A stretch of DNA of 64,000 nt. Source: Catellatospora bangladeshensis (GTDB lineage Bacteria; Actinomycetota; Actinomycetes; Mycobacteriales; Micromonosporaceae). The DNA lies in assembly GCF_016862575.1 (NCBI RefSeq), contig NZ_BONF01000017.1, positions 1 through 64,000 of the forward strand. Direction: 5' to 3'. The first letter of the stretch is position 1. Every line of letters begins with the position of its first letter. The translations under genes and the position numbers were made by a program. Positions 1 through 64,000 of the stretch are shown in pieces. The notes under the pieces are model-generated. The model searched no databases, had not been told where the DNA came from, and saw only the letters and a list, made by a program, of their open reading frames with translations.

Positions 1-30
1 GAAACCAGCCCGCGACTCGAACTTCTTCAT
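1..30 (-). CDS. tnpB: IS607-family TnpB, first 10 codons only (cut by window edge)
   Basis: A reading frame opens with ATG at position 30 on the minus strand and runs off the left edge. Its ten residues, MKKFESRAGF, resemble the conserved N-terminus (MKKF-x-P/S-R-x-GF) of actinobacterial TnpB proteins that pair with IS607 serine transposases. It lies 95 bases downstream of the tnpA stop, on the same strand, where IS607 elements carry tnpB. TnpB is an RNA-guided nuclease related to Cas12; none of its nuclease domain is visible here. The call rests on ten residues plus context. Confidence 0.6.
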   Translation of the reverse strand, partial: MKKFESRAGF

Positions 31-125
31 CCCCGGCAACCCCCATGGGCACCGGCCGGCGGCTCGGACATGGCCGCAGCGACATCTGCCGCCGGGGTGG
101 CCGCCTTCGGCTGGATCGTGGGCAT

Positions 126-713
126 CTACTCGCTCACGTTCGCGGTCGCCGCCGACATCGCCAACTGCGCCCTGCGCCCGGCCGAACGGCGCCCGTAAAG
201 GCGCGCACACATGCTCGTGAGGATCTCGGTCATGTCACGCACGAGGTCGTCGCTGGTCTCCTGCGGGTCCAGGACAACCAGGCGACGGCCGGTAGCGGCC
301 AGCGCCGATTCCAGATGCTCGACACCGAAACGCGCGAGCCGGTCACGGTGCTCAACCACGATCACCGCCACGTCCGGGTCGACCAGCACCCGGTGCAGGC
401 TGCGGCGCCTGCCGTTCAAGCCCGACCCGACCTCCTTGACGATCTCACCGACCGCCAACCCCAACGCGTTGGCGCCCTCGACCGCACGGACGACCTGGCG
501 ATCCAGATCACCGCGCTGATCAGCAGATGAGACCCGGCAGTACACCACTACACGGCCTGCCGCAGCCGCCGGTCCCTCAACGATCCACGTCCCGGAAGGC
601 GCCTGACGGACCGGAACGGGCATCTGACCGTCCCTGACCCACCGCCACGCCGTCTGACAGCTCACACCCTGACTGCGAGCCCACTCCGAAAGCTTCACCC
701 AGACACCATACAT
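126..713 (-). CDS. tnpA: IS607-family serine recombinase (TnpA)
   Basis: The product is a 195-residue small serine recombinase that catalyses transposition of IS607-type elements. The N-terminus is a MerR-like helix-turn-helix (KLSEWARSQGVSCQTAWRWV, followed by DGQMPVP), as in IS607 TnpA. The resolvase domain starts near residue 55 with VVYCRVSSADQ, which includes the catalytic serine, followed by DRQV and later EHRDRLARFG. Relatives usually start at the KLSEW motif, so the GTG at 698 may be the true start; the ATG at 713 only adds five residues. The length matches the family and no frame break is seen. The element's boundaries are not visible because IS607 elements lack terminal inverted repeats. 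Confidence 0.9.
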   Translation of the reverse strand: MYGVWVKLSEWARSQGVSCQTAWRWVRDGQMPVPVRQAPSGTWIVEGPAAAAGRVVVYCRVSSADQRGDLDRQVVRAVEGANALGLAVGEIVKEVGSGLNGRRRSLHRVLVDPDVAVIVVEHRDRLARFGVEHLESALAATGRRLVVLDPQETSDDLVRDMTEILTSMCARLYGRRSAGRRAQLAMSAATANVSE

Positions 714-913
714 GACAATACTTCACTACATTCGCGTACAAAGTCGGCAGCTGTTCGCAACCCCTGATGACGCAGGATCAACTTGCCAAGTCAGGAACGC
801 GGCATACCTGCGGTGCACATCTGATCGCGTCCGTCGCGTTTAGCCGGTAGAGGGTTACGCCTAGGACGCGAAGATGCACGCCGCCCGGCTGGCCCGTACG
901 TCTGGAACGACCC

Positions 914-942
914 GCCTACGCCGGGCAGCTGGAAGCGTAGGC
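914..942 (-). terminator. Hairpin downstream of sdaA
   Basis: The arms GCCTACGC (914-921) and GCGTAGGC (935-942) form a perfect 8-bp stem with a 13-base loop, 19 bases past the sdaA stop on the minus strand. There is no T-run. It is a plausible terminator for the gcvTH-sdaA operon. I see nothing else recognisable in the gap from 714 to 960, which otherwise holds the upstream region of tnpA. Confidence 0.45.
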
Positions 943-960
943 CGCCGAACTCAGGAGCGG

Positions 961-2280
961 TCAGCATTCGATGACGTTGACAGCCAGCCCTCCGCGCGAG
1001 GTCTCCTTGTACTTGATCTTCATGTCGGCGCCCGTCTCCCGCATCGTCTTGATGACCTTGTCGAGGGACACGTAATGGGTGCCGCTGCCACGTAACGCCA
1101 GCCGGGCGGCGGTTATCGCCTTGACACTGGCGACGGCGTTGCGTTCGATGCACGGGATCTGCACCAGGCCGCCGACCGGGTCGCAGGTCAGCCCGAGATT
1201 GTGCTCCATCGCGATCTCGGCGGCGTTCTCGACCTGCGCCGGGCTGCCGCCCAGCACCTCGGTCAGCCCGGCCGCCGCCATCGCACACGCCGACCCCACC
1301 TCGCCCTGGCAGCCGACCTCCGCGCCGGAGATGGAGGCGTTCTCCTTGAACAGCACTCCGATGGCCGACGCGGTGAGCAGGAACCGGACTACACCGTCGT
1401 CGTCGGCGCCGGGGACGAACTTCGTGTAGTAGTGCAGGACCGCCGGAACGATCCCGGCCGCGCCGTTGGTCGGTGCGGTCACGATCCGCCCGCCCGCCGC
1501 GTTCTCCTCGTTGACCGCCAGCGCGAACAGCGTCACCCAGTCCATCAGCCGCAGCGGATCGGTCGCGAAATGCTCGGATTCCAGCTGCCGCCGCAGTTCG
1601 CCGGCCCGGCGGGCCACCTTCAGCCCGCCGGGCAGGACGCCGTCGGCGGACAGGCCCGCGGTCACGCAGTCCTGCATGACCCGCCAGATCCGGAGCAGTC
1701 CCCGGCGGACCTCGTCAGGTGGACGGCGTACCTGTTCGTTGGCCAACATCACCTGGCTGATCGGCAGGCCGTAGGACAGCAGTTGTGCGCCGGTGGTGAA
1801 CGGATACGGAACAGCCGGGCCGGTCGCCTCGGACACGCCGCTGCCGTCCAGTACGAAGCCGCCGCCGACCGAGTAGAACTGGCGCTCGCGCACCGTCGTC
1901 CCGTCGGCCCCGAACGCGATGAAGAGCATTCCGTTGGGGTGCAGCGGCAGCGAGCGCCGCCGGTGCAAGACGACCTCCACCGCGAAGTCGCCGACCCGGC
2001 CGGCCGCCCGGTACGCCGCCGCGGTCGCCGGGGCGGCGGCGGTGTCGACCGTCTCCGGATCTGCGCCGGCCAGGCCGAGCAGGACGGCCATCTCGCTGCC
2101 GTGGCCGTGGCCGGTGGCGCCGAGCGAGCCGAACAGTTCCGCCCGGATCGCGGACACCTGGTCGGCCAGCCCGTCGGCGCGGAGTCCGGCGACGAACCGG
2201 GCGGCCGCCCGCATCGGGCCGACGGTATGCGAGCTCGACGGGCCGATGCCGACGGTGAACATGTCGAATACGCTGATCAT
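961..2280 (-). CDS. sdaA: L-serine ammonia-lyase (serine dehydratase), iron-sulfur type
   Basis: This 439-residue enzyme deaminates L-serine to pyruvate and ammonia in the cytoplasm. It begins [20 protein letters not shown], the classic SdaA N-terminus (SSSHTxGP motif), and keeps both halves of the single-chain enzyme. Cluster-ligand cysteines are visible in [13 protein letters not shown] and in [15 protein letters not shown]. The ATG at 2280 overlaps the gcvH stop (ATGA), so translation is coupled. As the last gene of a glycine-induced operon, it would drain serine made from glycine by the glycine cleavage system and serine hydroxymethyltransferase. Confidence 0.95.
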
Positions 2281-2651
2281 GACGGCTCGCAGAGTTCCCG
2301 GTACGCCTCCGCGGTCAACAGCCGGGGCCCGGCGGTGATTTCGACGGCGTACAGCCAGCCGGCCGTGTAGGGGTCGGCGTTGAGCAGGCCGGGATCGGCC
2401 ACGACTTCGGGGTTGACCGCCACCACAGTGCCGGTGACCGGGGCGTACAGCTCGCTGACGGATTTCGTGGACTCGATCTCGCCGCACGGCTCCCCCGCCA
2501 TGACGGCGGTTCCCTCGCCGGGAAGCTCGACGAACACGATGTCGCCGAGCGCCTCGGCAGCGAAGTCGGTGATGCCGACCCGGGCGACGCCGGAGAGGTT
2601 GTCGGCCCACTCGTGGTCGACGCTGTAGTGAAGGTGAGACGGCAGGTGCAT
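2277..2651 (-). CDS. gcvH: Glycine cleavage system H protein
   Basis: The product is the 124-residue lipoyl carrier of the glycine cleavage complex, which shuttles the aminomethyl group from the P protein to the T protein. The lipoylation site is in [14 protein letters not shown], with Lys at about residue 63. HYSVDHEWA near the N-terminus and the end ([13 protein letters not shown]) are typical. The start ATG shares one base with the gcvT stop (TGATG), and the stop overlaps the sdaA start, so the three genes form one coupled operon. Confidence 0.97.
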
Positions 2652-3727
2652 CAGGCGTCCCTTCGCGAGTAGAAGCGGCAGGCGGTCACGGTGAACGGTT
2701 CGGCTGTGCCGCGAATGTCGACGGCCACCGTGGTGCCGATCTCGGCGTACGCGGTCGCGAGGTAACCGAGGGCGATCGGCCGCCCAAGCGTGGGCGACGG
2801 TGCACCACTGGTCACGGTGCCGATGCGCGCGCCGGTCGACGGGTCGACGATCGCGTACCCGGCGCGGGCGGCGCGCCGCCCGGTGGAGGTCAGGCCGACC
2901 AGTAGCGTCCGGGGTGTCTGGTCCGCCCGGCGCAGCAGCGCGGTGCGCCCCACGAAATCGGGCTTGGTGAAGTCGACGAGACGGCCGAGCCGGGCCTCGA
3001 AGGGCGACACTCCGACGTGCAGCTCGTTGCCGTGCAACGCCATGCCGGCTTCCAGGCGCAGCGTGTCGCGGCTGGCCAGCCCGGCCGGAAGCGCCGGTGC
3101 GAATGCCGACCACAGGACGGCGGCGTCGGCCGGCTCGCAGAAGATCTCGAAGCCGTCTTCGCCGGTGTATCCGGTCCGCGCGACGAGGACCGGTCGGCCG
3201 GCCAGCTCGGTCGCCACGGCCTGGTAGTACTTGAGCGCGCTGGCGTCGGGGCAGTTCACGATCCGTTCGGCGTGCGGTCCCTGCACGGCGAGCAGCACCC
3301 GGTGCTCCCAGCGGGCCTGTGCGCGGAACCCGTCGAGGCGGTCTCGCAGCGCTGCGAGCACTACGGGCGTGTTGGACGCGTTCGCGACGACGAGAAACCG
3401 GTCGGGAGCCAGGCGGTAGGCGACGAGGTCGTCGAGGATCCCGCCGTTGTCGTGACACAGCATGGTGTACCGGGCGGCACCGACCGCCAGCGGCGAGATC
3501 GATCCCACCAGCGCGTAGTCGAGGGCTCGGCCGGCTTCCGGGCCGTCGACGGCCAGTTGGCCCATGTGGCTGAGGTCGAAGATTCCGGCGCTGGACCGGA
3601 CCGTGTTATGTTCGGCGGTCTCGCCGCTGAAGCGCAGCGGCATCGACCAGCCGGCGAAGTCGGTGAATCGGACGCCCAGCGATTGATGCAGGGCGTGCAG
3701 TGGTGTACGGCGCAGCGCAGGGTACAT
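2651..3727 (-). CDS. gcvT: Glycine cleavage system T protein (aminomethyltransferase)
   Basis: This 358-residue tetrahydrofolate-dependent aminomethyltransferase releases ammonia and forms methylene-THF from the H-protein-bound intermediate. Recognisable blocks include the N-terminus [20 protein letters not shown], then [10 protein letters not shown] and [10 protein letters not shown]. It is the first gene behind a tandem glycine riboswitch, with a GGAGG-type ribosome site just upstream. gcvP, the decarboxylase, is not in the window and must lie elsewhere. Confidence 0.97.
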
Positions 3728-3756
3728 GGAGGCTCCACGTCGGCTCGACGAGTGTT

Positions 3757-3955
3757 GGCCTCCCCCTCTGTCATTGACCTGAGAGCTTCACCGGCCCGGT
3801 GACGGGCGGCTTGCACCGTGGGTGAGACGCGGGAGCGCCTGCTTTTCAGAGTTGCCTGGACCGGACGGTAATGGGTGCCTGAGAGTTTCTCGGGGAGTGT
3901 TGCTCCTTCGGCGACCCCGCTGCGGTGCTGCGGGATTCTCTCCCGACCGGGCTCG
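3757..3955 (-). promoter_or_regulatory. Tandem glycine riboswitch (two aptamers)
   Basis: On the minus strand upstream of gcvT there are two glycine-aptamer copies. Aptamer 1 (about 3944-3873) contains GGGAGAG, GCCGAAGGAGCAA and ACTCTCAGGCA. Aptamer 2 (about 3866-3761) contains CACGGTGCAAGCC, AGCTCTCAGG and ACAGAGGGGGA. These are the conserved blocks of the gcvT riboswitch class. Glycine binding turns on the catabolic operon. The remaining leader, about 30 bases to the ATG, carries the ribosome site. Confidence 0.93.
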
Positions 3956-4295
3956 GACGGCGATGTTCAGTTGTGGATCCGCACGGTATCCACGGCATCG
4001 CCGTGATGTCAATGGACCGGCGACAGTCCGGCCGCCGAGCGGAAGTGGCGTGACCCGGGCGTGGGCGTCACGGGTGCCCACACCGTTACATCGACCGCAG
4101 CGTTGGTGACAACTGTTACGCCACACCGGCTCTGACGTGCGACGACGCCGCGATGGCTCAGCGGTTTCTTGACATCGCCGAATATTCACTTACGCCTCCG
4201 GCCCGGCGGAGGGCGGGCCTAGTTTGTCGGCACTCCGTTCACCGGGTCCGACGGCGGTACGACGCGTCGCGGAGCCGCATTCCCTGGGAGGCACC

Positions 4296-7200
4296 ATGCC
4301 CACAAGGCGAACATCGCTGCTGACGGCCATGGCTACGGCCGTGCTGACCGTCGCGGCGTTGGCTCTGCCCGCCTCGGCGGCCGAGCCTGAAGGCGCAGTT
4401 CGGCACGCGGCGAAACATCCAGTGCCGGGCGTCTACCTGGTCAGGTTCAAGGACCAGGCCGTGGCGAAATCGGACGCGGCGCAGACGACCCGGTCGCTGA
4501 CCGCCCGCTACGGCGGCAGGGCCACGCATGTGCTCGACACCGTCATGCGCGGCTTCGTCGCCGAAGACATGACCGAGCAGCAGGCCCGGCGGCTGGCCGC
4601 CAACCCGATCATCGCGTCGGTGACCCAGTCGGGCACGTCCCGGGCCGCCGAAACCCAGGACAACCCGGCCAACTGGGGCCTGGACCGTATCGACCAGCGG
4701 AATCTGCCGCTGGACAAGAAGTACACCTACCCCGCGGACGGCGCGGGGGTGAACATCTACATCGTCGACACCGGCATCCGCTACACCCACCAGGAGTTCG
4801 AGGGGCGCGCCAAGTACGCCGCCGACTTCGTCGTGCCGAGCACCAACGGCGAGGACTGCGACAGCGCCAAGCAGGGCCACGGCACGCACGTCTCCGGCAT
4901 CGCGGCCGGCCGGACCCGTGGCGTGGCCAAGAAGGCCAACCTGTGGTCCGTACGCATCCTCGGCTGTCAGTCCAGCGGCAAGGACACCGACATCGTCGTG
5001 GCCGCCGACTGGCTCGCCAGGAACGCCAGGAAGCCCGCTGTGGCCAACATGAGCGTGTACGCCGACGACCCCACCATCGGCGTCGATGCCATCAAGGGCG
5101 CCATCGCCGCCGGCGTGCAGTGGTCGTTGATCACCGGCAACAACGGCGGCAACGCCTGCGACTACGGCCCGGGCAGCCGGGTCGAGACCGGGGTTCGCGT
5201 CGCCAACGCGACCAGCTCAGACCAGCGGGCCGGCGACTCCAACGACGGGCCGTGCACCGATCTGTTCGCACCCGGCAGCTCGATCGACTCGTCGATCAAC
5301 ACCTCCGACACCGCGTACGGCCAGAAGTCCGGAACGTCGATGGCCGCGCCACATGTGGCCGGCGCGATGGCGGTCCGGCTGTCGCAAGATCCCACTGCGA
5401 GCCCGGCGGATCTGAAGAAGTGGATCGTCGACAACGCCACGACCGGCAAGATGACCAACATCCGCACAGGTACGCCCAACCGGCTGCTCTACCTGCCCAG
5501 CGCGCCGGCGCCGGCCGACGACTTCTCCTTGTCGGCCAGCCCGTCGTCGGTCAGCGTCGACCCGGGCCGGTCGGTGACCACCACGATCAGCACAGCGGTC
5601 ATCAAGGGCAGCGCCCAGACCGTGACGCTGTCCGCGACCGGCCTGCCGGCCGGCGTCACCGCGTCGTTCAACCCGTCGTCGGTCACCGCAGGCGGCTCAT
5701 CCACGTTGACCCTGGCCGCGTCGTCGTCGGCCGGCCCCGGCACCTCGACCGTCACGGTCACCGGCACCGGCACCAGCGCCAGCCACGCCGTGAACGTGGG
5801 CCTGACGGTCAACGGGACGGGACCGACCGACTTCGCGTTGAGCGCGAACCCGACGGCCGGATCCGTCGGTGCGGGCGGCACGCTGTCGACCACGGTCAGC
5901 GCCGCCAGTGCCCTCACCGGTGGCGGCAGCACGGGTGGCACCTCGGGCACCGGTTCCGGACCGGCCGTGGTGAACGGCACGCCCACCACGGTGGCGAAGT
6001 ACCCGTTCATCATCTCGCAGCACCGCACCGGTGGCGTACGGCCGCAGGAGCAGTCGTGCACCGGCTCGGTCGTGGCGCCGCGAGCGGTGCTGATCGCGGC
6101 ACACTGCAAGTTCGCGCAGGGCGACCCCAAGTACCTGATCTACGGACGCGACGACCTCGCCGACACCACCGCCGGCACCCGGATCGAGATCGCCGAGTAC
6201 CGAGTCCACCCCCGTTACAGCCCTCAAGACGGCACCGGGTGGCGTAACGGGTATGACGTGGCGGTCATCTTCACCAAGACCGACATCCCCGTCCCGGCGG
6301 GGATGGTGTTCCCGGCGATCGCCTCGTCCGCGGACAGCCTGGCGCTCGGCACCCGGGGCACCGCGCTCGGATACGGCAAGACCGAATCGGACGACAGCGG
6401 CCGCAACAGCAGACTGCGCGAGACGATCCTGCCGGTGGTCGACGGCCAGAACTGCGAGAACATCGACTCGATCTTCACCTCGGACACGATGTTCTGCGAC
6501 GGCTACGGCGACGGCAGCACCGGTCTGTGCCAGGGTGACTCCGGTGGTCCGTACTACTACAACGGCAAGATCTACGGCGTCTTCTCCTGGCTGCGGACCG
6601 ACTGCCGCTCCTACAACGTCCACGGCAAGCTGTGGAGCGCGATGGGCGACTGGGCCAACGAACAGATCGGCACCACTCCACCGCAGCCACCGGCCGCCGA
6701 CATCACGCTGTCGGCCGGCGGCCTGCCCGCCGGCACCACGGCGACCTTCAACCCCACGAAGATCGCCAGCGGGGGCAGCAGCACCCTCACCCTCACGACC
6801 TCGGCCGGCACCCCGTCCGGCACGTACCAGATCACCATCACCGGCACCCGTGGCAACGCGGCCCGCACGACCACGTACACCCTGACCGTGCAGACGGCGC
6901 CGCCGACGTCCGACGGCATCGTCAACGGCGGATTCGAGACCGGAAGCCTCAGTGGCTGGTCCGCCACCGGCACCACCGCTGTCGTCAGCCCTGGCCGTAC
7001 AGGCAGCTACGCGGCGAAGGTCGGCGGAACGGGCAGCATCTCCTCGCTCAGCCAGACGTTCACCGTTCCGGCCGGCCGGACCTCGGCTTCGCTGTACTTC
7101 AGGGAGTCCGGCTGTCCGTCCACATTCGGTGACTTCACCACGGTCTCACTGACCGACAACGCCACCGGGTTCACCCAGAACCTGGTCTACCGGTACTGCT

Positions 7201-7328
7201 CGAACTCCAGCTCCTGGACGAAGGGCAGTGCGTTCGTCACGGCCGGGCACACCTACACCCTGAAGATCGAGCACAGCAACTCCACCGGCGCCTCGATCCT
7301 GAACGTGGACGACGTCACGCTCTCCTGA
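4296..7328 (+). CDS. Secreted dual protease: S8 subtilase plus nested S1 trypsin domain
   Basis: The product is 1,010 residues. The ATG at 4296 follows GGGAGG and opens a Sec signal peptide (MPTRRTSLLTAMATAVLTV, ending ALPASAA). Next come an I9-type propeptide (about 45-120) and an S8 catalytic domain (about 130-390) with Asp in VDTGIRYTHQEF, His in GHGTHVSGIA and Ser in GTSMAAPHVAG. A beta-sandwich domain follows (about 405-505: DFSLSASP to LTVNG). A second copy starts at DFALSANP, is interrupted by a complete S1 domain (about 565-790: VVNGTPTTVAKYPFI, His in IAAHC, Asp in YDVAVI, Ser in CQGDSGGP), and resumes as ITLSAGGLPAGTTATFNP. The last 140 residues are a carbohydrate-binding-like module beginning GIVNGGFETGSLSGW. 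Extracellular protein digestion is the likely role. Confidence 0.93.
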   Translation: MPTRRTSLLTAMATAVLTVAALALPASAAEPEGAVRHAAKHPVPGVYLVRFKDQAVAKSDAAQTTRSLTARYGGRATHVLDTVMRGFVAEDMTEQQARRLAANPIIASVTQSGTSRAAETQDNPANWGLDRIDQRNLPLDKKYTYPADGAGVNIYIVDTGIRYTHQEFEGRAKYAADFVVPSTNGEDCDSAKQGHGTHVSGIAAGRTRGVAKKANLWSVRILGCQSSGKDTDIVVAADWLARNARKPAVANMSVYADDPTIGVDAIKGAIAAGVQWSLITGNNGGNACDYGPGSRVETGVRVANATSSDQRAGDSNDGPCTDLFAPGSSIDSSINTSDTAYGQKSGTSMAAPHVAGAMAVRLSQDPTASPADLKKWIVDNATTGKMTNIRTGTPNRLLYLPSAPAPADDFSLSASPSSVSVDPGRSVTTTISTAVIKGSAQTVTLSATGLPAGVTASFNPSSVTAGGSSTLTLAASSSAGPGTSTVTVTGTGTSASHAVNVGLTVNGTGPTDFALSANPTAGSVGAGGTLSTTVSAASALTGGGSTGGTSGTGSGPAVVNGTPTTVAKYPFIISQHRTGGVRPQEQSCTGSVVAPRAVLIAAHCKFAQGDPKYLIYGRDDLADTTAGTRIEIAEYRVHPRYSPQDGTGWRNGYDVAVIFTKTDIPVPAGMVFPAIASSADSLALGTRGTALGYGKTESDDSGRNSRLRETILPVVDGQNCENIDSIFTSDTMFCDGYGDGSTGLCQGDSGGPYYYNGKIYGVFSWLRTDCRSYNVHGKLWSAMGDWANEQIGTTPPQPPAADITLSAGGLPAGTTATFNPTKIASGGSSTLTLTTSAGTPSGTYQITITGTRGNAARTTTYTLTVQTAPPTSDGIVNGGFETGSLSGWSATGTTAVVSPGRTGSYAAKVGGTGSISSLSQTFTVPAGRTSASLYFRESGCPSTFGDFTTVSLTDNATGFTQNLVYRYCSNSSSWTKGSAFVTAGHTYTLKIEHSNSTGASILNVDDVTLS

Positions 7329-7344
7329 CCCTCCTCCCTCCCAA

Positions 7345-7378
7345 GCCGGCGGCCCGGATCACCACCCGGGCCGCCGGC
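7345..7378. terminator. Strong bidirectional terminator hairpin
   Basis: GCCGGCGGCCCGG (7345-7357) pairs perfectly with CCGGGCCGCCGGC (7366-7378) around an 8-base loop. It sits between the ends of the convergent protease gene and HTH gene. Confidence 0.85.
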
Positions 7379-7396
7379 TCCTCGCCTTCGTCGGCC

Positions 7397-8353
7397 TCAG
7401 TCCCATTCCCAGCGCAGCCCCACCAGCCCCGGCGGAACGTCGGTGAGTACCAGGTGCGCGGTGTGCGACTCGCCGATCCACAGGGGAGCCCCGAGCTGGC
7501 GGGGTGTCTGCAGCGTGGCCTGCCGGAACGGCACACACGTGGCCGGCGGCCCTCCGGCGAACTCCACCTGGAGCACGTACTGCCGCGCCGGGCGAGTGAA
7601 TCGATGGTGATACCACGTCAGCTCGTCCGGCCAGTCGGCGAAGCCATACTCGAACTCGACGACGGTGCGTTCCAGAGCGGCCAGCCGCTGGTCCAGCCGC
7701 AACTCGAAGACCGTGGCGCCACCCTCAGCATCCGCCCGGACCCGCCCCTGACGGCAATAGCGCAGGTTGCGCAGTTCGGGCGGCGTACCCTCGCCCCAGT
7801 GGTACACCATGCAACGGTCGACCCGGTCGGTGGTCGCCTCCAGCACCAGTCGGCTGGTGATCGAAACGAGCCGCCGCCGCTCGTCGAGCCGAACGCGTTC
7901 GTGGACGTCGAGATGGCGCAGCTGCCCGTCCGGCGGCGCGTCGAGCGCGGCCAGCAGTGGAGCATGGGCCGGCCAGAGCCGGCGACGGTCGACCGTACCG
8001 GGCTCGGCGGGACGGCGGCCCCTGGGCCGCGGCGGGCCGAGCATCGACACCAGCGACGCCGGCGGCAGCTCGAGCAGCTCCTCCAGGGCGGTCACCGCAC
8101 GCAGAGACTCGGACCGCTCCGGTCGGCTACGCCCGTGCCGCCAGTAGCTCAGCGCTGCGCGGCTCACCTGGACCCCGCGTCGCGTCAGATGATGCTGTAC
8201 GCGTTCCAGGCTGAGTCCCCGGGTGGTGAACGCGTGGTCGAGAACCTGTGCGAACGTGCCGTCGCGCAACAGCCGGCGCAGCTCGCGGTCGGCCGGGCGG
8301 GGCTGCCGCACCACGTCCTGGTCGGCCGAGGCCGACGTGGGTTCAGGTAGCAT
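7397..8353 (-). CDS. XRE-like helix-turn-helix regulator with long C-terminal domain
   Basis: The product is 318 residues, starting at ATG 8353 behind a good GGAGGAGGTG ribosome site. Residues about 35-100 resemble an XRE-type helix-turn-helix (FAQVLDHAFTTRGLSLERVQ, then VQVSRAALSYWRHGRSRP). The remaining 200 residues have no family I recognise: they are soluble, rich in Arg and Trp, and contain DRCMVYHWGEGTPPELRNL. Proteins of this layout are common in actinomycetes as presumed transcription factors. Target and ligand are unknown, and no operator was identified nearby. Confidence 0.7.
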   Translation of the reverse strand: MLPEPTSASADQDVVRQPRPADRELRRLLRDGTFAQVLDHAFTTRGLSLERVQHHLTRRGVQVSRAALSYWRHGRSRPERSESLRAVTALEELLELPPASLVSMLGPPRPRGRRPAEPGTVDRRRLWPAHAPLLAALDAPPDGQLRHLDVHERVRLDERRRLVSITSRLVLEATTDRVDRCMVYHWGEGTPPELRNLRYCRQGRVRADAEGGATVFELRLDQRLAALERTVVEFEYGFADWPDELTWYHHRFTRPARQYVLQVEFAGGPPATCVPFRQATLQTPRQLGAPLWIGESHTAHLVLTDVPPGLVGLRWEWD

Positions 8354-8649
8354 TGCACCTCCTCCGCTGACCTCGATTACCGCACTATCGCCGCAGTCGA
8401 GGCGGGTGTCCAGCAGAACCGGCTACTGTCTCACCTCGCGGAATGTGTTCCCGGACCGGTATCCGGCTACCGCCTGGACGCGCAGAAGTCCTCGGCGTAC
8501 GGCCCTGGGACGTGCGGTGCGTCGGTTGTCGACGCCGTCGACCTGGACCGCGAGGTTCGAGCACCTGGGGGTGCACCTGCGACACGCTGTCGCGGCGGCC
8601 GTTGATGATCCCGGCAGCCAGTGCGCCTGACGATCACGGGGACACGACA
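8354..8649. other. Intergenic stretch, nothing recognised
   Basis: Apart from the ribosome site and promoter region of the HTH gene, I see no credible gene here. The open frames on both strands lack start signals and resemble no family I know. It may hold decayed sequence, since the next segment is a gene remnant. Confidence 0.4.
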
Positions 8650-8689
8650 GACCGGCTCCGGGCCGCCTGGGGCAAGCCGGGAGCCGGTC
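8650..8689 (-). terminator. Hairpin after the FG-GAP remnant
   Basis: GACCGGCTCC (8650-8659) pairs with GGAGCCGGTC (8680-8689). It lies 16 bases past the stop of the FG-GAP remnant, which suggests that remnant is the true 3' end of a once-intact gene. Confidence 0.55.
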
Positions 8690-8704
8690 GGCGGACGTCG
8701 CGTG

Positions 8705-8880
8705 CTACCTGCCGTTGCCGATACGGACGAGCGAGGCGTAGCTGTAGTCGCGCCGGCTCTCCCCCGGGTGCAGGTAGAGGTCACCGGTGGCGTCCTTGCG
8801 GGTGATCAGGTCCTGGTGGCCGTCGCGGTCCCAGTCGCCCACCCCGAAGGGCGCGTAGCCGCCGTATCGTCTGCGGCGTT
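8705..8880 (-). pseudogene. C-terminal remnant of an FG-GAP/VCBS repeat protein
   Basis: Reading the minus strand from about 8880 to a TAG at 8705-8707 gives a repeat typical of FG-GAP secreted proteins: GGYAPFGVGDWDRDGHQDLI, then TRKDATGDLYLHPGES and YASLVRIGNGR. About 55 residues remain. No start codon or upstream repeats exist in this frame, because the sequence before it belongs to the CsbD-like gene, which runs through the same bases in another frame. The terminator-like hairpin just downstream is still present. I read it as the tail of a gene whose 5' part was deleted. Confidence 0.75.
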
Positions 8881-9129
8881 CGGCATGGCGGAGGCGGGTT
8901 TGATCATCGGTTCGAGGACCGGCCGGCCCGCCAGGCCGAAGGCGGCCACCGCCTCCATCGCCTTGATGGCGTCCTTGGCCTTCTCACGATCTGCTTCTTC
9001 GCAGGCTGACGACCAGGTGGTGTAACCGGCGAGCTGCATCGTCGTGTTGTGGGTGATCTTGCCGAACAGCTCGAGTGAGCGGCCGACGCACCGGCGTGAC
9101 ATGTTGCCGAGTTTCTCGTCGATGCCCAT
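8806..9129 (-). CDS. CsbD-like small protein with a foreign, out-of-frame C-terminus
   Basis: The frame starts MGIDEKLGNMSRRCVGRSLE with a GGGAGG ribosome site before the ATG at 9129. The first 60 residues follow the CsbD pattern (MGIDdKi-N-x-G-x-x-x-E-x-x-GK to EKAKDAIK), in a diverged form with extra cysteines. CsbD proteins are small general-stress proteins of unknown mechanism. From about residue 83 the frame reads through the FG-GAP remnant in the wrong frame, ending in a low-complexity tail (ATRPSGWATGTATATRT). The 107-residue length exceeds the usual 55-70, so the tail is probably an artefact of a deletion junction near 8880. The family assignment is tentative. Confidence 0.55.
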   Translation of the reverse strand: MGIDEKLGNMSRRCVGRSLELFGKITHNTTMQLAGYTTWSSACEEADREKAKDAIKAMEAVAAFGLAGRPVLEPMIKPASAMPNAADDTAATRPSGWATGTATATRT

Positions 9130-9173
9130 TCTGGCCTCCCAGCGGACTCCCGGCCGGCGCCTCCGGCCTGTTC

Positions 9174-10397
9174 TCATTGTGTCGGCGGATGGGACGGCAC
9201 GTAGGCCGTTCGCCGAGTTGCGTCGTTTTCCGCGTCGATTAGCGCGGGCTGGCTGATGCGGTCGATCAGCCCCGCCAGCAGCGCGACCCTCGGCACCACC
9301 GATTGCAGGTCGAGCCACTCGTCTGGTCCGTGGTCGCCGCCGCCGACCGGCCCGAGGCCGTCGAGCACCGGCACGCCGGAGGCCGCCAGCAGGTTGGCGT
9401 CGGCGCACCCGCCGGTGGCGGCGTGGGTGACGGTCAGTCCCAGTTCCGCACCGACCTGTTCGGCGGCGCGCAACAGCCAGCCGGTGCCCTCGCCGCCCGA
9501 CCAGGGCGGTGTCGGGGCGACCACGCGGATCGTCGCGGAGACGCCGTCGACGAGCGGGGTGCCCGCCAGGCGGGTGATGTCGGCCAGGGCCGCCTCGTAG
9601 GCGGCCGGTTCGGCGGCCCGAACGTCGACGACCAGCCGCGCCCGGTCGGCCACGACGTTGGGGCGGGTGCCGGCTTGCAGCACGCCGACGTTGACGCCGT
9701 CGATGCTCTGCAACGCCACGGTGAGGCGGGCGGCGGCCAGGGCGGCGTTGGCGCCGCGTTCGGGTTCGATGCCGGCGTGCGCGGCGCGGCCGTGCAGGTC
9801 GATCTCGACGTCGGCCACGCCTTTGCGGGCCGAGACGAGGTCGCCGTTGTCGCGGGCGCATTCCAGGCACAGGATCGCGTCGGCCGTCGCGGCCAGCTCG
9901 GCGAGCAGGGGTCTGCTGCCCACGGAGCCGATCTCCTCATCGGGGGTGGCCACCAGCACCAGCTCACCGAAGCGGCCGGCGCCGAGGCTGGTGAGCACCT
10001 CGACGGCGGCCAGCCCGGCCAGCAGTCCGCCCTTGTCGTCGCAGACCCCGGGCCCGTAGGCGCGCCCGGCGGCGCCGTCGACGGTGAGCGGCCGGGCCTG
10101 CGCGGTGCCGGGCGGGAACACCGTGTCCAGGTGGGCGGCGAGCAGGATGCGCCGGGTGCCGCTGCCGCTGATCCGTGCGATCACGGCGTCGCCCAGCGCG
10201 CAGCCGTCCTCGTCGCTGATCGCCGTGGTGCGCACCTGCGCGCCCGCTTCGGCGGCGTATCCGGCGAGGCGGGCGGCGACCTTGCGCAGGCCGTCGACCT
10301 GCCGGGAGCCGGAGTCGATCTCCACCAGTTCGCTGAGGCGGGCCAGGAACGCCGGGTAGCGGGTTGCGGCGGCGGCCCGCAGAGCGGCGGCGTTCAC
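9174..10397 (-). CDS. M20-family metallopeptidase (carboxypeptidase G2/ArgE-like)
   Basis: The product is a 407-residue cytoplasmic zinc amidohydrolase. Metal and catalytic residues are visible: His and Asp in [11 protein letters not shown], Asp in [11 protein letters not shown], the catalytic Glu pair in [12 protein letters not shown], and a late His in [11 protein letters not shown]. The GTG start at 10397 overlaps the stop of the ABC ATPase (GTGA), so it is the last gene of a transporter operon. That placement suggests it hydrolyses an imported amino-acyl conjugate or dipeptide. With secreted cyanophycinase-like enzymes in the same locus, a beta-aspartyl dipeptide is a reasonable substrate guess. 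The sequence alone does not separate carboxypeptidase from deacetylase activity. Confidence 0.85.
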
Positions 10398-11155
10398 AGG
10401 ACCTTGGCCAGGAACGCGCGGGTGCGCTCGTGCTGCGGGTCGCCGAGCACCTGCGCGGGGGTGCCTGCTTCCACGACGACGCCGCCGTCCATGAACACGA
10501 CGGTGTCGGCGACTTCGCGGGCGAAGCCCATCTCGTGGGTGACGACCATCATCGTCATGCCTTCGGCGGCCAGGTCGCGCATGACGTCGAGGACCTCGCC
10601 GACCAGCTCGGGGTCCAATGCGGAGGTGGGCTCGTCGAACAGCATCAGTTTGGGTCGCATCGCCAGGGCGCGGGCGATGGCGACGCGCTGCTGCTGTCCG
10701 CCGGAGAGCATGGCCGGATAGGCGTCGGCCTTGTCCGCCAGTCCCACCCGCTCCAGCAGCGCCAGCGCGCGCTGCCGGGCCTCGGCCCGGGATTCCCCCA
10801 GCACGTGGACGGGGGCTTCCATGATGTTGCCGACGGCGGTCAGGTGCGGGAACAGGTTGAACCGCTGGAACACCATGCCGATGTCGCGGCGGCGTTGCGC
10901 GATCTCACTTTCGCGCAGCTCGTGCAGCTTGTCTCCGCGCTGGCGGTAGCCGACGAGCTGCCCGTCGACCCAGAGCCGCCCGGCGGACACGCTCTCCAGG
11001 TGGTTGACGCAGCGCAGGAACGTGGACTTGCCGGAGCCGGACGGCCCGAGCAGGCAGCACACCTCGCCGGGAGCCACCTGCAGGTCGATGCCGCGCAGCA
11101 CCTCCAGCTGGCCGAAACTCTTGCGCACGCCCTCGGCTTTGATCATCGCGGTCAT
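10394..11155 (-). CDS. Polar amino acid ABC transporter, ATP-binding subunit
   Basis: The product is a 253-residue ATPase of the GlnQ/HisP type. It shows Walker [10 protein letters not shown], a Q-loop in [13 protein letters not shown], signature LSGGQQQR, Walker [14 protein letters not shown] and the switch His in VVTHEMGFA. The ATG at 11155 overlaps the permease stop by four bases. It energises import by the permease and binding protein encoded just upstream. Confidence 0.95.
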
Positions 11156-12018
11156 CGGAACATGCCTCCCCCTGCTGCGCGCTGGCCGCGGCCGAAGCGC
11201 CGTTCGACGAACCACTGCAGCACCGACAGGACGCTGACCAGTGCCAGGTACCAGATCGCGGCCACGGCCAGCAGCGGGATGACTTTGTAGTTCTGGGCGT
11301 AGACGGTCTGCACCGCGGTCATCAGGTCGCGGCCGGCGATGACGGACACCAGCGCGGTCGACTTGAGCATGGTGATCACCTCGTTGCCCATGGGCGGCGC
11401 GATGACGCGCATGGCCTGCGGCAGGACGATGCGGCGCATGGTCAGGCCGGGCTTCATGCCGAGCGCGTGGGCGGCCTCGGTCTGGCCGCTGTCGACCGAC
11501 ATGATGCCGCCGCGCACGATCTCCGCCGCGTAGGCCATCTCGTTGAGCGACAGGGCGAGCACGGCGGGCACGATGCCCACCATGACCGCGTTGGTGGGCT
11601 GGTCGAACACGGCGATGTCGGTGAACGGCACGGTGATCGTCAGACGCGGCAGCAGCGCGCCGAGGAAGCCGAAGAACACGATCTGCACCAGCAGGGGCGT
11701 GCCGCGGAAGAACCACACGAACGCGGCCGCGCAGAAACGCAGCACCGGGTTGGCCGACAGCCGCATCACGGCCAGCAGGATGCCGCCGGCGGTGCCGAGC
11801 ACCATCGCGATCACGGTCAGCAGCAGGGTGGTCTGCACGCCTTCGAGGACGAAGTCTTTGAACAGGTAGTCACCGATGGTGGCCGGTTCCAGGTTGGGGC
11901 TGCTCAGCAGCGCCGCGAAGACCTGGTAGGCGAGCAGCGCGACGGCGGCGGCGGCCAGCCAGCGGCCGTAGTGGCGTACGGGGACGGCTTTGATCGGCGG
12001 GTGGGGGTCGGTTGTCAT
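11152..12018 (-). CDS. Polar amino acid ABC transporter, permease subunit
   Basis: This 288-residue inner-membrane permease has about six hydrophobic segments and the HisM/GlnP hallmarks: [10 protein letters not shown], then [17 protein letters not shown] and the EAA loop [20 protein letters not shown]. There is a single permease gene, so it probably forms a homodimer. It sits downstream of the binding-protein gene, separated by a strong hairpin (12043-12068), and overlaps the ATPase gene. Confidence 0.95.
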
Positions 12019-12042
12019 GGGGGCGGTTCCCTCGGGGTGCGC

Positions 12043-12068
12043 GGGGCGGGCGCTCGCGCGCCCGCCCC
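12043..12068 (-). terminator. Intercistronic hairpin between binding protein and permease genes
   Basis: GGGGCGGGCGC (12043-12053) pairs with GCGCCCGCCCC (12058-12068) around a 4-base loop, in the 63-base gap between the two genes. It likely attenuates read-through or protects the upstream message, so that binding protein outnumbers membrane subunits. Confidence 0.7.
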
Positions 12069-12081
12069 GTGGGGTGGAAGG

Positions 12082-13032
12082 TCAGTCGATGGCCCGGTCG
12101 ATGGTGGCGGTGGCCAGGCCGATCTCCTTCTGCCCGTACTGGTCGAGGATCTTGGCGTAGGTGCCGTCGTCGATCAGCGACTGCACCGCGGCCTGGAACG
12201 CCTGGGCCAGGTCGGCGCGGGACTTGAGGAACCCGAAGGCGTTCGGGCTGGCCAGCCAGCCATTGGGATTGGCGGAGTCGGCTGCCAGCTGCACCTTGTC
12301 CTTGAGCTGCTGCTCGGTGTCGGCGAGGTTGACCTTGGTGGCGGCCACGGCGTCGGCGGTGCCGGCGAGCAGCGCCTGCACGGCCTGCGGGTTCTCCGGG
12401 TACTCCTTGACCGTGATGGCCTTGCCCGCGCAGCTGCTCTTGCTGTACTCGGCGAGGTGCTTGGCCTGGTTGCTGGCCTTCTGGACGGCGACGGTGCGCC
12501 CGCACAGGCCGGTCACGTCGTTGATCGCCAGCGGGTTGCCCTTGGCGACCAGGAAACCGGTGCCGGAGGCGCTGTAGTCGACGAAGGTCCCGACCTGCTG
12601 GCGCTCCTTCTTGTCGGTGATGCCGCCGGCGATGGCGTCGAACTTGCCCGCCTGCAGGCCCGGCACCAGGCCGTCGAACGGCTGCTGGCTCCACTGCGCC
12701 TTCAGGCCCAGCCGCGCGGCGGCGGCGGTGAGCAGGTCGTAGTCCAGGCCCTTGAACTCGGTGGTGTTGCCCTCGGCCTTGAAGTCGATGAACGGCTCGT
12801 AGGGGGCGTTGGTGGCGATGGTGATGGTGCCCTTGGACCGGAAGTCGGCCGGCAGCTTGGCGGCGGCCTTCGCGTCGGTGGTGACGTCGCCTACGCCGGC
12901 GATCGTGACGGTGACGGTCGCGGCGGCCGGCGATTCGCCGGTGCCGGGGGTGTCGGTGGAGCCGCAGGCCGCGACGGCGAGCGAGACGGCCGCCAGCGCG
13001 GTGCTGGAAAGGGCGAAACGGAGCGAACGCAT
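12082..13032 (-). CDS. Amino acid ABC transporter substrate-binding lipoprotein
   Basis: The product is 316 residues. The N-terminus MRSLRFALSSTALAAVSLAV ends in a lipobox (VAAC), so it is membrane-anchored. The mature part is a family 3 (SBP_bac_3) binding protein: ITIATNAPYEPFIDF, then GLDYDLLTAAAARLGLKAQW, FDAIAGGITDKKERQQ and ILDQYGQKEIG. Several residues that usually bind the ligand alpha-carboxylate and amino groups seem to be present, but substrate choice cannot be read from sequence. An unusual stretch of about 30 residues (TVTVTIAGVGDVTTDAKAAA) lies between lipobox and domain. Confidence 0.93.
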   Translation of the reverse strand: MRSLRFALSSTALAAVSLAVAACGSTDTPGTGESPAAATVTVTIAGVGDVTTDAKAAAKLPADFRSKGTITIATNAPYEPFIDFKAEGNTTEFKGLDYDLLTAAAARLGLKAQWSQQPFDGLVPGLQAGKFDAIAGGITDKKERQQVGTFVDYSASGTGFLVAKGNPLAINDVTGLCGRTVAVQKASNQAKHLAEYSKSSCAGKAITVKEYPENPQAVQALLAGTADAVAATKVNLADTEQQLKDKVQLAADSANPNGWLASPNAFGFLKSRADLAQAFQAAVQSLIDDGTYAKILDQYGQKEIGLATATIDRAID

Positions 13033-13069
13033 GTAAGTCCTCCCGGTTACTGAAGCTCAGTACCGGGGA

Positions 13070-13115
13070 CTGTAATAGGCGTTACAGAGAATGTGAAGTT
13101 ACGTTTTGATGTAAC
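13070..13115. promoter_or_regulatory. Inverted repeats, candidate RpiR operators
   Basis: CTGTAATAGGCGTTACAG (13070-13087) is an inverted repeat with 6-bp arms. A second, GTTACGTTTTGATGTAAC (13098-13115), has 5-bp arms. Both lie between the binding-protein gene (start 13032) and the rpiR-like gene (stop 13120), upstream of the transporter operon. The core TGTAATnnnnGTTACR recurs between the two S51 peptidase genes at 15574-15589. Confidence 0.6.
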
Positions 13116-13119
13116 AAGA

Positions 13120-13980
13120 TCATTCCAGGAGGCCGTACCGCTGCGCCGCCGCCTCGATCGAGGTCAGCCGGTCCCCCGCCGCCGGGCCGAGCCGGGCGAT
13201 GACACCGTCGATCAGCGTTTCCAGCACCGCCACGGTCGGCACGAAGCTGTCGTACGCCGACGGCGAGTCCACCCGGCTGGGCAGCACCACGTCCGCCACG
13301 CCCGCGACCGGTGACAGCCACCGGTCGGTGAACAGGATGATCTTCGCCTCGTGCTCCTTGGCGGCCTGCGCCAGCAGCAGCGTGGGCTGCTCATAACGGC
13401 GGTAGTCGAACAGCACCAGCAGGTCCCGGCGGCCGAGCTCGGCCAGCAGGCCGGCCCGCTCGACCTGGCCGGCGGGCAGCAGCCGGCTGTTGCCGCGGAC
13501 CTGCACCAGATGCATGACCAGGTAGTGGGCCAGCAGCATCGAGAACCGCCCGCCGTGTCCGGTGACCCGCAGCTGAGGGTCGGCCAGCAGGCGCACCGCC
13601 GCCTCGACCTCGGCCTCGGGCAGTTCGGCCAGCGTCGCCTCCACGGCCTGCGGCAGCACCCGGCGGGCCCGCTCCAGCGCTCCGCCCGAGGCGGCCGGCG
13701 GCTCGGCGGTGTACGCGGCCAGCGGCGAGGTGTCTCGCTCGGCGAGCTCGTCACGCAGCGCCTTCTGGAACTCGGGGTAGCCGCCGAACCCCAGCCGGTT
13801 GACGAAGCGCAGCACCGTCGGCCCGCTCACCCCGGCGCGCTCGGCCAGCACCGCCACCGTCTCCAGCGCCGCCGCGGGATACGCCGCCAGCACCACCCGG
13901 GCCACCCGGCGCTCGGCCGGGCTGCACTCGCCCAGCCGCGCGTGGATCATCCCGGCGACGCCGTGCTCGACTGCGGTCAT
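13120..13980 (-). CDS. RpiR-family transcriptional regulator with SIS domain
   Basis: The product is 286 residues. The N-terminal helix-turn-helix (about 1-80) shows the family pattern LAERAGVSGPTVLRFVNRLG followed by FGGYPEFQKALRDEL. The C-terminal sugar-isomerase-like (SIS) domain (about 115-260) would bind an effector; LLVLFDYRRYEQPTLLLAQ and VVLPSRVDSPSAYDSF are visible. RpiR proteins often regulate catabolic and transport genes around them. The gene lies between the S51 peptidase gene and the transporter operon, all on one strand, and is the natural regulator of both. The shared inverted repeats are candidate binding sites. Confidence 0.9.
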   Translation of the reverse strand: MTAVEHGVAGMIHARLGECSPAERRVARVVLAAYPAAALETVAVLAERAGVSGPTVLRFVNRLGFGGYPEFQKALRDELAERDTSPLAAYTAEPPAASGGALERARRVLPQAVEATLAELPEAEVEAAVRLLADPQLRVTGHGGRFSMLLAHYLVMHLVQVRGNSRLLPAGQVERAGLLAELGRRDLLVLFDYRRYEQPTLLLAQAAKEHEAKIILFTDRWLSPVAGVADVVLPSRVDSPSAYDSFVPTVAVLETLIDGVIARLGPAAGDRLTSIEAAAQRYGLLE

Positions 13981-14021
13981 CTGCCACCTCCGCGAGACAG
14001 CGTAGCCACGCGGGCACCGCC

Positions 14022-14053
14022 GGTCCCCGCCCGGCTCTCGCCGGGCGGGGACC
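14022..14053 (-). terminator. Terminator after the S51/PPC peptidase gene
   Basis: GGTCCCCGCCCGGC (14022-14035) pairs perfectly with GCCGGGCGGGGACC (14040-14053) around TCTC, directly past the stop of the peptidase gene. The rpiR-like gene therefore probably has its own promoter. Confidence 0.8.
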
Positions 14054-14058
14054 GCCGT

Positions 14059-15477
14059 TCACTTCGCCACGGTGCAGGAGTAGGCCGCCGAACCGGAGCC
14101 GGAGTAGGCCTCCAGCTCCACGTAGACGGTGGTGCTGCCGGTGGCGGTGCGGGTGTAGGTCAGCGACTCGTCGGCGCCCGCGCCGTCGTTGACCGAGCGG
14201 ACCAGCGTGCTGCCGGAGGAGCTGAGCAGGTACAGGTCGGCGTCGTAGGCGGACGGGATCGCGCAGTTCACGGTGATGGTCTGGCCGGAGGCCAGGGTGG
14301 TGGCGAAGTAGTCGCGGTCGGTGCTGGTGCCCATGGTCCCCGTGACGGTGGCGGGGTAGGTCAGCGAGGCGATGCTGTTGGCCGCCGTGCGGGAGTCGTT
14401 GGGCTCGGCCTCGGCGTAGCCGGCGCCGCCCCCGCCGCCGGGCGGCGGGCAGGAGGTCAGCGGGGTGCCGTTGTACAGGTTGGCTTCGGCCACCCCGTTG
14501 GTGACGCTGCGCAGGTAGTAGCCGCAGGTCGGGCGATTGGCGAAGTCGTAGGTCTGGCCGCCGGCCAGCTTCCAGATCTTGAAGTTGGAGAAGCTGAGCG
14601 ACTGCCCGGCCACCGCCCGCTCGGGCTGGTGGTCGCCGAGCACGATGTACGCGCTCGGCCCGGTCAGCGTCGCCCTGCCCGCGCTGTCGATGAACAGCGA
14701 CGCACCCTCCTCCACGCCCACACCCCACGCCGAGCCGCCGCTGACCAGCCCGTCCTTGATGGACCGGGCGACGAACGACATGAGCCGGCCCATACGGTCA
14801 CGGGCCACGAAGTGCGAGTCGTTGATCGTGTTGGCGTAGTTCGGCCACTCGAACATGCCGCTGGTGAAGCTGATGTAGCGGTCGTAGGGGTCGGCGAGGG
14901 CCTCCGACGACAGGACGCTGCCCGTGCACGCGTCGTAGACGACGTCGCTGTTGATGTGGTGCCCGGCACTGCCGCCGCCGACGCCTCCGCCCTTGGCGAC
15001 CACCGACTGCACCGACGCCCGCAGCGAGGTGCCCTTCCAGTTGGCGTAGCGGCACTGGTCGCCACCGGCGAAGTAGACGAACTCGGCGTTGCGGACGTCC
15101 GTGTTGACCTGCGTGTTGTTGCCGTCGTTGTTGCTGGTCAAGGTAAGCGTGGTGCACGAGTTGACACCGGCCAGCCCGATGATCGTGTCGCACTCCGGCG
15201 TCTTGCTGCCGGAGGTCGGCGCGGATCCGGCGAGGACGGCGACGTCGATGCTGCCGCTGCCGCCGCGGATCGCGTCGATCGCCTTGGTCATGGTTGCGGT
15301 GACGACCGCGCCGGAACCGTTCATGGTGTACGCCGGCCCGGACCATGCGGCGCGGCCGACGTCGGTGCTGCTGCCCTGCCGGACCCGGGTCACGGCGGCG
15401 TGCGCCGGGGTGCCGATCAAGGTGCCTGCCAGCACGGCGACTGCGGTCGCGGCGGCCAGGCGGGAGATGGGGGGCAT
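14059..15477 (-). CDS. Secreted S51 (cyanophycinase-like) peptidase with PPC domain
   Basis: The product is 472 residues. It has a Sec signal peptide (MPPISRLAAATAVAVLAGTL, cleaved after AHA) and an S51/cyanophycinase-like domain (about 30-345). The domain contains FVYFAGGDQCRYANW and the nucleophile Ser in GVGGGSAGHHI, in the place of the usual GTSAGA. Also present are SGGSAWGVGVEEGASLFID and, after a Pro/Gly linker, a C-terminal PPC (bacterial pre-peptidase C-terminal) domain (about 375-472: AEPNDSRTAANSIASL to YVELEAYSGSGSAAY). S51 enzymes cleave bonds after aspartate; cyanophycinases release beta-Asp-Arg dipeptides from cyanophycin. It is transcribed away from a second S51 gene. Confidence 0.85.
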   Translation of the reverse strand: MPPISRLAAATAVAVLAGTLIGTPAHAAVTRVRQGSSTDVGRAAWSGPAYTMNGSGAVVTATMTKAIDAIRGGSGSIDVAVLAGSAPTSGSKTPECDTIIGLAGVNSCTTLTLTSNNDGNNTQVNTDVRNAEFVYFAGGDQCRYANWKGTSLRASVQSVVAKGGGVGGGSAGHHINSDVVYDACTGSVLSSEALADPYDRYISFTSGMFEWPNYANTINDSHFVARDRMGRLMSFVARSIKDGLVSGGSAWGVGVEEGASLFIDSAGRATLTGPSAYIVLGDHQPERAVAGQSLSFSNFKIWKLAGGQTYDFANRPTCGYYLRSVTNGVAEANLYNGTPLTSCPPPGGGGGAGYAEAEPNDSRTAANSIASLTYPATVTGTMGTSTDRDYFATTLASGQTITVNCAIPSAYDADLYLLSSSGSTLVRSVNDGAGADESLTYTRTATGSTTVYVELEAYSGSGSAAYSCTVAK

Positions 15478-15573
15478 GAGTCCTCCTCGATGGATCCCAC
15501 CACGCTGTGATGTAACGCACAGTACAGTCGACGCCGATAGTTGTACATCTGTAGTTCCTATTACTTACGCGCT

Positions 15574-15589
15574 CGTAACATTCATTACA
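15574..15589. promoter_or_regulatory. Second copy of the TGTAAT-N4-GTTACR motif
   Basis: CGTAACATTCATTACA reads TGTAATGAATGTTACG on the minus strand, matching TGTAATAGGCGTTACA at 13071-13086 in both half-sites and spacing. More TGTAAC half-sites lie at 15511-15516 and 15613-15618. All are in the 251-base divergent region between the two S51 peptidase genes, where a shared regulator would act on both. Confidence 0.55.
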
Positions 15590-15728
15590 TCTGGACTCTC
15601 GATACAGGCTCTTGTAACGTGCTGCTGCGTCGCCACCTGGCGTCACCCCAGTCCGGCTCCGTCCGCCGTTTGGAAACCCAAGTTCCCACCACGCGGCGGC
15701 GGGCGGAGCCTTCCCCGGGAGGCATCCC

Positions 15729-16928
15729 ATGACCCGCAGACGCACCGTGCTGGCCGGCGCCCTCGGCGCCGCCGCGCTCACCGCGTTCGGCCCCGCCGCA
15801 CCGGCCTCCGCGAAGGCACGCCGCGGCCCGCTCATCCTCGTCGGCGGCTCCCTCGCCGACGGCAACACCGAGATCTACGGCGAGATCGTCCGCCGTGCCG
15901 GCGGCGCCGACGCCCGCATCGGCGTGCTCACCGCCGCGTCGATCCCGCCCAGCCAGGACCCCGACGCCGGCACCCCCGACGCGATCAACAGCGAGACCAA
16001 CGGGCAGTACTACGCCGACCTGCTGCGTTCCCACGGCGCCGGCGAGGCCGTCTGGATCCCCGTCGACCTCGACCGCATCAGCGCCGCCGACGACCCCGCC
16101 GTCGCCGCCCTGGCCGCGAGCTGCACCGGCTACTTCTTCGGCGGCGGCGACCAGTTCCGCTACATCACCGCCCTGCTGCACGGCGACGCGCACACCGACA
16201 CCCGGGTGCTCGCCAGCATCCGCCGCCGCCACGGCGCGGGCGCGGTCATCGCCGGAACCAGCGCCGGCGCCCAGATCCAGCAGGGCGCCGACATGGTGAC
16301 CGGCGGCGAGAGCTACCAGGCCCTGCGTGACGGCGCGCGACCCGGCTACTTCGACGACCCCGACACCAGCGGCTACTGGCCCGCGGGCGGATTCGGGTTC
16401 CTCACCTCCGGGCTGATCGACACCCACTTCTCCGCGTACGGGCGCCTCGGCCGTGCCGTCCAGCTCGCCGCAGACACCGGCCACGACCGCGTCTACGGCC
16501 TCGACCCCGACACCGCGCTGCTAGTCACCGACCCCGGCAGCCGCGACGAGCGCGGCCAGGTGCTGGGCACCGGCGGCGTCAACATCCTCGACCTGCGACA
16601 CGGCGTGCGCTGGAGCCACCTGACCGCCGGCTTCGGCTACCGTCCGCGCACCTGGCAGGAGCAGCCCGCCCCTGACGTCCGCAGGCTGCTCGACGGCAGC
16701 GGTGAGCCGGTCGCCGACAGCCTGGACGTCTTCGGCGACGACGTCGCCACCCGGCTCGCACTCGACCTGGCGGGTTCGCGCGCCCGCACCGTGACCGGCT
16801 ACACGCGCCAGGACGCGCCGCGCTTCGCCGTCACCCTCGCCAAGGGGGCTGGTTTCACCGCCTACACGCGTGACGGGCACACCGCCACCGCGTTCCGGGA
16901 CCTGGCCGTACAGATCCGGCAGGTCTGA
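15729..16928 (+). CDS. Secreted cyanophycinase (S51 peptidase)
   Basis: The product is 399 residues. The N-terminus starts MTRRRTVLAGALGAAALTAF with an RR pair, giving a Tat- or Sec-type signal peptide. The S51 domain follows: GPLILVGGSLADGNTEIYG, then RIGVLTAAS, GYFFGGGDQFRYI and the nucleophile Ser in VIAGTSAGAQIQQGADMV, close to the cyanophycinase consensus. A 120-residue C-terminal extension (TGGVNILDLRHGVRWSHLT onward) is typical of longer extracellular forms. It would cleave cyanophycin outside the cell into dipeptides for the neighbouring transporter. The ATG at 15729 follows a GGGAGG site. Confidence 0.88.
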   Translation: MTRRRTVLAGALGAAALTAFGPAAPASAKARRGPLILVGGSLADGNTEIYGEIVRRAGGADARIGVLTAASIPPSQDPDAGTPDAINSETNGQYYADLLRSHGAGEAVWIPVDLDRISAADDPAVAALAASCTGYFFGGGDQFRYITALLHGDAHTDTRVLASIRRRHGAGAVIAGTSAGAQIQQGADMVTGGESYQALRDGARPGYFDDPDTSGYWPAGGFGFLTSGLIDTHFSAYGRLGRAVQLAADTGHDRVYGLDPDTALLVTDPGSRDERGQVLGTGGVNILDLRHGVRWSHLTAGFGYRPRTWQEQPAPDVRRLLDGSGEPVADSLDVFGDDVATRLALDLAGSRARTVTGYTRQDAPRFAVTLAKGAGFTAYTRDGHTATAFRDLAVQIRQV

Positions 16929-16933
16929 AGCGG

Positions 16934-16973
16934 CGGGTGAGCCCGGCTGCCGCCGCGACCGGGCTCACCCGCG
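16934..16973. terminator. Bidirectional terminator between cyanophycinase and TetR genes
   Basis: GCGGGTGAGCCCGG (16934-16947) pairs perfectly with CCGGGCTCACCCGC (16960-16973). It lies between the 3' ends of two convergent genes. Confidence 0.85.
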
Positions 16974-17027
16974 TATGCGATAGCCACGTCATGGCGGCGG
17001 CCGATCGCCTGCTCACGACTCAGTCGC

Positions 17028-17666
17028 CTACCCGGCGGTCGCGCCGTCGGCATCCGGCGGGTCGGCTGCGACGATGCGCAGCGCGGCGGCCGCCACCGCC
17101 CGCTGCAGCTGCTCGGCCGGTGCGACGGGCAGGTCGCGGCGCATGCCGATGACGCTCTCCACGAGCCCCAGCACGAGGTCGCCGAGGAAGCCGTCGCCGC
17201 CGCCCGCCGCCGCGGCGGCAGCGAGCGCGCGATACGCCTGGCGCAGGCGCTCGCGCTCGGCCCGGAAGCGGTTGAACGGCTCGGTCGCGACCTCGGGCAG
17301 GGCGTAGAGGATGCCGACGTTCCACCGGGCGGTGAGCAGGACGCCCACGTCGTAGGTCACCAGGGCGTGCAGGGCGGCGGCCGGTGCGGCGCCCTGGCGT
17401 TCGAGTTCGGCGGCGTAGTCCAGCGAGGGCCGCACGGTCGCTTCGAGCAGCTCGGCGAGGATGTGCTCCTTGCTGTCGAAGTGGTAGTAGAGCGAGGCCT
17501 GCCGGATGCCGACCGCCTCGGCGATGAGCCTGGTCGACGTCGCGGCGTACCCGCGCTGGGCGAACAGTTCCGCGGCGGCGTCGAGGATCTCCTCGCGAGC
17601 GCTGGCCGCGGGCAGGCGGCGCGCTCCGGATCGGGGGCGGCCGACGGACGCGGGCTGCGGCTTCAC
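17028..17666 (-). CDS. TetR-family transcriptional regulator
   Basis: The product is 212 residues if translated from the GTG at 17666; GTG codons up to 17753 are also open, so the start is uncertain. The helix-turn-helix is clear: EEILDAAAELFAQRGYAATS, then LIAEAVGIRQASLYYHFDSK. The ligand-binding part (about 75-205) is unassigned. The gene is divergent from the permease-carboxylase operon, and a 14-bp perfect palindrome lies in the shared upstream region, so it probably represses that operon. The inducer might be guanidine, urea or a derivative (inference). Confidence 0.88.
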   Translation of the reverse strand: MKPQPASVGRPRSGARRLPAASAREEILDAAAELFAQRGYAATSTRLIAEAVGIRQASLYYHFDSKEHILAELLEATVRPSLDYAAELERQGAAPAAALHALVTYDVGVLLTARWNVGILYALPEVATEPFNRFRAERERLRQAYRALAAAAAAGGGDGFLGDLVLGLVESVIGMRRDLPVAPAEQLQRAVAAAALRIVAADPPDADGATAG

Positions 17667-17786
17667 GTCCTGATCGTCCCATCCCCGCCGCGGGCGCCTG
17701 CTCACTGCCCGGCGGTGTCCGCGGTGAGGTTGCGGCAATCCAGTTTTTACCACGCAGGACGTTGCCCGATACGCCCGCGCATAAAT

Positions 17787-17800
17787 CTGTCGGCCGACAG
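17787..17800. promoter_or_regulatory. Palindromic operator candidate for the TetR protein
   Basis: CTGTCGGCCGACAG is a perfect 14-bp palindrome, 53 bases before the permease ATG and 121 bases before the tetR start. Size and position fit a TetR dimer site controlling both directions. No ykkC/guanidine-I riboswitch motif was found in this leader. Confidence 0.65.
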
Positions 17801-17852
17801 GTATTGGCGGTCGGCGGGCTCAGCATCCGCCGCCGAACACGAGGAGGCGGTC

Positions 17853-19439
17853 ATGTCCCCCACCCCCGCTCCGCCCGCGCCGCCCCCGGTCGCCATGACC
17901 GGACCCGGCACCGACGCCGCAGACCTGCGCACCTTCGGCTACGAGCCCGAGCTGCGGCGCAGCATCGGCAGCTACGCGTCGTTCGCCGCCGGGTTCTCGT
18001 TCGTCTCGATCCTGACCACCGTGTTCCAGCTGTTCGCCTTCGGCTTCTCGTTCGGCGGGCCGGCGTTCTTCTGGACCTGGCCGCTGGTGTTCGCCGGGCA
18101 GTTCATGGTGGCGCTGACCTTCGCCGAGCTGGCCGCCCGGTATCCGATCTCCGGCTGCATCTACCAGTGGTCGCGGCGGCTGTCGAACTCGGCGGTCGGC
18201 TGGTTCGCCGGCTGGGTGATGATCATCGCGCAGACCGTCACGGTCGCGGCCGCGGCGATCGCGCTGCAGGTCGTGCTTCCTTCGATCTGGTCGGGATTCC
18301 AGCTCGTCGGCGGCGACCCCTCGCTGACCTCGCCGACCGGGGCCACCAACGCCGTGATCCTGGGCTCCATCCTGATCGGCCTGACCACGCTGGTGAACGT
18401 CATCGGCGTACGCCTGATGGCGATCATCAACAGCACCGGGGTGACCCTGGAGATCATCGGCGTGGTCGCGGTCGTGGTGCTGCTGCTGGTCAACGCCGAG
18501 CGCGGCCCCGCCGTCGTCTTCGACACCGGCGGCACGGGCTCGGGCTTCGGCTACGTCGGCGCGTTCCTGGTGTCGGCGCTGATGGCCGCGTACGTGGTGG
18601 TGGGCTTCGACAGCGCCGGGGAGCTCAGCGAGGAGACCCGCGACCCGCGGCACACCGCCCCGCGCACGATCCTGCGGGCGCTGGCCGCCTCGGGCATCGG
18701 CGGCGGCCTGATGCTGCTGGTCGCGCTGATGGCCGCGCCCAGCCTCACCGACGGGCGGCTGGCCACCGAGGGTTTGCCGTACGTGCTGATGAGCCGCCTG
18801 GGCGAGACCGGCGGGCGCATCCTGCTGATCGACGTAGCGATCGCGATCGTGGTGTGCACCCTGGCGATCCAGACCGCGGGCAGCCGCATGGTGTTCTCGA
18901 TGGCCCGCGACGGCGTGCTGCCGTTCTCCGCCGCGCTGCGCAAGGTGTCGCCCCGCACCGGCGCGCCCGCCCTGCCCGCGATCGTCGTCGGCGTCGGCGC
19001 CGCCGCTGTGCTGCTGGTCAACATCGGGCAGGCGGCGCTGTTCACCGCCCTGACCAGCGTCTGCATCGTCATGCTGTACATGGCGTACGCGCTGGTGACG
19101 GTGCCGCTGCTGGTGCGCCGCCTGAAGGGCTGGCCGCGCGGCGAGGACGCCGCCGCCACCGAGCGCGGCGGGCGGCTGTTCTCCCTGGGCAGGTGGGGTA
19201 TGGCCGTCAACGTCCTGGCGGTCGTCTACGGCATCGGCATGATCCTCAACCTGGGCTGGCCCCGCCAGGAGGTCTACGACCCGTCCGGCGAGCACTGGTA
19301 TCTGCACTACTTCTCGCTGCTGTTCGTCGGCGGCTCGCTGGTGGTCGGCGCGCTGGTGTACCAGCGTTACCGCGCCCGGACCAGCGGTTCGCTGCTGCGG
19401 CTGCCGGTGGCCGCCGTCGCCGAGGGCGAGGCCGCGTGA
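17853..19439 (+). CDS. APC-superfamily amino acid/amine permease
   Basis: This 528-residue polytopic membrane transporter has about 12 hydrophobic segments. The ATG at 17853 follows GAGGAGG. After a Pro-rich start comes the usual APC entry (FAAGFSFVSILTTVFQLF) and substrate-site motifs such as ARYPISGCIYQWSRRLS and DSAGELSEETRDPRHTAP. It resembles the amino acid/GABA permease branch. It opens the carboxylase operon and overlaps the next gene (GTGA). It may import the nitrogen compound handled downstream, such as urea, guanidine or a guanidino amino acid; the sequence does not say which. Confidence 0.9.
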   Translation: MSPTPAPPAPPPVAMTGPGTDAADLRTFGYEPELRRSIGSYASFAAGFSFVSILTTVFQLFAFGFSFGGPAFFWTWPLVFAGQFMVALTFAELAARYPISGCIYQWSRRLSNSAVGWFAGWVMIIAQTVTVAAAAIALQVVLPSIWSGFQLVGGDPSLTSPTGATNAVILGSILIGLTTLVNVIGVRLMAIINSTGVTLEIIGVVAVVVLLLVNAERGPAVVFDTGGTGSGFGYVGAFLVSALMAAYVVVGFDSAGELSEETRDPRHTAPRTILRALAASGIGGGLMLLVALMAAPSLTDGRLATEGLPYVLMSRLGETGGRILLIDVAIAIVVCTLAIQTAGSRMVFSMARDGVLPFSAALRKVSPRTGAPALPAIVVGVGAAAVLLVNIGQAALFTALTSVCIVMLYMAYALVTVPLLVRRLKGWPRGEDAAATERGGRLFSLGRWGMAVNVLAVVYGIGMILNLGWPRQEVYDPSGEHWYLHYFSLLFVGGSLVVGALVYQRYRARTSGSLLRLPVAAVAEGEAA

Positions 19440-20272
19440 CCGGCTCGACGGCCACCACCGGCGGGGCGCGGGCCCACGCCCGCGCCCAGGGCGGCACCGT
19501 CGTGGCCTGCATGCCGACCGTTCCGGCCACCGGGCTCGCCGAGCCGCCGCAGGGGGTCGACGCCGCCGACCTCGTCTGGGCGGAGACCGTGCCCGGCGGC
19601 GGGTACGCGCACCGGCGGCTGGCCGCCGGGACCGCGCTGCGGCTGACCGACCTCGACGGCGACGCCTGCGTGTCGGTGCTGCTGTTCAGCGCCGACGAGC
19701 CGTGGGAGCGGCTCAACGTCGCCGACACGGTCAAGGTGCTGTGGCAGGCGTACGTCGCCGAGGGGCACCTGCTGCTGTCCGACCAGGGGCGGGTGCTCGC
19801 CTCGGTCACCACCGCCGCGCACGGCCGCTCCGACACGTTCTGCGGCACGTCCACGCTGGCGCGCAACACCGAGCGCTACGGCGACGGCGCCGCGCACGGG
19901 CCCTCCCCCGCCGGGCGGGAGCTGTTCACCCTCGCCGCGGCCAAGCACGGGCTCGGCCGCCGGGATCTGCCGCCGAGCATCTCGTTCTTCCAGGGCGTAC
20001 GCGTCGACGGCGACGGGGCGTTCCAGTGGCTCGGCTCGGCCGGGCCTGGCTCGAGCGTGGAGCTGCGCACCGAGATGCCGGTCGTGGTGCTGCTGGTCAA
20101 CGTGCCGCACCCGGTCGACCCCCGCCCGGCGTACACGTGCACCCCGGTGCAGGTGCGCGCGTGGAAGGACCGGCGGACCGCGCCCGGCGATCCGCTGTGG
20201 ACCCGTACGCCCGAGGGCGAGCGCGCCTTCCACAACACCGCCGACCACCTCACCGCCCGGGGGCTGTCATGA
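19436..20272 (+). CDS. DUF1989 protein, urea-carboxylase-associated protein 1 (carboxyguanidine deiminase subunit)
   Basis: The product is 278 residues from the GTG at 19436, which overlaps the permease stop; an internal ATG at 19511 is an alternative. The DUF1989 domain covers about residues 45-260: RLTDLDGDACVSVLLFSADE, then SDTFCGTSTLARNTERYGDG and SISFFQGVRVDGDGAFQWLG. Proteins called UAAP1 and UAAP2 form a carboxyguanidine deiminase (CgdAB) in characterised bacteria, converting carboxyguanidine to allophanate. Next to a biotin carboxylase and an allophanate hydrolase, that role is likely here. Confidence 0.85.
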   Translation: MTGSTATTGGARAHARAQGGTVVACMPTVPATGLAEPPQGVDAADLVWAETVPGGGYAHRRLAAGTALRLTDLDGDACVSVLLFSADEPWERLNVADTVKVLWQAYVAEGHLLLSDQGRVLASVTTAAHGRSDTFCGTSTLARNTERYGDGAAHGPSPAGRELFTLAAAKHGLGRRDLPPSISFFQGVRVDGDGAFQWLGSAGPGSSVELRTEMPVVVLLVNVPHPVDPRPAYTCTPVQVRAWKDRRTAPGDPLWTRTPEGERAFHNTADHLTARGLS

Positions 20273-20910
20273 CCGTGTCCACCGCCGCCCCCGCGCTGGT
20301 GCCCGGCGCCGTCGTGCTCGACGAGACGGTGCCCGCCCGGGCACCGTGGTCGGCCGTGGTGCGCCGTGGCCACGTGCTGACCATCGTCGACCTGCACGGC
20401 AACCAGGCCGTCGACTGCCTGCTCTACAACGCCGACGACACCGCCGAGCGCTACTCCGCACCCGACACGATGGCGGCGCAGGGCGGCATCTTCCTGACCA
20501 CCGGCAGCGTGCTGCGCTCGTCCGAGGGGCGGGCGCTGATGACGGTCGTGGCCGACGAGGTCGGCCGGCACGACACCGTCGGCGGGGCGTGCAGCCGCGA
20601 GTCCAACACGCTGCGCTACGGCCACCACACCGCGCACCAGCACGCCTGCGTCGAGAACTTCCTCGCCGAGGGCGCGCGCTGGGGCCTGGGCAAACGCGAC
20701 CTGGTCAGCAACATCAACTGGTACATGAACGTGCCGGTCGACCCGGACGGCAGCCTCGGCATCGTTGACGGCATCTCCGCGCCCGGCCTGCGGGTGGCGC
20801 TGCGCGCCGAGCGCGACGTGCTGGTCCTGGTGTCGAACTGCCCCCAGGTCAACAACCCGTGCAACGGCTTCGACCCGACCCCGGTGCGCATGGTCGTCAC
20901 CGCGCCCTGA
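20269..20910 (+). CDS. DUF1989 protein, urea-carboxylase-associated protein 2 (carboxyguanidine deiminase subunit)
   Basis: The product is 213 residues, and its ATG overlaps the previous stop (ATGA). DUF1989 features: VDLHGNQAVDCLLYNADDTA, then GGACSRESNTLRYGHH with a probable metal/active-site Cys, and NINWYMNVPVDPDGSLGIVD. It is the partner of the preceding paralogue. Strict translational coupling agrees with a two-subunit enzyme. Confidence 0.87.
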   Translation: MTVSTAAPALVPGAVVLDETVPARAPWSAVVRRGHVLTIVDLHGNQAVDCLLYNADDTAERYSAPDTMAAQGGIFLTTGSVLRSSEGRALMTVVADEVGRHDTVGGACSRESNTLRYGHHTAHQHACVENFLAEGARWGLGKRDLVSNINWYMNVPVDPDGSLGIVDGISAPGLRVALRAERDVLVLVSNCPQVNNPCNGFDPTPVRMVVTAP

Positions 20911-20939
20911 GCCGCCGTCCCCCGCTGAGAGGCACCGCC

Positions 20940-23900
20940 ATGTTCGACACCCTGCTCGTCGCCAACCGCGGCGAGATCGCCTGCCGAGTCATCCGCACCG
21001 CCGCGCGGCTCGGGCTCAAGACCGTAGCCGTATTCGCCGACCCCGACCGGTCCGCCCCGCACGTGCGGATGGCCGACGCCGCCGTGCACCTGGGCCCGGC
21101 CCCGGCCCGCGACAGCTACCTTCGGGTGGACCGCGTCCTGGACGCGGCGCTGTCCACCGGCGCGGGTGCCGTGCACCCCGGATACGGCTTCCTGTCCGAG
21201 GACGCCGGGTTCGCCGCCGCCGTCGAAGCCGCCGGGCTGGTGTTCGTCGGCCCGACGCCGCAGCAGCTCACCGCGTTCGGGGCCAAGCACACCGCGCGGG
21301 ATCTGGCCCGCGCCGCCGGGGTGCCGATGATCGAGGGGACCGGGCTGCTGTCCGGGCTGGACGAGGCCCTGGCCGCCGCCGAGGGCATCGGCTACCCGGT
21401 GATGGTCAAGGCGACCGGTGGCGGCGGCGGTATCGGCATGCGGGCCTGCCACACGCCGCAGGAGCTGGCCGCGGCGTACGACCAGGTGGAACGCCTGGCC
21501 GTGGCCAGCTTCGGCAGCGGCGGGGTGTTCCTGGAACGGTTCGTGCCGCGGGCCCGCCACGTCGAGGTGCAGGTGTTCGGCGACGGTTGCGGCCGGGTGG
21601 TCGTGCTCGGCGACCGGGACTGCAGCCTGCAGCGGCGCAACCAGAAGGTCATCGAGGAGGCGCCCGCGCCGGGACTGCCCGATGCGGTCCGGGAGCGGCT
21701 GCACGCCTCGGCGGCGGCACTGTGCGCGTCGGTGGACTACCGCTCGGCGGGCACGGTGGAGTTCGTGTACGACGCCGAACGCGAGCAGGCGTCGTTCCTG
21801 GAGGTCAACGCCCGGTTGCAGGTCGAGCACCCGGTGACCGAGCAGGTCTTCGGCGTGGACCTGGTCGAGTGGATGCTGCGGCTGGCCCAGGGCGACCGGG
21901 ACGTGGTGGCGACCCCGCTGCGCGCGACCGGGGCGGCCGTGGAGGCGCGGGTCTACGCCGAGGACCCGACGCAGGGGCACCGGCCCAGCGCCGGGCTGGT
22001 CACCCGGGCCGAGTTCCCCGCGTCGGCGCGCGTCGACGGGTGGGTCGAGGCGGGCACCGAGGTCAGCACGTTCTACGACCCGATGCTGGCCAAAATCATC
22101 GTCACCGGCGCGAGCCGGGACGAGGCGTTCGCGGCGCTGCGGGCGGCACTGGCGCAGACCCGCCTCGACGGCATCGAGACGAACCTGGGGCTGCTGCGGG
22201 CCGCCGCGGCCGACGCCGGTGTCCTGGCCGCCCGGCACAGCACCGCCACGCTGGCCGGGGTCGCCGACAGCGAGCCCCGGATCGTCGTCGAACGGCCCGG
22301 CACGCTGACCACGGTGCAGGACTGGCCCGGACGCACCGGGCTGTGGGAGGTCGGGGTGCCGCCGTCGGGGCCGATGGACGACCTGTCGTTCCGGCTGGGC
22401 AACCGCGCATTGGGCAACCCTGCGGGCGCGCCGGGCCTGGAGTGCACGGTCGACGGCCCGGCGCTGCGCTTCACCGCCGCCACCACCGTCTGCGTCACCG
22501 GCGCGGCCGTGCCGGTGACCGTCGACGGCACACCGGTGCCCTGCTGGGAGCCGGTCGACGTGCCCGCGGGCGCGGTCCTGGACGTGGGCCGCGCCACCGC
22601 CGGGCTGCGGGCGTACATCCTGGTCGCGGGCGGGTTCGACGTGCCCCGCTATCTGGGCAGCGCGGCGACGTTCACCCTCGGCCAGTTCGGCGGGCACGGC
22701 GGGCGGGCGCTGCGCGTCGGCGACGTGCTGCGGGCAGCGGCACCCACCGCGCCGGTGGCCGGGCCCGTGCCGCTGCCGGACCGGCCGGTGATCGGCGCCG
22801 AGTGGCAGCTCGCCGTCACCGAAGGCCCGCACGCCGCGCCGGAGTTCTTCCTGCGCGAGGACCTCGACGCCTTCTACGCCGCGCGCTGGCAGGTGCACTT
22901 CAACTCCGCGCGCACCGGCGTGCGCCTGGTCGGGCCGAAGCCGCGCTGGGCCCGCGCCGACGGCGGCGAGGCCGGGTTGCACCCGTCGAACATCCACGAC
23001 ACGCCGTACTCGGTCGGTGCCGTCGACTTCACCGGCGACGTGCCGATCCTGCTCGGACCGGACGGCCCGAGCCTGGGCGGGTTCGTCTGCCCCGCCACCG
23101 TCGTCACCGCCGAACGCTGGAAGCTGGGCCAGCTCAGCCCCGGCGACACGGTCCGGTTCAGGCCGGTCGGCGACGACACCGCCGCCGCGCTGCGGGCCGA
23201 CCGCCGCCACGGGCCGGTGCTGCTGGGCTCCGCTGACGGCGACGACGGCGTGCTGGCCCGCCGCGAGGCGACCGGCGCCGGGCCCGCCGTCACCTACCGG
23301 CGCAGCGGCGACGACAACCTGCTCGTCGAGTACGGCCCGATGACCCTCGACCTGGGCCTGCGGATGCGCGCCCACGCGCTCATGGAACGGCTGCGCGCCG
23401 AGCGGCTGCCCGGCGTCGTCGACCTGACCCCCGGCATCCGTTCGCTGCAGATCCATGTCGACCCGGACGTGCTGCCCGTACGGCGGCTGCTCGGCCTGGC
23501 CCGCGGCCTGGAGGACGAGCTGCCCGCGACGTCCGCGCTGGCGGTGCCCAGCCGGGTGGTCCACCTGCCGCTGTCCTGGGACGACCCCGCCACCCGCGAG
23601 GCCATCGCCCGCTACATGGCCGGCGTGCGCGACGACGCGCCCTGGTGCCCGTGGAACATCGAGTTCATCCGCCGCGTCAACGGCCTGGACACCGTCGGCG
23701 ACGTGTACCGCACCGTCTACGACGCCAGCTACCTGGTGCTGGGGCTGGGCGACGTGTACCTCGGCGCGCCCGTCGCGACGCCGCTGGATCCCCGGCACCG
23801 CCTGGTCACCACGAAGTACAACCCGGCCCGCACCTGGACGCCCGAGAACGCCGTCGGCATCGGCGGCGCCTACCTGTGCATCTACGGCATGGAAGGGCCC

Positions 23901-24506
23901 GGCGGCTACCAGTTCGTCGGCCGCACCGTGCAGGTGTGGTCGCGGTGGCGGCAGTCCGGCGGCTTCGAACCCGGCTCGCCGTGGCTGCTGCGCCACTTCG
24001 ACCGGATCTCCTGGTATCCGGTCGGCGCCGAGGAGCTGCTCGACCTGCGTGCCGACGTCGCCGCCGGACGGCACGCGCTGCGCATCGACGACGGCGTGTT
24101 CCGGCTGGCCGACCACGAGGCGTTCCTGGCCGACAACGCCGAATCCATCGGCGCGTTCCGGGCCCGGCAGGCGGCGGCGTTCACCGCCGAGCGCGACGCC
24201 TGGGCCGCGGCCGGCGAGTTCGACCCGCGGCCCGAGCCGCAGGCCCCGGCCGCCGCCGGAGCCGTCACGGTGCCCGACGGTGGCGCACTGGTCGAGGCGC
24301 CGATGCTGTCCAGCGTCTGGCGGGTCGACGTGCGCCCCGGCGACCGCGTCAGGGCCGGGCAGCCGCTGCTGGCGCTGGAGGCCATGAAACTGGAGACGGT
24401 GATCGTCGCCCCGCAGGACGGCGACGTCGCCGACATCCTCGTCACCCCCGGGTCCCAGGTGGCCCCGGGCAGCCCGCTGGTCGTACTCGCCGGGAGGACC
24501 CGATGA
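20940..24506 (+). CDS. Biotin-dependent urea/guanidine carboxylase
   Basis: The product is 1,188 residues. The biotin carboxylase domain (about 1-445) has a typical N-terminus MFDTLLVANRGEIACRVIRT, an ATP-grasp Gly-rich loop VKATGGGGGIGMRA and FLEVNARLQVEHPVTE. The carboxyltransferase parts are KipA/AHS2-like (about 450-770: RPGTLTTVQDWPGRTGLWEV) and KipI/AHS1-like (about 780-1020). The C-terminal biotinyl domain (about 1120-1188) carries LALEAMKLETVI with the biotinylated Lys. This architecture is shared by urea carboxylase and guanidine carboxylase; the flanking DUF1989 pair favours guanidine. Allophanate hydrolase is a separate overlapping gene, unlike fungal urea amidolyase. Confidence 0.92.
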   Translation: MFDTLLVANRGEIACRVIRTAARLGLKTVAVFADPDRSAPHVRMADAAVHLGPAPARDSYLRVDRVLDAALSTGAGAVHPGYGFLSEDAGFAAAVEAAGLVFVGPTPQQLTAFGAKHTARDLARAAGVPMIEGTGLLSGLDEALAAAEGIGYPVMVKATGGGGGIGMRACHTPQELAAAYDQVERLAVASFGSGGVFLERFVPRARHVEVQVFGDGCGRVVVLGDRDCSLQRRNQKVIEEAPAPGLPDAVRERLHASAAALCASVDYRSAGTVEFVYDAEREQASFLEVNARLQVEHPVTEQVFGVDLVEWMLRLAQGDRDVVATPLRATGAAVEARVYAEDPTQGHRPSAGLVTRAEFPASARVDGWVEAGTEVSTFYDPMLAKIIVTGASRDEAFAALRAALAQTRLDGIETNLGLLRAAAADAGVLAARHSTATLAGVADSEPRIVVERPGTLTTVQDWPGRTGLWEVGVPPSGPMDDLSFRLGNRALGNPAGAPGLECTVDGPALRFTAATTVCVTGAAVPVTVDGTPVPCWEPVDVPAGAVLDVGRATAGLRAYILVAGGFDVPRYLGSAATFTLGQFGGHGGRALRVGDVLRAAAPTAPVAGPVPLPDRPVIGAEWQLAVTEGPHAAPEFFLREDLDAFYAARWQVHFNSARTGVRLVGPKPRWARADGGEAGLHPSNIHDTPYSVGAVDFTGDVPILLGPDGPSLGGFVCPATVVTAERWKLGQLSPGDTVRFRPVGDDTAAALRADRRHGPVLLGSADGDDGVLARREATGAGPAVTYRRSGDDNLLVEYGPMTLDLGLRMRAHALMERLRAERLPGVVDLTPGIRSLQIHVDPDVLPVRRLLGLARGLEDELPATSALAVPSRVVHLPLSWDDPATREAIARYMAGVRDDAPWCPWNIEFIRRVNGLDTVGDVYRTVYDASYLVLGLGDVYLGAPVATPLDPRHRLVTTKYNPARTWTPENAVGIGGAYLCIYGMEGPGGYQFVGRTVQVWSRWRQSGGFEPGSPWLLRHFDRISWYPVGAEELLDLRADVAAGRHALRIDDGVFRLADHEAFLADNAESIGAFRARQAAAFTAERDAWAAAGEFDPRPEPQAPAAAGAVTVPDGGALVEAPMLSSVWRVDVRPGDRVRAGQPLLALEAMKLETVIVAPQDGDVADILVTPGSQVAPGSPLVVLAGRTR

Positions 24507-26170
24507 CCCCGCAGGACCGCGTACGCGACGCGTACGCCCGGCTCGCCCGCGGCGAGCGCCCCGAAGCGTGGATCACGCTGCGCGCCGAGGCGGACGTGCT
24601 GGCCGACGCCGCCGCGCTGGAGCAGCGGCTCGCAGCCGGTGAGCCGCTGCCGCTGGCCGGGTCGCTGCTGGCGGTCAAGGACAACATCGACGTCGCGGGC
24701 CTGCCCACCACCGCGGCCTGCCCGGAGTACGCGTACCTGCCGCAGCGCAGCGCCCCGGCCGTGCAGCGGCTGGTCGACGCGGGCGCGCTGGTGCTCGGCA
24801 AGACCAACCTGGACCAGTTCGCCACCGGCCTGGTCGGCACCCGCAGCCCGTACGGCGCCGTGCGGGACGTGCGGGACCCGGCGCGGGTGTCGGGCGGCTC
24901 CAGCTCCGGTTCGGCCGTGGTCGTGGCGCTGGGCATCGCCGACCTGGCACTGGGCACCGACACCGCCGGATCGGGGCGGGTGCCCGCCGCGTACCAGGGT
25001 GTCGTCGGAGTCAAGCCGACCCGGGGGCTGGTGCCCACCGACGGCGTGGTGCCCGCCTGCCGCAGCTTCGACTGCGTCACCGTCTTCGCCAGCACCCTCA
25101 CCGCCGCCCGGCAGGCCATGTCGGTCATGAGTGAGCCGGCGGGGCGGCCCTGGCCCGCCGACGCGCCGCTGGCCGCCGGTCCCGCACCGGTCGTCGCGGT
25201 GCCCGACCGCGACGAGCTGGTCGCCATGTCCGCGCCGTGGCTCGACGCCTTCGAGCAGGCCGCCGCGACACTGGCCAAGGCCGGGGCGCGGCTGCGCCCG
25301 ATCCGGCTGGCCGCGTTCCTGGCCGCGGCGAAACTGCTCTACGGCGGCGGTTTCGTCGCCGAACGCTACGCCGCGGTCGGCGCGTTCCTCGACGGGCAGC
25401 CCGCCGGCGCGGATCCCACGGTAGCCGCGATCATCGCCGCCGCGCGCGACGTGCCCGCGCACGTGCTGGTCGCCGACACCGAGCGCCTGGAGCGGCTGCG
25501 CGAGGAGGCGATGGCCGAGTGGGGCGACGCCGACGTGCTGCTGCTGCCCACCGCCCCGATCCAGCCCACCATCGCGCAGGTCGCCGCCGACCCGGTGGGC
25601 GTCAACGCGCTGGTGGGCACGTACACCAACTTCTGCAACCTGTTCGACCTCGCGGCGGTCGCCGTGCCGGCCGGGGAGGTCGAGGGCGGCAACTTCGGCG
25701 TACAGGTGATCGCCCGGGGCTTCGCCGACGCCGTCGCCGCCGACGTCGCGGCGCTGATCCAGGGCGAAGACCCACCCGCCCCGGCGGCGGGAGGGCTGCC
25801 GCTGCTGGTGATCGGCGCGCACCTGACCGGCCAGGCGCTCAACGACCAGCTGACCTCGGTCGGCGGCCGGTTCGCCGCCCGGGTCCGCACCGCGCCGGAG
25901 TATCGGCTGTACGCGCTGGACACGCAGCCGCCGAAGCCCGGACTGCTGCGGGTCGGCTCCGGCGGGGCCGCCATCGACGGTGAGCTGTGGCTGCTGCCCC
26001 CGGCGGCGCTCGGCCGGTTCCTGGACGCGCTGCCCGAGCCCATGACCCTGGGCAAGGTCCGCCTGGCAGACGGCAGCCTGGTCACCGGTTTCCTGTGCGA
26101 GCCGCTCGCCGTCGAAGGAACCCTCGACATCACCCGCCACGGAGGGTGGCTGTCCTATCTGGCGTCCTGA
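24503..26170 (+). CDS. atzF: Allophanate hydrolase
   Basis: The product is 555 residues, and its ATG overlaps the carboxylase stop. The amidase-signature domain (about 1-430) shows the Lys-cisSer-Ser triad: Lys in LLAVKDNIDVAGLPTTAAC, Ser in SGGSSSGSAVVV and Ser in GTDTAGSGRVPAAYQG. The C-terminal domain (about 435-555: LLVIGAHLTGQALNDQLTSV onward) is the allophanate hydrolase C-domain found in full-length enzymes. It splits allophanate to ammonia and carbon dioxide, completing nitrogen release from urea or guanidine. Confidence 0.94.
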   Translation: MTPQDRVRDAYARLARGERPEAWITLRAEADVLADAAALEQRLAAGEPLPLAGSLLAVKDNIDVAGLPTTAACPEYAYLPQRSAPAVQRLVDAGALVLGKTNLDQFATGLVGTRSPYGAVRDVRDPARVSGGSSSGSAVVVALGIADLALGTDTAGSGRVPAAYQGVVGVKPTRGLVPTDGVVPACRSFDCVTVFASTLTAARQAMSVMSEPAGRPWPADAPLAAGPAPVVAVPDRDELVAMSAPWLDAFEQAAATLAKAGARLRPIRLAAFLAAAKLLYGGGFVAERYAAVGAFLDGQPAGADPTVAAIIAAARDVPAHVLVADTERLERLREEAMAEWGDADVLLLPTAPIQPTIAQVAADPVGVNALVGTYTNFCNLFDLAAVAVPAGEVEGGNFGVQVIARGFADAVAADVAALIQGEDPPAPAAGGLPLLVIGAHLTGQALNDQLTSVGGRFAARVRTAPEYRLYALDTQPPKPGLLRVGSGGAAIDGELWLLPPAALGRFLDALPEPMTLGKVRLADGSLVTGFLCEPLAVEGTLDITRHGGWLSYLAS

Positions 26171-26198
26171 CCGAACCATAGGCCACCTGAAAGAAGAC

Positions 26199-26239
26199 GG
26201 GCTGCACGCGCGGCGATGTCGACGCCGCGCATGCAGCCC
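26199..26239. terminator. Operon terminator after allophanate hydrolase
   Basis: GGGCTGCACGCGCGGCG (26199-26215) pairs with CGCCGCGCATGCAGCCC (26223-26239), 17 bp with one mismatch and a 7-base loop, 28 bases past the stop. Confidence 0.85.
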
Positions 26240-26264
26240 ACAAGACCCAGCGCCTGACGCCGAA

Positions 26265-26289
26265 CAGGGTGCACCGCGGGTGCACCCTG
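26265..26289. terminator. Second hairpin in the convergent gap
   Basis: CAGGGTGCACC (26265-26275) pairs perfectly with GGTGCACCCTG (26279-26289) around GCG. It could terminate the VOC gene arriving from the other strand, whose stop is at 26368. Confidence 0.6.
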
Positions 26290-26367
26290 CAGCCACCGCC
26301 GCGGCTCCGCCGGTGTGGTCCGGCCTCAACGGATGCGGCGTACGCGCCACCTCCAGGCGCGGCGTCG

Positions 26368-26754
26368 TCAGCGGGTGTCGCGGCGTAACGGGTGGTCGGC
26401 GGGGATCTCGACCAGCACGATCCGCACGCCGTCCGGATCTTCGATCCACATCTCGTCCAGGCCCCACGGCTCGCGTCGTGGCTCGCGCAGGATCGCCACG
26501 CCGTGCGCCGCGAGCCGGGCCCGCTCGGCCCGCAGGTCGCGGACCTGCAGCCACAGCTCCACGGGGCCGGATCGCCGGCTGTCGGCGCCGCCGGAGACCT
26601 CCAGCAGTCCTTGACCCACGAAGAAGACGACACCTGGATGGTCGGGCGGCCCGAACTCGCGATAGACGGCCAGCCCGAGGACGTCGCGATAGAACCGGTG
26701 AGACCGCTCCAGCTCGGACGGCCGGAGCAGGACGCGGCTGCTGAGAATCTCCAC
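26368..26754 (-). CDS. VOC-superfamily (glyoxalase/bleomycin-resistance-like) protein
   Basis: The product is 128 residues from the GTG at 26754. It shows the vicinal-oxygen-chelate pattern: LRPSELERSHRFYRDVLGLA, then PGVVFFVGQGLLEVSGG, ELWLQVRDLRAERARL and EMWIEDPDGVRIVLVEIP. Metal ligands typical of true glyoxalases are not all evident, so the activity is open. No strong ribosome site precedes the GTG, and the message may be leaderless. Confidence 0.85.
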   Translation of the reverse strand: MEILSSRVLLRPSELERSHRFYRDVLGLAVYREFGPPDHPGVVFFVGQGLLEVSGGADSRRSGPVELWLQVRDLRAERARLAAHGVAILREPRREPWGLDEMWIEDPDGVRIVLVEIPADHPLRRDTR

Positions 26755-26854
26755 CCTGTGAGTATCGTCCGCATCTCCTCCGCCGTGCCGGTCTACCGCT
26801 CCTGCTGCGTCGTGCGGCTCGTCGGCACCTGGGAGCGGCTGCGCGCCCGGCGGC

Positions 26855-26879
26855 GTTTTCACAGGCACCAACGGGGTAA
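26855..26879 (+). promoter_or_regulatory. SigB/SigF-like stress promoter
   Basis: GTTT (26855-26858) and GGGTAA (26874-26879) are separated by 15 bases, fitting the actinobacterial SigB-type consensus (GTTT-N14-15-GGGTAT). It lies 37 bases before the DUF2188 start codon. Confidence 0.5.
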
Positions 26880-26916
26880 TGCGAGCAATGAGCTCATTCA
26901 TCCCAGGAGGCCGAAT

Positions 26917-27207
26917 ATGACTGCCAGTAAGGACAAGCACGCCACGTCCGTCCACCCCCACGCGGGCGGGCCGGAACGCCGCATCGTGCAGCCGACGGAG
27001 GACGGTTACGAGGTGGTCAAGCCCGATCACAAGCGGGCCAATGCAAAGACCGGCACCAAGGGCGCCGCTCAGCAACGAGCCAAGGAGATCGTCACGAACC
27101 TGGGTGGCGGTGAGGTGACGACAATGAACGCCAAGGGCAAGATAGAGAACTCTGACACCGTGGGACACGGCAATGACCCGCATCCGCCTCGGGACACCAA
27201 GCACTGA
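26917..27207 (+). CDS. DUF2188 domain-containing small protein
   Basis: The product is 96 residues, with the ATG at 26917 after CCAGGAGG. It carries the DUF2188 pattern: a start like RIVQPTEDGYEVVKPDHKRA, then AAQQRAKEIVTNLGGGEV and the end GKIENSDTVGHGNDPHPPRD. DUF2188 proteins are small, lysine-rich and of unknown function; many are stress-associated. The upstream SigB-like promoter and the universal stress protein gene next door agree with a stress role (inference). Confidence 0.85.
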   Translation: MTASKDKHATSVHPHAGGPERRIVQPTEDGYEVVKPDHKRANAKTGTKGAAQQRAKEIVTNLGGGEVTTMNAKGKIENSDTVGHGNDPHPPRDTKH

Positions 27208-27277
27208 ACAACCCACCGACCGGTCAGCCTCGGTCATGACCTGCCGGGCAGCTGACAGTCGGTACCCACGGAAGGCC

Positions 27278-27308
27278 CGCCGGGGCCGGCAGGCAGCCGG
27301 CCCCGGCG
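27278..27308 (+). terminator. Terminator after the DUF2188 gene
   Basis: CGCCGGGGCCGGC (27278-27290) pairs perfectly with GCCGGCCCCGGCG (27296-27308) around a 5-base loop, 70 bases past the stop. Confidence 0.85.
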
Positions 27309-27458
27309 TTGCTCGGCCATCCGGCGGTACCAGGGGCCGGTGCCCTCCGGCGACGGCAACCTACGCGAACCAAATCCGAGAGCGCCCGGTAGATGTGATA
27401 TTGCGTTTTTTGCTCATGAGCGCGTAATACATCCGAAACACCCGGTGGGCACTGTGGT

Positions 27459-27487
27459 GAGCTGACCAGCTGAAGGGGGATCAGCTC
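27459..27487 (+). promoter_or_regulatory. Hairpin framing the ribosome site of the usp gene
   Basis: GAGCTGA (27459-27465) and TCAGCTC (27481-27487) can pair, leaving the Shine-Dalgarno AAGGGGGA in the loop and the ATG immediately after the stem. It may tune translation initiation. A palindrome GCTCATGAGC lies upstream at 27412-27421. Confidence 0.4.
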
Positions 27488-28348
27488 ATGACCAACGACC
27501 TGAACCGGCTGCGGGATGCCTACGCGGCCCTGGACAGCGGCCCTGGCGGAACCCGCTACCGAGTGGTGCGGGAGCCATCCCAAGGCCACGGCGACGGGCC
27601 CGGCGCGCCGCGGCCCGTGGTGGCCGGGTTCGACCCGGACCGGCCCGCACCCGCCGCCCTGAGCCTGGCCGCCGACCAAGCGGCCGCCCAGCAGGCGCCA
27701 TTGCATGTACTCGTCGCAAGTTCGCTGCCCGTGTGGACCCACCACCTGGCCATGGCCCCCTGTCCACCCGCGGCGTTCAGCGACGAACCCGCTGCCCAGC
27801 AAGCTCGCGACGCCGTCGCGCAGATACGCGAGGACCACCCCGGCACGGACGTCACCGTGTACGGGACCAGCCGCTCGCTGCCCCGCGCGCTACTGCGGCA
27901 GACCGGCGCCGCGTCCATCGTGGTGACCGACCGGGATCCCGACCGACCGCGCCAGGCCACCCGGCTTTCGGGGACCGCGGCCTGCCCCGTGTTCACCGTG
28001 CCCACCGCACCGGCCGCTCCGTCTGGCGCTCCCGTGCTGATCGTGGGCATCGACGGTCCCGGCGACGCAGCCGAATTCGCGATGTTGCAGGCACAACGGC
28101 GCCGGGTGCCGGTGCTCAGCTGCGACCTGAACCCGGCGGCTGGCGGGTTCACCGACGCCGTCGCGCTCGCCGCCGACCGTCATCCGACCGTCGACGTCCA
28201 CGACCTGCAGCAGACCGACCTGGCCGCCGTCCCGGCCGGGCTCGCCGTGCTGCGCAGGCCCGCGCGGCGCCGGGACGCGGCGTGGCCGCTGCTGACCGGC
28301 CTGCTGCGGCAGGCGCCATACCCGGTGGTCACCGTTCCTGCCGCCTGA
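27488..28348 (+). CDS. Universal stress protein-like, diverged tandem domains
   Basis: The product is 286 residues, ATG at 27488. Residues about 40-175 resemble one Usp domain (RPVVAGFDPDRPAPAALSLA, then VTVYGTSRSLPRALLRQT, ASIVVTDRDP and CPVFTVPTAP). Residues about 180-286 look like a second, degraded one (VLIVGIDGPGDAAEFAML, ending APYPVVTVPAA). The ATP-binding G-x2-G-x9-G-S/T loop is not intact in either, so it may not bind ATP. Usp proteins are typically induced by dormancy, hypoxia or general stress. Confidence 0.75.
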   Translation: MTNDLNRLRDAYAALDSGPGGTRYRVVREPSQGHGDGPGAPRPVVAGFDPDRPAPAALSLAADQAAAQQAPLHVLVASSLPVWTHHLAMAPCPPAAFSDEPAAQQARDAVAQIREDHPGTDVTVYGTSRSLPRALLRQTGAASIVVTDRDPDRPRQATRLSGTAACPVFTVPTAPAAPSGAPVLIVGIDGPGDAAEFAMLQAQRRRVPVLSCDLNPAAGGFTDAVALAADRHPTVDVHDLQQTDLAAVPAGLAVLRRPARRRDAAWPLLTGLLRQAPYPVVTVPAA

Positions 28349-28552
28349 CAGCGCCGCGTCCTTGGCGAGGCATGACAGCACCGGGCATCGTGCGACCTCA
28401 TGGTGCCCGGTTGCGGTGTCGTCAGGCAGGCGGACGGGACGGCGGTTTCGGCCTGTCGAACGGCTTCACGATACGGGCGGCACCCGTCGAGGGCGGAAGA
28501 CGGCCGCGATGTCCTCGGCGGCGGTGACCAGCGCGCCCACCACCGCTCCGGT

Positions 28553-28718
28553 GACCGCGGCCGGCCCGGATCCGCGTCGACGACATCGTGGTCGCGGTAC
28601 GGCCGGTGCCGGGCACTTCGTGCTGCTCGGTGACAATCTCGACGAGAGTGTCGATTCGCGCCTGTTCGGGCCGGTGCCCGGTCATCGGATAGTGGGGCGG
28701 GCGCGGCCGCTGCGGTGA
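28553..28718 (+). pseudogene. Frameshifted C-terminal remnant of a type I signal peptidase (S26)
   Basis: One frame reads RIRVDDIVVAVRPVP up to about 28609. The next frame continues AGHFVLLGDNLDESVDSRLF followed by GPVPGHRIVGRA and a TGA at 28716-28718. Together these are the C-terminal boxes of a type I signal peptidase, including GDNxxxSxDSR. Restoring a 4-base GCCG duplication at about 28607 would give VPAGHFVLLGDN, so a small deletion explains the break. The N-terminal half with the catalytic Ser and Lys is missing. I see nothing else in 28349-28844 except the promoter region of the next gene. Confidence 0.65.
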
Positions 28719-28844
28719 GCAGCTCGGCCGCAGCCGCGACCGGCGCACTGCACCGCAACCTCGCGGCAAGACTCTTGGCAGGGATCGACCCTCCAGTTAT
28801 TGTTAGTTAGTTTTCCTATCTATCGATCTGATCGAGGAGAGTGG

Positions 28845-29855
28845 ATGGACCGTTCGCGTGTCCGTATCGCCATCGCGGCCGCCGCTGTCGCGGGCGCGGC
28901 GACCCTTCTGGTCGTTCCGTCGGCACAGGCCGCACCGGTATGGCAGCTCCGCTGGGCTCCCAACGCCAGCACGGTCGGCCTCGGAGCCTTCGAGTCCATC
29001 GAGGACGACCGAGCCGACTCGCACACCGCGGCCGCGCCGCACATCAAGGTCGTCGGCAGCGACTACCGGTTCGACATGCACATGGTCGACCGGGACAGCG
29101 CCACGGACCGGCAGCGCCACGAGGTCACCGGCACCCGCACGTCGGCCTCGAGCTATCTCGAGTGGAACCTCGGCCAGACCTGGCGGGTGACCTACTCGAT
29201 GTACATTCCCAGCTCGCTGAAGGCGACCACGTCCTTCACCCACATCATGCAGACCAAGCAGCCGGGCACCGGCACCTCCCCCATCACCGTCACCTCGCTG
29301 CGCCGGGTCAACGGCGTACAGACCATCGAACACAAGGTCATCGCCGGCGACGTCCTGGTGGGCCGGACGAACCTCGAACCGCTGCACAACAAGTGGATCG
29401 ACATCGAGTACGAGATCAAAATCGGTGACGGGACCGCGGGCTCGGTCCGCTGGGTGATCCGCAGCGCCGGCACCACGATCGTCGACGCCACCAAGACCGG
29501 CGTCGACACCTTCCTCGCCGACCGGGTCCGCCCGAAGTGGGGGATCTACCGCTCACTCGGCGACACCTCCGGCTCGCTGCAGGACACCTACCTGCTGCTG
29601 CGCAACATGAAGGCCTACCAGCTCGTCGACGGCCCGGCTCCCAGCCCGTCCCCGACGGCTACGGCGGCGAGCCCCAAGCCCACCCCCACGCCGTCGAGCT
29701 CCGCGACCGGCACGACGAGCTGGCGGGCGGGTGCCGCCTACGCCGTGGGAGCGCAGGTGACCTACGCCGGAATCTCCTACCGGTGCCTCCAGGCCCACAC
29801 GTCCCAGGTCGGCTGGGAGCCGCCCAACGTACCGGCGCTCTGGCAACGCCTGTAG
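28845..29855 (+). CDS. Secreted polysaccharide-lyase-like protein with C-terminal chitin-binding module
   Basis: The product is 336 residues, ATG at 28845 behind GAGGAG. A signal peptide ([20 protein letters not shown], ending SAQA) precedes a concanavalin-like lyase fold (about 30-265) that resembles the heparin-lyase-I/PL20 group: SYLEWNLGQTWRVTYSMYIP, then FTHIMQTKQPG and PLHNKWIDIEYEIKIGDG. A Pro/Ser/Thr linker leads to a CBM5/12-type module (about 292-336: WRAGAAYAVGAQVTYAG, ending WEPPNVPALWQRL). It probably acts on an extracellular glycan; the substrate is not defined. The AT-rich promoter region (28797-28820) has GTTAG repeats. Confidence 0.75.
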   Translation: MDRSRVRIAIAAAAVAGAATLLVVPSAQAAPVWQLRWAPNASTVGLGAFESIEDDRADSHTAAAPHIKVVGSDYRFDMHMVDRDSATDRQRHEVTGTRTSASSYLEWNLGQTWRVTYSMYIPSSLKATTSFTHIMQTKQPGTGTSPITVTSLRRVNGVQTIEHKVIAGDVLVGRTNLEPLHNKWIDIEYEIKIGDGTAGSVRWVIRSAGTTIVDATKTGVDTFLADRVRPKWGIYRSLGDTSGSLQDTYLLLRNMKAYQLVDGPAPSPSPTATAASPKPTPTPSSSATGTTSWRAGAAYAVGAQVTYAGISYRCLQAHTSQVGWEPPNVPALWQRL

Positions 29856-29860
29856 CGGAC

Positions 29861-29887
29861 GGAGGGGGTGCACAGCCGGCCCCCTCC
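29861..29887 (+). terminator. Terminator after the polysaccharide-lyase-like gene
   Basis: GGAGGGGG (29861-29868) pairs with CCCCCTCC (29880-29887), immediately past the stop. Confidence 0.65.
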
Positions 29888-30056
29888 CCCATCGTTTGCC
29901 GGAGTGTCGTAGCCGATGTCCAGTCTGCTCGCGTGCCCCATGCCCGGTGACCGCAGCGGCACCGTCGCGCAGCGGCCGGCCGCCGGTGAAGCCGAACACG
30001 GGGCCGTCAAGTGCAGGCCGGTGAACTGCAGGCGGGATTCGCGATACGCTCGCCGT

Positions 30057-32585
30057 GTGCCCAGGACGCGGCCGCAGGTTCACGATCCGTTCGTCCGGGT
30101 CCGTGGCGCCCGGGTGCACAATCTGCGCGACGTCGACGTGGACCTGCCACGCGACGCGCTCGTGGCGTTCACCGGCATCTCCGGTTCGGGCAAGTCCTCA
30201 CTGGCGTTCGCGACCATCTACGCCGAGGCCCAGCGGCGGTACTTCGAGTCCGTCGCGCCGTACGCCCGGCGGCTGCTGAACCAGTTGCCGGCACCGCAGC
30301 TCAAGGAGATCACCGGGCTGCCGCCCGCGGTCGCGCTGCAGCAGCGCCGCGGCTCGGGCGGAGCCCGCTCGACCGTGGGCACGCTGACCACGCTGTCGAA
30401 CCTGCTGCGGCTGCTGCTGTCCCGCGCGGGCACCTACCCGCCCGGCACCGAGCAGCGGCTGGAAGCCGAGGCGTTCTCCCCGAACACCGCCGCAGGCGCG
30501 TGCCCGACCTGCCACGGCCTGGGCCGTACGCATGTGGTCTCCGAACGGCTCATGGTGCCGGACCCGGCACTGAGCATCCGCGAGGGCGCGGTGGCGGCCT
30601 GGCCGGGCGCGTGGCAGAGCGTCAACCTGCGCGACATCCTCGTCGCGCTCGGCGTCGACGTGGACCGGCCGTGGCACCGGCTGCCGAAGTCGCAGCGGGA
30701 CTGGATCCTCTACACCGACGAGCAGCCGGTCGTCGAGGTGCATCCGCACCGCGACCGAGGCGAGGCCGTGTACAACGGCCGGTTCTGGAGCGCCCGGTCG
30801 CACATCATGCACACGCTGGCCAACTCCAAGAGCGAGCGCAACCGCGAACGCGCCCTGCGCTTCGTGACGATCGGAGCGTGCCCCACCTGCGGCGGGACCG
30901 GGCTGCGGCCGGAGGCGCTGGCGGTCACCTTCGCCGGGCGCACCATCGCCGACCTGGTCGCGCTGCCGCTGTCGGCGCTGGCCGAGGTGCTGCGGCCCAC
31001 CGCGACCCTGGCCGATCCGGAGCCGGCGTGGGAGTCGTCGCTGTCGGGCGAGCGCACCGAGGTCGCGCGCACGCTCGCCGCCGACCTGACCAAGCGCATC
31101 GGCGTGCTGGTCGACCTGGGGCTCGGCTATCTGCAGCTCAACCGGCCCGCGCCGACGCTGTCGCCGGGTGAGGCGCAGCGGCTGCGGATCGCCACCCAGC
31201 TGCGTTCGGGACTGTTCGGCGTCGTGTACGTGCTCGACGAGCCGTCCGCCGGGCTGCACCCCGCCGACGCCGAGCCGCTGCTGCAGGTCCTCGACCACCT
31301 GCGGGCCGCCGGAAACTCGGTCTTCGTCGTGGAGCACGACATGGACGTGGTACGCCGCGCGGACTGGGTCGTCGACGTCGGCCCCGGCGCGGGCGAGGCC
31401 GGCGGGCGGGTCGTCTACAGCGGACCGGTTCCCGGGCTGCGCGACGCCGCGGATTCGGCCACCCGCCCGTACCTGTTCCCGGCCAAGTCCCGCCCGCGGC
31501 GGCGCGAGCCGCGGCAGCCTACGGGCTGGCTGCGGCTGCGCGGCGTCAACCGGCACAACCTGCGTGACCTCGACGCCGACCTGCCGCTGGGGGTGCTCAC
31601 CGCGGTGACCGGCGTGTCCGGGTCCGGCAAGTCGACGCTGGTGACGCAGGTGGTTGCCGAGATCGTCGCCGGCCACCTCGGCGTCGCGGCGGCCGAACCC
31701 GACGACACCGCCGAGGCGGAGTTCGGCCTCGCGCCGGTCGACGACACCGGCGTGCTCGCCGCCGACGTGCGCGGTCTGGAGCATTTCGACCGCCTCGTCC
31801 GCGTGGACCAGAAGCCGATCGGCCGCACCCCCCGGTCGAACCTGGCGACCTACACCGGCATGTTCGACGCCGTACGCAAGGTCTTCGCCGGCACCGAGCA
31901 GGCCCGCGCCCGCGGCTACGACCCCGGCCGGTTCTCGTTCAACGTGCCCGCCGGGCGCTGCCCGACGTGCCAGGGCGAAGGCTTCGTCACCGTCGAGCTG
32001 ATCTTCCTGCCGGGCACGTACGCGACCTGCCCCGACTGCCACGGCGCGCGCTACGACCCGGAGACGCTGGAGATCACCTATCGCGGCGCGACCATCGCCG
32101 ACGTGCTCGCCATGACCGTCGAGCAGGCGGGCCGCTTCCTGGACGACGTGCCCGCCGCCGCCCGCAGCCTGGGCACCCTGCGCGAGGTCGGCCTCGGCTA
32201 CCTGCGGCTCGGCCAGCCCGCGACCGAACTGTCCGGCGGTGAGGCGCAGCGCATCAAACTCGCCACCGAACTGCAGCGCGCCCACCGCGGCCACACCCTG
32301 TACCTGCTGGACGAGCCGACCACCGGCCTGCACCCGGCCGACGTCGAGCTGCTGATGGGACAGTTGCAGGACCTGGTCGACGCGGGCAACACGGTGATCG
32401 TCGTCGAGCACGACATGGGCGTGGTCGCGAGCGCGGACTGGGTGGTCGATCTGGGGCCGGGCGGCGGCGATGCGGGCGGCCGGATAGTCGCGGCGGGCAC
32501 CCCGGAGCAGGTCGCCGCTGCCGACGGGCACACCGCCCGCTACCTGGCCCCTCGGGTGACGCCCGGCGGCCGGCGGTCGCCGTAG
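30057..32585 (+). CDS. UvrA-like ABC protein (UvrA2/DrrC class)
   Basis: The product is 842 residues from the GTG at 30057. It has two ABC halves: Walker A GISGSGKSS with signature LSPGEAQRLRIATQ, and Walker A GVSGSGKST with signature LSGGEAQRIKLATE. Zinc-finger CxxC pairs are present in CPTCHGLG, CPTCGGTG and CPTCQGEG. It is about 100 residues shorter than canonical UvrA and so matches the UvrA2 class, often linked to tolerance of DNA-binding drugs rather than core repair. Other GTG and ATG codons upstream are open, but homology begins near DPFVRVRGARVHNLRDV. No strong ribosome site is visible, so the message may be leaderless. Confidence 0.88.
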   Translation: MPRTRPQVHDPFVRVRGARVHNLRDVDVDLPRDALVAFTGISGSGKSSLAFATIYAEAQRRYFESVAPYARRLLNQLPAPQLKEITGLPPAVALQQRRGSGGARSTVGTLTTLSNLLRLLLSRAGTYPPGTEQRLEAEAFSPNTAAGACPTCHGLGRTHVVSERLMVPDPALSIREGAVAAWPGAWQSVNLRDILVALGVDVDRPWHRLPKSQRDWILYTDEQPVVEVHPHRDRGEAVYNGRFWSARSHIMHTLANSKSERNRERALRFVTIGACPTCGGTGLRPEALAVTFAGRTIADLVALPLSALAEVLRPTATLADPEPAWESSLSGERTEVARTLAADLTKRIGVLVDLGLGYLQLNRPAPTLSPGEAQRLRIATQLRSGLFGVVYVLDEPSAGLHPADAEPLLQVLDHLRAAGNSVFVVEHDMDVVRRADWVVDVGPGAGEAGGRVVYSGPVPGLRDAADSATRPYLFPAKSRPRRREPRQPTGWLRLRGVNRHNLRDLDADLPLGVLTAVTGVSGSGKSTLVTQVVAEIVAGHLGVAAAEPDDTAEAEFGLAPVDDTGVLAADVRGLEHFDRLVRVDQKPIGRTPRSNLATYTGMFDAVRKVFAGTEQARARGYDPGRFSFNVPAGRCPTCQGEGFVTVELIFLPGTYATCPDCHGARYDPETLEITYRGATIADVLAMTVEQAGRFLDDVPAAARSLGTLREVGLGYLRLGQPATELSGGEAQRIKLATELQRAHRGHTLYLLDEPTTGLHPADVELLMGQLQDLVDAGNTVIVVEHDMGVVASADWVVDLGPGGGDAGGRIVAAGTPEQVAAADGHTARYLAPRVTPGGRRSP

Positions 32586-32697
32586 CCAGCCCGGGCATGC
32601 CGCGGCACCCGCCGCTCAGGTGCACGGCTGCGCCGCAGCGGCATCGTTCCCTGCAAGCAGTAGGTTCTTCAGCTTCGCCAGGGCTGGCTGCTTCTGT

Positions 32698-34371
32698 TCA
32701 GCCCTGGCGCAGGCGCAGGTGTTCATGGACGAACCGGATCGCCATGGCGCCCTCGCCGACGGCGGAGGCGACCCGTTTGATGGAGCCGCTGCGCACGTCG
32801 CCTGCGGCGAAGACGCCGAGCCGGCTCGTCTCCAGCAGGTACGGCCGCCGGGGTGTGCCCTGGCGCAGGTCGGTGACGGCCTCGGCGGGCACGTCCGGGC
32901 CGGTGAGCACGTATCCGTGGTGGTCGACGGCGACCTGCTCGTCCAGCCAGGTGGTGCACGGCTCGGCTCCGATGAACACGAACAGGGCGGTGGCCGGGAT
33001 GCGCCGGCAGTGTTCGGTCTTCATGTCGGCCACGACCACCTCCTCCAGCCGGTCGCGTCCGGCCAGCTCGCATACCTCGGTGTTGGTGTGGACGGTCACG
33101 TTGGGCAGTGCGGTGATGCGGTCGGCGAGATAGCGCGACATGTCCCGGCTCAGGTCCTCGTGCATGATCATCAGGTGGACGTGGGCCACATGCCCGGCCA
33201 GGAACACGGTCGCCTGCCCGGCGGAGTTGCCGCCGCCGACCACGGCCACCTGGTCGCCACGGCACAGCTGAGCTTCGGCGGTGGTGGCCGCGTAGTAGAC
33301 GCTGGTGCCTTCGAACTCGGCCAGCCGGGGCACCCGCAGTTTGCGGTAGCGGGCGCCTGTCGTGATCAGCACGGCCCGGGTCGTGATCTCGGTGCCGTCG
33401 GCCAGCCGTATCAGGTGGAACCCGTCGTGTGCGTCCAGCGCCGTGACCGAGGCCGGCACGGTCATCCGGGCGCCGAACTTGCGGGCCTGCAGCGCGGCCC
33501 GCTCGGCCAGCTCCGCGCCGGAGATCCCGCCCGGGAAGCCGAGGTAGTTCTCGATCCGGGACGAGGTGGCGGCCTGCCCGCCCGCCGCGACCGCGTCGAG
33601 GACCACGACCGACAGACCCTCCGACGCCGCGTACACGCCCGCGGCCAGCCCGGCAGGGCCCGCGCCCACCACGACCACGTCGTAGTCGGAGCCGCCGATG
33701 CTCGGCTCCGCGAGCCCGACGACCCGCGCGAGCTCGTCGTTGGACGGGTTGCGCAGCACCTCCTGGCCGCGCCAGATGACCACCGGCGTCTCCTGGGGGG
33801 TGACGCCGAGCTGGCGCAGCAGCGTCTCGGCGGTGGGGTCCTGCTCGACGTCGATCCAGCGGTACGGCAGCCGGTTGCGGGCGGCGAAGTCGCGCAGCCG
33901 GCGCGCGTCGGCGGAGTAGCGCGAGCCGATGATCCGGATGCCGGCACCCAACTCGATCAGCAAGGAGCGGCGGATCATGTACGCCCGCAGGATGAGGTCG
34001 CCGAGTGTCGGGTCGTGGGCGACCAGGGCGCGCACGTCGTCGACCGGGATGCTGAGCACCTCGCCGGGCTCGCGGACGACGGCGCTCAGCAACGCCGGCT
34101 GGCCTGCCAGCAGGCTGAGCTCGCCGAGGAATCGGCCCGGTCCGTGCACGCCGATCTCCCGTTCGGCCGGGGTGCCGTACCCCTCGATAAGGGCGACGGC
34201 ACCGGACAGGATGACGTGGAAGTCGTAGCTCGGATCCCCCTCGTGGAACAGAATGTCGCCGGTGCCGGTTGTCCGGCGCCGCCCGCGGGAGGCCAGCGCG
34301 TCGATCTGCTCGGCGCTCAGCCGCGGATAGGCCCCGTAGCGGTCCGGTGTCTCCTGCATGAGCTCGGACAT
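32698..34371 (-). CDS. cNMP-binding domain fused to thioredoxin-reductase-like flavoprotein
   Basis: The product is 557 residues. A cyclic-nucleotide-binding/CRP-like domain covers about 15-130 (GDILFHEGDPSYDFHVILSG, then GRFLGELSLLAGQPALLSAV). A thioredoxin/glutaredoxin-like fold without CxxC follows (about 145-220: RLPYRWIDVEQDPTAETLL to TPVVIWRGQEVL). The rest is a pyridine-nucleotide-disulfide oxidoreductase: FAD motif VVVGAGPAGLAAGVYAASEG and NAD(P) motif VAVVGGGNSAGQA. The redox CxxC of thioredoxin reductase is absent; only one Cys occurs there (ATTAEAQLC). It is therefore probably a regulated flavin oxidoreductase rather than a classical reductase. Its partner is unknown. Confidence 0.85.
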   Translation of the reverse strand: MSELMQETPDRYGAYPRLSAEQIDALASRGRRRTTGTGDILFHEGDPSYDFHVILSGAVALIEGYGTPAEREIGVHGPGRFLGELSLLAGQPALLSAVVREPGEVLSIPVDDVRALVAHDPTLGDLILRAYMIRRSLLIELGAGIRIIGSRYSADARRLRDFAARNRLPYRWIDVEQDPTAETLLRQLGVTPQETPVVIWRGQEVLRNPSNDELARVVGLAEPSIGGSDYDVVVVGAGPAGLAAGVYAASEGLSVVVLDAVAAGGQAATSSRIENYLGFPGGISGAELAERAALQARKFGARMTVPASVTALDAHDGFHLIRLADGTEITTRAVLITTGARYRKLRVPRLAEFEGTSVYYAATTAEAQLCRGDQVAVVGGGNSAGQATVFLAGHVAHVHLMIMHEDLSRDMSRYLADRITALPNVTVHTNTEVCELAGRDRLEEVVVADMKTEHCRRIPATALFVFIGAEPCTTWLDEQVAVDHHGYVLTGPDVPAEAVTDLRQGTPRRPYLLETSRLGVFAAGDVRSGSIKRVASAVGEGAMAIRFVHEHLRLRQG

Positions 34372-34849
34372 GATTGATCACCTTCTCTGACGGTGATGCA
34401 GTCGGGCGGCGCACCGGGTTCGACATCTTTACCGACTGTTTCAGCCGTCACCCGGCAGCACGGGCAAGCTCGCAAAAGTGCTGAAAGCGAGGTGCGTGTA
34501 AGGCCAGCAGCACCAACTGTCCGTTGAGCGCGCACCGTCATGCCGACGACGCGACCCGAATCACATGCGAACCAAGTTTTCCCTACTACCCGTCAGTGAC
34601 GGGGTGAAACATGGTCGACGTTCCGAACCCGCACGAAGGGCCATGCCAAAGGCCACCCAGATGATCAACACGTCGTACGGCTGCGCGGCAGGGTGCCGGG
34701 ATGATCTGAGCCGTCCCTCGCCGGCCGGGGTTGCCGTAGCATGATTGACCATCGCCGAGTGACGGTCGATCACCGGATCGGGGCAGGTGCATGAGCTGCG
34801 TGTGACCGCGCACCGTGCCGGTGGCGACACCTCTGCCAGGAGGTGCACG
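34372..34849. other. Intergenic region, no gene recognised
   Basis: This 478-base gap contains the upstream regions of the divergent flavoprotein gene and of the 21-codon leader ORF. Open frames on the minus strand (for example 34561-34848) have no convincing start signal or family resemblance. I found no strong hairpin or RNA motif. Confidence 0.4.
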
Positions 34850-34915
34850 ATGACGACGGCAACCGTCGACGACTCGGTTGGGGCGGCGAGCGCGTCGGCC
34901 GGTGAGTTGAGATGA
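34850..34915 (+). CDS. 21-residue leader ORF translationally coupled to the next gene
   Basis: ATG at 34850 follows an excellent AGGAGGT ribosome site at 7-base spacing. The frame encodes MTTATVDDSVGAASASAGEL plus Arg and ends in a TGA whose ATGA overlaps the start of the downstream membrane-protein gene. The downstream gene has no good ribosome site of its own, so translation of the leader probably delivers ribosomes. The peptide has no runs of a single amino acid that would suggest attenuation. Confidence 0.6.
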   Translation: MTTATVDDSVGAASASAGELR

Positions 34916-36000
34916 CCGTGATCGGACTGGTCGCGTCACCGGGGCCGGCTGCCGATCTGGCACAGAGTGTGCTGGCGGACCTGACCGACCTCGTCTCCGT
35001 TCGGCTGCCGGAGGGCGACTGGCAGATACGGCTGGCCGTGGATCGGCTGGTCGACGCCCCGGCAGACCTGAATCGGCTGGTCGACGCCGCACGGCGCAGG
35101 CTGCTGGACGAAGGCTGGCACATGGCCGTCTGCATCACCGATCTACCGCTGGCGACCCAGCGCCGGCCGGTGGTCGCCCACGCGAGCGCCACGCACGGTG
35201 TCGCCGTGCTGTCCCTGCCTGCGCTGGGCGCGGTCAGTGTGACCCGCCGGGCCGAGGACGCGATCGCGCGCCTGATCGAGGCGCTGCTGGGCGACGTCGA
35301 CCCGGGGAACGCGGACCTCGATGATCGCGCCGTCCGGCGGCGCCAGGTGGCCCTGTACCGGCGGACGCGCGAGCTGAACGAGTCGCCGGCGGCTGACACC
35401 GGAGCCTTCGGTTTGATCACCGGCGTACTGACCGGAAATCTGCGGCTCCTGCTGGGCATGCTGCGAGCCAACCGGCCGTGGCGACTGGTTTCGCGGCTCT
35501 CCCGAGCTCTGGCAGCGGCCCTGGCCGTCGACGTCCTCGCGCTGGTGACGAGCGACATCTGGCGGCTGGCGAACTCGTTGGGGCCGGTGCGGCTGAGCAT
35601 CCTCACCGTCGGTTCGCTGCTGGCGGTGGTGCTGAGCCTCGTACTCGGTGCCGGCCTGTGGGAGCGGATGCCGCCCCGGGCTGCCGGTCGGCCGATCCGC
35701 CAGCAGGTGGCCCTGTTCAACATCGTCACGATTCTCACCGTCGTCATCGGCGCGGCGGCGCTGTACGGCGAGCTGATGGTGCTGACCGCGGTCGGCGTGC
35801 TCGTCATGGTTCCGGCGGATCTGATCGCCGCTGCCGTCGGTCATCCGGTCGGTATCGGTGACCAGGTGCAGCTGGCGTGGTTGGCGAGTTCTCTCGGCAC
35901 ACTCGGCGGGGCGCTGGGAGCCGGGCTGGAAAGCGACGAGGCGGTACGTGAGGCTGCGTACCGTTATCAGCCGGACAATGAGCTGACCGCCGATCGTTGA
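34912..36000 (+). CDS. Actinobacterial integral membrane protein of unknown function
   Basis: The product is 362 residues. A soluble N-terminal half (about 1-165) includes GLVASPGPAADLAQSVLADL and a short duplicated segment DRLVDAP/NRLVDAA, encoded by a 15-bp direct repeat CGGCTGGTCGACGCC. The C-terminal half (about 195-330) holds about four hydrophobic segments (LSILTVGSLLAVVLSLVLGA; FNIVTILTVVIGAAALYGEL). I do not recognise a named family, though similar proteins are common in actinomycetes. Its ATG lies in the ATGA overlap with the 21-codon leader. Confidence 0.7.
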   Translation: MTVIGLVASPGPAADLAQSVLADLTDLVSVRLPEGDWQIRLAVDRLVDAPADLNRLVDAARRRLLDEGWHMAVCITDLPLATQRRPVVAHASATHGVAVLSLPALGAVSVTRRAEDAIARLIEALLGDVDPGNADLDDRAVRRRQVALYRRTRELNESPAADTGAFGLITGVLTGNLRLLLGMLRANRPWRLVSRLSRALAAALAVDVLALVTSDIWRLANSLGPVRLSILTVGSLLAVVLSLVLGAGLWERMPPRAAGRPIRQQVALFNIVTILTVVIGAAALYGELMVLTAVGVLVMVPADLIAAAVGHPVGIGDQVQLAWLASSLGTLGGALGAGLESDEAVREAAYRYQPDNELTADR

Positions 36001-36106
36001 CCTCCATGCCGCAACGGCAATTGGAGGCCGTGCCCTTGCCGTACCTCGCCGTCTCCGTGGCGGCAGCCGGCTGCGGTCTGGCTGTCGGCGCAGAGCACGA
36101 CGGACA

Positions 36107-36138
36107 CCGAGGCGACCGCGGTGTGGCGGTCGCCTCGG
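36107..36138. terminator. Bidirectional terminator between convergent genes
   Basis: CCGAGGCGACCGC (36107-36119) pairs perfectly with GCGGTCGCCTCGG (36126-36138), between the membrane-protein gene and the cotH gene. Confidence 0.85.
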
Positions 36139-36156
36139 CATCCCGCATCGCCTCGG

Positions 36157-37812
36157 TCAGGCTTTGATCACTTCGTCCTCGGCGAGGGACTCGGCCCGTT
36201 GCTGGACCGTGCTGCGCAGCTTGTCGACGTCGGTCTTGACGGCGGCGGCGTCAGCGCCCTGCACCTTGCCGAGCGTGGTCGTGATCTGGTCGAGAGCCTT
36301 CTCGGCCGCCTTATCGGCGTAGATCTTGCCGTACAGCTCGCGGTAGGCATCCTCGTAGGCCTTCTTGAACGCGTTCGACGCCAAGAATCGCTCCTTGAGC
36401 TTGTTGCCACCCATCATCCCGCCGGGCCGCCCGCCTTCTGGAGGGGTGAACCCTTCCGGCAGTTCCATGCCCTCGGGCGGCTGGAAGTCCCCGCCACCGG
36501 GAAAACCGCCCCGGCCGCCGCCCATGGACATGCTGTCGTGTGGACCGGCAGTGGCGCTGCCGCTGAACGTCAGGTTGTGGTCCCAGCTGATGACCTGGAA
36601 CTTCTTGGTGTCGAGGTTGTACCACAGGTAGTAGTTCTTGCCCGGACCCGACATGTCGTCGAAGTTGAGCACCAGGTTCTGCAGGGCCAGGTACTCGGCG
36701 AACGACTCGATGTCGACGTGATCGCCCAGATGGGCGTCGAAGTCGGCATCGGATGCCTCGTTGGCCCACTTCACCAGGTCGATGACCGGCGCGAGGTCGT
36801 GGCTGCCCTTGTTGTTGACCTGCTTGAAGTCCTCGGCGTACTCGGTCGGGTCCTCACCCTGGTAGGTGAACTGCCCGGTGGCCAGGGACTTGTAGAGCAC
36901 GCCGTTGCCGAGCCGGTCGGCGAAGTCCTCGTCCGGGTGCTCGACCAGCAGCCGAGCCTTGACCGGGCGGCCGTTGACCTCGAACGCGGTGTAGGAGTAG
37001 CGCTGCGCCGGCTGACCCGCGGCCTGGGCGACCGCGAGCGACAGGGCCTCGTTGACCACGGTCGAACCGCCGCCCATGCCCGACACCCGCACCGCGACCT
37101 CACTGCGGCCCTGGTATCGGCGGCCGTCAGCGAACTCGTCGAAGCTCATCAGCCACGGCAGTTCCTCGGGCTTGGCGCTGTCCAGGCTCGTCCGCCCGAA
37201 CCCGCCGGGCCCGCCACCCATCATCCCGCCGGGCCGGCCCTGGCCACCGCCGGGGTTGTCGCCCCCGCCGCCGGGCGGCTGCTGCATGCCGCCTTCGGGC
37301 ATGCCGGGGAACCCTCCTTCGGGCATACCCGGGAATCCGCCGCCGCCCGGACCGCCTTCCCGGTCCCCGAACAGCGACCTGGTCTTGCCCTCGTGGGTGA
37401 CGCCGGACAGGGTCGAGTTGCCCTTGAGCCGGATGCCGACGTCGCGGATCAGGGTGCCGTCGATCGTGGCGTCGACGCGCACGTACTCCTTCTCCCCGGT
37501 TGCCATGTACTCGTCGAACATGCGCTGGTAGTCGGCCTCGGCGTAGGTGATCGTCACCGTGTGCGCGACGGTCGCGTCGAACAGGTCGACGGTGCCCTCG
37601 ATGTTCTGGATCACCTCGTCGTGCTTGCCGGAGGCCTGGCTGGTCACGATCGGGGCGATGCGCACGTTGCCGGCGACCACGACCAGCACGGCGACCACGG
37701 CCACGCAGGTGGCCAGCAGTTTCCAGTAGTGGCGTACGCGCACCGGGATGCGGTGCTTGAGCCGGGCCCGCGGCGGCGGCGCCGCGGGCTCCGGTACGGG
37801 GTTGGCTGCCAT
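36157..37812 (-). CDS. CotH-family kinase-like membrane-anchored protein
   Basis: The product is 551 residues from the ATG at 37812; a GTG at 37815 would add one residue. One membrane anchor lies near residues 30-50 (LLATCVAVVAVLVVVAGNV). The CotH domain spans about 80-440 with DVGIRLKGNSTLSG, then RYSYTAFEVNGRPVKARLLV and the kinase-like Asp motif VISWDHNLTFSG. Two Gly/Pro/Met-rich insertions (EGGPGGGGFPGMPEGGFPGM and SMGGGRGGFPGGGDFQPPEG) are low-complexity. CotH proteins are atypical protein kinases of spore coats; the actinobacterial role is unknown. It overlaps the DUF4956 gene by one base (TGATG). Confidence 0.88.
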   Translation of the reverse strand: MAANPVPEPAAPPPRARLKHRIPVRVRHYWKLLATCVAVVAVLVVVAGNVRIAPIVTSQASGKHDEVIQNIEGTVDLFDATVAHTVTITYAEADYQRMFDEYMATGEKEYVRVDATIDGTLIRDVGIRLKGNSTLSGVTHEGKTRSLFGDREGGPGGGGFPGMPEGGFPGMPEGGMQQPPGGGGDNPGGGQGRPGGMMGGGPGGFGRTSLDSAKPEELPWLMSFDEFADGRRYQGRSEVAVRVSGMGGGSTVVNEALSLAVAQAAGQPAQRYSYTAFEVNGRPVKARLLVEHPDEDFADRLGNGVLYKSLATGQFTYQGEDPTEYAEDFKQVNNKGSHDLAPVIDLVKWANEASDADFDAHLGDHVDIESFAEYLALQNLVLNFDDMSGPGKNYYLWYNLDTKKFQVISWDHNLTFSGSATAGPHDSMSMGGGRGGFPGGGDFQPPEGMELPEGFTPPEGGRPGGMMGGNKLKERFLASNAFKKAYEDAYRELYGKIYADKAAEKALDQITTTLGKVQGADAAAVKTDVDKLRSTVQQRAESLAEDEVIKA

Positions 37813-38489
37813 CACAGGTCCGTCTGGTCGTATCCGGTGAGCACGGTGACCCGCTGGCCGGCGGTGAGCTGGCTCAGCGCGGCGATCAGGTCGCCGGGCT
37901 CGCTGCCCTTCTTCAGCCGCACCGTGTACATCAGCTCGGTGAGCGCCCCGCCGCGGATCGACTCCATGCTGACCAGCTCGAACTCGGTGGTGTGCGCGAT
38001 CAGCGCGTCGTTGATGGCGGCGGTGTAGTTGCCCTCCGGCGGGACCTGCACCTTGACGACCTGGCGCTGCACGGACAGCTGGAACCAGGAGAACCGGAAC
38101 ATCACGAAGATCACGAGGCAGATCGCCACGGTCGCGACCACGGCGAGGCTGTAGAAGCGTGTGCCGACGGCCATGCCGACGCCCATGACCAGGAAGATGA
38201 ACCCGACGTCGCGGGTCTCCTTGATGGCGTTGCGGAACCGGACCACCGACAGCGCACCGACCAGTGCGAAGGCCCTGGCGATGTTGGAACCGACGACCAG
38301 CATGATCAGCGAGACGAGCATGCCGAGGATGACGAGGGTCTGCACGTAGGACTGGCTGTAGGACACGTTGCGGTGCGTAGCCCGGTACACCCAGCCGATG
38401 AACGCGCTGAGCAGGAACGCCAGCGACATCGCCATGACGATGTCGGTGACGCTGAACGTGCCGGTGAGGTCCTGGAGTTCGAAGTTCAT
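37812..38489 (-). CDS. DUF4956 membrane protein
   Basis: The product is 225 residues, starting at ATG 38489 in an ATGA overlap with the VTC gene. Four hydrophobic segments occupy about residues 15-145 (IVMAMSLAFLLSAFIGWVY; VILGMLVSLIMLVVGSNIAR; VGFIFLVMGVGMAVGTRFY; VVATVAICLVIFVMFRFSW), followed by a cytosolic ferredoxin-like tail. ALVGALSVVRFRNAIKETRD is the conserved DUF4956 loop. DUF4956 genes recur beside VTC and CotH genes, suggesting a membrane complex. Confidence 0.9.
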   Translation of the reverse strand: MNFELQDLTGTFSVTDIVMAMSLAFLLSAFIGWVYRATHRNVSYSQSYVQTLVILGMLVSLIMLVVGSNIARAFALVGALSVVRFRNAIKETRDVGFIFLVMGVGMAVGTRFYSLAVVATVAICLVIFVMFRFSWFQLSVQRQVVKVQVPPEGNYTAAINDALIAHTTEFELVSMESIRGGALTELMYTVRLKKGSEPGDLIAALSQLTAGQRVTVLTGYDQTDL

Positions 38490-39445
38490 CGGGTTGCTTT
38501 CGTGATCAGCGCCGGTGCGCCTGCAGCGGCGGCTTCGGAGAGGTTCAGGTCGTCGGTGCCCTCGGCCGGGGCGGTGCCCTCGGCGTCGTAGTCGGGGATG
38601 TGGAACAGCGAGCGCGGGGCGCGGCCGAACGCCTCGACGCTCTGGCAGTACTTCGACACGCGCACGACGTTCAGCTCGGCGCGGGCGGCCAGGTCGGTCA
38701 GCCAGTAGGGGACGCGGTCGTTGGCCTTGACCTCCAGCACCGACAGCGACGCCGGGATGATCAGCCGGTTCTCGGCCTCGGAGCCGAGGTCGAACTCGCG
38801 GTCGCGCCCGCGGACCCGGTGGTCGAGGGTGACCCGCAGGCCCAGGTCGGCGTCGCGGCCGACGTAGGCCTCGCGCTGGTAGCCGGTCATCGCCGTCGGC
38901 CGCAGGTCCAGCCCCTGTACCAGGCCCAGGACCTCCTGGATGAAGCCCGTCTGGCCGGGCTTGTGCCGCACCATCTGGCGGCCGTCGCACAGCAGGCGCG
39001 CGTCGCCGTAGGGCATGGCGACGCGGCGCTTCTGGGTGACCCGGTTGACCCGCTGCTTGATCTCGACGTACACGGTGGCGTCGTCGTCGATGGTGGTGCG
39101 GTCGCCGTAGTGGCGCACCCGCAGCTTGCGCCGGAACCGCAGTCCCTCGATCTTCTCCCAGTAGAAGCGCAGCAGCCGGGTGTCGTAGTAGACGCTCCAC
39201 ACGCCGTAGCCGCCCTCGGTGGCGTGACTGTCCAGGTCGAGCCGAGCGCGCAACTCGTCACGGATGGCCGCCAGGCGCTCGGTCGGCACCAGGTACTTGA
39301 TCTCGTAACGGTTGAACGCGTGCAGCGGGCTCGGCGCGCGCAGCGCGTGGCCGGTCTGGTCGTCGGCTGTCCTGCCCGGGACGGGTCGGGCAGGGCCGCC
39401 GCCCTTGTCAGGTCCCGTCGGCGCTGAGCGCGGGCGCAGTCGCAT
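38486..39445 (-). CDS. VTC-domain (polyphosphate polymerase-like) protein
   Basis: The product is 319 residues from the ATG at 39445, which has no strong ribosome site, so the exact start is uncertain. The VTC fold appears as basic and acidic tunnel motifs: NRYEIKYLVP, then GLRFRRKLRVRHYGD, VYVEIKQRVNRVTQKRR, RVTLDHRVRG and LEVKANDRVPYWL. In yeast Vtc4 this domain makes polyphosphate from ATP; bacterial homologues are little studied. It is the first gene of a coupled VTC-DUF4956-CotH operon, divergent from a two-component system. Confidence 0.9.
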   Translation of the reverse strand: MRLRPRSAPTGPDKGGGPARPVPGRTADDQTGHALRAPSPLHAFNRYEIKYLVPTERLAAIRDELRARLDLDSHATEGGYGVWSVYYDTRLLRFYWEKIEGLRFRRKLRVRHYGDRTTIDDDATVYVEIKQRVNRVTQKRRVAMPYGDARLLCDGRQMVRHKPGQTGFIQEVLGLVQGLDLRPTAMTGYQREAYVGRDADLGLRVTLDHRVRGRDREFDLGSEAENRLIIPASLSVLEVKANDRVPYWLTDLAARAELNVVRVSKYCQSVEAFGRAPRSLFHIPDYDAEGTAPAEGTDDLNLSEAAAAGAPALITKATR

Positions 39446-39548
39446 TCGCGTACCATTTCTCTCGCCCCGAGGCCGCCGGTCACTAGGTGAACAGCGGCTG
39501 AATCCGGGGTTTACTGAAGGTGAACACCCGACAGCGTGGTGGCTGAAT

Positions 39549-39659
39549 CTAAGAAACCCCGGTGGAAAGCCTAAGAATTCTTTAAGAAAAGGTCGGAGGC
39601 ACCCGAAACGGCGCATACCAGTGACAGCCGGTGACGAGGACCTAAGAATTGGCTAAGAA
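39549..39659. promoter_or_regulatory. Phased CTAAGAA direct repeats, candidate response-regulator sites
   Basis: CTAAGAA occurs at 39549-39555, 39571-39577, 39642-39648 and 39653-39659, and TTAAGAA at 39582-39588. Within each cluster the spacing is 11 or 22 bases, one or two helix turns, as for OmpR-family dimers. One cluster is nearer the VTC operon and the other about 40-55 bases before the regulator start. The AT-rich repeats stand out in this GC-rich genome. Confidence 0.7.
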
Positions 39660-39697
39660 AACCGCAGGCCAGCCTGGCCGGTCCCTATCGTGGTCCC

Positions 39698-40399
39698 ATG
39701 ACACCGGGTAGCCAGGTACTGGTCGCCGACGACGACGCGTCCGTGCGCCAGTCCCTCGATCGCGCCCTGCGGCTGGAGGGCTACACCGTCCACCTCGCCG
39801 CCGACGGAGCCGAAGCCCTGGCCAAGACCCACGACCTTCGGCCCGACCTGCTGCTGCTCGATGTCATGATGCCGGTGCTGGACGGCCTGGACACCTGCCG
39901 GCGGCTGCGCCAGGCCGCCGACCACACCCCGGTGCTGATGCTCACCGCCCGCGACGCCGTCGCCGACCGCGTCGCCGGCCTGGACGCCGGCGCCGACGAC
40001 TACCTCGTCAAACCCTTCGCCCTGCAGGAACTGCTCGCCCGCATACGTGCCCTGCTGCGGCGCACCACCCCGGCGGCCGCCGCCGACGACGCGCTCAGCA
40101 TCGGCGATCTCACCCTGAACCGCTCCACCCGGCAGGTGCGCCGCGGCGACGTCGCGATCGAGCTGACCCGCACAGAGTTCAGCCTGCTGCAGACCCTGCT
40201 CGAACACCAGGGCCGGGTGCTGTCGCGCGCTCAGCTGTTCGAGCACGTCTGGGGCTTCGACCTCAACCAGTCGTCCAACAGCCTCGACGTGTACATCGGC
40301 TACCTGCGCCGCAAACTCGAAGCCGACGACCGCCCGCGCCTGCTGCACACCGTCCGCGGCGTCGGCTTCGTGCTCCGATCCGGCGAGCAGCGCCCGTGA
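39698..40399 (+). CDS. OmpR-family response regulator
   Basis: The product is 233 residues. The receiver domain (about 1-120) has the acidic pair in [10 protein letters not shown], phospho-acceptor Asp in LLLLDVMMP, Thr in MLTARDA and Lys in DYLVKPF. The winged-helix domain (about 135-228) shows [20 protein letters not shown] and [16 protein letters not shown]. It resembles the MprA/TcrA group. It overlaps the kinase gene (GTGA) and is divergent from the VTC operon; both promoters lie within phased CTAAGAA repeats, suggesting autoregulation and control of the operon. Confidence 0.95.
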
Positions 40400-41754
40400 C
40401 CGGCAGGCCTTCGCTGACCAACCGGCTGACCATCATCGCCGCCGCGGCCGTCACCGTGGTGGCCGTCGCGGTCGGGATTCTGGCGCTGCTGGCCCTGCAC
40501 CAGACCCTCATCTCGCAGACCGACCGTGAACTGCAAGCCATCGCCGCAGGACCGCTCAGCGACCTGACCCCGGCCACCGCCGCGAACATCCCGCCGAATC
40601 CGCTGGACGCCCAGCAGGACGTGCGGATGCAGATCCGCTTCCCGACCGGCACCATCACCGTGCCCCGCGCCAGCACGCCGCTGCCGTGGACCGCCGACGA
40701 CGAGGCCGTCGCCTCCGGCGCGCGCGCCCGCAGCACGTACACCGCCGACACCGACCAGGGCCGCTTCCGGGTGCTGACGTTCACCGGCCCACACGGGCAG
40801 ACCATTCAGCTCGCCCGTTCGCTGGCCAGCGCCGATGCCACCGTGCAGCGGTTCGGCACCCTCATCGCGGCGCTGATCGTCGCCGCGGCCGCCGTGGCCG
40901 CCGTCGCCGGCCGGTTCGTCGCCCGCGCCGGGCTGCGCCCCGTCGGCCAGCTCACCGCCGCGGCCACCCATGTCGCCGAGACCCGCGACCTGAGCAGCCC
41001 CATCCCCACCGCCGGCCACGACGAGATCGCCCGGCTCGGACAGGCGTTCAACCACATGCTCACCCGGCTCGGCGACGCCCAGCAGCAGCAACGCGACCTC
41101 ATCGAGGACGCCGCGCACGAGCTGCGCACCCCCATGGCCAGCATGCGCACCAACGTCGAGGTCCTCATCCACGCCGGCGACCGCCTCACCGACGGCGACC
41201 GGACCGCCCTGCTGTCCGACCTCGACCTGCAGAGCGTCGAACTGGCCGACCTCGTCGCCAACCTCGTCGACCTCGCCCGCTCCCGCACCACCGACGAACC
41301 GATGACCGCCGTCGACCTCACCGAGCTGGGCGAGTCGGCGATCAGCCTCGCCGAAGCCCACTTCCCCCAGACCCGGTTCCGGCTGCACGCGCCGGACACC
41401 GTTACCGCCCGGGTCCGGCCGGCGACCCTGCAACGCGCCATGGTCAACCTGCTCGACAACGCCGCCAAGTTCGGGGCTGTCGGCCAGACCGTGGAACTGC
41501 ACCTGAGCACCGGACCCGGGGCGTCCCGCACCGCGCATATCAGCGTCCTGGACCGCAATCCCGTCATCCCCGCCGACGAGCGCGAACGTGTCTTCCACCG
41601 GTTCCACCGGCTGGACACCTCCCGCGCCGTCGCCGGCTCCGGCCTCGGCCTGGCCATCGTGGCGCAGGCCGCCGCAGCCCACAACGGCACCGCCACCGTC
41701 ACGCCCAGACCGGGCGGTGGAAACAGGTTCCAGATCGCCATACCGGCCACATAG
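40396..41754 (+). CDS. Sensor histidine kinase
   Basis: The product is 452 residues from the GTG at 40396. A membrane segment (about 12-36: [20 protein letters not shown]) and a second (about 155-178) flank a roughly 115-residue extracytoplasmic sensor. HAMP (about 178-232) is followed by the H-box [14 protein letters not shown] and ATPase motifs NLLDNAAKF and GSGLGLAIV. The G1 box is unusual: where DxGxG is expected the sequence reads [19 protein letters not shown], so it lacks the glycine-rich DNGPGI form. The signal is unknown. Confidence 0.93.
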
Positions 41755-41877
41755 GCCGCCCGCACGGTGAACTCCGCTCGTCACGGACATCCGAGCCGCG
41801 TCGTGAGCGCCGGGCCGGCTCCTTTCCGCTGGCCGGTCAGCCGAAACGGCCGCAGGCATCCCGCGCAGCGGCTTCTG

Positions 41878-42035
41878 CGGCCGGGCCGCCGCGGGCAGCA
41901 GCACATAACGCAGCTCGCCGCTGCCGACCATGCCCTGCACTTCGGCGAGAGTCGGCTGCGGAACCGTCGATGCTGATCACAGCCAGTGGCCTGTGGCCGA
42001 TGACGCCACCGATAGCAGCCCTGAGTCCACGATGG
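41878..42035 (-). pseudogene. Possible remnant of a GT39/ArnT-type glycosyltransferase C-terminus
   Basis: On the minus strand, one frame reads VPQPTLAEVQGMVGSGELRY then VLLP (about 41970 to 41890), similar to the conserved tail PTLAQxQxxVxxGxxRYxL of actinobacterial GT39/PMT-like mannosyltransferases. The preceding bases give GHRPLAVISIDGS in a different frame, consistent with a frameshift. There is no start codon or membrane region left. The match is short and the call tentative. I see nothing else in 41755-42138. Confidence 0.35.
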
Positions 42036-42138
42036 GAGGCACCGGACTCATCGGCCGCAGACAGACATGGCGGTCGTATGCAGATGATCGGGACGTTGCA
42101 GGTGACGACGGCTTGCTGTCCCTAGTCCACCCTGTGAA

Positions 42139-42558
42139 TCAGGCGCTCGGCGGGAGAATGACGACCTGGGCGGCGAGAAATCTCGGGGCCATCTCGCAGT
42201 AGCTGTCGGTGAGCAGTTCGGCGACCTCGGTCCAGTCGGTGTGGTCACCGAGGACGACAGCGGCCACGTTAGGGCCCCATGGGGCGCGGAAGAACGGGAA
42301 GCCGCGGGCGGTCAGGCCGAGCAGATCGTCGATGGGCGCGCGAAACGTCATCACAGTCGGCGCCTGGCCGGCGATCGTCAGCCGGGCGTAGTCCGGAAAA
42401 CGCTTCGGGTCCGGCGTGTAGACGTGGCCGACAGTCCGCGCGCGGATCCGCCAGCGGACGCCGATCCAGGCCGGTTCCTCGTACGTTTCAGGCAGCCGTC
42501 GGCAGATCGGTCGCAGCCGCTCCAGGATCTGTGGTGGCACGTCTCCAGGGCCGGACAT
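42139..42558 (-). CDS. MmcQ/YjbR-family protein
   Basis: The product is 139 residues from the ATG at 42558. The family pattern is visible: ILERLRPICRRLPETYEEPA, then GVRWRIRARTVGHVYTPD, PFFRAPWGPNVAAVVLGDH and EVAELLTDSYCEMAPRFLAA. MmcQ/YjbR proteins have a CyaY-like fold and are annotated as DNA-binding, but their role is unclear. It appears monocistronic. Confidence 0.88.
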   Translation of the reverse strand: MSGPGDVPPQILERLRPICRRLPETYEEPAWIGVRWRIRARTVGHVYTPDPKRFPDYARLTIAGQAPTVMTFRAPIDDLLGLTARGFPFFRAPWGPNVAAVVLGDHTDWTEVAELLTDSYCEMAPRFLAAQVVILPPSA

Positions 42559-42713
42559 AGGCCGACAGTAACGGTCGGGAGCGGGGCGGGGTACGGCGGG
42601 AGCACGCCAGCGCCGAGCCTCGCGGATCCCCGTCTGCCTCGGTGTCTTCGTGGTCGGGCGGCTCGGCGAACGTGGCGGCCTGCTCGCGCCTGCGAGCAGA
42701 CCGCATCTGCCGT

Positions 42714-42753
42714 CGTCGAGGGCCCCGAAGGTCAACCTCCGGGGCCCTCGACG
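42714..42753. terminator. Strong hairpin terminator
   Basis: CGTCGAGGGCCCCG (42714-42727) pairs perfectly with CGGGGCCCTCGACG (42740-42753). It lies upstream of the MmcQ gene and past the end of the RHS/small membrane protein unit on the minus strand, so it most likely terminates the latter. The rest of 42559-42924 shows nothing recognisable. Confidence 0.75.
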
Positions 42754-42924
42754 GGTGTGTTGCGACCAGCCGCTAGAAGAGCTGGCTAGCAGCCTGAGAG
42801 CCGATCAAGCACTGGAGGCGGCCTGAACTGCCAGGATCGAGTCAGACGTTCGGGTGCCAGCGGCACGAGACGTTTGGATCCCGCCCTCTGTGGACCTCGT
42901 CTCTCTTGTAGACAGCTCACGCCC

Positions 42925-43134
42925 CTACTTGGTCCTCATACGTCGCCACGCTCGCGTGGCTGCGACAGCGCACGCGACCATGGCGACCACGGCCATCACG
43001 AGGTAGAAGACCAAGCCGATTCTCCGCCCAGCATTCTCCTCCCGCATTAGGTCCGCTACCAGCAGGGCGCTGACGGCCACCAAAAGGACGGCGCTGAGCC
43101 CATACCCGATCACGCGATGTATCACCAGCTGCAT
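42925..43134 (-). CDS. Small two-segment membrane protein overlapping the RHS gene
   Basis: The product is 69 residues: MQLVIHRVIGYGLSAVLLVA and GLVFYLVMAVVAMVACAVAA are two hydrophobic segments separated by a short charged loop (DLMREENAGRR), with a basic tail WRRMRTK. The ATG at 43134 overlaps the last 13 bases of the RHS gene, so translation is probably coupled. Immunity proteins to membrane-active polymorphic toxins are often small membrane proteins in exactly this position. No family is recognised. Confidence 0.7.
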   Translation of the reverse strand: MQLVIHRVIGYGLSAVLLVAVSALLVADLMREENAGRRIGLVFYLVMAVVAMVACAVAATRAWRRMRTK

Positions 43135-46100
43135 CCATCTCGGTAACTACCGGGCACGTAGCTAAGAAGGCCGGTGCCCCAGGGTCGGCTGAGCTGTCCG
43201 CACTTACCGGCCTCGTAGGCGCGATCGAACACCGAGCCCACCCAGAATAGATATCCGGCCACGGCTATCCCAGCGATCACCAGATAAGGCCCGACAGCAG
43301 CGCTGAGCAGGGCGGCGGCGATATGCTTCGCCGCCCAGACCACGCCGGCGCCCAAGGTGGCGAACACTCCCCAGGAGTCCAGCGGCCAGTCATGGAGCCA
43401 GTATCCCAGAAAGCGGGTCTCCGACTTGTTGAACAGGACCTTCTGACCCCACCAGTAGGACTTGCGCTTCCACAGGCCGGTCGTGTCGACACAGTTGACC
43501 GGGTCTGCCGCGCAGTACTCGTACGAATTGGCGTTCCCACCGTAAACTGCGTCGGTGGAGAGGAACCTGCCGCTGCCCGGGGTGTAGATCCGCGCCCCCA
43601 TCAAGACGAATCCGCCAGGATTGTCCGCGGCACGTTGGGCATTGCCGAGCCAGCCGTAGCGCCGGGTGCCGACGCCTTCACTGGGCTGACCGGTCTCGGT
43701 GAACTGGCCGGTGTATGCCAGACCCGCCCCATTGTCGGTCATGCCGGCGACGAAGTCCCCGCGCATGTTGGTCAGCGACCAAACCTTTCCGGTCGCGGTC
43801 TGGACACCGGCTACACCGACGAGGCCGAGGACCGGGCGGGTATAGCTGCCGTCGCCTTCGTCGGTCCAAGACGGGGTGTCCACGTCGGCAGTGAAGTGGT
43901 TAGTCTTCGTGACGTTCGTCCCGGTCTGGTTGTCGGTCCAGGACCTGTACCGGTTCGAGATCACATCCAACGTGTACGTCGCCGTCCGGCTGCCCTGCGT
44001 GATCGAGCGGGCCATGTCGTTGGCGTGGTACGTCACCGCCGCTGAGCCGCTGGCGGGGATCGCGGTGTCCGAGCTGGGCACAGTCAAGGTCCGCCCAACG
44101 GTGTCGTAGGTGTAGCCACTCGAGGTGGCCCGATCCGCGCTGTCGAAGGACCACGTCGTGGTACCTGCCGGACTGGTGGTCTGGCAGTTGCCGTCGTCTG
44201 CCGGGCCGTAGTTCGTCAGGCCAGTGCGGTTGGTCGCGGTGTCATACGTGTACGCGCGGGTGGTGCACTGCCCGTTGACAGCGTCTCCCACACGTGTCAG
44301 CCGGCCCGCCTGGTCGTACCCGAATACCTGAGCCGACAGGCTGGAGGCGCGCGTCAGCCACTGGCCGTGGATGTTAGTGGTCACCTGCTCGTAATAGAGC
44401 GTGCAGTCGGCCTGGCCGCAGTTCGGCTGAGTGTAAGCCAGGCTGACGGTCTCGCCGATCTCGTTCGCCGTGGAGGTCAGGTGCATTCCGTTGGGCCAGA
44501 CCTGGCTGGTCACGTTGCCGCCGACGTCGTAGGAGCCGGAAATGGTTCCGGCGCTCGAATCCGTCACCGATGTGACCAGCCCACGCCGCTCGCTTCCCTC
44601 ATCGTAGGCGTAGGTGCGGGTTGCCTTGCCATCGTTCATCGTCAGCGGACGGCTCGCGATGTCGTAGGTGGTGATGGAGAGATTGCCATCGGCGTCGGTA
44701 TAGCCAGCGTGCCGTCCAAGGCTGTCGTAAGTGCGAACGACCTCGGCCGTGACGAGCGACCCGTTGAGGGTCTGTGTGCGGGTCAGCCATCCGGTGGTCG
44801 GATCGTAGACGTTCTTCCTAACCTGCAGAGCCTCACCCAGACCCGGTGCGGATACGGCTGTCGTAGATGCCCGGCCGGCCAAGTCGTAGGTGGTCGTCGT
44901 CGTACGCAGAGTTCCTGCCGTGGTTGCTTCGGTGACCACGGTGGGCTGACCGTAATAGTCGTACTGGTATGTCGTGGTCGGTAGCGGAGAACCGGATGTC
45001 GGCTGGCCCGCCGCTGCGGTTTGGCAAACCATGCCTTCCCACTCGGCGTGCTGGCCGCACTGGGGATGGGCGCTGTTGGCGGCGCCGCTGTAGTAGACCG
45101 TGAGCCTGGTGGCCGGCGTGGTGTCGGAAGCGCCGCCGGCTGGTGCGGTCTGGCTCACGATCCGGCCATAGGCGTCGTAGCCGGTGCGAGTGATCTGGTT
45201 CAGACCGCCGGGATCCACCGTGACGGCAGTGGGCAGCCGAAGCGACCAGTCGTAGGACGTGTTGGTGGTCCGGGCATCCGCGTCCACCGGCATACCCATG
45301 GCGTCGCGGAAGCGCACGGATTCGACCTCAGAGGTGGGCAGGTTGAAGCTTCCGGCCGGAGCCCCCTGGTCGAAACTAGTCACGGAGTGTGCCCGACCAC
45401 GTACCGCGGCTCCCGATGCCAGCGTGACATCATGCTCAGGCCCGAAGGTCTCGAGCAGTCGTTGACCATCTATGGAGAAGACGCTGATCGTCGAGATAGC
45501 TGCGGCCATCGCCGCCTCGTCGGCGATGCTGTCACTTCCGGAAGCGTCGAGCGCCTGCTGTCGATTGGCGGCATCGAGGCCACGCACGGCGTTGCCATAC
45601 TGGTCATACCATACGGCCGAAATGCCACCCCCAGGTGCGGCGGTGTTGACGGCACGGCCGTTCGCGTCGAGGTAGGTCACCGTGGCGCGTTCGAAGCTCG
45701 AAGGCATCGCGCCTGCGGCCTGGTCCCCGTCGGGAACCTGAGTCGGCGGGAACACCGCCGCTGCTTCCACCGGCGCTTCGGTCTGGCCCCAACGAGCGGT
45801 CTGAGTAACCGACAGGTCATGAGGCGCGCCTGTTCCGGCCGTGGGCACGTGGTAGACAACCGTGGTCTTCGCGATGCCTGCACTGAGCGCCGAGCGTGAG
45901 ACCTGACCGAGGCGGCCCTTCGCGGGATCGGTTGGGATCGTGCTGTACGTGAACTGCCACGGCTCCTGGGCGTTGGGGCGCATTTGCGTGAGGAGACCGT
46001 CGCCGTCGTAGTCGTAGCGCTCGGACAGGTGCTGGCCGTCGTGGTCCAGCCGGGGGTCCCACGACGCGCGCAAGCGGCCGTTGTTGTCGTAGGCGTACCG

Positions 46101-49100
46101 GGCGAGGACCTGGGTCTGCATTTCCGAATGGGTCGGGCTCCATGCGCTGAACGCGATCTCCTTGACACGTCCGGTCCAGTCGCCCCACACCGCTTCGTCT
46201 GTGCCTGTGGCGGTCGATGTGGCTGCATAGCTGAACGTCAGCGCACGACAGCCCTTAGCCGCGTCCGCCGTCAGGTCGCCGCAGTCTGTCAGACCGCCGG
46301 ACGGGATAGGCGCGAGCATCCGCGTCGGCCGCATGACCTCGACACCGTCGACTGTCGCCTTCTCCCATGAAAGAGTCGTTGTCGTGTTCGACCCGGCGAC
46401 GTTGACGGCGGTGGGCACGTACTGGCCGACAGCGGCACCTGTGGGCAGGGTGAAGGTGGTCACGGTGCCGTCGGAGTCGGTTATGGTGTACTTGTCACCG
46501 TTCGTGACGTACTTGAGGGTCAGCCCCTCCTTCCCCGGCTCGGAGTCGTAGTCCGCGCCCATGCCGGTGACGGTCTTCTTGGTGAAACCGACGATGGCGC
46601 CATCCGGAAGGCTCGCCTGAACCAGCGAGCCCGTCACCGTCAGACCCGTGTACGGCGCCTGCGCGCCAGCTGCTAGAACGCTCGACGTCCAGCCGGGGCC
46701 GAACATCGGGTCAGTGCCGCCCGCCTGCCGCGTGTTGAACATCCGGCCGACGGCCAGGGCCGCGACCGACACATCATTGGCAGAAAGAGTCGCATTGCCG
46801 GTGAGCAGGTTGACGTGTGCTGGACCGACCTGGGCCGATGCGGCTGACGCCCGGTTGCGATCCAAGGTCAACTTGACGACGCTGGAGGTACCGCCGCTGC
46901 CACCGACGAACACCGCCTGAATCTGCAGGGGACCGTCGAGGGCGTCGGGTCCGGCCTCGGCGTCGTTGACGGTCTTGGCCATGTTCCAGGTCAGCTTGGG
47001 GAAGCTGCCGACACCGCTGCTCGGGACAGGCCAGGTGACGGGACCACCGCCCGAGGCGACGGTGACGTCGGCGGCCGGAACGGTGGCCCAGCCGTCCGCG
47101 TCACCGCGGCGCCACTGGTAGGTCATCCCCGTCGCGGTCGGCTGCGCGGCACCCTGCAGGGCCACCCACCCTGCGGACGTGTCGCCGCTCACCGGGCTGA
47201 CGATCGCGCCGTCTCCCACGTTGAATCCGTACTCGGTGATCGGAGACAGGTTGCCCGCCCGGTCTTGGGACTGCACGAAGAGTTTGTGCGGACCGTCCGC
47301 CATAGGCGTGAGGTTGATGCTGACGTCGGCACCGAGACTCGAGGCGCTGACGACGACCGTCGGCGGATTCGTGTCGAAGCCGTATGAATACGCAGACACG
47401 TCAGCGACGCCGGCCGCACCGATGACGAAGTCGGCGGCCGTCCCGGCGCTGCCGTGCCATTCTCCGGCTGGGTAGGTTGCCGACGACACGGTCGGGCCGG
47501 CATGTGGCGCGGTGACGTCGACCGTGAGTTCGCACCATGGAGACCAGTTGCCGGCAATGGTGGCATCGGCGCCACGCACACGCCATTGGTAGCTGCCACC
47601 GTCGCTGAACGCGCCGGCGGGCACGGTCGTCGTGAACCTGGTCATGGACGGCGCATAACCGGTGGTCGCTCCGCCGATCGCGGCGGTGCCGCCGACCGCC
47701 CACCATTCGAACAGCGCTCTGACCGGTGAGTTGTCTGCATCGGAGACGGTCGTGGCGAGCTGCGGCGTCGCGGTGTTGATGTAAGGCCGCCCGGTGCCGG
47801 TCGCGCAGATCGTCGACGGAGCGGTGGACCGGTTGGCGGTCATCGCGTACGTGGTGTAGTTGACCGTGATGGTGGGGTTGTTGCTGAAACGCTTGAACGC
47901 CGCCGGGTCCGTCTCTGAAGTGGCCCGCAGGCCGAACGTCATACTCGACAGATTGTTGGAAGCGGCCGCCCGAACCTGATTAACAATGTTGAATGTCTCA
48001 GGCGCACTGGGGCATGAAGAGCCGTTTCCGTGGGCGAATGTCTTCGACTGCTGCAGGCTTGTCCAGGACGGCTGGCCCGTGCTCCACTTCATGCTCGGCG
48101 AGATCGACCCCGTCGCCCAGAGCTCGACCGCTTTCGCCACGCAGGAGTACGAGAACGTATTGTTCGTGTTGAAAGTCGCCGAGGTCACGTACTTGTTGGC
48201 CAGCTTGCCGTTGATCGGCACGTTGAAGTATGAGCGGCGAATGCCGTTGTTGGTGACGCCCACACTGGCTTCGGCAGACGTGTTCCAGTAGCTCGTCGTC
48301 GGAAAGGCCGAGTCGACATAGCCCCAGTTGCCGCGGGACAGGCTCAGGCCCGGGTCGATGTATAGCGGCAGGTTGCCTGTAGGGCTGCTTAGCATCCCCT
48401 GGTCCGGGACCAGGCTTATCAGATGCGATGAAACGCTGGTAGTCATGGTCTTGCGGACCGGGAGACGGCCGGCGACGCGTGCAGCTGATCCGTCCGACAG
48501 GTCTTCGCCTTCCCGGACCTTAACCGGGACGTCACGCTGAGCTGCATCGTTCCACATCTGAGGTGCACTGCCCCGGAATACCTCGACGCCCTTCGCGTCG
48601 GCTACGCGCAGATTGCCGCCGGCCTCCTTCGCGACCTTGACGCCCTTAGTGGTCGTGGAGAAGTCCAACCGAGCTAGCTTGGGGTTCGCCGCCGCCTGGG
48701 GGGTCTTCACCACCAGCACTTGGGAGAAGCCCTCGACATCCGCCGTTACCTGCAGGTCGACGCCGGGGAGTACTTCTGGGTAGGTCGCAGTGTCTCCTGA
48801 GAGCACTGGTTTGGGCAGCGAAGCAACCGGAGCCCCGAGGCTCACCGACCTCCCGCTGTCGGTGATCGATACGAGAGCGCCCGAACCACCTCCGGAGAAC
48901 GCGAGTGCCACCGCGGCCGCCTTCGGAGCCACACTGCCATCTGGACGAATCTCGAGACTGGTGTCGGTGGGCACCCATCGGCCGTTGCGCAGGACTCGGA
49001 CGGGCCTTACGCGGTGTTCCCACTCCACCACTCCCTCGGGGGTGGCGAAGGCCTGATCGTATTCGTTCTTCAGGCTCGTGATTTCTACGCGCCGCCCGCT

Positions 49101-49313
49101 CACCCGAGCGGTCACCAGAGCCGCAGCCTCATCGGGCCGGGATAGCTCATTCCCCGATTTCGTCACAGAGTCACCAGCGCCGTATGCCTGTTGCGGCTTC
49201 GGCAGATCAGACATTGTGACAGCAAGCGCCGCTGTCAATAGCATCGCGATCGATCGCGTGGCCGACCACCGACGGGATACGTCAGAACCAGCCGAGAACA
49301 CGCGCGAGCGCAT
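43122..49313 (-). CDS. Secreted RHS/YD-repeat protein with hydrophobic C-terminal tip
   Basis: The product is 2,063 residues from the ATG at 49313; GTG codons at 49328 and 49331 lie nearer a GGAGG and may be the true start. A signal segment (WSATRSIAMLLTAALAVTM) precedes a large beta-rich N-terminal region with a DNRLRE/lectin-like part and Ig-like modules. The RHS region follows (about 800-1940) with many YD repeats (YDSLGRHAGYTDADGNLSIT). The RHS core ends in GARIYTPGSGRFLSTDAVYG then NSYEYCAADPVNCVDTTG. The variable tip is about 115 residues, mostly hydrophobic (LLSAAVGPYLVIAGIAVAGY), ending with two Cys. RHS proteins form cocoon-like shells that deliver toxic tips. The gene looks less GC-rich than its neighbours. 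Confidence 0.93.
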   Translation of the reverse strand: MRSRVFSAGSDVSRRWSATRSIAMLLTAALAVTMSDLPKPQQAYGAGDSVTKSGNELSRPDEAAALVTARVSGRRVEITSLKNEYDQAFATPEGVVEWEHRVRPVRVLRNGRWVPTDTSLEIRPDGSVAPKAAAVALAFSGGGSGALVSITDSGRSVSLGAPVASLPKPVLSGDTATYPEVLPGVDLQVTADVEGFSQVLVVKTPQAAANPKLARLDFSTTTKGVKVAKEAGGNLRVADAKGVEVFRGSAPQMWNDAAQRDVPVKVREGEDLSDGSAARVAGRLPVRKTMTTSVSSHLISLVPDQGMLSSPTGNLPLYIDPGLSLSRGNWGYVDSAFPTTSYWNTSAEASVGVTNNGIRRSYFNVPINGKLANKYVTSATFNTNNTFSYSCVAKAVELWATGSISPSMKWSTGQPSWTSLQQSKTFAHGNGSSCPSAPETFNIVNQVRAAASNNLSSMTFGLRATSETDPAAFKRFSNNPTITVNYTTYAMTANRSTAPSTICATGTGRPYINTATPQLATTVSDADNSPVRALFEWWAVGGTAAIGGATTGYAPSMTRFTTTVPAGAFSDGGSYQWRVRGADATIAGNWSPWCELTVDVTAPHAGPTVSSATYPAGEWHGSAGTAADFVIGAAGVADVSAYSYGFDTNPPTVVVSASSLGADVSINLTPMADGPHKLFVQSQDRAGNLSPITEYGFNVGDGAIVSPVSGDTSAGWVALQGAAQPTATGMTYQWRRGDADGWATVPAADVTVASGGGPVTWPVPSSGVGSFPKLTWNMAKTVNDAEAGPDALDGPLQIQAVFVGGSGGTSSVVKLTLDRNRASAASAQVGPAHVNLLTGNATLSANDVSVAALAVGRMFNTRQAGGTDPMFGPGWTSSVLAAGAQAPYTGLTVTGSLVQASLPDGAIVGFTKKTVTGMGADYDSEPGKEGLTLKYVTNGDKYTITDSDGTVTTFTLPTGAAVGQYVPTAVNVAGSNTTTTLSWEKATVDGVEVMRPTRMLAPIPSGGLTDCGDLTADAAKGCRALTFSYAATSTATGTDEAVWGDWTGRVKEIAFSAWSPTHSEMQTQVLARYAYDNNGRLRASWDPRLDHDGQHLSERYDYDGDGLLTQMRPNAQEPWQFTYSTIPTDPAKGRLGQVSRSALSAGIAKTTVVYHVPTAGTGAPHDLSVTQTARWGQTEAPVEAAAVFPPTQVPDGDQAAGAMPSSFERATVTYLDANGRAVNTAAPGGGISAVWYDQYGNAVRGLDAANRQQALDASGSDSIADEAAMAAAISTISVFSIDGQRLLETFGPEHDVTLASGAAVRGRAHSVTSFDQGAPAGSFNLPTSEVESVRFRDAMGMPVDADARTTNTSYDWSLRLPTAVTVDPGGLNQITRTGYDAYGRIVSQTAPAGGASDTTPATRLTVYYSGAANSAHPQCGQHAEWEGMVCQTAAAGQPTSGSPLPTTTYQYDYYGQPTVVTEATTAGTLRTTTTTYDLAGRASTTAVSAPGLGEALQVRKNVYDPTTGWLTRTQTLNGSLVTAEVVRTYDSLGRHAGYTDADGNLSITTYDIASRPLTMNDGKATRTYAYDEGSERRGLVTSVTDSSAGTISGSYDVGGNVTSQVWPNGMHLTSTANEIGETVSLAYTQPNCGQADCTLYYEQVTTNIHGQWLTRASSLSAQVFGYDQAGRLTRVGDAVNGQCTTRAYTYDTATNRTGLTNYGPADDGNCQTTSPAGTTTWSFDSADRATSSGYTYDTVGRTLTVPSSDTAIPASGSAAVTYHANDMARSITQGSRTATYTLDVISNRYRSWTDNQTGTNVTKTNHFTADVDTPSWTDEGDGSYTRPVLGLVGVAGVQTATGKVWSLTNMRGDFVAGMTDNGAGLAYTGQFTETGQPSEGVGTRRYGWLGNAQRAADNPGGFVLMGARIYTPGSGRFLSTDAVYGGNANSYEYCAADPVNCVDTTGLWKRKSYWWGQKVLFNKSETRFLGYWLHDWPLDSWGVFATLGAGVVWAAKHIAAALLSAAVGPYLVIAGIAVAGYLFWVGSVFDRAYEAGKCGQLSRPWGTGLLSYVPGSYRDGCSW

Positions 49314-49505
49314 GGCGGAATGACCCACCACGCCTCCAATTCGTTGCTTGAAGTAGAAATGGCTCGTGCACCTTAATGCCGCATAAGGGCGCTTCAGCAA
49401 GCAAGACAGGTGAGCAGAGTCTGGATGCAATCGGACAATTAGTCGCCGGCATATCGGCGAGAACGTTCGGCTGACCAGCACATCGTCCGTTACACGAATT
49501 ATGTT

Positions 49506-49521
49506 ATCGATCTAGATTGAT
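49506..49521. promoter_or_regulatory. Near-palindrome upstream of the RHS gene
   Basis: ATCGATCTAGATTGAT is a 16-bp palindrome with one mismatched pair, about 190 bases upstream of the RHS start, in an AT-richer stretch. It could be an operator. The rest of 49314-49917 has no recognisable gene. Confidence 0.3.
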
Positions 49522-49917
49522 GCGGCCCGCGCTGTCGCCTGAAGCGCGCGACAGCAACCAATTGCAGTCACGCTGAGTGAGCTGCACTGTGGTCGGACGT
49601 CGTGCTGGACGCGCTCTGGGTTACCGAACTCAACCGGCGTTCGGCGCGCTGGAGCTCTCGCCTGCCTGATTAACGCGGCTGATCGAAGCTGGCACCCGTC
49701 TAGCGCTCGGCACGTGACGGATAGCGGTGCCTGCCCGTAGGCCTCGGGCTTTCGCGAAGGTGTGCCTGCATAGTAGATCTTGAAAGTGAAAGCACCCCAC
49801 ATCTGGAACGATAGGACTTGTCGAGGACCCAAGACCATTGCAGGAGAGGCACTTCCCGCGTTCAAATTACCTTGTCACGCCCCAAGCTCGTCGTCACGGC
49901 CGACGGCCGCGATGTGC

Positions 49918-50148
49918 TGGCCTCGATGGGCTCGGTCGCGGACTGCTTCGACAACGCCCTGGCCGAGACGTTCTTCGCCATGCTCAAGACCGAATTGGTC
50001 TACACGAAGGCCTGGCCCAGCCGCCACGAACTAAAGATGGAGCGTGTTCTCCTACATCGAAGGCTCCTACAACCCCCGCCGGGCGCACAGCCTTCTGGGC
50101 AACCTCAGCCCTGACACCTACGAGGAGATCTACTACGAGTCGTTGGCA
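49918..50148 (+). pseudogene. IS3-family transposase (OrfB) C-terminal relic, frameshifted
   Basis: One frame encodes ASMGSVADCFDNALAETFFA then MLKTELVYTKAWPSRHELKM. After about 50042 another frame carries on: VFSYIEGSYNPRRAHSLLGN then LSPDTYEEIYYESL. Together they match the last 75 residues of IS3-family OrfB, including the final catalytic Glu in ALAETFF and YNPRRxHSxLG. A small insertion at about 50040 breaks the frame, and the N-terminal part of the DDE domain is missing. It is non-functional. Confidence 0.85.
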
Positions 50149-50295
50149 GACCTCGAGTGCCCCGCCGATAGGGGCCACTTCAAGATCCTGCTCGGTGCGT
50201 GTTATGCCTACAAGTCCCGTACCGATGACACGGACGCGTTCCGGCGGTGTGATGTCCCGGCGTGGGCGGTGAAGCTCACCTGCCACGCGGGGACA

Positions 50296-52968
50296 TCACG
50301 TCAGGCGACGTCCCTGGGAGCGCACGCCTGCCGGTTCGGGTACGCCCCCCAGTGCTCGCCGGGCGTAGGCGCGCACGTCGGCGTCGACGTCGCCCAGCGC
50401 CTTCTGCAGCGCTGCGGCGAACACGTCGGTATGCAGCGCCATCGCCTGCACCGCGGCTTTACGGACGTCGGCGTTGCCGTCGACGGCCAGCACGGTCAAC
50501 GCGTCCGGCCCGGCCGGGCCGAGTGCGGCGGCGGCTCCGGCCCGCACCTGCCAGGCGGGGTCGGCTGCCGCCTGCGACGCCAGCGTGGTGAGCGCCGCGT
50601 CCGAGTGGGCCGCCGCCGAGGTGAACGCGGCGGCGCGGACCAGTGGCTCGGTGTCGGTGGCCAGCACGGCGAGCACCTCGGTCCCGCCCACCGTCCGCAG
50701 CCCTTGCGCCACAGCCACGCGCACCTCGCGATCGGGGTCCGACGCGGCGGTGGCCAGACCGGCGGTGTCGTCCAGGCGGACCAGGCCTCGCACGGCCTGG
50801 AGCCGCACCCGCACGTCGTCGTCGGCCAGGTGCGCGACGAATTCGGGGGCGGTGCCGTCCCCGGTGTGCCGGAGCAGGTCGAGGGCGATCGCGCGGACGG
50901 CCGGGTCGGGGCTGCCCAGCGTGGCCCGCAGTGCGAGCCCGGCGGGCAGGACGTCGGCGAGTTCCTGCAGTCCGGCCACGGCCGCGCCGCGCACGCCCGC
51001 GTCGTCGTCCGACAGTGCTCCCACGAGCGTCTCAGGCGTGCCGTCCGGCGCCGCTTCCACGAGGGTGATCAGGGCGGTGCGGCGCACCTCCGGATCGGTG
51101 TCGGTCAGGTAGGGCACGAAGTCGGCCAGCGACGGGTTCTGCTCGGCCAGGCGTACGACCTCCAGCAGTCGGGGTGTGGCCTTGGCGGCGATGCCGCGAG
51201 CAGCCGTCGTGGTGGCCGCGCCGCGCCCGTGGTGCACGGATGCCTGGAGCACCTGGGGTGCCGCGTCGACCGGGGTGAACCCGTCGACGGGGAACAGGTA
51301 CGGGTCGACGGGGCGTTTGACGAACTCCATCTGCCCTTCGGCGTCTTTGCGCAGGTTGAGGTGGTACAGCCACTGCTCGTCGTCGCGGTCGGTGTGGTCG
51401 AGCCGTTCGTGGTAGAGCCCCCACCTGCTCTCGGTGCGCATGAGCGAGGCACGGGCGGCCATCTCGGCGCAGTCGCGGATGAACGAGACCTCGACGCAAC
51501 GCATCAGCTCGTGCGGGGTGCGCGCGCCCATCCGGGTGATGTCGGTGCGGATGCGTTCGAACGCCTCGACGGCGAGGTCGAGCTTCGCGCCGGACTTGGG
51601 CGGGGCGACGTAGTCGTTGACGAAGCGGCGCAGCTTGTACTCGACCTGCTGCTGGGGCAGGCCGTCCGGGTTGGCCAGCGGCCGGTAGATCAGCTCGTGC
51701 GCGGCCTCGACCTGGTCCTGCGGCAGCTCGCCGGGCACGGCGTCGAGCCCGGCGGCGTGGGTTCCGGCGAGGTCGCCGAAGACGAACGCGCCGATCATGT
51801 AGTTGTGCGGCACGCAGGCCAGGTCGCCCGCCGCGTACAGGCCGGGGACGGTGGTTGCGCCGTGCTCGTCGACCCAGACGCCCGAAGCGGAGTGGCCGCC
51901 GCACAGGCCGATCTCGGAGATGTGCATCTCCACGTCGTGGGTGCGGTAGTCGTGGCCGCGTCCGGCGTGGAACGTGCCGCGGGTGGGGCGTTCGGTGGTG
52001 TGCAGGATGCCTTCGAGCTTGGCGATGGTCTCCTCGGGCAGGTGGGACAGCTTCAGGTAGATCGGGGCGCGGTCGGTCGAAAGCTCCCGGGCCACCTCGG
52101 CCATCATCTGCCCGGACCAGTAGTCGGAGTCGACGAAACGCTCGCCCCGGTTGTTGACCTGGTAGCCGCCGAACGGGTTGGCGACGTAGGCGCAGGCGGG
52201 GCCGTTGTAGTCCTTGATCAGCGGGTTGATCTGGAAGCACTCGATGCCGGACAGCTCCGCCCCGGCGTGGTACGCCATCGAGTGGCCGTCGCCGGCGTTG
52301 GTCGGGTTCTCGTAGGTGCCGTACAGGTACCCGCTGGCGGGCAGGCCGAGCCGCCCGCTCGCGCCGGTCGCGAGAATCACGGCCTTGGCCGACACGGTCG
52401 CGAACTCGCCGGTGCGGGTGTGGAACCCGGCCACTCCGGCGGCGCGGCCGTCGGCGGTGAGCACCCGCACCGGCATGAGCCGGTTCTCGATCCGGATGCG
52501 GTCGCGCATGCGGCGTTCGCGCAGCACCCGGTAGAGGACCTTCTTGATGTCGCGGCCCTCGGGCATGGGCAGCACGTAGCTGCCGGAGCGGTGCACCTGC
52601 CGGACGGCGTACTCCCCATAGGCGTCCTTCTCGAACTTGACTCCGTAGCCCTCCAGCCGCCGGACCATGTCGTAGCCGCGGCTGGCCGTCTGGTGGACCG
52701 TCTTCTGGTTGACGATCCCGTCGTTGGCCAGGGTGATCTCGCGTACGTAGTCCTCGGGGGTGGCCTTACCGGGGATGACGGCGTTGTTGACGCCGTCCAT
52801 GCCCATGGCCAGCGCGCCGGAGTGGCGCACGTGCGCTTTCTCCAGCACGATCACCCGCGCGCCGTGCTCGGCGGCGGACAGGGCCGCCATGGTCCCGGCG
52901 GTGCCGCCGCCGACGACGACCACGTCGCAGTCCAGGTGCAGGCGTTCGGTCAGGCTCGCAGGCTGCAC
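50296..52968 (-). CDS. FrdA/AprA-like flavoprotein with C-terminal HEAT repeats
   Basis: The product is 890 residues. The GTG at 52968 follows AGGAGGAG and overlaps the ATPase gene by 19 bases. The FAD-binding fumarate reductase/APS-reductase-like part (about 1-590) starts [20 protein letters not shown] and has [20 protein letters not shown] and [20 protein letters not shown]. From about 600 to 875 come HEAT-type repeats: [57 protein letters not shown] and more. HEAT repeats usually mediate protein contacts. The substrate is unknown; electrons could come from the ferredoxin in the same operon. Active-site residues of fumarate reductase were not confirmed. Confidence 0.88.
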
Positions 52969-53630
52969 AGGATCTCCTCCTTGGTGGCGGCGGACGCGTC
53001 GAGGACGGCTTCGACGCCGCGCGGGGTGAGGACGGCGACGCGGTCGGCGAGGATCAGCGCCTCGTCGACGTCGTGGGTGACGAACACGACCGTGGCGGGG
53101 TTGGCACGGTGCAGGTCGAGCAGCATCTGCTGCATACCGGCGCGAGTCTGCGCGTCCAGCGCCCCGAACGGCTCGTCCATGAGGATCGCCCGGGGCTGCG
53201 CGGCCAGGGTGCGGGCCAGCTGCACCCGCTGGCGCTGGCCGCCGGACAGCTGCGCGGGCAGCCGGGCGGCGTGCTCGCCCAGGCCCACCTCGGCCAGCCA
53301 GCGTTCGCTGTGCCTGCGGCGGTCGGGGACCTTGCGGATGGCCAGGGCCAGCTCGACGTTGCGGCGGGCGGAGCGCCACGGCAGCAGCGCGTCCTCCTGG
53401 AACATCAGGGCCCGCTCGCTGGACGGGCCGCGTACGGGCTGCCCGTCGGCGAGGATGCGGCCGCCGCGCGGTGGCAGCAGCCCGGCCAGGGCGCGCAGCA
53501 GGGTGGACTTGCCGCAGCCGGAGCCGCCGACCACGACGAGGATCTCGCCGCTGCGGACCTCCAGGTCGAGCCCGCCGACGACGGCATCGCCGCCGTAGCC
53601 GAGGGTCACGCCCGACAGTTCGAACCTCAT
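52950..53630 (-). CDS. Nitrate/sulfonate-type ABC transporter ATPase
   Basis: The product is a 226-residue ATPase of the SsuB/TauB type: Walker A GGSGCGKST, Q-loop MFQEDALLPWRS, signature LSGGQRQRVQLAR, Walker B AILMDEPFGALDA and switch VTHDVDEAL. It is slightly shorter than the usual 250. The ATG overlaps the permease stop. Confidence 0.95.
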   Translation of the reverse strand: MRFELSGVTLGYGGDAVVGGLDLEVRSGEILVVVGGSGCGKSTLLRALAGLLPPRGGRILADGQPVRGPSSERALMFQEDALLPWRSARRNVELALAIRKVPDRRRHSERWLAEVGLGEHAARLPAQLSGGQRQRVQLARTLAAQPRAILMDEPFGALDAQTRAGMQQMLLDLHRANPATVVFVTHDVDEALILADRVAVLTPRGVEAVLDASAATKEEILCSLRA

Positions 53631-54472
53631 CGTGTCCGATCCTTCAGGTTGGCGGGCAGCCAGCGGGTCGCCCAGCGGCCGGCGCGTTCGACGGAGGCGG
53701 AGGTGAGCCAGCCCAGCGCGCCGATGGTGAGCATCCCGACGAGCACCCCGGGATAGTCGACGATGGTGTACGCCTTCCAGGTGCGATACCCGACGCCGTA
53801 GTCACCGGAGATCATCTCGGCGGAGATGACGCAGATCCAGGACACTCCGATACCGACGGACAGCCCACTGAACACCCCGGGCAGTGCCCCGGGCAGCACG
53901 ACGCTGGCCAGGGTGCGAATGCGCCCGCCGCCGATGGTCGCGATCGCGTCCTCCCAGACCGTCGGCAGGGCCCGCACGGCGTGGCGGGTGCTTACCAGGA
54001 TCGGGAAGAACGCCGACACGAACGTGATGAACACGATCCCCTGCTCGTTGGTCGGGAACAGCAGGATCGCGACGGGCACCAGCGCGATCGCGGGGATCGG
54101 GCGCACCACCTCGAACAGCGGTTGCAGGACGTCGGCCAGCAGCCGGGAGCGGCCGATGGCGATGCCCAGGCCGATGCCGAGCACGGCGGCGATGCCGAAG
54201 CCGGTGAGGATGCGCACCAGGCTCTGGGCGACGTCCTCGTAGTGGACGGGCTCGCCGAGCTGGCGGACGAGCTCCCGCCACACCTCGACGGGGGTGGGCA
54301 GGCGGTCGAAGCGCACCCACAGCCGCACGTCGCCCGCGGTGACCCACTGCCAGGCCAGCACCGCCGCGGCCAGGGAGGTCAGCCGGACCGCCCAGCGGGC
54401 GCGGTATCCACCGCGCCGCCCGCCGGACGTGGCGGCGGGCGGCGCCTGGGTCTGCTCCAGCAGGGCCGTCAT
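53627..54472 (-). CDS. Nitrate/sulfonate-type ABC transporter permease
   Basis: This 281-residue permease has about six hydrophobic segments and the SsuC/TauC pattern: QPLFEVVRPIPAIALVPVAI, then FFPILVSTRHAVRALPTVWE, the EAA-loop equivalent GGGRIRTLASVVLPGALPGV and WICVISAEMISGDYGVGY. It is coupled by ATGA overlaps to both neighbours. Confidence 0.95.
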   Translation of the reverse strand: MTALLEQTQAPPAATSGGRRGGYRARWAVRLTSLAAAVLAWQWVTAGDVRLWVRFDRLPTPVEVWRELVRQLGEPVHYEDVAQSLVRILTGFGIAAVLGIGLGIAIGRSRLLADVLQPLFEVVRPIPAIALVPVAILLFPTNEQGIVFITFVSAFFPILVSTRHAVRALPTVWEDAIATIGGGRIRTLASVVLPGALPGVFSGLSVGIGVSWICVISAEMISGDYGVGYRTWKAYTIVDYPGVLVGMLTIGALGWLTSASVERAGRWATRWLPANLKDRTR

Positions 54473-55872
54473 GCCTGCTCCAGCGCCTGGGCATAGGTGA
54501 CCAGCCGGGCGCCGGGGTGCGTGGCGGTGTAGGCGTCGGCGGAGGAGCGGGTGACGAACGGCTTGAAGCGCTCGTCGGCGGGCGCGGCCGGGTCCTGCAC
54601 CCACAGGCTCTTGTCGGCGAACCAGCGGGTGCCGGTCAGGGCGTCGGGTACGTAAGCGACCCGGGGCTTGTTCGCGCGTACGGCGCGCAGCAGGCACGTC
54701 GGGGTGGCGGCCGGGACGGTGCGCTCGGCGTCGGCGGGCCAGATCTCCCCGGCCAGCGCGGGGTCGGTGACGGGGCGGCCGCAGACGGCGTCGGTGCCCG
54801 TGATCGCCGCGCGATTGGCGGTCTGGCCAAAGTCGGCGTCGTAGCCCTCGCCGTAGACGGCCTTGAGGTAGCTGTCGTCGACGAACGCGGCCAGGTCGAT
54901 GGACTGCAGCACGCCGATGGACTTCAGGAACGGCACGTCGTGGGCGTGCGCGTCGCGCAGGGCCTGCTTGAGCTGGACGTCGAAGGTGACCTGGCCGCCG
55001 GCGCCGTTGTAGAGGTAGACCACCTCGGGCGGCAGGCCGGTGGCGTCGGCGACGGACTTCGCGGCCGCGAGCGGGTCGTTCCACAGGAACGCCGTGGCGT
55101 CGATCTGCGCCTTGAGGAACGCCTTGACCACGTCGGCGTGGTCCTTGGCGTACTGCTCGCGGACGACGACACCGTGGAAGGTGGGCACGTCCAGCGCCCC
55201 GCCGTCGTAGAGCGGCCGGGCCTCGCCCCGGTGCACCAGCAGGGCGGGCCACGCGACGAACTGGGACAGCGCGGCGACGTTGCCCGACTGCAGGGCGGAC
55301 GCGCCGACCTGGGGCACCTGGTTCTCGACCTTGACCCCGGTGACGCCCTGACGTTCGAGGGCCTGCACGAGCGTGCCGTGCGCGGCCGAGCCGACGCTGG
55401 TGGAGACGGTCTTGTCCTTGAGCCCCTTCAGGTCGGCGATCGTGGCCGTGGGGGTGGTGACGACCATGTTCAGCGCGCCGCGGATGTTGTACCCGGTCGC
55501 CGAGACGAGCTTGGTGCGGGTCTCGGCCTGCTGCTGGCCGCGAGAGCCGTTGATGAGCAGCGGGTAGTCCCCCATGGAGCCGATGTCGATCTTCCCGGCG
55601 ATCATCTGGGCGGTGATCGGCGCGCCGGTGTCGTAGTCCTGCCAGACGACGTGGAACTTCCGGCCGGTGATCTCGCCGAGTCGCTTCTCGAAGAAGCCCT
55701 GGGCCTTGAGCAGGGTGCCCGCGGTGACGGTGTTGATGGTCTTGGACTGGTAGCCGACCACAACCTGCTCGGCGTCGCTGTCGGCGGCGTTGCCGGCGAC
55801 GGTGCATCCGGAGGTGGCCGCCACGGCTGCGGCGAGGGCGAGGATCGCGACGATACGCATCAGGGGTCTCAT
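54469..55872 (-). CDS. ABC substrate-binding lipoprotein with NosL-like C-terminal domain
   Basis: The product is 467 residues, much longer than the usual 320. The ATG at 55872 overlaps the ferredoxin stop; the signal ends in a lipobox (VAATSGC). The binding-protein part (about 30-345) is NMT1/SsuA-like: VVVGYQSKTINTVTAGTLLK, then ITAQMIAGKIDIGSMGDYPL and VPTFHGVVVREQYAKDHADV. The last 110 residues resemble NosL copper-binding accessory proteins: CGRPVTDPALAGEIW, PTCLLRAVR, RVAYVPDALTGTRWFADKSL and the tail FKPFVTRSSADAYTATHPGA followed by RLVTYAQAL. The two Cys lie where NosL has metal ligands. The NosL resemblance is from pattern reading only. Confidence 0.85.
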   Translation of the reverse strand: MRPLMRIVAILALAAAVAATSGCTVAGNAADSDAEQVVVGYQSKTINTVTAGTLLKAQGFFEKRLGEITGRKFHVVWQDYDTGAPITAQMIAGKIDIGSMGDYPLLINGSRGQQQAETRTKLVSATGYNIRGALNMVVTTPTATIADLKGLKDKTVSTSVGSAAHGTLVQALERQGVTGVKVENQVPQVGASALQSGNVAALSQFVAWPALLVHRGEARPLYDGGALDVPTFHGVVVREQYAKDHADVVKAFLKAQIDATAFLWNDPLAAAKSVADATGLPPEVVYLYNGAGGQVTFDVQLKQALRDAHAHDVPFLKSIGVLQSIDLAAFVDDSYLKAVYGEGYDADFGQTANRAAITGTDAVCGRPVTDPALAGEIWPADAERTVPAATPTCLLRAVRANKPRVAYVPDALTGTRWFADKSLWVQDPAAPADERFKPFVTRSSADAYTATHPGARLVTYAQALEQA

Positions 55873-56096
55873 CTCAGCAAGTAGGGCATGTTGACGGTGA
55901 CGGCCCCGGTGGGGCAGCGGGCCGCGCACGGGCCGCAGTACCAGCACTCGTCGACGTGCATGTACGCCTTGCCGCTGGCCGGGTCGATGGCCAGCGAGTC
56001 CAGTGGGCAGACGTCGACACAGAGGGTGCAGCCGTCGATGCAGAGGTCCTGGTCGACGATGACCGGGAGATCGACGCGCTGGTGGGCCTGGGCCAT
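55869..56096 (-). CDS. 2[4Fe-4S] ferredoxin
   Basis: The product is 75 residues; the ATG at 56096 follows AGGAG at 7 bases. Cluster motifs are CIDGCTLCVDVCP, with one residue more than usual between the first two Cys, and CWYCGPCAARCP. The extra-residue motif recalls AprB-type ferredoxins that partner APS-reductase flavoproteins. It is two bases downstream of the GntR stop and overlaps the binding-protein gene. It likely carries electrons to or from the operon's flavoprotein. Confidence 0.93.
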   Translation of the reverse strand: MAQAHQRVDLPVIVDQDLCIDGCTLCVDVCPLDSLAIDPASGKAYMHVDECWYCGPCAARCPTGAVTVNMPYLLR

Positions 56097-56098
56097 GG

Positions 56099-56824
56099 TC
56101 AGCTCCTGCACAGCTGGGCGCGCATGGCGAGACGGTCGCCACGGAAGCGGATGGATTCGAGGTCGACGGGTGTGCCGTCGGCGAGGTGGGTGAGGCGTTC
56201 GAGCATCAGCAGCGCGGCGTTGAGCTCCGTGCCGAGCAGGCCCGCGCTGTGCGCGTCGGCGTTGACCGCTTCAAGGGTGAGGTCGGCGGTGCCGAGCGGC
56301 TGGCCGGTGATCGCTTCGAGCAGGACGAAAATGTCGCGGTGGGCGAGGTCCTCGTCGAGCAGGGGCTCCCCGACGACGCGGGGCAGGTAGGTCAGATCGA
56401 GCGACAGCGGCACGCCGTTGAGGCTGCGGATGCGTTCGATGTAGACGACGCGGTCGGTGGTGCACAGACGGCGGGCGACCCAGGTGGGCGGGTCGATGAG
56501 CTCGGCGGCGCGGACCTCGTTGGTGACGGCGCCGTGCTCGTGCAGGGTCTCGTTGAGGCCCATGAGGCGGTGCAGGCCGTGGGGGTACTTCTCGCCGCAG
56601 GTGGTGGTGCCCAGGCCCGGGGTGCGGTCGACGAGTCCCTCGTCGCGCAGCAGCGACAGGGCCTCGCGCACGGTGTTGCGGGACACGGCGAACTCGGCGC
56701 CGAGGTCGTCCTCGCCCGGCAGGGCGCCGTGGGCGAAGTCGCCGGCGACGATCTGGTGGCGCAGCACGTCGGCTACCTGGCGGGCGCGGTCGGTCCGGCG
56801 GCGGCGCGTGACATCGACTGTCAT
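56099..56824 (-). CDS. GntR-family regulator with UTRA domain (HutC-type)
   Basis: The product is 241 residues. The winged helix (about 10-75) shows QVADVLRHQIVAGDFAHGAL and LGAEFAVSRNTVREALSLLR. The UTRA ligand domain (about 90-235) shows VVYIERIRSLNGVPLSLDLT and the end VDLESIRFRGDRLAMRAQL. As the first gene of the six-gene operon it probably autoregulates it; an inverted repeat lies just upstream. Confidence 0.93.
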   Translation of the reverse strand: MTVDVTRRRRTDRARQVADVLRHQIVAGDFAHGALPGEDDLGAEFAVSRNTVREALSLLRDEGLVDRTPGLGTTTCGEKYPHGLHRLMGLNETLHEHGAVTNEVRAAELIDPPTWVARRLCTTDRVVYIERIRSLNGVPLSLDLTYLPRVVGEPLLDEDLAHRDIFVLLEAITGQPLGTADLTLEAVNADAHSAGLLGTELNAALLMLERLTHLADGTPVDLESIRFRGDRLAMRAQLCRS

Positions 56825-56852
56825 CAGGGGGAACCTCCTGTCCGGTCGATAC

Positions 56853-56869
56853 CCTACTAAACCGATAGG
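56853..56869. promoter_or_regulatory. Candidate GntR operator
   Basis: CCTACTAAACCGATAGG has CCTA/TAGG arms. It sits about 30 bases upstream of the gntR start, in an AT-rich patch that probably also contains the promoter. Confidence 0.45.
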
Positions 56870-57331
56870 ATTAGCGGAATACCACCGGAACTACGCCACC
56901 TGACGACTTCTCCGCACCCACTCCGAGCTGCCCGGACAATGCTTCAAGACCGCAGTTGCGCCACCTTCGGCACCGGCCTCCGGACAGTGAAACGGCCCCT
57001 ACTCCGCCGCCACGCGCAGACGTAGTGGGCCGCGATCGATCCGGGAAGGCCTACATGCTGGACGCCGGACCGGCTCCGAGCGCCGCGACCCGCGCTGCCT
57101 AGAAGGGCTGGTCGGCACCGAACGGCACGACGGCCTGCGGGCGGCGAAACCTGTGCCGGTGGTGCCGTGGTGGACCACGGCGGCGCAACGGTCCGGTGCC
57201 ATCGCCGGTTCAGTGTTCGCGTTGGGTGGCGTTCACTCACGCCCCTCGGCCGATCGGGCAAGGCCCCCGCCGCGCGGATGCCGCATACGGTTAAGCCTGC
57301 GGTCGCCGGGGCGAGTAGAGGAGTGCAAGCC
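56870..57331. other. Intergenic region, nothing recognised
   Basis: This gap of about 460 bases separates divergent genes. Short open frames on both strands show no family resemblance or start signals. I found no strong hairpin. Confidence 0.4.
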
Positions 57332-58081
57332 GTGACCCTGCGAGCACGGTCGCGCCGTCTGGGCGCCTGGTGGCGGGAGGCGGGTAGCGCGGCCCAGCTC
57401 GGCGCGGTGGTGGGTGTGCTCACCGCGCTGATCGGCGGGGTCTGCGCCGCGGCGCAGCTGCTCGGCGGCGAGGACCCGCCCGCCCCCGCGGCCTCCGGGC
57501 CGGCGACACCGCGGCTGGAGTACGCGGTCACGCTGCCCGCCCTGGAGAACCACTGCACGTCGTCGTGGATCGTGCCGCGCGATGTCGCCGACGGGACACC
57601 GTTCGACCCACGCGAGGTGCCCGCCGACGGCGTGCTCGGCAGCGGCAGCGCCATCGAGATCGTGGCGCAGGAGACCACCGGCCGCACGGTGGTGCTGCAC
57701 GGGCTGCGGGCCCAGGTACGAAGCCGCGGCCCCGCCGCGCCCGGCAGCCGCCTGACCCACGGCGGCTGCGGTGGCACGCTGCAGCAAGCACTGCTCCGGA
57801 TCGACCTGGCCACGCAGGCAGGCGCGGCCGTGCCGCGTGATCCCGCCGCGGCCGCGCCGTTCCCGTGGACAGTCGCCGAGCACGACCCGGCGGCATACTC
57901 GGTGAAGATCGAAGGCACCGGCCGGGTCGAGTTCGTGCTGGTCCTCGACTGGTCGTGGGGCGGCCGGCGGGAACAGACCATCATCGACGACGCCGGGCGG
58001 CCGTTCGTGGTCAGCTCGGCCGAGCAGGCCACCGACATGTGCAGCTTCCAGCAGACGTGGCGCGCGGGCAGGTGCGAATGA
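57332..58081 (+). CDS. Single-pass membrane protein with extracytoplasmic domain, unknown function
   Basis: The product is 249 residues from the GTG at 57332, preceded by AGAGGAG. One membrane segment (about 22-44: LGAVVGVLTALIGGVCAAAQ) is followed by a 200-residue outer domain with Cys in NHCTSSW, GGCGGT, DMCSF and GRCE, probably two disulfides. It contains IEIVAQETTGRTVVLHGLRA. I recognise no family. It is coupled to the lipoprotein gene by an ATGA overlap, so both likely work at the outer face of the membrane. Confidence 0.7.
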   Translation: MTLRARSRRLGAWWREAGSAAQLGAVVGVLTALIGGVCAAAQLLGGEDPPAPAASGPATPRLEYAVTLPALENHCTSSWIVPRDVADGTPFDPREVPADGVLGSGSAIEIVAQETTGRTVVLHGLRAQVRSRGPAAPGSRLTHGGCGGTLQQALLRIDLATQAGAAVPRDPAAAAPFPWTVAEHDPAAYSVKIEGTGRVEFVLVLDWSWGGRREQTIIDDAGRPFVVSSAEQATDMCSFQQTWRAGRCE

Positions 58082-59298
58082 GGCGCGCTTCCCTGGCGCT
58101 ACTGCTGGTGCTCGCCGGATGCGCCGCCGAACCCGGCCCGGTGACCCCGGCGCCCCAGCCGACCACGGCCGCCTCGCCCCCGGCGATGTTCCCCCGCTGG
58201 CAGGCGGTCGTCGCTGCCGGCCTGCCCAGCGGCACCGGAGCGTTCGAACCCGAACGGGTGGCCGCCGGGAGGCACGGCTTCGCGATGCTGTCCACCGACG
58301 AGTACGGCCGCCAGGGCCTGTTCTTCTCCCCCGACGGCACGACGTGGACCCGCAGCGTCAACGCATTCGACCGGCAAGCCCGCGACCTCGCCGCCGACGG
58401 GCGGGACGTGTACCTGCTGGCCCACGACACCTACGCCACCGCGGCGACCGTGTGGACCATGGACGAGGGTGGCGCGTGGGCGCGCCCGCAGACGCTGCGC
58501 TCGCGCCTCGGTCCCGTCGACAGCCCGGGATCGTGGGCGATCACGGCCGGACCGCGTGGTGCCTTCGTGGCCCACGTTCCCGACGACAGGCGCGTCGTCG
58601 AACTGTGGGCCGACGGCGGCAGCGGATTCGAGCGCAGCGAGGCCGCCACCGCCGACCTGCACGCCGAGCAGCGCCCTTACAACCGCCTCAGCCTGCAACT
58701 GCTGACCACGGCGGCCGGGCCGGTGCTGGTGTATGACCGGTACGGCACGCTGTACGCGGCCACCGCCGACGAGCTGTTCGCCGGAGTGCCCCAGGCGCTC
58801 CCGCCGAACGCCAACGTGAACCGCGTCGCCGTCAACGGCCGCAACTGGGTGGTCGACGGCTGGCTGTACGAGCCACTACGGCCCGGCGATCAGGGATACC
58901 TGGCCGATGACCCCACCGGCCAGAACGACCGCTTCCGGCCCGTCACCTGGTGCGGCGACGGATCCGGCGGGGTCGCCGCCGCCCGCGTGGACGCCGGGCG
59001 GCTACCCGATCTGGGGGTCACGGGCGGGCACGAGGCGGCGTCGATCCGCCCGTTCGGGACCGGGTTCCTGATGGTGGGCTCGACCGGCAACAGCACCAAT
59101 CAGACGACGACGCCGGGGCTGTGGTGGTCGCCGGACGGCTGCGCCTGGCACAAGGAACAGGTACGCGCCAACGGCTTCGAAGCCGCGGAGCGCTTCGCCG
59201 ACTTCGCCACCACCGGAGGGAACACGCTTCTCGCAGGCGGGCTGCGCGGCGCCGAAGGCCCGCAGACCAAACTCTGGCTGGGCTCGGGTCCGCAGTAG
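58078..59298 (+). CDS. Lipoprotein with beta-propeller-like repeats
   Basis: The product is 406 residues. The signal MRRASLALLLVLAGC ends in a lipobox (LAGC). The mature part has sialidase/BNR-like stretches: GRQGLFFSPDGTTWTRSV, TVWTMDEGGAWARP and GLWWSPDGCAWHKEQV, suggesting a beta-propeller. No catalytic set is evident. It probably forms a surface module with the membrane protein encoded by the overlapping upstream gene. Confidence 0.75.
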   Translation: MRRASLALLLVLAGCAAEPGPVTPAPQPTTAASPPAMFPRWQAVVAAGLPSGTGAFEPERVAAGRHGFAMLSTDEYGRQGLFFSPDGTTWTRSVNAFDRQARDLAADGRDVYLLAHDTYATAATVWTMDEGGAWARPQTLRSRLGPVDSPGSWAITAGPRGAFVAHVPDDRRVVELWADGGSGFERSEAATADLHAEQRPYNRLSLQLLTTAAGPVLVYDRYGTLYAATADELFAGVPQALPPNANVNRVAVNGRNWVVDGWLYEPLRPGDQGYLADDPTGQNDRFRPVTWCGDGSGGVAAARVDAGRLPDLGVTGGHEAASIRPFGTGFLMVGSTGNSTNQTTTPGLWWSPDGCAWHKEQVRANGFEAAERFADFATTGGNTLLAGGLRGAEGPQTKLWLGSGPQ

Positions 59299-59400
59299 CC
59301 GTGCAGAGCCGCGCACGTCCAGCACGTCGCGCAACCAGGGTTAGGCGTGCTCGTCTGTCAGGATGGTGGTCCAACCCCGGCGAGCGGATCCCTGTCGCTC

Positions 59401-59414
59401 TGAGAGCGCTCTCA
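59401..59414. promoter_or_regulatory. Palindrome TGAGAGCGCTCTCA (LacI-type operator candidate)
   Basis: TGAGAGCGCTCTCA is a perfect 14-bp palindrome with the central CG typical of LacI/GalR-family sites. It is 164 bases before the GH64 start codon. A second half-similar site lies at 59524-59533. Confidence 0.6.
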
Positions 59415-59523
59415 CCAGTAGATCGTGAACGAGGTCGTCGGTTCTCATCAATGCCATCTTTCTCCGCTGTGGCCAGCACGGGTTGACTTGATCTGCGCCC
59501 AATGGGTATCAAAGACATCTGAT

Positions 59524-59533
59524 AGAGCGCTCT
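59524..59533. promoter_or_regulatory. Second GAGCGCTC palindrome before the GH64 gene
   Basis: AGAGCGCTCT is a perfect palindrome, 31 bases before the GH64 ATG. It shares the core GAGCGCTC with 59401-59414. The centre-to-centre distance of about 121 bases would allow looping by a LacI-type tetramer. Confidence 0.55.
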
Positions 59534-59564
59534 CGTGACACCGTCCCGTCTCGAGAAGGTCACC

Positions 59565-61331
59565 ATGCACACGACTTCGCACCGCAGGGCCATGCCCTGG
59601 CGCACCATGAAACTCCTGGCGGCGGCCCTCGCTGCCCTGGTGGCTGGTGCCCTGCCAGCCGCGCCCGCGCACGCCGCGCCGGACTACGCGCAGGGCGTCA
59701 CCGCCGTCGACGCGACGCAGGCGAAGGTGTGGTTCACCCCCACCGTCCCCGCGACCCTGGTCGACCTGCACTACCGGCTGCCAGGCCAGGGCCAGCAGGA
59801 CTTCCGCATGACGAAGAACGGGTCGACCTGGGAGAAGACCGTCGGCGGCCTGTCGGCCGGGACGGTGCTGGAGTACTGGTTCACCTACGAGAAGTCCGGC
59901 CCGCTCTACGACACCCCGCATTTCACCTACACCCACGGGGGCGGGGGCGGGACCATGGTCGCGACCCCGGTGTTCAACCCGCCCGGCGGCGCGTACGCCG
60001 CTGCCCAGAGCGTCACCATCAGCACCGCCACCGCCGGTGCGGCCATCCGCTACACCACCGACGGCAGCACCCCGACCGCGAGCTCCACCCTCTACAGCGG
60101 ACCGGTCAACGTCGCCTCCACCCGCACCCTTAAGGCGATCGGGATCAAATCCGGCCTGACCACCTCGGCCGTGGCCACCGCGGTCTACACCATCGGCGGC
60201 GGCGGGGGCGGCGGCAACGGCACGTTCCCGGTCACGTTCGTCAACAACACCCGCGGGACGTGGACCAACAGCCAGGTGTACGTGACGTTCATCGGCCAGG
60301 TCACGCCGGGGCAGTGGTCGTACCTGAAGGCCGACGGCACCGTCACGCGCATCAACCACCTGGAGGAGACCGCGCCCGGCCACCTGGTCAAGAACGGCCG
60401 CAACTACGCCAACATGTCGTTCACGCTGGCCCAGGCCTCGACGGTGACCTTCCCCAACCGGATCGAGGGCGGGCGGATCTACCTGTCGCTGGGCTCGCCG
60501 ATGTACATCCCGATCTCCGCCGACGACCGCGGCTGGGGCGGCCCGGACCTGCTGAACCCGGCCGATCCCAACGCCGACGTCTACTTCGACTGGTACGAGC
60601 TGGGCTACGCGTACGGCCAGTTCGGGTTCGGCGGCAACACCACCCAGGTGGACCAGTTCGGCTTCCCGATGACGGCGCGGCTGCAGCAGGCGTCGACCGG
60701 CTACGACCAGACCGTCGGCATCACGCAGACCCGGGCGCAGGTGCTGTCGGGCTACCAGGCGGGGGTCGGCACGGCCTTCCGCGGGCTGGCCAACCAGTAC
60801 CGCATCGTCGCCCCGCGCACGTCGCCGGTCTTCAAGCCGGGCGGCGCCCAGGCGAACTACCTGCAGGGCGTCATCGACCAGGTGTGGAACTACTACACGG
60901 CCAACACCTGGACTGAGAACGACCACGGCCAGCTCTACACCGGGCGGGTGGTCAACGGTGTGCTGACCGGCACCAAGAACGACGGCACCTCGTTCAGCGT
61001 GCCGAAGCCGACCACGGCGCAGGTGTTCGAGTGCTCCGGGGCGCTGGCGGTGCCCCCGCCGGCCAACGACACCACCCGGGCCGTCGGCCGCGACTTCTGC
61101 GCGGCCTTCAACCGGGGCGTCGCGCAGAACCCGAACACCGCGGACTGGTTCGACCCGGCGAAGTACTACCCGGCGGGCTTGAAGAACGACTACGCGGCCT
61201 ACTTCCACGCCATCAGCCTCGACAAGCGGTCGTACGCGTTCGCCTACGACGACGTCAACGACCAGAGCTCCGTGAAGATCATCGGTAACAGCAACCCGCC
61301 GAGCCTGCTCACCCTGGCCGTCGGCTGGTAG
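59565..61331 (+). CDS. Secreted GH64 beta-1,3-glucanase with CBM56-like and chitobiase-type modules
   Basis: The product is 588 residues from the ATG at 59565. A signal peptide ends PAAPAHA. An N-terminal CBM56-like module (about 39-125: YAQGVTAVDATQAKVWFTPT) is followed by a CHB_HEX_C-type domain (about 130-205: PVFNPPGGAYAAAQSVTIST then YTTDGSTPTASSTLY). After a Gly-rich linker comes the GH64 thaumatin-like catalytic domain (about 218-588: FPVTFVNNTRGTWTNSQVYV, then GGRIYLSLGSPMYIPIS and DVYFDWYELGYAYGQFGFGG). GH64 enzymes release laminaripentaose from beta-1,3-glucan of fungal walls. The order of modules is unusual but plausible. Confidence 0.92.
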   Translation: MHTTSHRRAMPWRTMKLLAAALAALVAGALPAAPAHAAPDYAQGVTAVDATQAKVWFTPTVPATLVDLHYRLPGQGQQDFRMTKNGSTWEKTVGGLSAGTVLEYWFTYEKSGPLYDTPHFTYTHGGGGGTMVATPVFNPPGGAYAAAQSVTISTATAGAAIRYTTDGSTPTASSTLYSGPVNVASTRTLKAIGIKSGLTTSAVATAVYTIGGGGGGGNGTFPVTFVNNTRGTWTNSQVYVTFIGQVTPGQWSYLKADGTVTRINHLEETAPGHLVKNGRNYANMSFTLAQASTVTFPNRIEGGRIYLSLGSPMYIPISADDRGWGGPDLLNPADPNADVYFDWYELGYAYGQFGFGGNTTQVDQFGFPMTARLQQASTGYDQTVGITQTRAQVLSGYQAGVGTAFRGLANQYRIVAPRTSPVFKPGGAQANYLQGVIDQVWNYYTANTWTENDHGQLYTGRVVNGVLTGTKNDGTSFSVPKPTTAQVFECSGALAVPPPANDTTRAVGRDFCAAFNRGVAQNPNTADWFDPAKYYPAGLKNDYAAYFHAISLDKRSYAFAYDDVNDQSSVKIIGNSNPPSLLTLAVGW

Positions 61332-61386
61332 CACCCAGGTCACCGGCGAGCGTCGCAGACCCCCGAGTCGCGGCGCGCGGCGGGAT

Positions 61387-61421
61387 CCGGCCGGTCCGCG
61401 CACTCCGCGCGGACCGGCCGG
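61387..61421 (+). terminator. Terminator after the GH64 gene
   Basis: CCGGCCGGTCCGCGC (61387-61401) pairs perfectly with GCGCGGACCGGCCGG (61407-61421), a 15-bp stem with a 5-base loop. The rest of 61332-61659 holds only the upstream region of the next gene. Confidence 0.88.
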
Positions 61422-61659
61422 ACCGGGGTAGCCGGAAACGGATCCGCGCCCTGTGCGAATGGGAACGCCTCCCGCTGGAGAGCCCGCCGTGCCCTGCGGA
61501 CCCGCCCAGGCGAAACGCCTCATGCGGAAGCTGGGTGCAAGCCGGACCGGCGCGCGCTCCTACCGCCTGACTCCCATCGTGTGGGCGGGAGGTATCCAGC
61601 GGCGACCCGACGCCCCCTGTATCGATGCACACGTCCCTCGGATGCAGAGGAGCACCGAC

Positions 61660-62595
61660 ATGGCTCGACGGATACGAACGGCGGCGACAGTATTGCTGAC
61701 GACGCTCGCACTGGCGTTGACAAACCCGCTGGCAGCACACGCTTCCGGTGCCACTGCCGACGTCATGTGGTTCAACCCGGCGTCGGGGGAACTGTCCACG
61801 TGGATTCTGGACGGCGCGGGCCACGTGCTGGGCACCCGGGCGCTGGACTGGCGCTGCGACCGGGCCTCCGGATGCGCCGACCAGTGGAGACCGGTCGGTG
61901 GTGCGGACATGACAGGCGACGGCGTTTCCGATCTCGTCTGGTTCCACGAGGTGACGGGCACCCTGTCGATCTGGCACCTTGACCGCGCGGGTCACGTGCT
62001 GGGCACCCGAACCGTCAGCTGGCGCTGCGCCCAGGCCGACTGCGGCCGTCAATGGGACCTCGTCGGCCTGGCCGACGTCGACCGCGACGGCCGCACCGAC
62101 GTGACGTGGTGGAACGGGCAGACCGGTGACGTGTCCACGTGGCTTCTCGACACGTCCGGCACCGTCCGTGGCACGCAGGCGCTGGACTGGCGCTACGCCA
62201 ACGGCAACCCGTACTGCCAGGGCTGGCGGCCCCTCGCCGTCGGTGACCTCACCGGTGAGGGCGTCGCGGACTTGCTGTGGGTCAACAATGCCGACGGCGC
62301 GCTGTCGGTCTGGCATCTCGACGGCTCAGGCCATGTCCTGGGCACCAGGTCCCTCGGCGTGAGCCCCGCCGGTTCCTTCGGCTGCCGCGGGGCGAGCTCA
62401 TGGCTGCTCGGGCTCACCGACGTCGACGGCAACCGCTCCACCGATGTGGTCTGGTACGCCTGGCACGCTGGGTTGGTGACGAGTTGGCTGACCAACTCCG
62501 CGGGCACCGTCGTGGCGACCCAGCCGGTCGACTGGCGTTGCGACGCGCAGTCCGGATGTGCCTACGACTGGCACGCGGTGGCGTTGATGCATTGA
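61660..62595 (+). CDS. Secreted five-module FG-GAP/VCBS-like repeat protein
   Basis: The product is 311 residues from the ATG at 61660 behind GAGGAG. The signal peptide ends LAAHASG. The rest is five repeats of about 56 residues, each with D-x-x-W, a GxLSxWxLDxxGHVLGTR segment, a Trp-Arg-Cys...Cys pair in most copies, and an Asp-rich loop (ADMTGDGVSDLVW, ADVDRDGRTDVTWW, GDLTGEGVADLLW, TDVDGNRSTDVVW) of the FG-GAP calcium-binding type. The protein is probably a small extracellular beta-propeller; ligand and role are unknown. Confidence 0.82.
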   Translation: MARRIRTAATVLLTTLALALTNPLAAHASGATADVMWFNPASGELSTWILDGAGHVLGTRALDWRCDRASGCADQWRPVGGADMTGDGVSDLVWFHEVTGTLSIWHLDRAGHVLGTRTVSWRCAQADCGRQWDLVGLADVDRDGRTDVTWWNGQTGDVSTWLLDTSGTVRGTQALDWRYANGNPYCQGWRPLAVGDLTGEGVADLLWVNNADGALSVWHLDGSGHVLGTRSLGVSPAGSFGCRGASSWLLGLTDVDGNRSTDVVWYAWHAGLVTSWLTNSAGTVVATQPVDWRCDAQSGCAYDWHAVALMH

Positions 62596-62842
62596 GCGCG
62601 AACTCTCCGCCGGACTCCGTTCGGATGTCCGGGCTCGCTCGGCTGTTCCTCGAGCAGATCAGCCCGCGCACAGGGCCAGCGCTGAATGTCACGGCTCTGC
62701 CCGCAGTGCTGATCGGTCACTGCCGGCAACAGTTCCAGCAGGTCACGGCCATGCCCCGGCCGTCCCGGACACGGACAAGCGCACCCGGCCGCGGATGTCC
62801 ACCTGATACTGTTATGGAACGTTTAGCGGGGAAGGAAATGAA

Positions 62843-63262
62843 ATGAGCGACGATTCGTTCAGCCAACACCCGTACGTCGACGGCGTCCGTCCCGACCCGG
62901 CTGCGGCGCCGCTGGACGTCAGAGAACTGGTGGGTTTCGCAGGCAACAGCAGCAGGCCGGGCTACCAGCGGATCTACCTGACCTTGGCGCTCGACTACTA
63001 CGCCGAGTTCGCCACCGGTGATCTGCTGTATTCGACACAGGTGTCCGCGGACGCGTCGCCGTTTCCCGGCCACGAGGTGAACGCCGTCACCGTGCGACGC
63101 GACGCGCCCATCGATTACACCTGGACCAGCCACGGCCAGCGGACGACCGATTTCGACCTCGACGCCCGGCTGGAGGCGCTGCCCCGGGATCTGTTGGGGC
63201 CCTTCGAACCCCGCCGGACCGAACCCAGGTTCACCTGCCCGAGCCGTCTTTGCCCGCAGTGA
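62843..63262 (+). CDS. Possible lanthipeptide-type precursor or RiPP accessory protein with FDLD motif
   Basis: The product is 139 residues, ATG at 62843 behind GGGAAGG. Residues about 27-95 look like a small folded domain (VRELVGFAGNSSRPGYQRIY, then DYYAEFATGDLLYSTQ and VNAVTVRRDAPIDYTW) of no family I can name. The C-terminal third holds TDFDLDARLEALPRDLLG, where FDLD matches the leader box of class I/FxLD lanthipeptides, and ends RRTEPRFTCPSRLCPQ with Thr, Ser and two Cys suited to lanthionine rings. A LanC-like gene starts 17 bases after the stop. The precursor role is an inference. Confidence 0.5.
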   Translation: MSDDSFSQHPYVDGVRPDPAAAPLDVRELVGFAGNSSRPGYQRIYLTLALDYYAEFATGDLLYSTQVSADASPFPGHEVNAVTVRRDAPIDYTWTSHGQRTTDFDLDARLEALPRDLLGPFEPRRTEPRFTCPSRLCPQ

Positions 63263-63278
63263 GTCGTACGGCTCGCGC

Positions 63279-64000
63279 ATGACCGGCCCCTCGGTGACTT
63301 CGACCGCCCTCCGTCAGCCGGGTCCGCGGCCATGGCGGGCAGTCGCCACGGCGAGCCAGCGGGAACGAGCGCAGCGACTGGCATTGAGCATCGCGGGCAC
63401 GCTGCGCCGGCCGCCGGCCGCCGCGCCGACTAGGAAGTGGCTGCGCTCCTCGGTTGCCGAAGGCGACGCCGGAATGGCCCTGATGTGCGGCTACGTCGGC
63501 GCCTGCTCCGGTGACCCCGCCTGGTGGGCGCGGGCCCACCAGGCTCTGCAGAGTGCCGTGACGTTCGCCGCTCACGAAGGACCCGTGCCTTCCGGGTTGT
63601 TCGACGGCCTGGCAGGGCTCGGTTTCGTGGCGTCGTCGCTCGCCCGGGAAGGCAGGAGCTATCAGCGCCTGCTGGCATCGATCGACGACGCGCTGCACAC
63701 GTACCTCGGCCGGTTGCCGAGCGACGACGGCGCCGGACATCCGCGGTCCGACTTCGATGCCGAGGGCGGCCTTTCCGGCGTGGGCACGTACCTGCTGCAG
63801 CGAATCGACCAGCCGGGCGGCCGGGCCGCCGCGACCAGGGTGGCGCAGCTGCTGATCGGCGATGCTCTCGACCCTGCCACGCCACCACCGTGGGCGAAGG
63901 TCGGCGACGCGGTGCATGGATTCTTCCGCACCCGGTTCCCGCACGGTTTCGTCGATTGCGGGCTCGCCCACGGGGTGGCCGGACCGCTGGCGTTCCTGGC
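63279..64000 (+). CDS. LanC-like lanthionine cyclase, N-terminal part (cut by window end)
   Basis: The frame is open from ATG 63279 to the window end, 240 codons. It has a basic N-terminus (ASQRERAQRLALSIAGTLRR), then repeated inner-barrel motifs of the LanC family: GLFDGLAGLGFVASSLA, GGLSGVGTYLLQRID and, near the edge, DCGLAHGVAGPLAFL, the canonical GLAHGxxGP block. Zinc ligands lie beyond the cut. LanC enzymes add Cys thiols to dehydrated Ser/Thr to make lanthionine rings. The dehydratase would be expected further right, outside the window. Confidence 0.85.
   Translation, partial: MTGPSVTSTALRQPGPRPWRAVATASQRERAQRLALSIAGTLRRPPAAAPTRKWLRSSVAEGDAGMALMCGYVGACSGDPAWWARAHQALQSAVTFAAHEGPVPSGLFDGLAGLGFVASSLAREGRSYQRLLASIDDALHTYLGRLPSDDGAGHPRSDFDAEGGLSGVGTYLLQRIDQPGGRAAATRVAQLLIGDALDPATPPPWAKVGDAVHGFFRTRFPHGFVDCGLAHGVAGPLAFL

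Follow-up and report, generated by a model that had tools for sequence, protein, structure and literature searches.

Two reductases, the dissimilatory APS reductase AprBA and the PAPS reductase of M. thermolithotrophicus (MtPAPSR), consist of an FAD-containing alpha subunit and a two-cluster ferredoxin as beta subunit. For sulfur uptake, atsRBC is the sulfate-ester ABC transporter of pseudomonads. NosL is the copper chaperone of nitrous oxide reductase. In P. putida S-313, asfRABC unites a flavoprotein reductase, a ferredoxin, a binding protein and an ABC transporter in sulfur scavenging, and the portion of PMC4267179 consulted describes oxygenation of the C-S bond.

The window, by which we mean the whole stretch of 64,000 nucleotides analysed, contains an operon that shares parts with each of these (Table 1). 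It likewise combines an FAD-type flavoprotein with a two-cluster ferredoxin, and it shares with Asf the further linkage to a binding protein and an ABC transporter, but with a GntR/UTRA regulator in place of the LysR regulator of Asf. We tentatively favour the reading that this operon encodes a sulfur-scavenging sulfate-ester importer together with an AprBA-like enzyme that would cleave the ester reductively to sulfite. The proposed uptake of sulfate esters is that of atsRBC, to which we liken it by description only. A literature keyword search, with subscription papers mostly outside its reach, returned no description of the system.

Table 1. Features of the six-gene operon and its upstream region, in window coordinates
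Feature	Position	Strand	Basis
Upstream element GGTGGCGTAG, possible activator site, variant of GGTGGCGCAA	56891..56900	-	
Imperfect inverted repeat CCTAT-N7-GTAGG, possible GntR operator	56853..56869	-	by eye, several loci
GntR/UTRA (HutC-type) regulator, gene 1	56099..56824	-	Pfam UTRA 8.2e-29, GntR 7e-16
Ferredoxin, 75 aa, two [4Fe-4S] motifs, the second CWYCGPCAARCP	55869..56096	-	Pfam Fer4_7
Lipoprotein, 467 aa, NMT1/SsuA-type substrate-binding protein with C-terminal extension	54469..55872	-	
NosL-like domain with two Cys at the C-terminus of the binding protein (residues 352-467, approximately)	54469..54819	-	
ABC permease	53627..54472	-	BPD_transp_1 1.3e-20
ABC ATPase	52950..53630	-	ABC_tran 7.9e-31
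FrdA/AprA-superfamily flavoprotein, 890 aa, GTG start, proposed reductase	50296..52968	-	
Tail of HEAT repeats in the flavoprotein (residues 599-874, approximately)	50347..51174	-	HEAT_2 and HEAT

Architecture and conservation of the operon

The initial annotation described six coupled genes with a 2-base gap or overlaps throughout, and all six were recovered as such on the minus strand. The 2-nt gap separates the GntR and ferredoxin genes, 4-nt overlaps link ferredoxin to lipoprotein, lipoprotein to permease and permease to ATPase, and the ATPase and flavoprotein genes overlap by 19 nt. The comparison of gene order across genomes that the annotation had suggested showed the same six genes in the same order on one strand in 77 of 80 actinobacterial loci, the remaining three being cut by contig ends; the arrangement is thus not a matter of chance. 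Among plasmid records, 44 encode the binding protein and 51 the flavoprotein, and in all 40 records with both the two genes lay within 15 kb of each other. Eight of 296 genomes of the phylum encode the flavoprotein, each of them together with the binding protein. In a one-genome-per-species collection, at least 592 stretches encode a flavoprotein relative (tblastn, E up to 1e-3). Based on crude ORF calling, no further sulfur gene recurs beside the operon in actinobacterial loci. Other recurrent neighbours there, judged by eye, are apparently lineage-specific housekeeping genes.

The 10-mer GGTGGCGCAA occurs in 32 of 78 upstream regions, compared with at most 4 in 20 shuffles, these regions being related rather than independent; a looser form, counted without a matched control, occurs in 69 of the 78. 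It is possible that the inverted repeat CCTAT-N7-GTAGG is the GntR operator. A regulon search with the upstream motif gave 8 sites in 10 genomes, about equal to the control, and we therefore claim no regulon.

The flavoprotein and its ferredoxin

The flavoprotein is composed of FAD_binding_2, Succ_DH_flav_C and HEAT domains. It scores 1472.5 bits against NF010374/PRK13800 (cut-off 1196) over residues 3-873, which include the HEAT part, and 878.8 bits against NF006131 (PRK08275; cut-off 587). By sequence it belongs to a named NCBIfam equivalog, hence it is not an unknown protein, and the function of the family is putative. The label of both models, "fumarate reductase/succinate dehydrogenase flavoprotein subunit", is a similarity-based name, and nothing in our analysis points to succinate or fumarate for the window flavoprotein.

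An APS-reductase-like redox pair had been annotated, and structure-linked searches agree with it. The closest solved chain of the flavoprotein is MtPAPSR alpha (8a8o; 185.7 bits, phmmer), and the PDB matches of the ferredoxin include AprB and PAPSR-beta chains, ranked below polyferredoxins. The narrower likeness of the flavoprotein to AprA held in part: PAPS/APS reductase alpha subunits are nearest to it, but neither its scores nor two substrate-site columns are those of an AprA. It reaches 135.6 against TIGR02061 (cut-off 641.75) and 266.7 against PRK06854 (cut-off 557), and the ferredoxin reaches 34.9 bits against the AprB model (cut-off 135.65), so that both subunits differ from AprA/AprB in falling under the model cut-offs. 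Arg265 and Trp234 of AfAprA, which we take to be the substrate-binding residues of the APS reductase alpha subunit, correspond to Leu and Tyr, respectively, in 95 of 95 flavoproteins; APS-type binding of the sulfo group must therefore be built differently here. The column of AfAprA Asn74, presumably an active-site Asn, holds Asn in all 95 (Asn61 in the window protein). Equally invariant is His359 of a GGH motif, aligned with the GGH of MtPAPSR; the corresponding AprA stretch is absent from the alignment, and we take AfAprA His398, presumably the active-site His, to be its equivalent. In comparison with AprBA and MtPAPSR, the system described here keeps the Asn74 column and, as aligned with MtPAPSR, the GGH His, and differs in the replaced Arg265 and Trp234 columns, the HEAT partner, the linkage to an importer and the short ferredoxin.

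A CWxC motif is present in 93 of 93 ferredoxins, the window protein having 8 Cys in total, and we assume its Trp to be the counterpart of beta Trp42. In the part of PMC10322725 consulted, beta Trp42 is named in electron transfer. We propose on sequence grounds that the ferredoxin is an AprB-like electron donor subunit. Outside the actinobacteria, all 14 loci carry HEAT as a linked gene of its own, which supports a partnership of the HEAT part with the flavoprotein. An AF2 model of the flavoprotein had a mean pLDDT of 65.9 and a pTM of 0.46 with a poor catalytic core, despite which the HEAT helices (residues 599-874) were mostly well modelled.

The binding protein and its NosL-like domain

The binding protein is predicted to adopt the SsuA/TauA fold, its model having as nearest solved folds SsuA and TauA, binders of sulfonates and taurine. 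This is consistent with the sulfonate-type importer of the initial annotation. The score against SsuA_fam is 117.5, under the cut-off of 163.5, and the top NCBIfam match of the ATPase, a taurine ATPase, is also under its cut-off.

A NosL-like tail had been suggested for the binding protein, and support for it comes from relatives. Pfam NosL matches 14 of 33 binding-protein relatives at E up to 10 (best 1.3e-6) and the binding protein in two of six plasmid records (28.4 bits, cut-off 24, and 20.9 bits), and a profile-profile comparison (hhalign) of the tail with three NosL proteins only gave 95.6% (E 1.2e-8). The window protein by itself had no match to Pfam NosL, neither at full length nor with the last 107 residues as query, and a NosL search of 148 genomes of the class gave 0. 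In the predicted structure the domain has a pLDDT of about 90-98. No NosL entry is among the structure matches listed for the binding-protein model, an absence that is uninformative because one domain fills the list. The two Cys of the tail are present in the window protein as annotated, but they are not a family invariant, since the last 125 residues contain two Cys in 29 of 72 binding proteins including that of the window, one in a single protein and none in 42. The domain is homologous to NosL at the profile level and differs from it in being fused to a binding protein, with the Cys pair in a minority of the family.

Sister operons, neighbouring genes and the substrate

The strongest clue to the substrate comes from operons in which the enzyme module differs. 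Seven relatives of the binding protein proved to have no intact flavoprotein linked to them; six were inspected. Four of these (L153, L154, L168 and L169) encode a sulfatase with a CTPTR motif, an FGE and a SulP-type gene, in addition to GntR/UTRA, binding protein, permease and ATPase. Sulfatase, FGE and the SulP-type gene thus replace the flavoprotein, ferredoxin and HEAT part of the window operon, which points to a sulfate ester as substrate. In the binding-protein tree the four sulfatase-type loci fall on two branches and need two changes. The stretches of the 95 flavoprotein loci contain no FGE, no SulP and a single weak sulfatase match (25%). The window GntR shares 45-47% identity with its counterparts in three of the sulfatase operons, all actinobacterial, and 35% with the adjacent GntR in Paraburkholderia. 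Binding proteins from the sulfatase operons share no more than 41-52% identity with their nearest query, so the compound transported may differ. By eye, the sister-operon sulfatases carry no export signal and look like cytoplasmic formylglycine-type enzymes. Of the other two inspected loci, L170 has neither enzyme module within 14 kb but a TauE gene nearby, and L171 retains a flavoprotein fragment only, its binding-protein gene ending at an IS element.

Outside the actinobacteria, sulfur-named neighbours are present in 6 of 13 annotated loci. In six records with one control stretch each, sulfur-named genes were found at the operon in five and in none of the controls. Among the seven loci without a strictly sulfur-named neighbour, one has only thiamine ThiS and one a TSUP gene. 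Annotated TauE/SafE or YeiH/sulfate exporters lie near the flavoprotein in 3 of the 13 loci and a TSUP transporter in a fourth; sulfite exporters in this position fit a sulfite product, as SulP in all four sulfatase loci fits sulfate. A search with the L170 TauE protein gave no match at 1e-10 in any of the 95 flavoprotein loci; the exporters annotated near the flavoprotein are therefore few in number and belong to other types. Mrp genes (3 of 13) and DUF971 genes (6 of 13), the latter presumably with an Fe-S role, fit an Fe-S enzyme. One relative has TauD and a second sulfonate ABC system nearby, two others have FMN-dependent monooxygenases, and thiamine genes lie near one relative. Of the sulfur- or metal-linked compound initially suggested, import of a sulfur compound and its subsequent reduction would fit these neighbours in other phyla; evidence for a metal link was not found.

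An importer and reductase acting on a sulfonate, with sulfite released from the C-S bond by reductive or other desulfonation, is unlikely, but it is the alternative to be taken most seriously. SsuA and TauA as nearest solved binding proteins agree with it, as do the TauD, sulfonate ABC and monooxygenase genes just mentioned. The sister operons, by contrast, carry a sulfatase, an ester-acting enzyme, and for a flavin, breaking the C-S bond of plain sulfonates reductively would presumably be the harder chemistry. We consider it improbable that the flavoprotein and ferredoxin feed a separate oxygenase that desulfonates aromatic sulfonates, the arrangement suggested by the gene content of asfRABC (consulted part of PMC4267179). 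The probable CH34 AsfA, assigned by the ferredoxin that accompanies it and the ABC genes in its vicinity, is 30% identical to the flavoprotein (54 bits, BLAST) as against 185.7 bits for the PAPS reductase match (phmmer, so that the two scores can be compared only loosely). CQTC takes the place of CWxC in the probable AsfB, and no oxygenase recurs in actinobacterial loci by crude ORF calling. On sequence, the operon is thus not Asf itself. The sulfonate ABC operon of P. phymatum, which depends on NifA (PMC8305402), is a different system as well, since there the best flavoprotein match of the plasmid is weak and partial (25%). The consulted part of PMC7661421 names a sulfonate ABC gene induced in Gordonia under sulfur limitation, and there we found no link to the window operon.

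Import and reduction of a nitrate-like, pyrimidine-like or metal-bound compound without sulfur appears rather improbable. The binding-protein fold also binds pyrimidines, bicarbonate and nitrate, the tail resembles NosL, a copper protein, and there are the thiamine genes near one relative; against these stand the replacement by sulfatase with SulP, the sulfite exporters and the 6 of 13 loci that have a sulfur-named neighbour. Assimilatory reduction of APS or PAPS is a very improbable role for the enzyme, although MtPAPSR is the closest solved relative. As an identity it is rejected on model scores and on the Leu and Tyr columns in 95 of 95 proteins; APS, moreover, arises inside the cell and requires no importer, and the annotations around the 13 loci name no ATP-sulfurylase.

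For the sulfate-ester importer with an AprBA-like enzyme, we infer the substrate class, the direction of electron flow, the chemistry and the roles of the NosL-like and HEAT parts. The ligand captured by the SsuA-like domain of the lipoprotein would be an oxyanion of organic sulfur, in all likelihood a sulfate ester, and would enter the cell through the permease and ATPase. The AprA-like flavoprotein, with the AprB-like ferredoxin as electron source and the HEAT part in a holding role, might then cleave the imported compound reductively: N5 of the reduced FAD would attack the sulfur, an alcohol or phenol would leave, and the sulfite set free could be assimilated with no need to activate sulfate by ATP. 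The regulator GntR may sense the compound or the product.

The enzyme could then be a reductive sulfatase, in which a two-electron cleavage of sulfate esters by flavin and ferredoxin yields sulfite and alcohol and is swappable with a formylglycine sulfatase. We regard this general form of the proposal as possible but more doubtful than the reading of the operon itself; to our knowledge, such reductive chemistry is familiar only for activated sulfate. The candidate enzymes are distributed among actinobacteria, proteobacteria and cyanobacteria, and their relatives are now named only "fumarate reductase/succinate dehydrogenase". The swap with the sulfatase makes substrate and product directly testable. 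Organic sulfur in soils has two major forms, and sulfate esters are one of them (PMC4267179). If the proposal is true, bacteria would be able to convert organic sulfate esters directly to sulfite and would save the ATP cost of sulfate activation.

Operon architecture and distribution

The six genes lie on the minus strand, separated by one 2-nt gap and then by overlaps of 4, 4, 4, and 19 nt, and both coordinates and Pfam domains bear out the tightly packed operon described in the initial annotation. The Pfam assignments are GntR plus UTRA, a ferredoxin with two clusters, a binding protein of the NMT1 type, an ABC permease with its ATPase, and a flavoprotein carrying fumarate-reductase-type domains and HEAT repeats. 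NF010374 covers the flavoprotein over its full length and NF006131 covers its core, although both NCBIfam names (fumarate reductase/succinate dehydrogenase) apply by similarity only. A search for a further regulon sharing the GGTGGCGYAR-like upstream element found none.

Scanning a single genome of each species gave at least 592 confirmed stretches, of which the best 80, all actinobacterial by name, were retained. The order GntR-ferredoxin-binding protein-permease-ATPase-flavoprotein is kept on a single strand in 77 of these 80 loci, the conservation check proposed in the initial annotation; the exceptions (L050, L064, and L083) each run into a contig border within the operon. Spacing is loose in L025, where GntR and ferredoxin lie approximately 5 kb upstream, and in L020, with a 1.5-kb gap ahead of the ATPase.

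The distribution of the operon is patchy. The flavoprotein cut-off was exceeded in 8 of 296 Actinomycetota genomes, the window's own included, and all eight also contain the binding protein; within the window's family, a close relative was present in 2 of 61 (the window's own and one other, at 72% identity). Among plasmid records searched with Cupriavidus queries, 44 contained the binding protein, 51 the flavoprotein, and 40 both, always at most 15 kb apart, and 3 of the 11 flavoprotein records without a detected binding protein held only about half of the flavoprotein. The apparent transposase remnant downstream of the operon is in keeping with patchy spread. In genome G129, a flavoprotein relative looks like a decaying gene.

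Features with coordinates in the window and in related loci
Feature	Location	Strand	Description
Six-gene operon	window 56824-50296	minus	GntR to flavoprotein
Conserved element	window 56891-56900		GGTGGCGYAR-like, 5' of GntR gene
Inverted repeat	window 56853-56869		CCTAC-N7-GTAGG, before GntR gene
Apparent transposase remnant	window 50044-50290	plus	integrase core, 3' of operon, judged by eye
Flavoprotein relative	G129:C1:763727-764981		three short adjacent pieces, protein middle missing, one internal stop
Second GntR	L154:5255-6049	opposite	approximately 1 kb from sulfatase operon's own GntR
gyrB-like gene	L168:5394-7316		within or beside sulfatase-type operon (Pfam)
gyrB-like gene	L153:2594-4531		within or beside sulfatase-type operon (annotation)
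Desaturase-type protein	L120:7984-9015		fatty-acid-desaturase type, directly ahead of probable C. metallidurans AsfA/AsfB pair
Cyanobacterial regulator	L103:5301-7337		LysR fused to NMT1-type binding domain, near flavoprotein
LysR protein	L105:5574-7574		length similar to L103 fusion

Sulfatase-type sister operons

The search for binding-protein relatives that lack a linked intact flavoprotein yielded seven, four on plasmids and three in genomes; six of these, all but CP026330, were inspected. In four of the six, namely L153 (Gordonia amicalis), L154 (Paraburkholderia), and L168 and L169 (both from the window's order), genes for the GntR/UTRA regulator and the three importer components (binding protein, permease, and ATPase) are accompanied by those for a sulfatase, an FGE-type enzyme, and a SulP-type protein. 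For SulP, the L153 match spans 227 residues only and carries no such annotation. Relative to the first sulfatase, the other three show 85, 86, and 71% identity; all four contain CTPTR, and no signal peptide was seen in them by eye. As for the remaining two loci, L170 has a TauE gene and no sulfatase within the 14 kb read, and in L171 the binding-protein gene ends at an IS element, with GntR and a flavoprotein fragment present. Neither FGE nor SulP occurs in the stretches covering 95 flavoprotein loci, and the single sulfatase match there has 25% identity (L060).

In the binding-protein tree, the sulfatase label needs two changes: the L154 protein groups with a flavoprotein-linked Variovorax protein (support 99/97), and the three actinobacterial sulfatase-linked proteins form one group (100/100). 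The second GntR of L154 shares 68% identity with the regulator encoded in the Cupriavidus flavoprotein operon. The gyrB-like genes possibly confer self-resistance against a sulfated gyrase inhibitor.

Flavoprotein, HEAT part, and NosL-like tail

Among solved chains, the flavoprotein comes closest to the alpha subunit of M. thermolithotrophicus PAPS reductase (185.7 bits), followed by AprA (108 bits) and SdhA (87 bits). Aligned with AprA of A. fulgidus, all 95 flavoproteins carry Asn in the Asn74 column (Asn61 of the window's own). The His of a GGH motif, which we take to correspond to AprA His398, is invariant and aligns with the GGH motif of the PAPS reductase; AprA Asn74, Arg265, Trp234, and His398 presumably all have ligand roles. 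Identity as an APS or PAPS reductase is made very unlikely by Leu in the Arg265 column and Tyr in the Trp234 column, each in 95/95. Conserved blocks peculiar to the family include a 14-residue block (not shown) and VPHNYM.

In all 14 loci fetched from proteobacteria and cyanobacteria, the stretch with the flavoprotein also encodes a ferredoxin and, as a gene of its own, a HEAT-repeat protein. The actinobacterial HEAT tail thus appears to result from gene fusion, an argument for physical partnership of the two parts. Among the 13 annotated loci (L091 is unannotated), six contain a DUF971 gene, and all three cyanobacterial loci contain an Mrp-type gene.

The NosL-like C-terminal part proposed for the binding protein holds through relatives and profile comparison, but Pfam found no NosL match in the window's protein itself. 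With an E-value limit of 10, Pfam NosL matched 14 of the 33 relatives in the alignment, the best at 1.3e-6, and in six plasmid records the model fell on the binding protein in two, once above the curated cut-off. Comparison of the last 125 residues of 32 binding proteins with three NosL proteins gave 95.6% probability (E 1.2e-8), and the domain is confident in a structure model. Two Cys lie within these last 125 residues in 29 of 72 binding proteins and, by eye, in the four sulfatase-linked ones, which are outside the 72.

Proposed substrate and chemistry

The main rival to a sulfate ester as imported substrate is a sulfonate. According to PMC4267179, the arylsulfonate desulfonation (Asf) system has the same kinds of parts as the six-gene operon. 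A C. metallidurans CH34 gene is probably AsfA because of its ferredoxin partner, nearby NMT1-ABC genes, and the mention of AsfA/AsfB on that replicon in PMC2864759. However, this protein is only 30% identical to the window flavoprotein, and its ferredoxin has CQTC in place of the CWxC found in 93/93 of the operon's family, which together make an Asf identity of the operon unlikely. The desaturase-type protein of L120 is a candidate aryl-desulfonating oxygenase.

Sulfur-named neighbors occur in 6 of the 13 annotated nonactinobacterial loci (L092, L101, L103, L105, L106, and L107), a count that leaves out the thiamine ThiS of L098; L104 has a TSUP transporter. In six of these records, such genes were present in 5/6 stretches at the operon versus 0/6 control stretches, one per record at arbitrarily picked positions. 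Annotated TauE or YeiH/sulfate exporters accompany the flavoprotein in 3 of the 13 loci, whereas SulP accompanies the sulfatase in 4/4, a pattern suggesting sulfite as the product in the former and sulfate in the latter. Against this pattern, the L170 TauE protein had no match in any of the 95 flavoprotein loci, and no recurring sulfur gene was found beside the actinobacterial operons.

PMC10322725 describes a proposed PAPS reductase mechanism in which flavin N5 attacks the sulfur. We infer that the substrate of the importer is most likely a sulfate ester, and that the flavoprotein-ferredoxin-HEAT unit would stand in for the sulfatase and, by analogy with APS reductase, may release sulfite.
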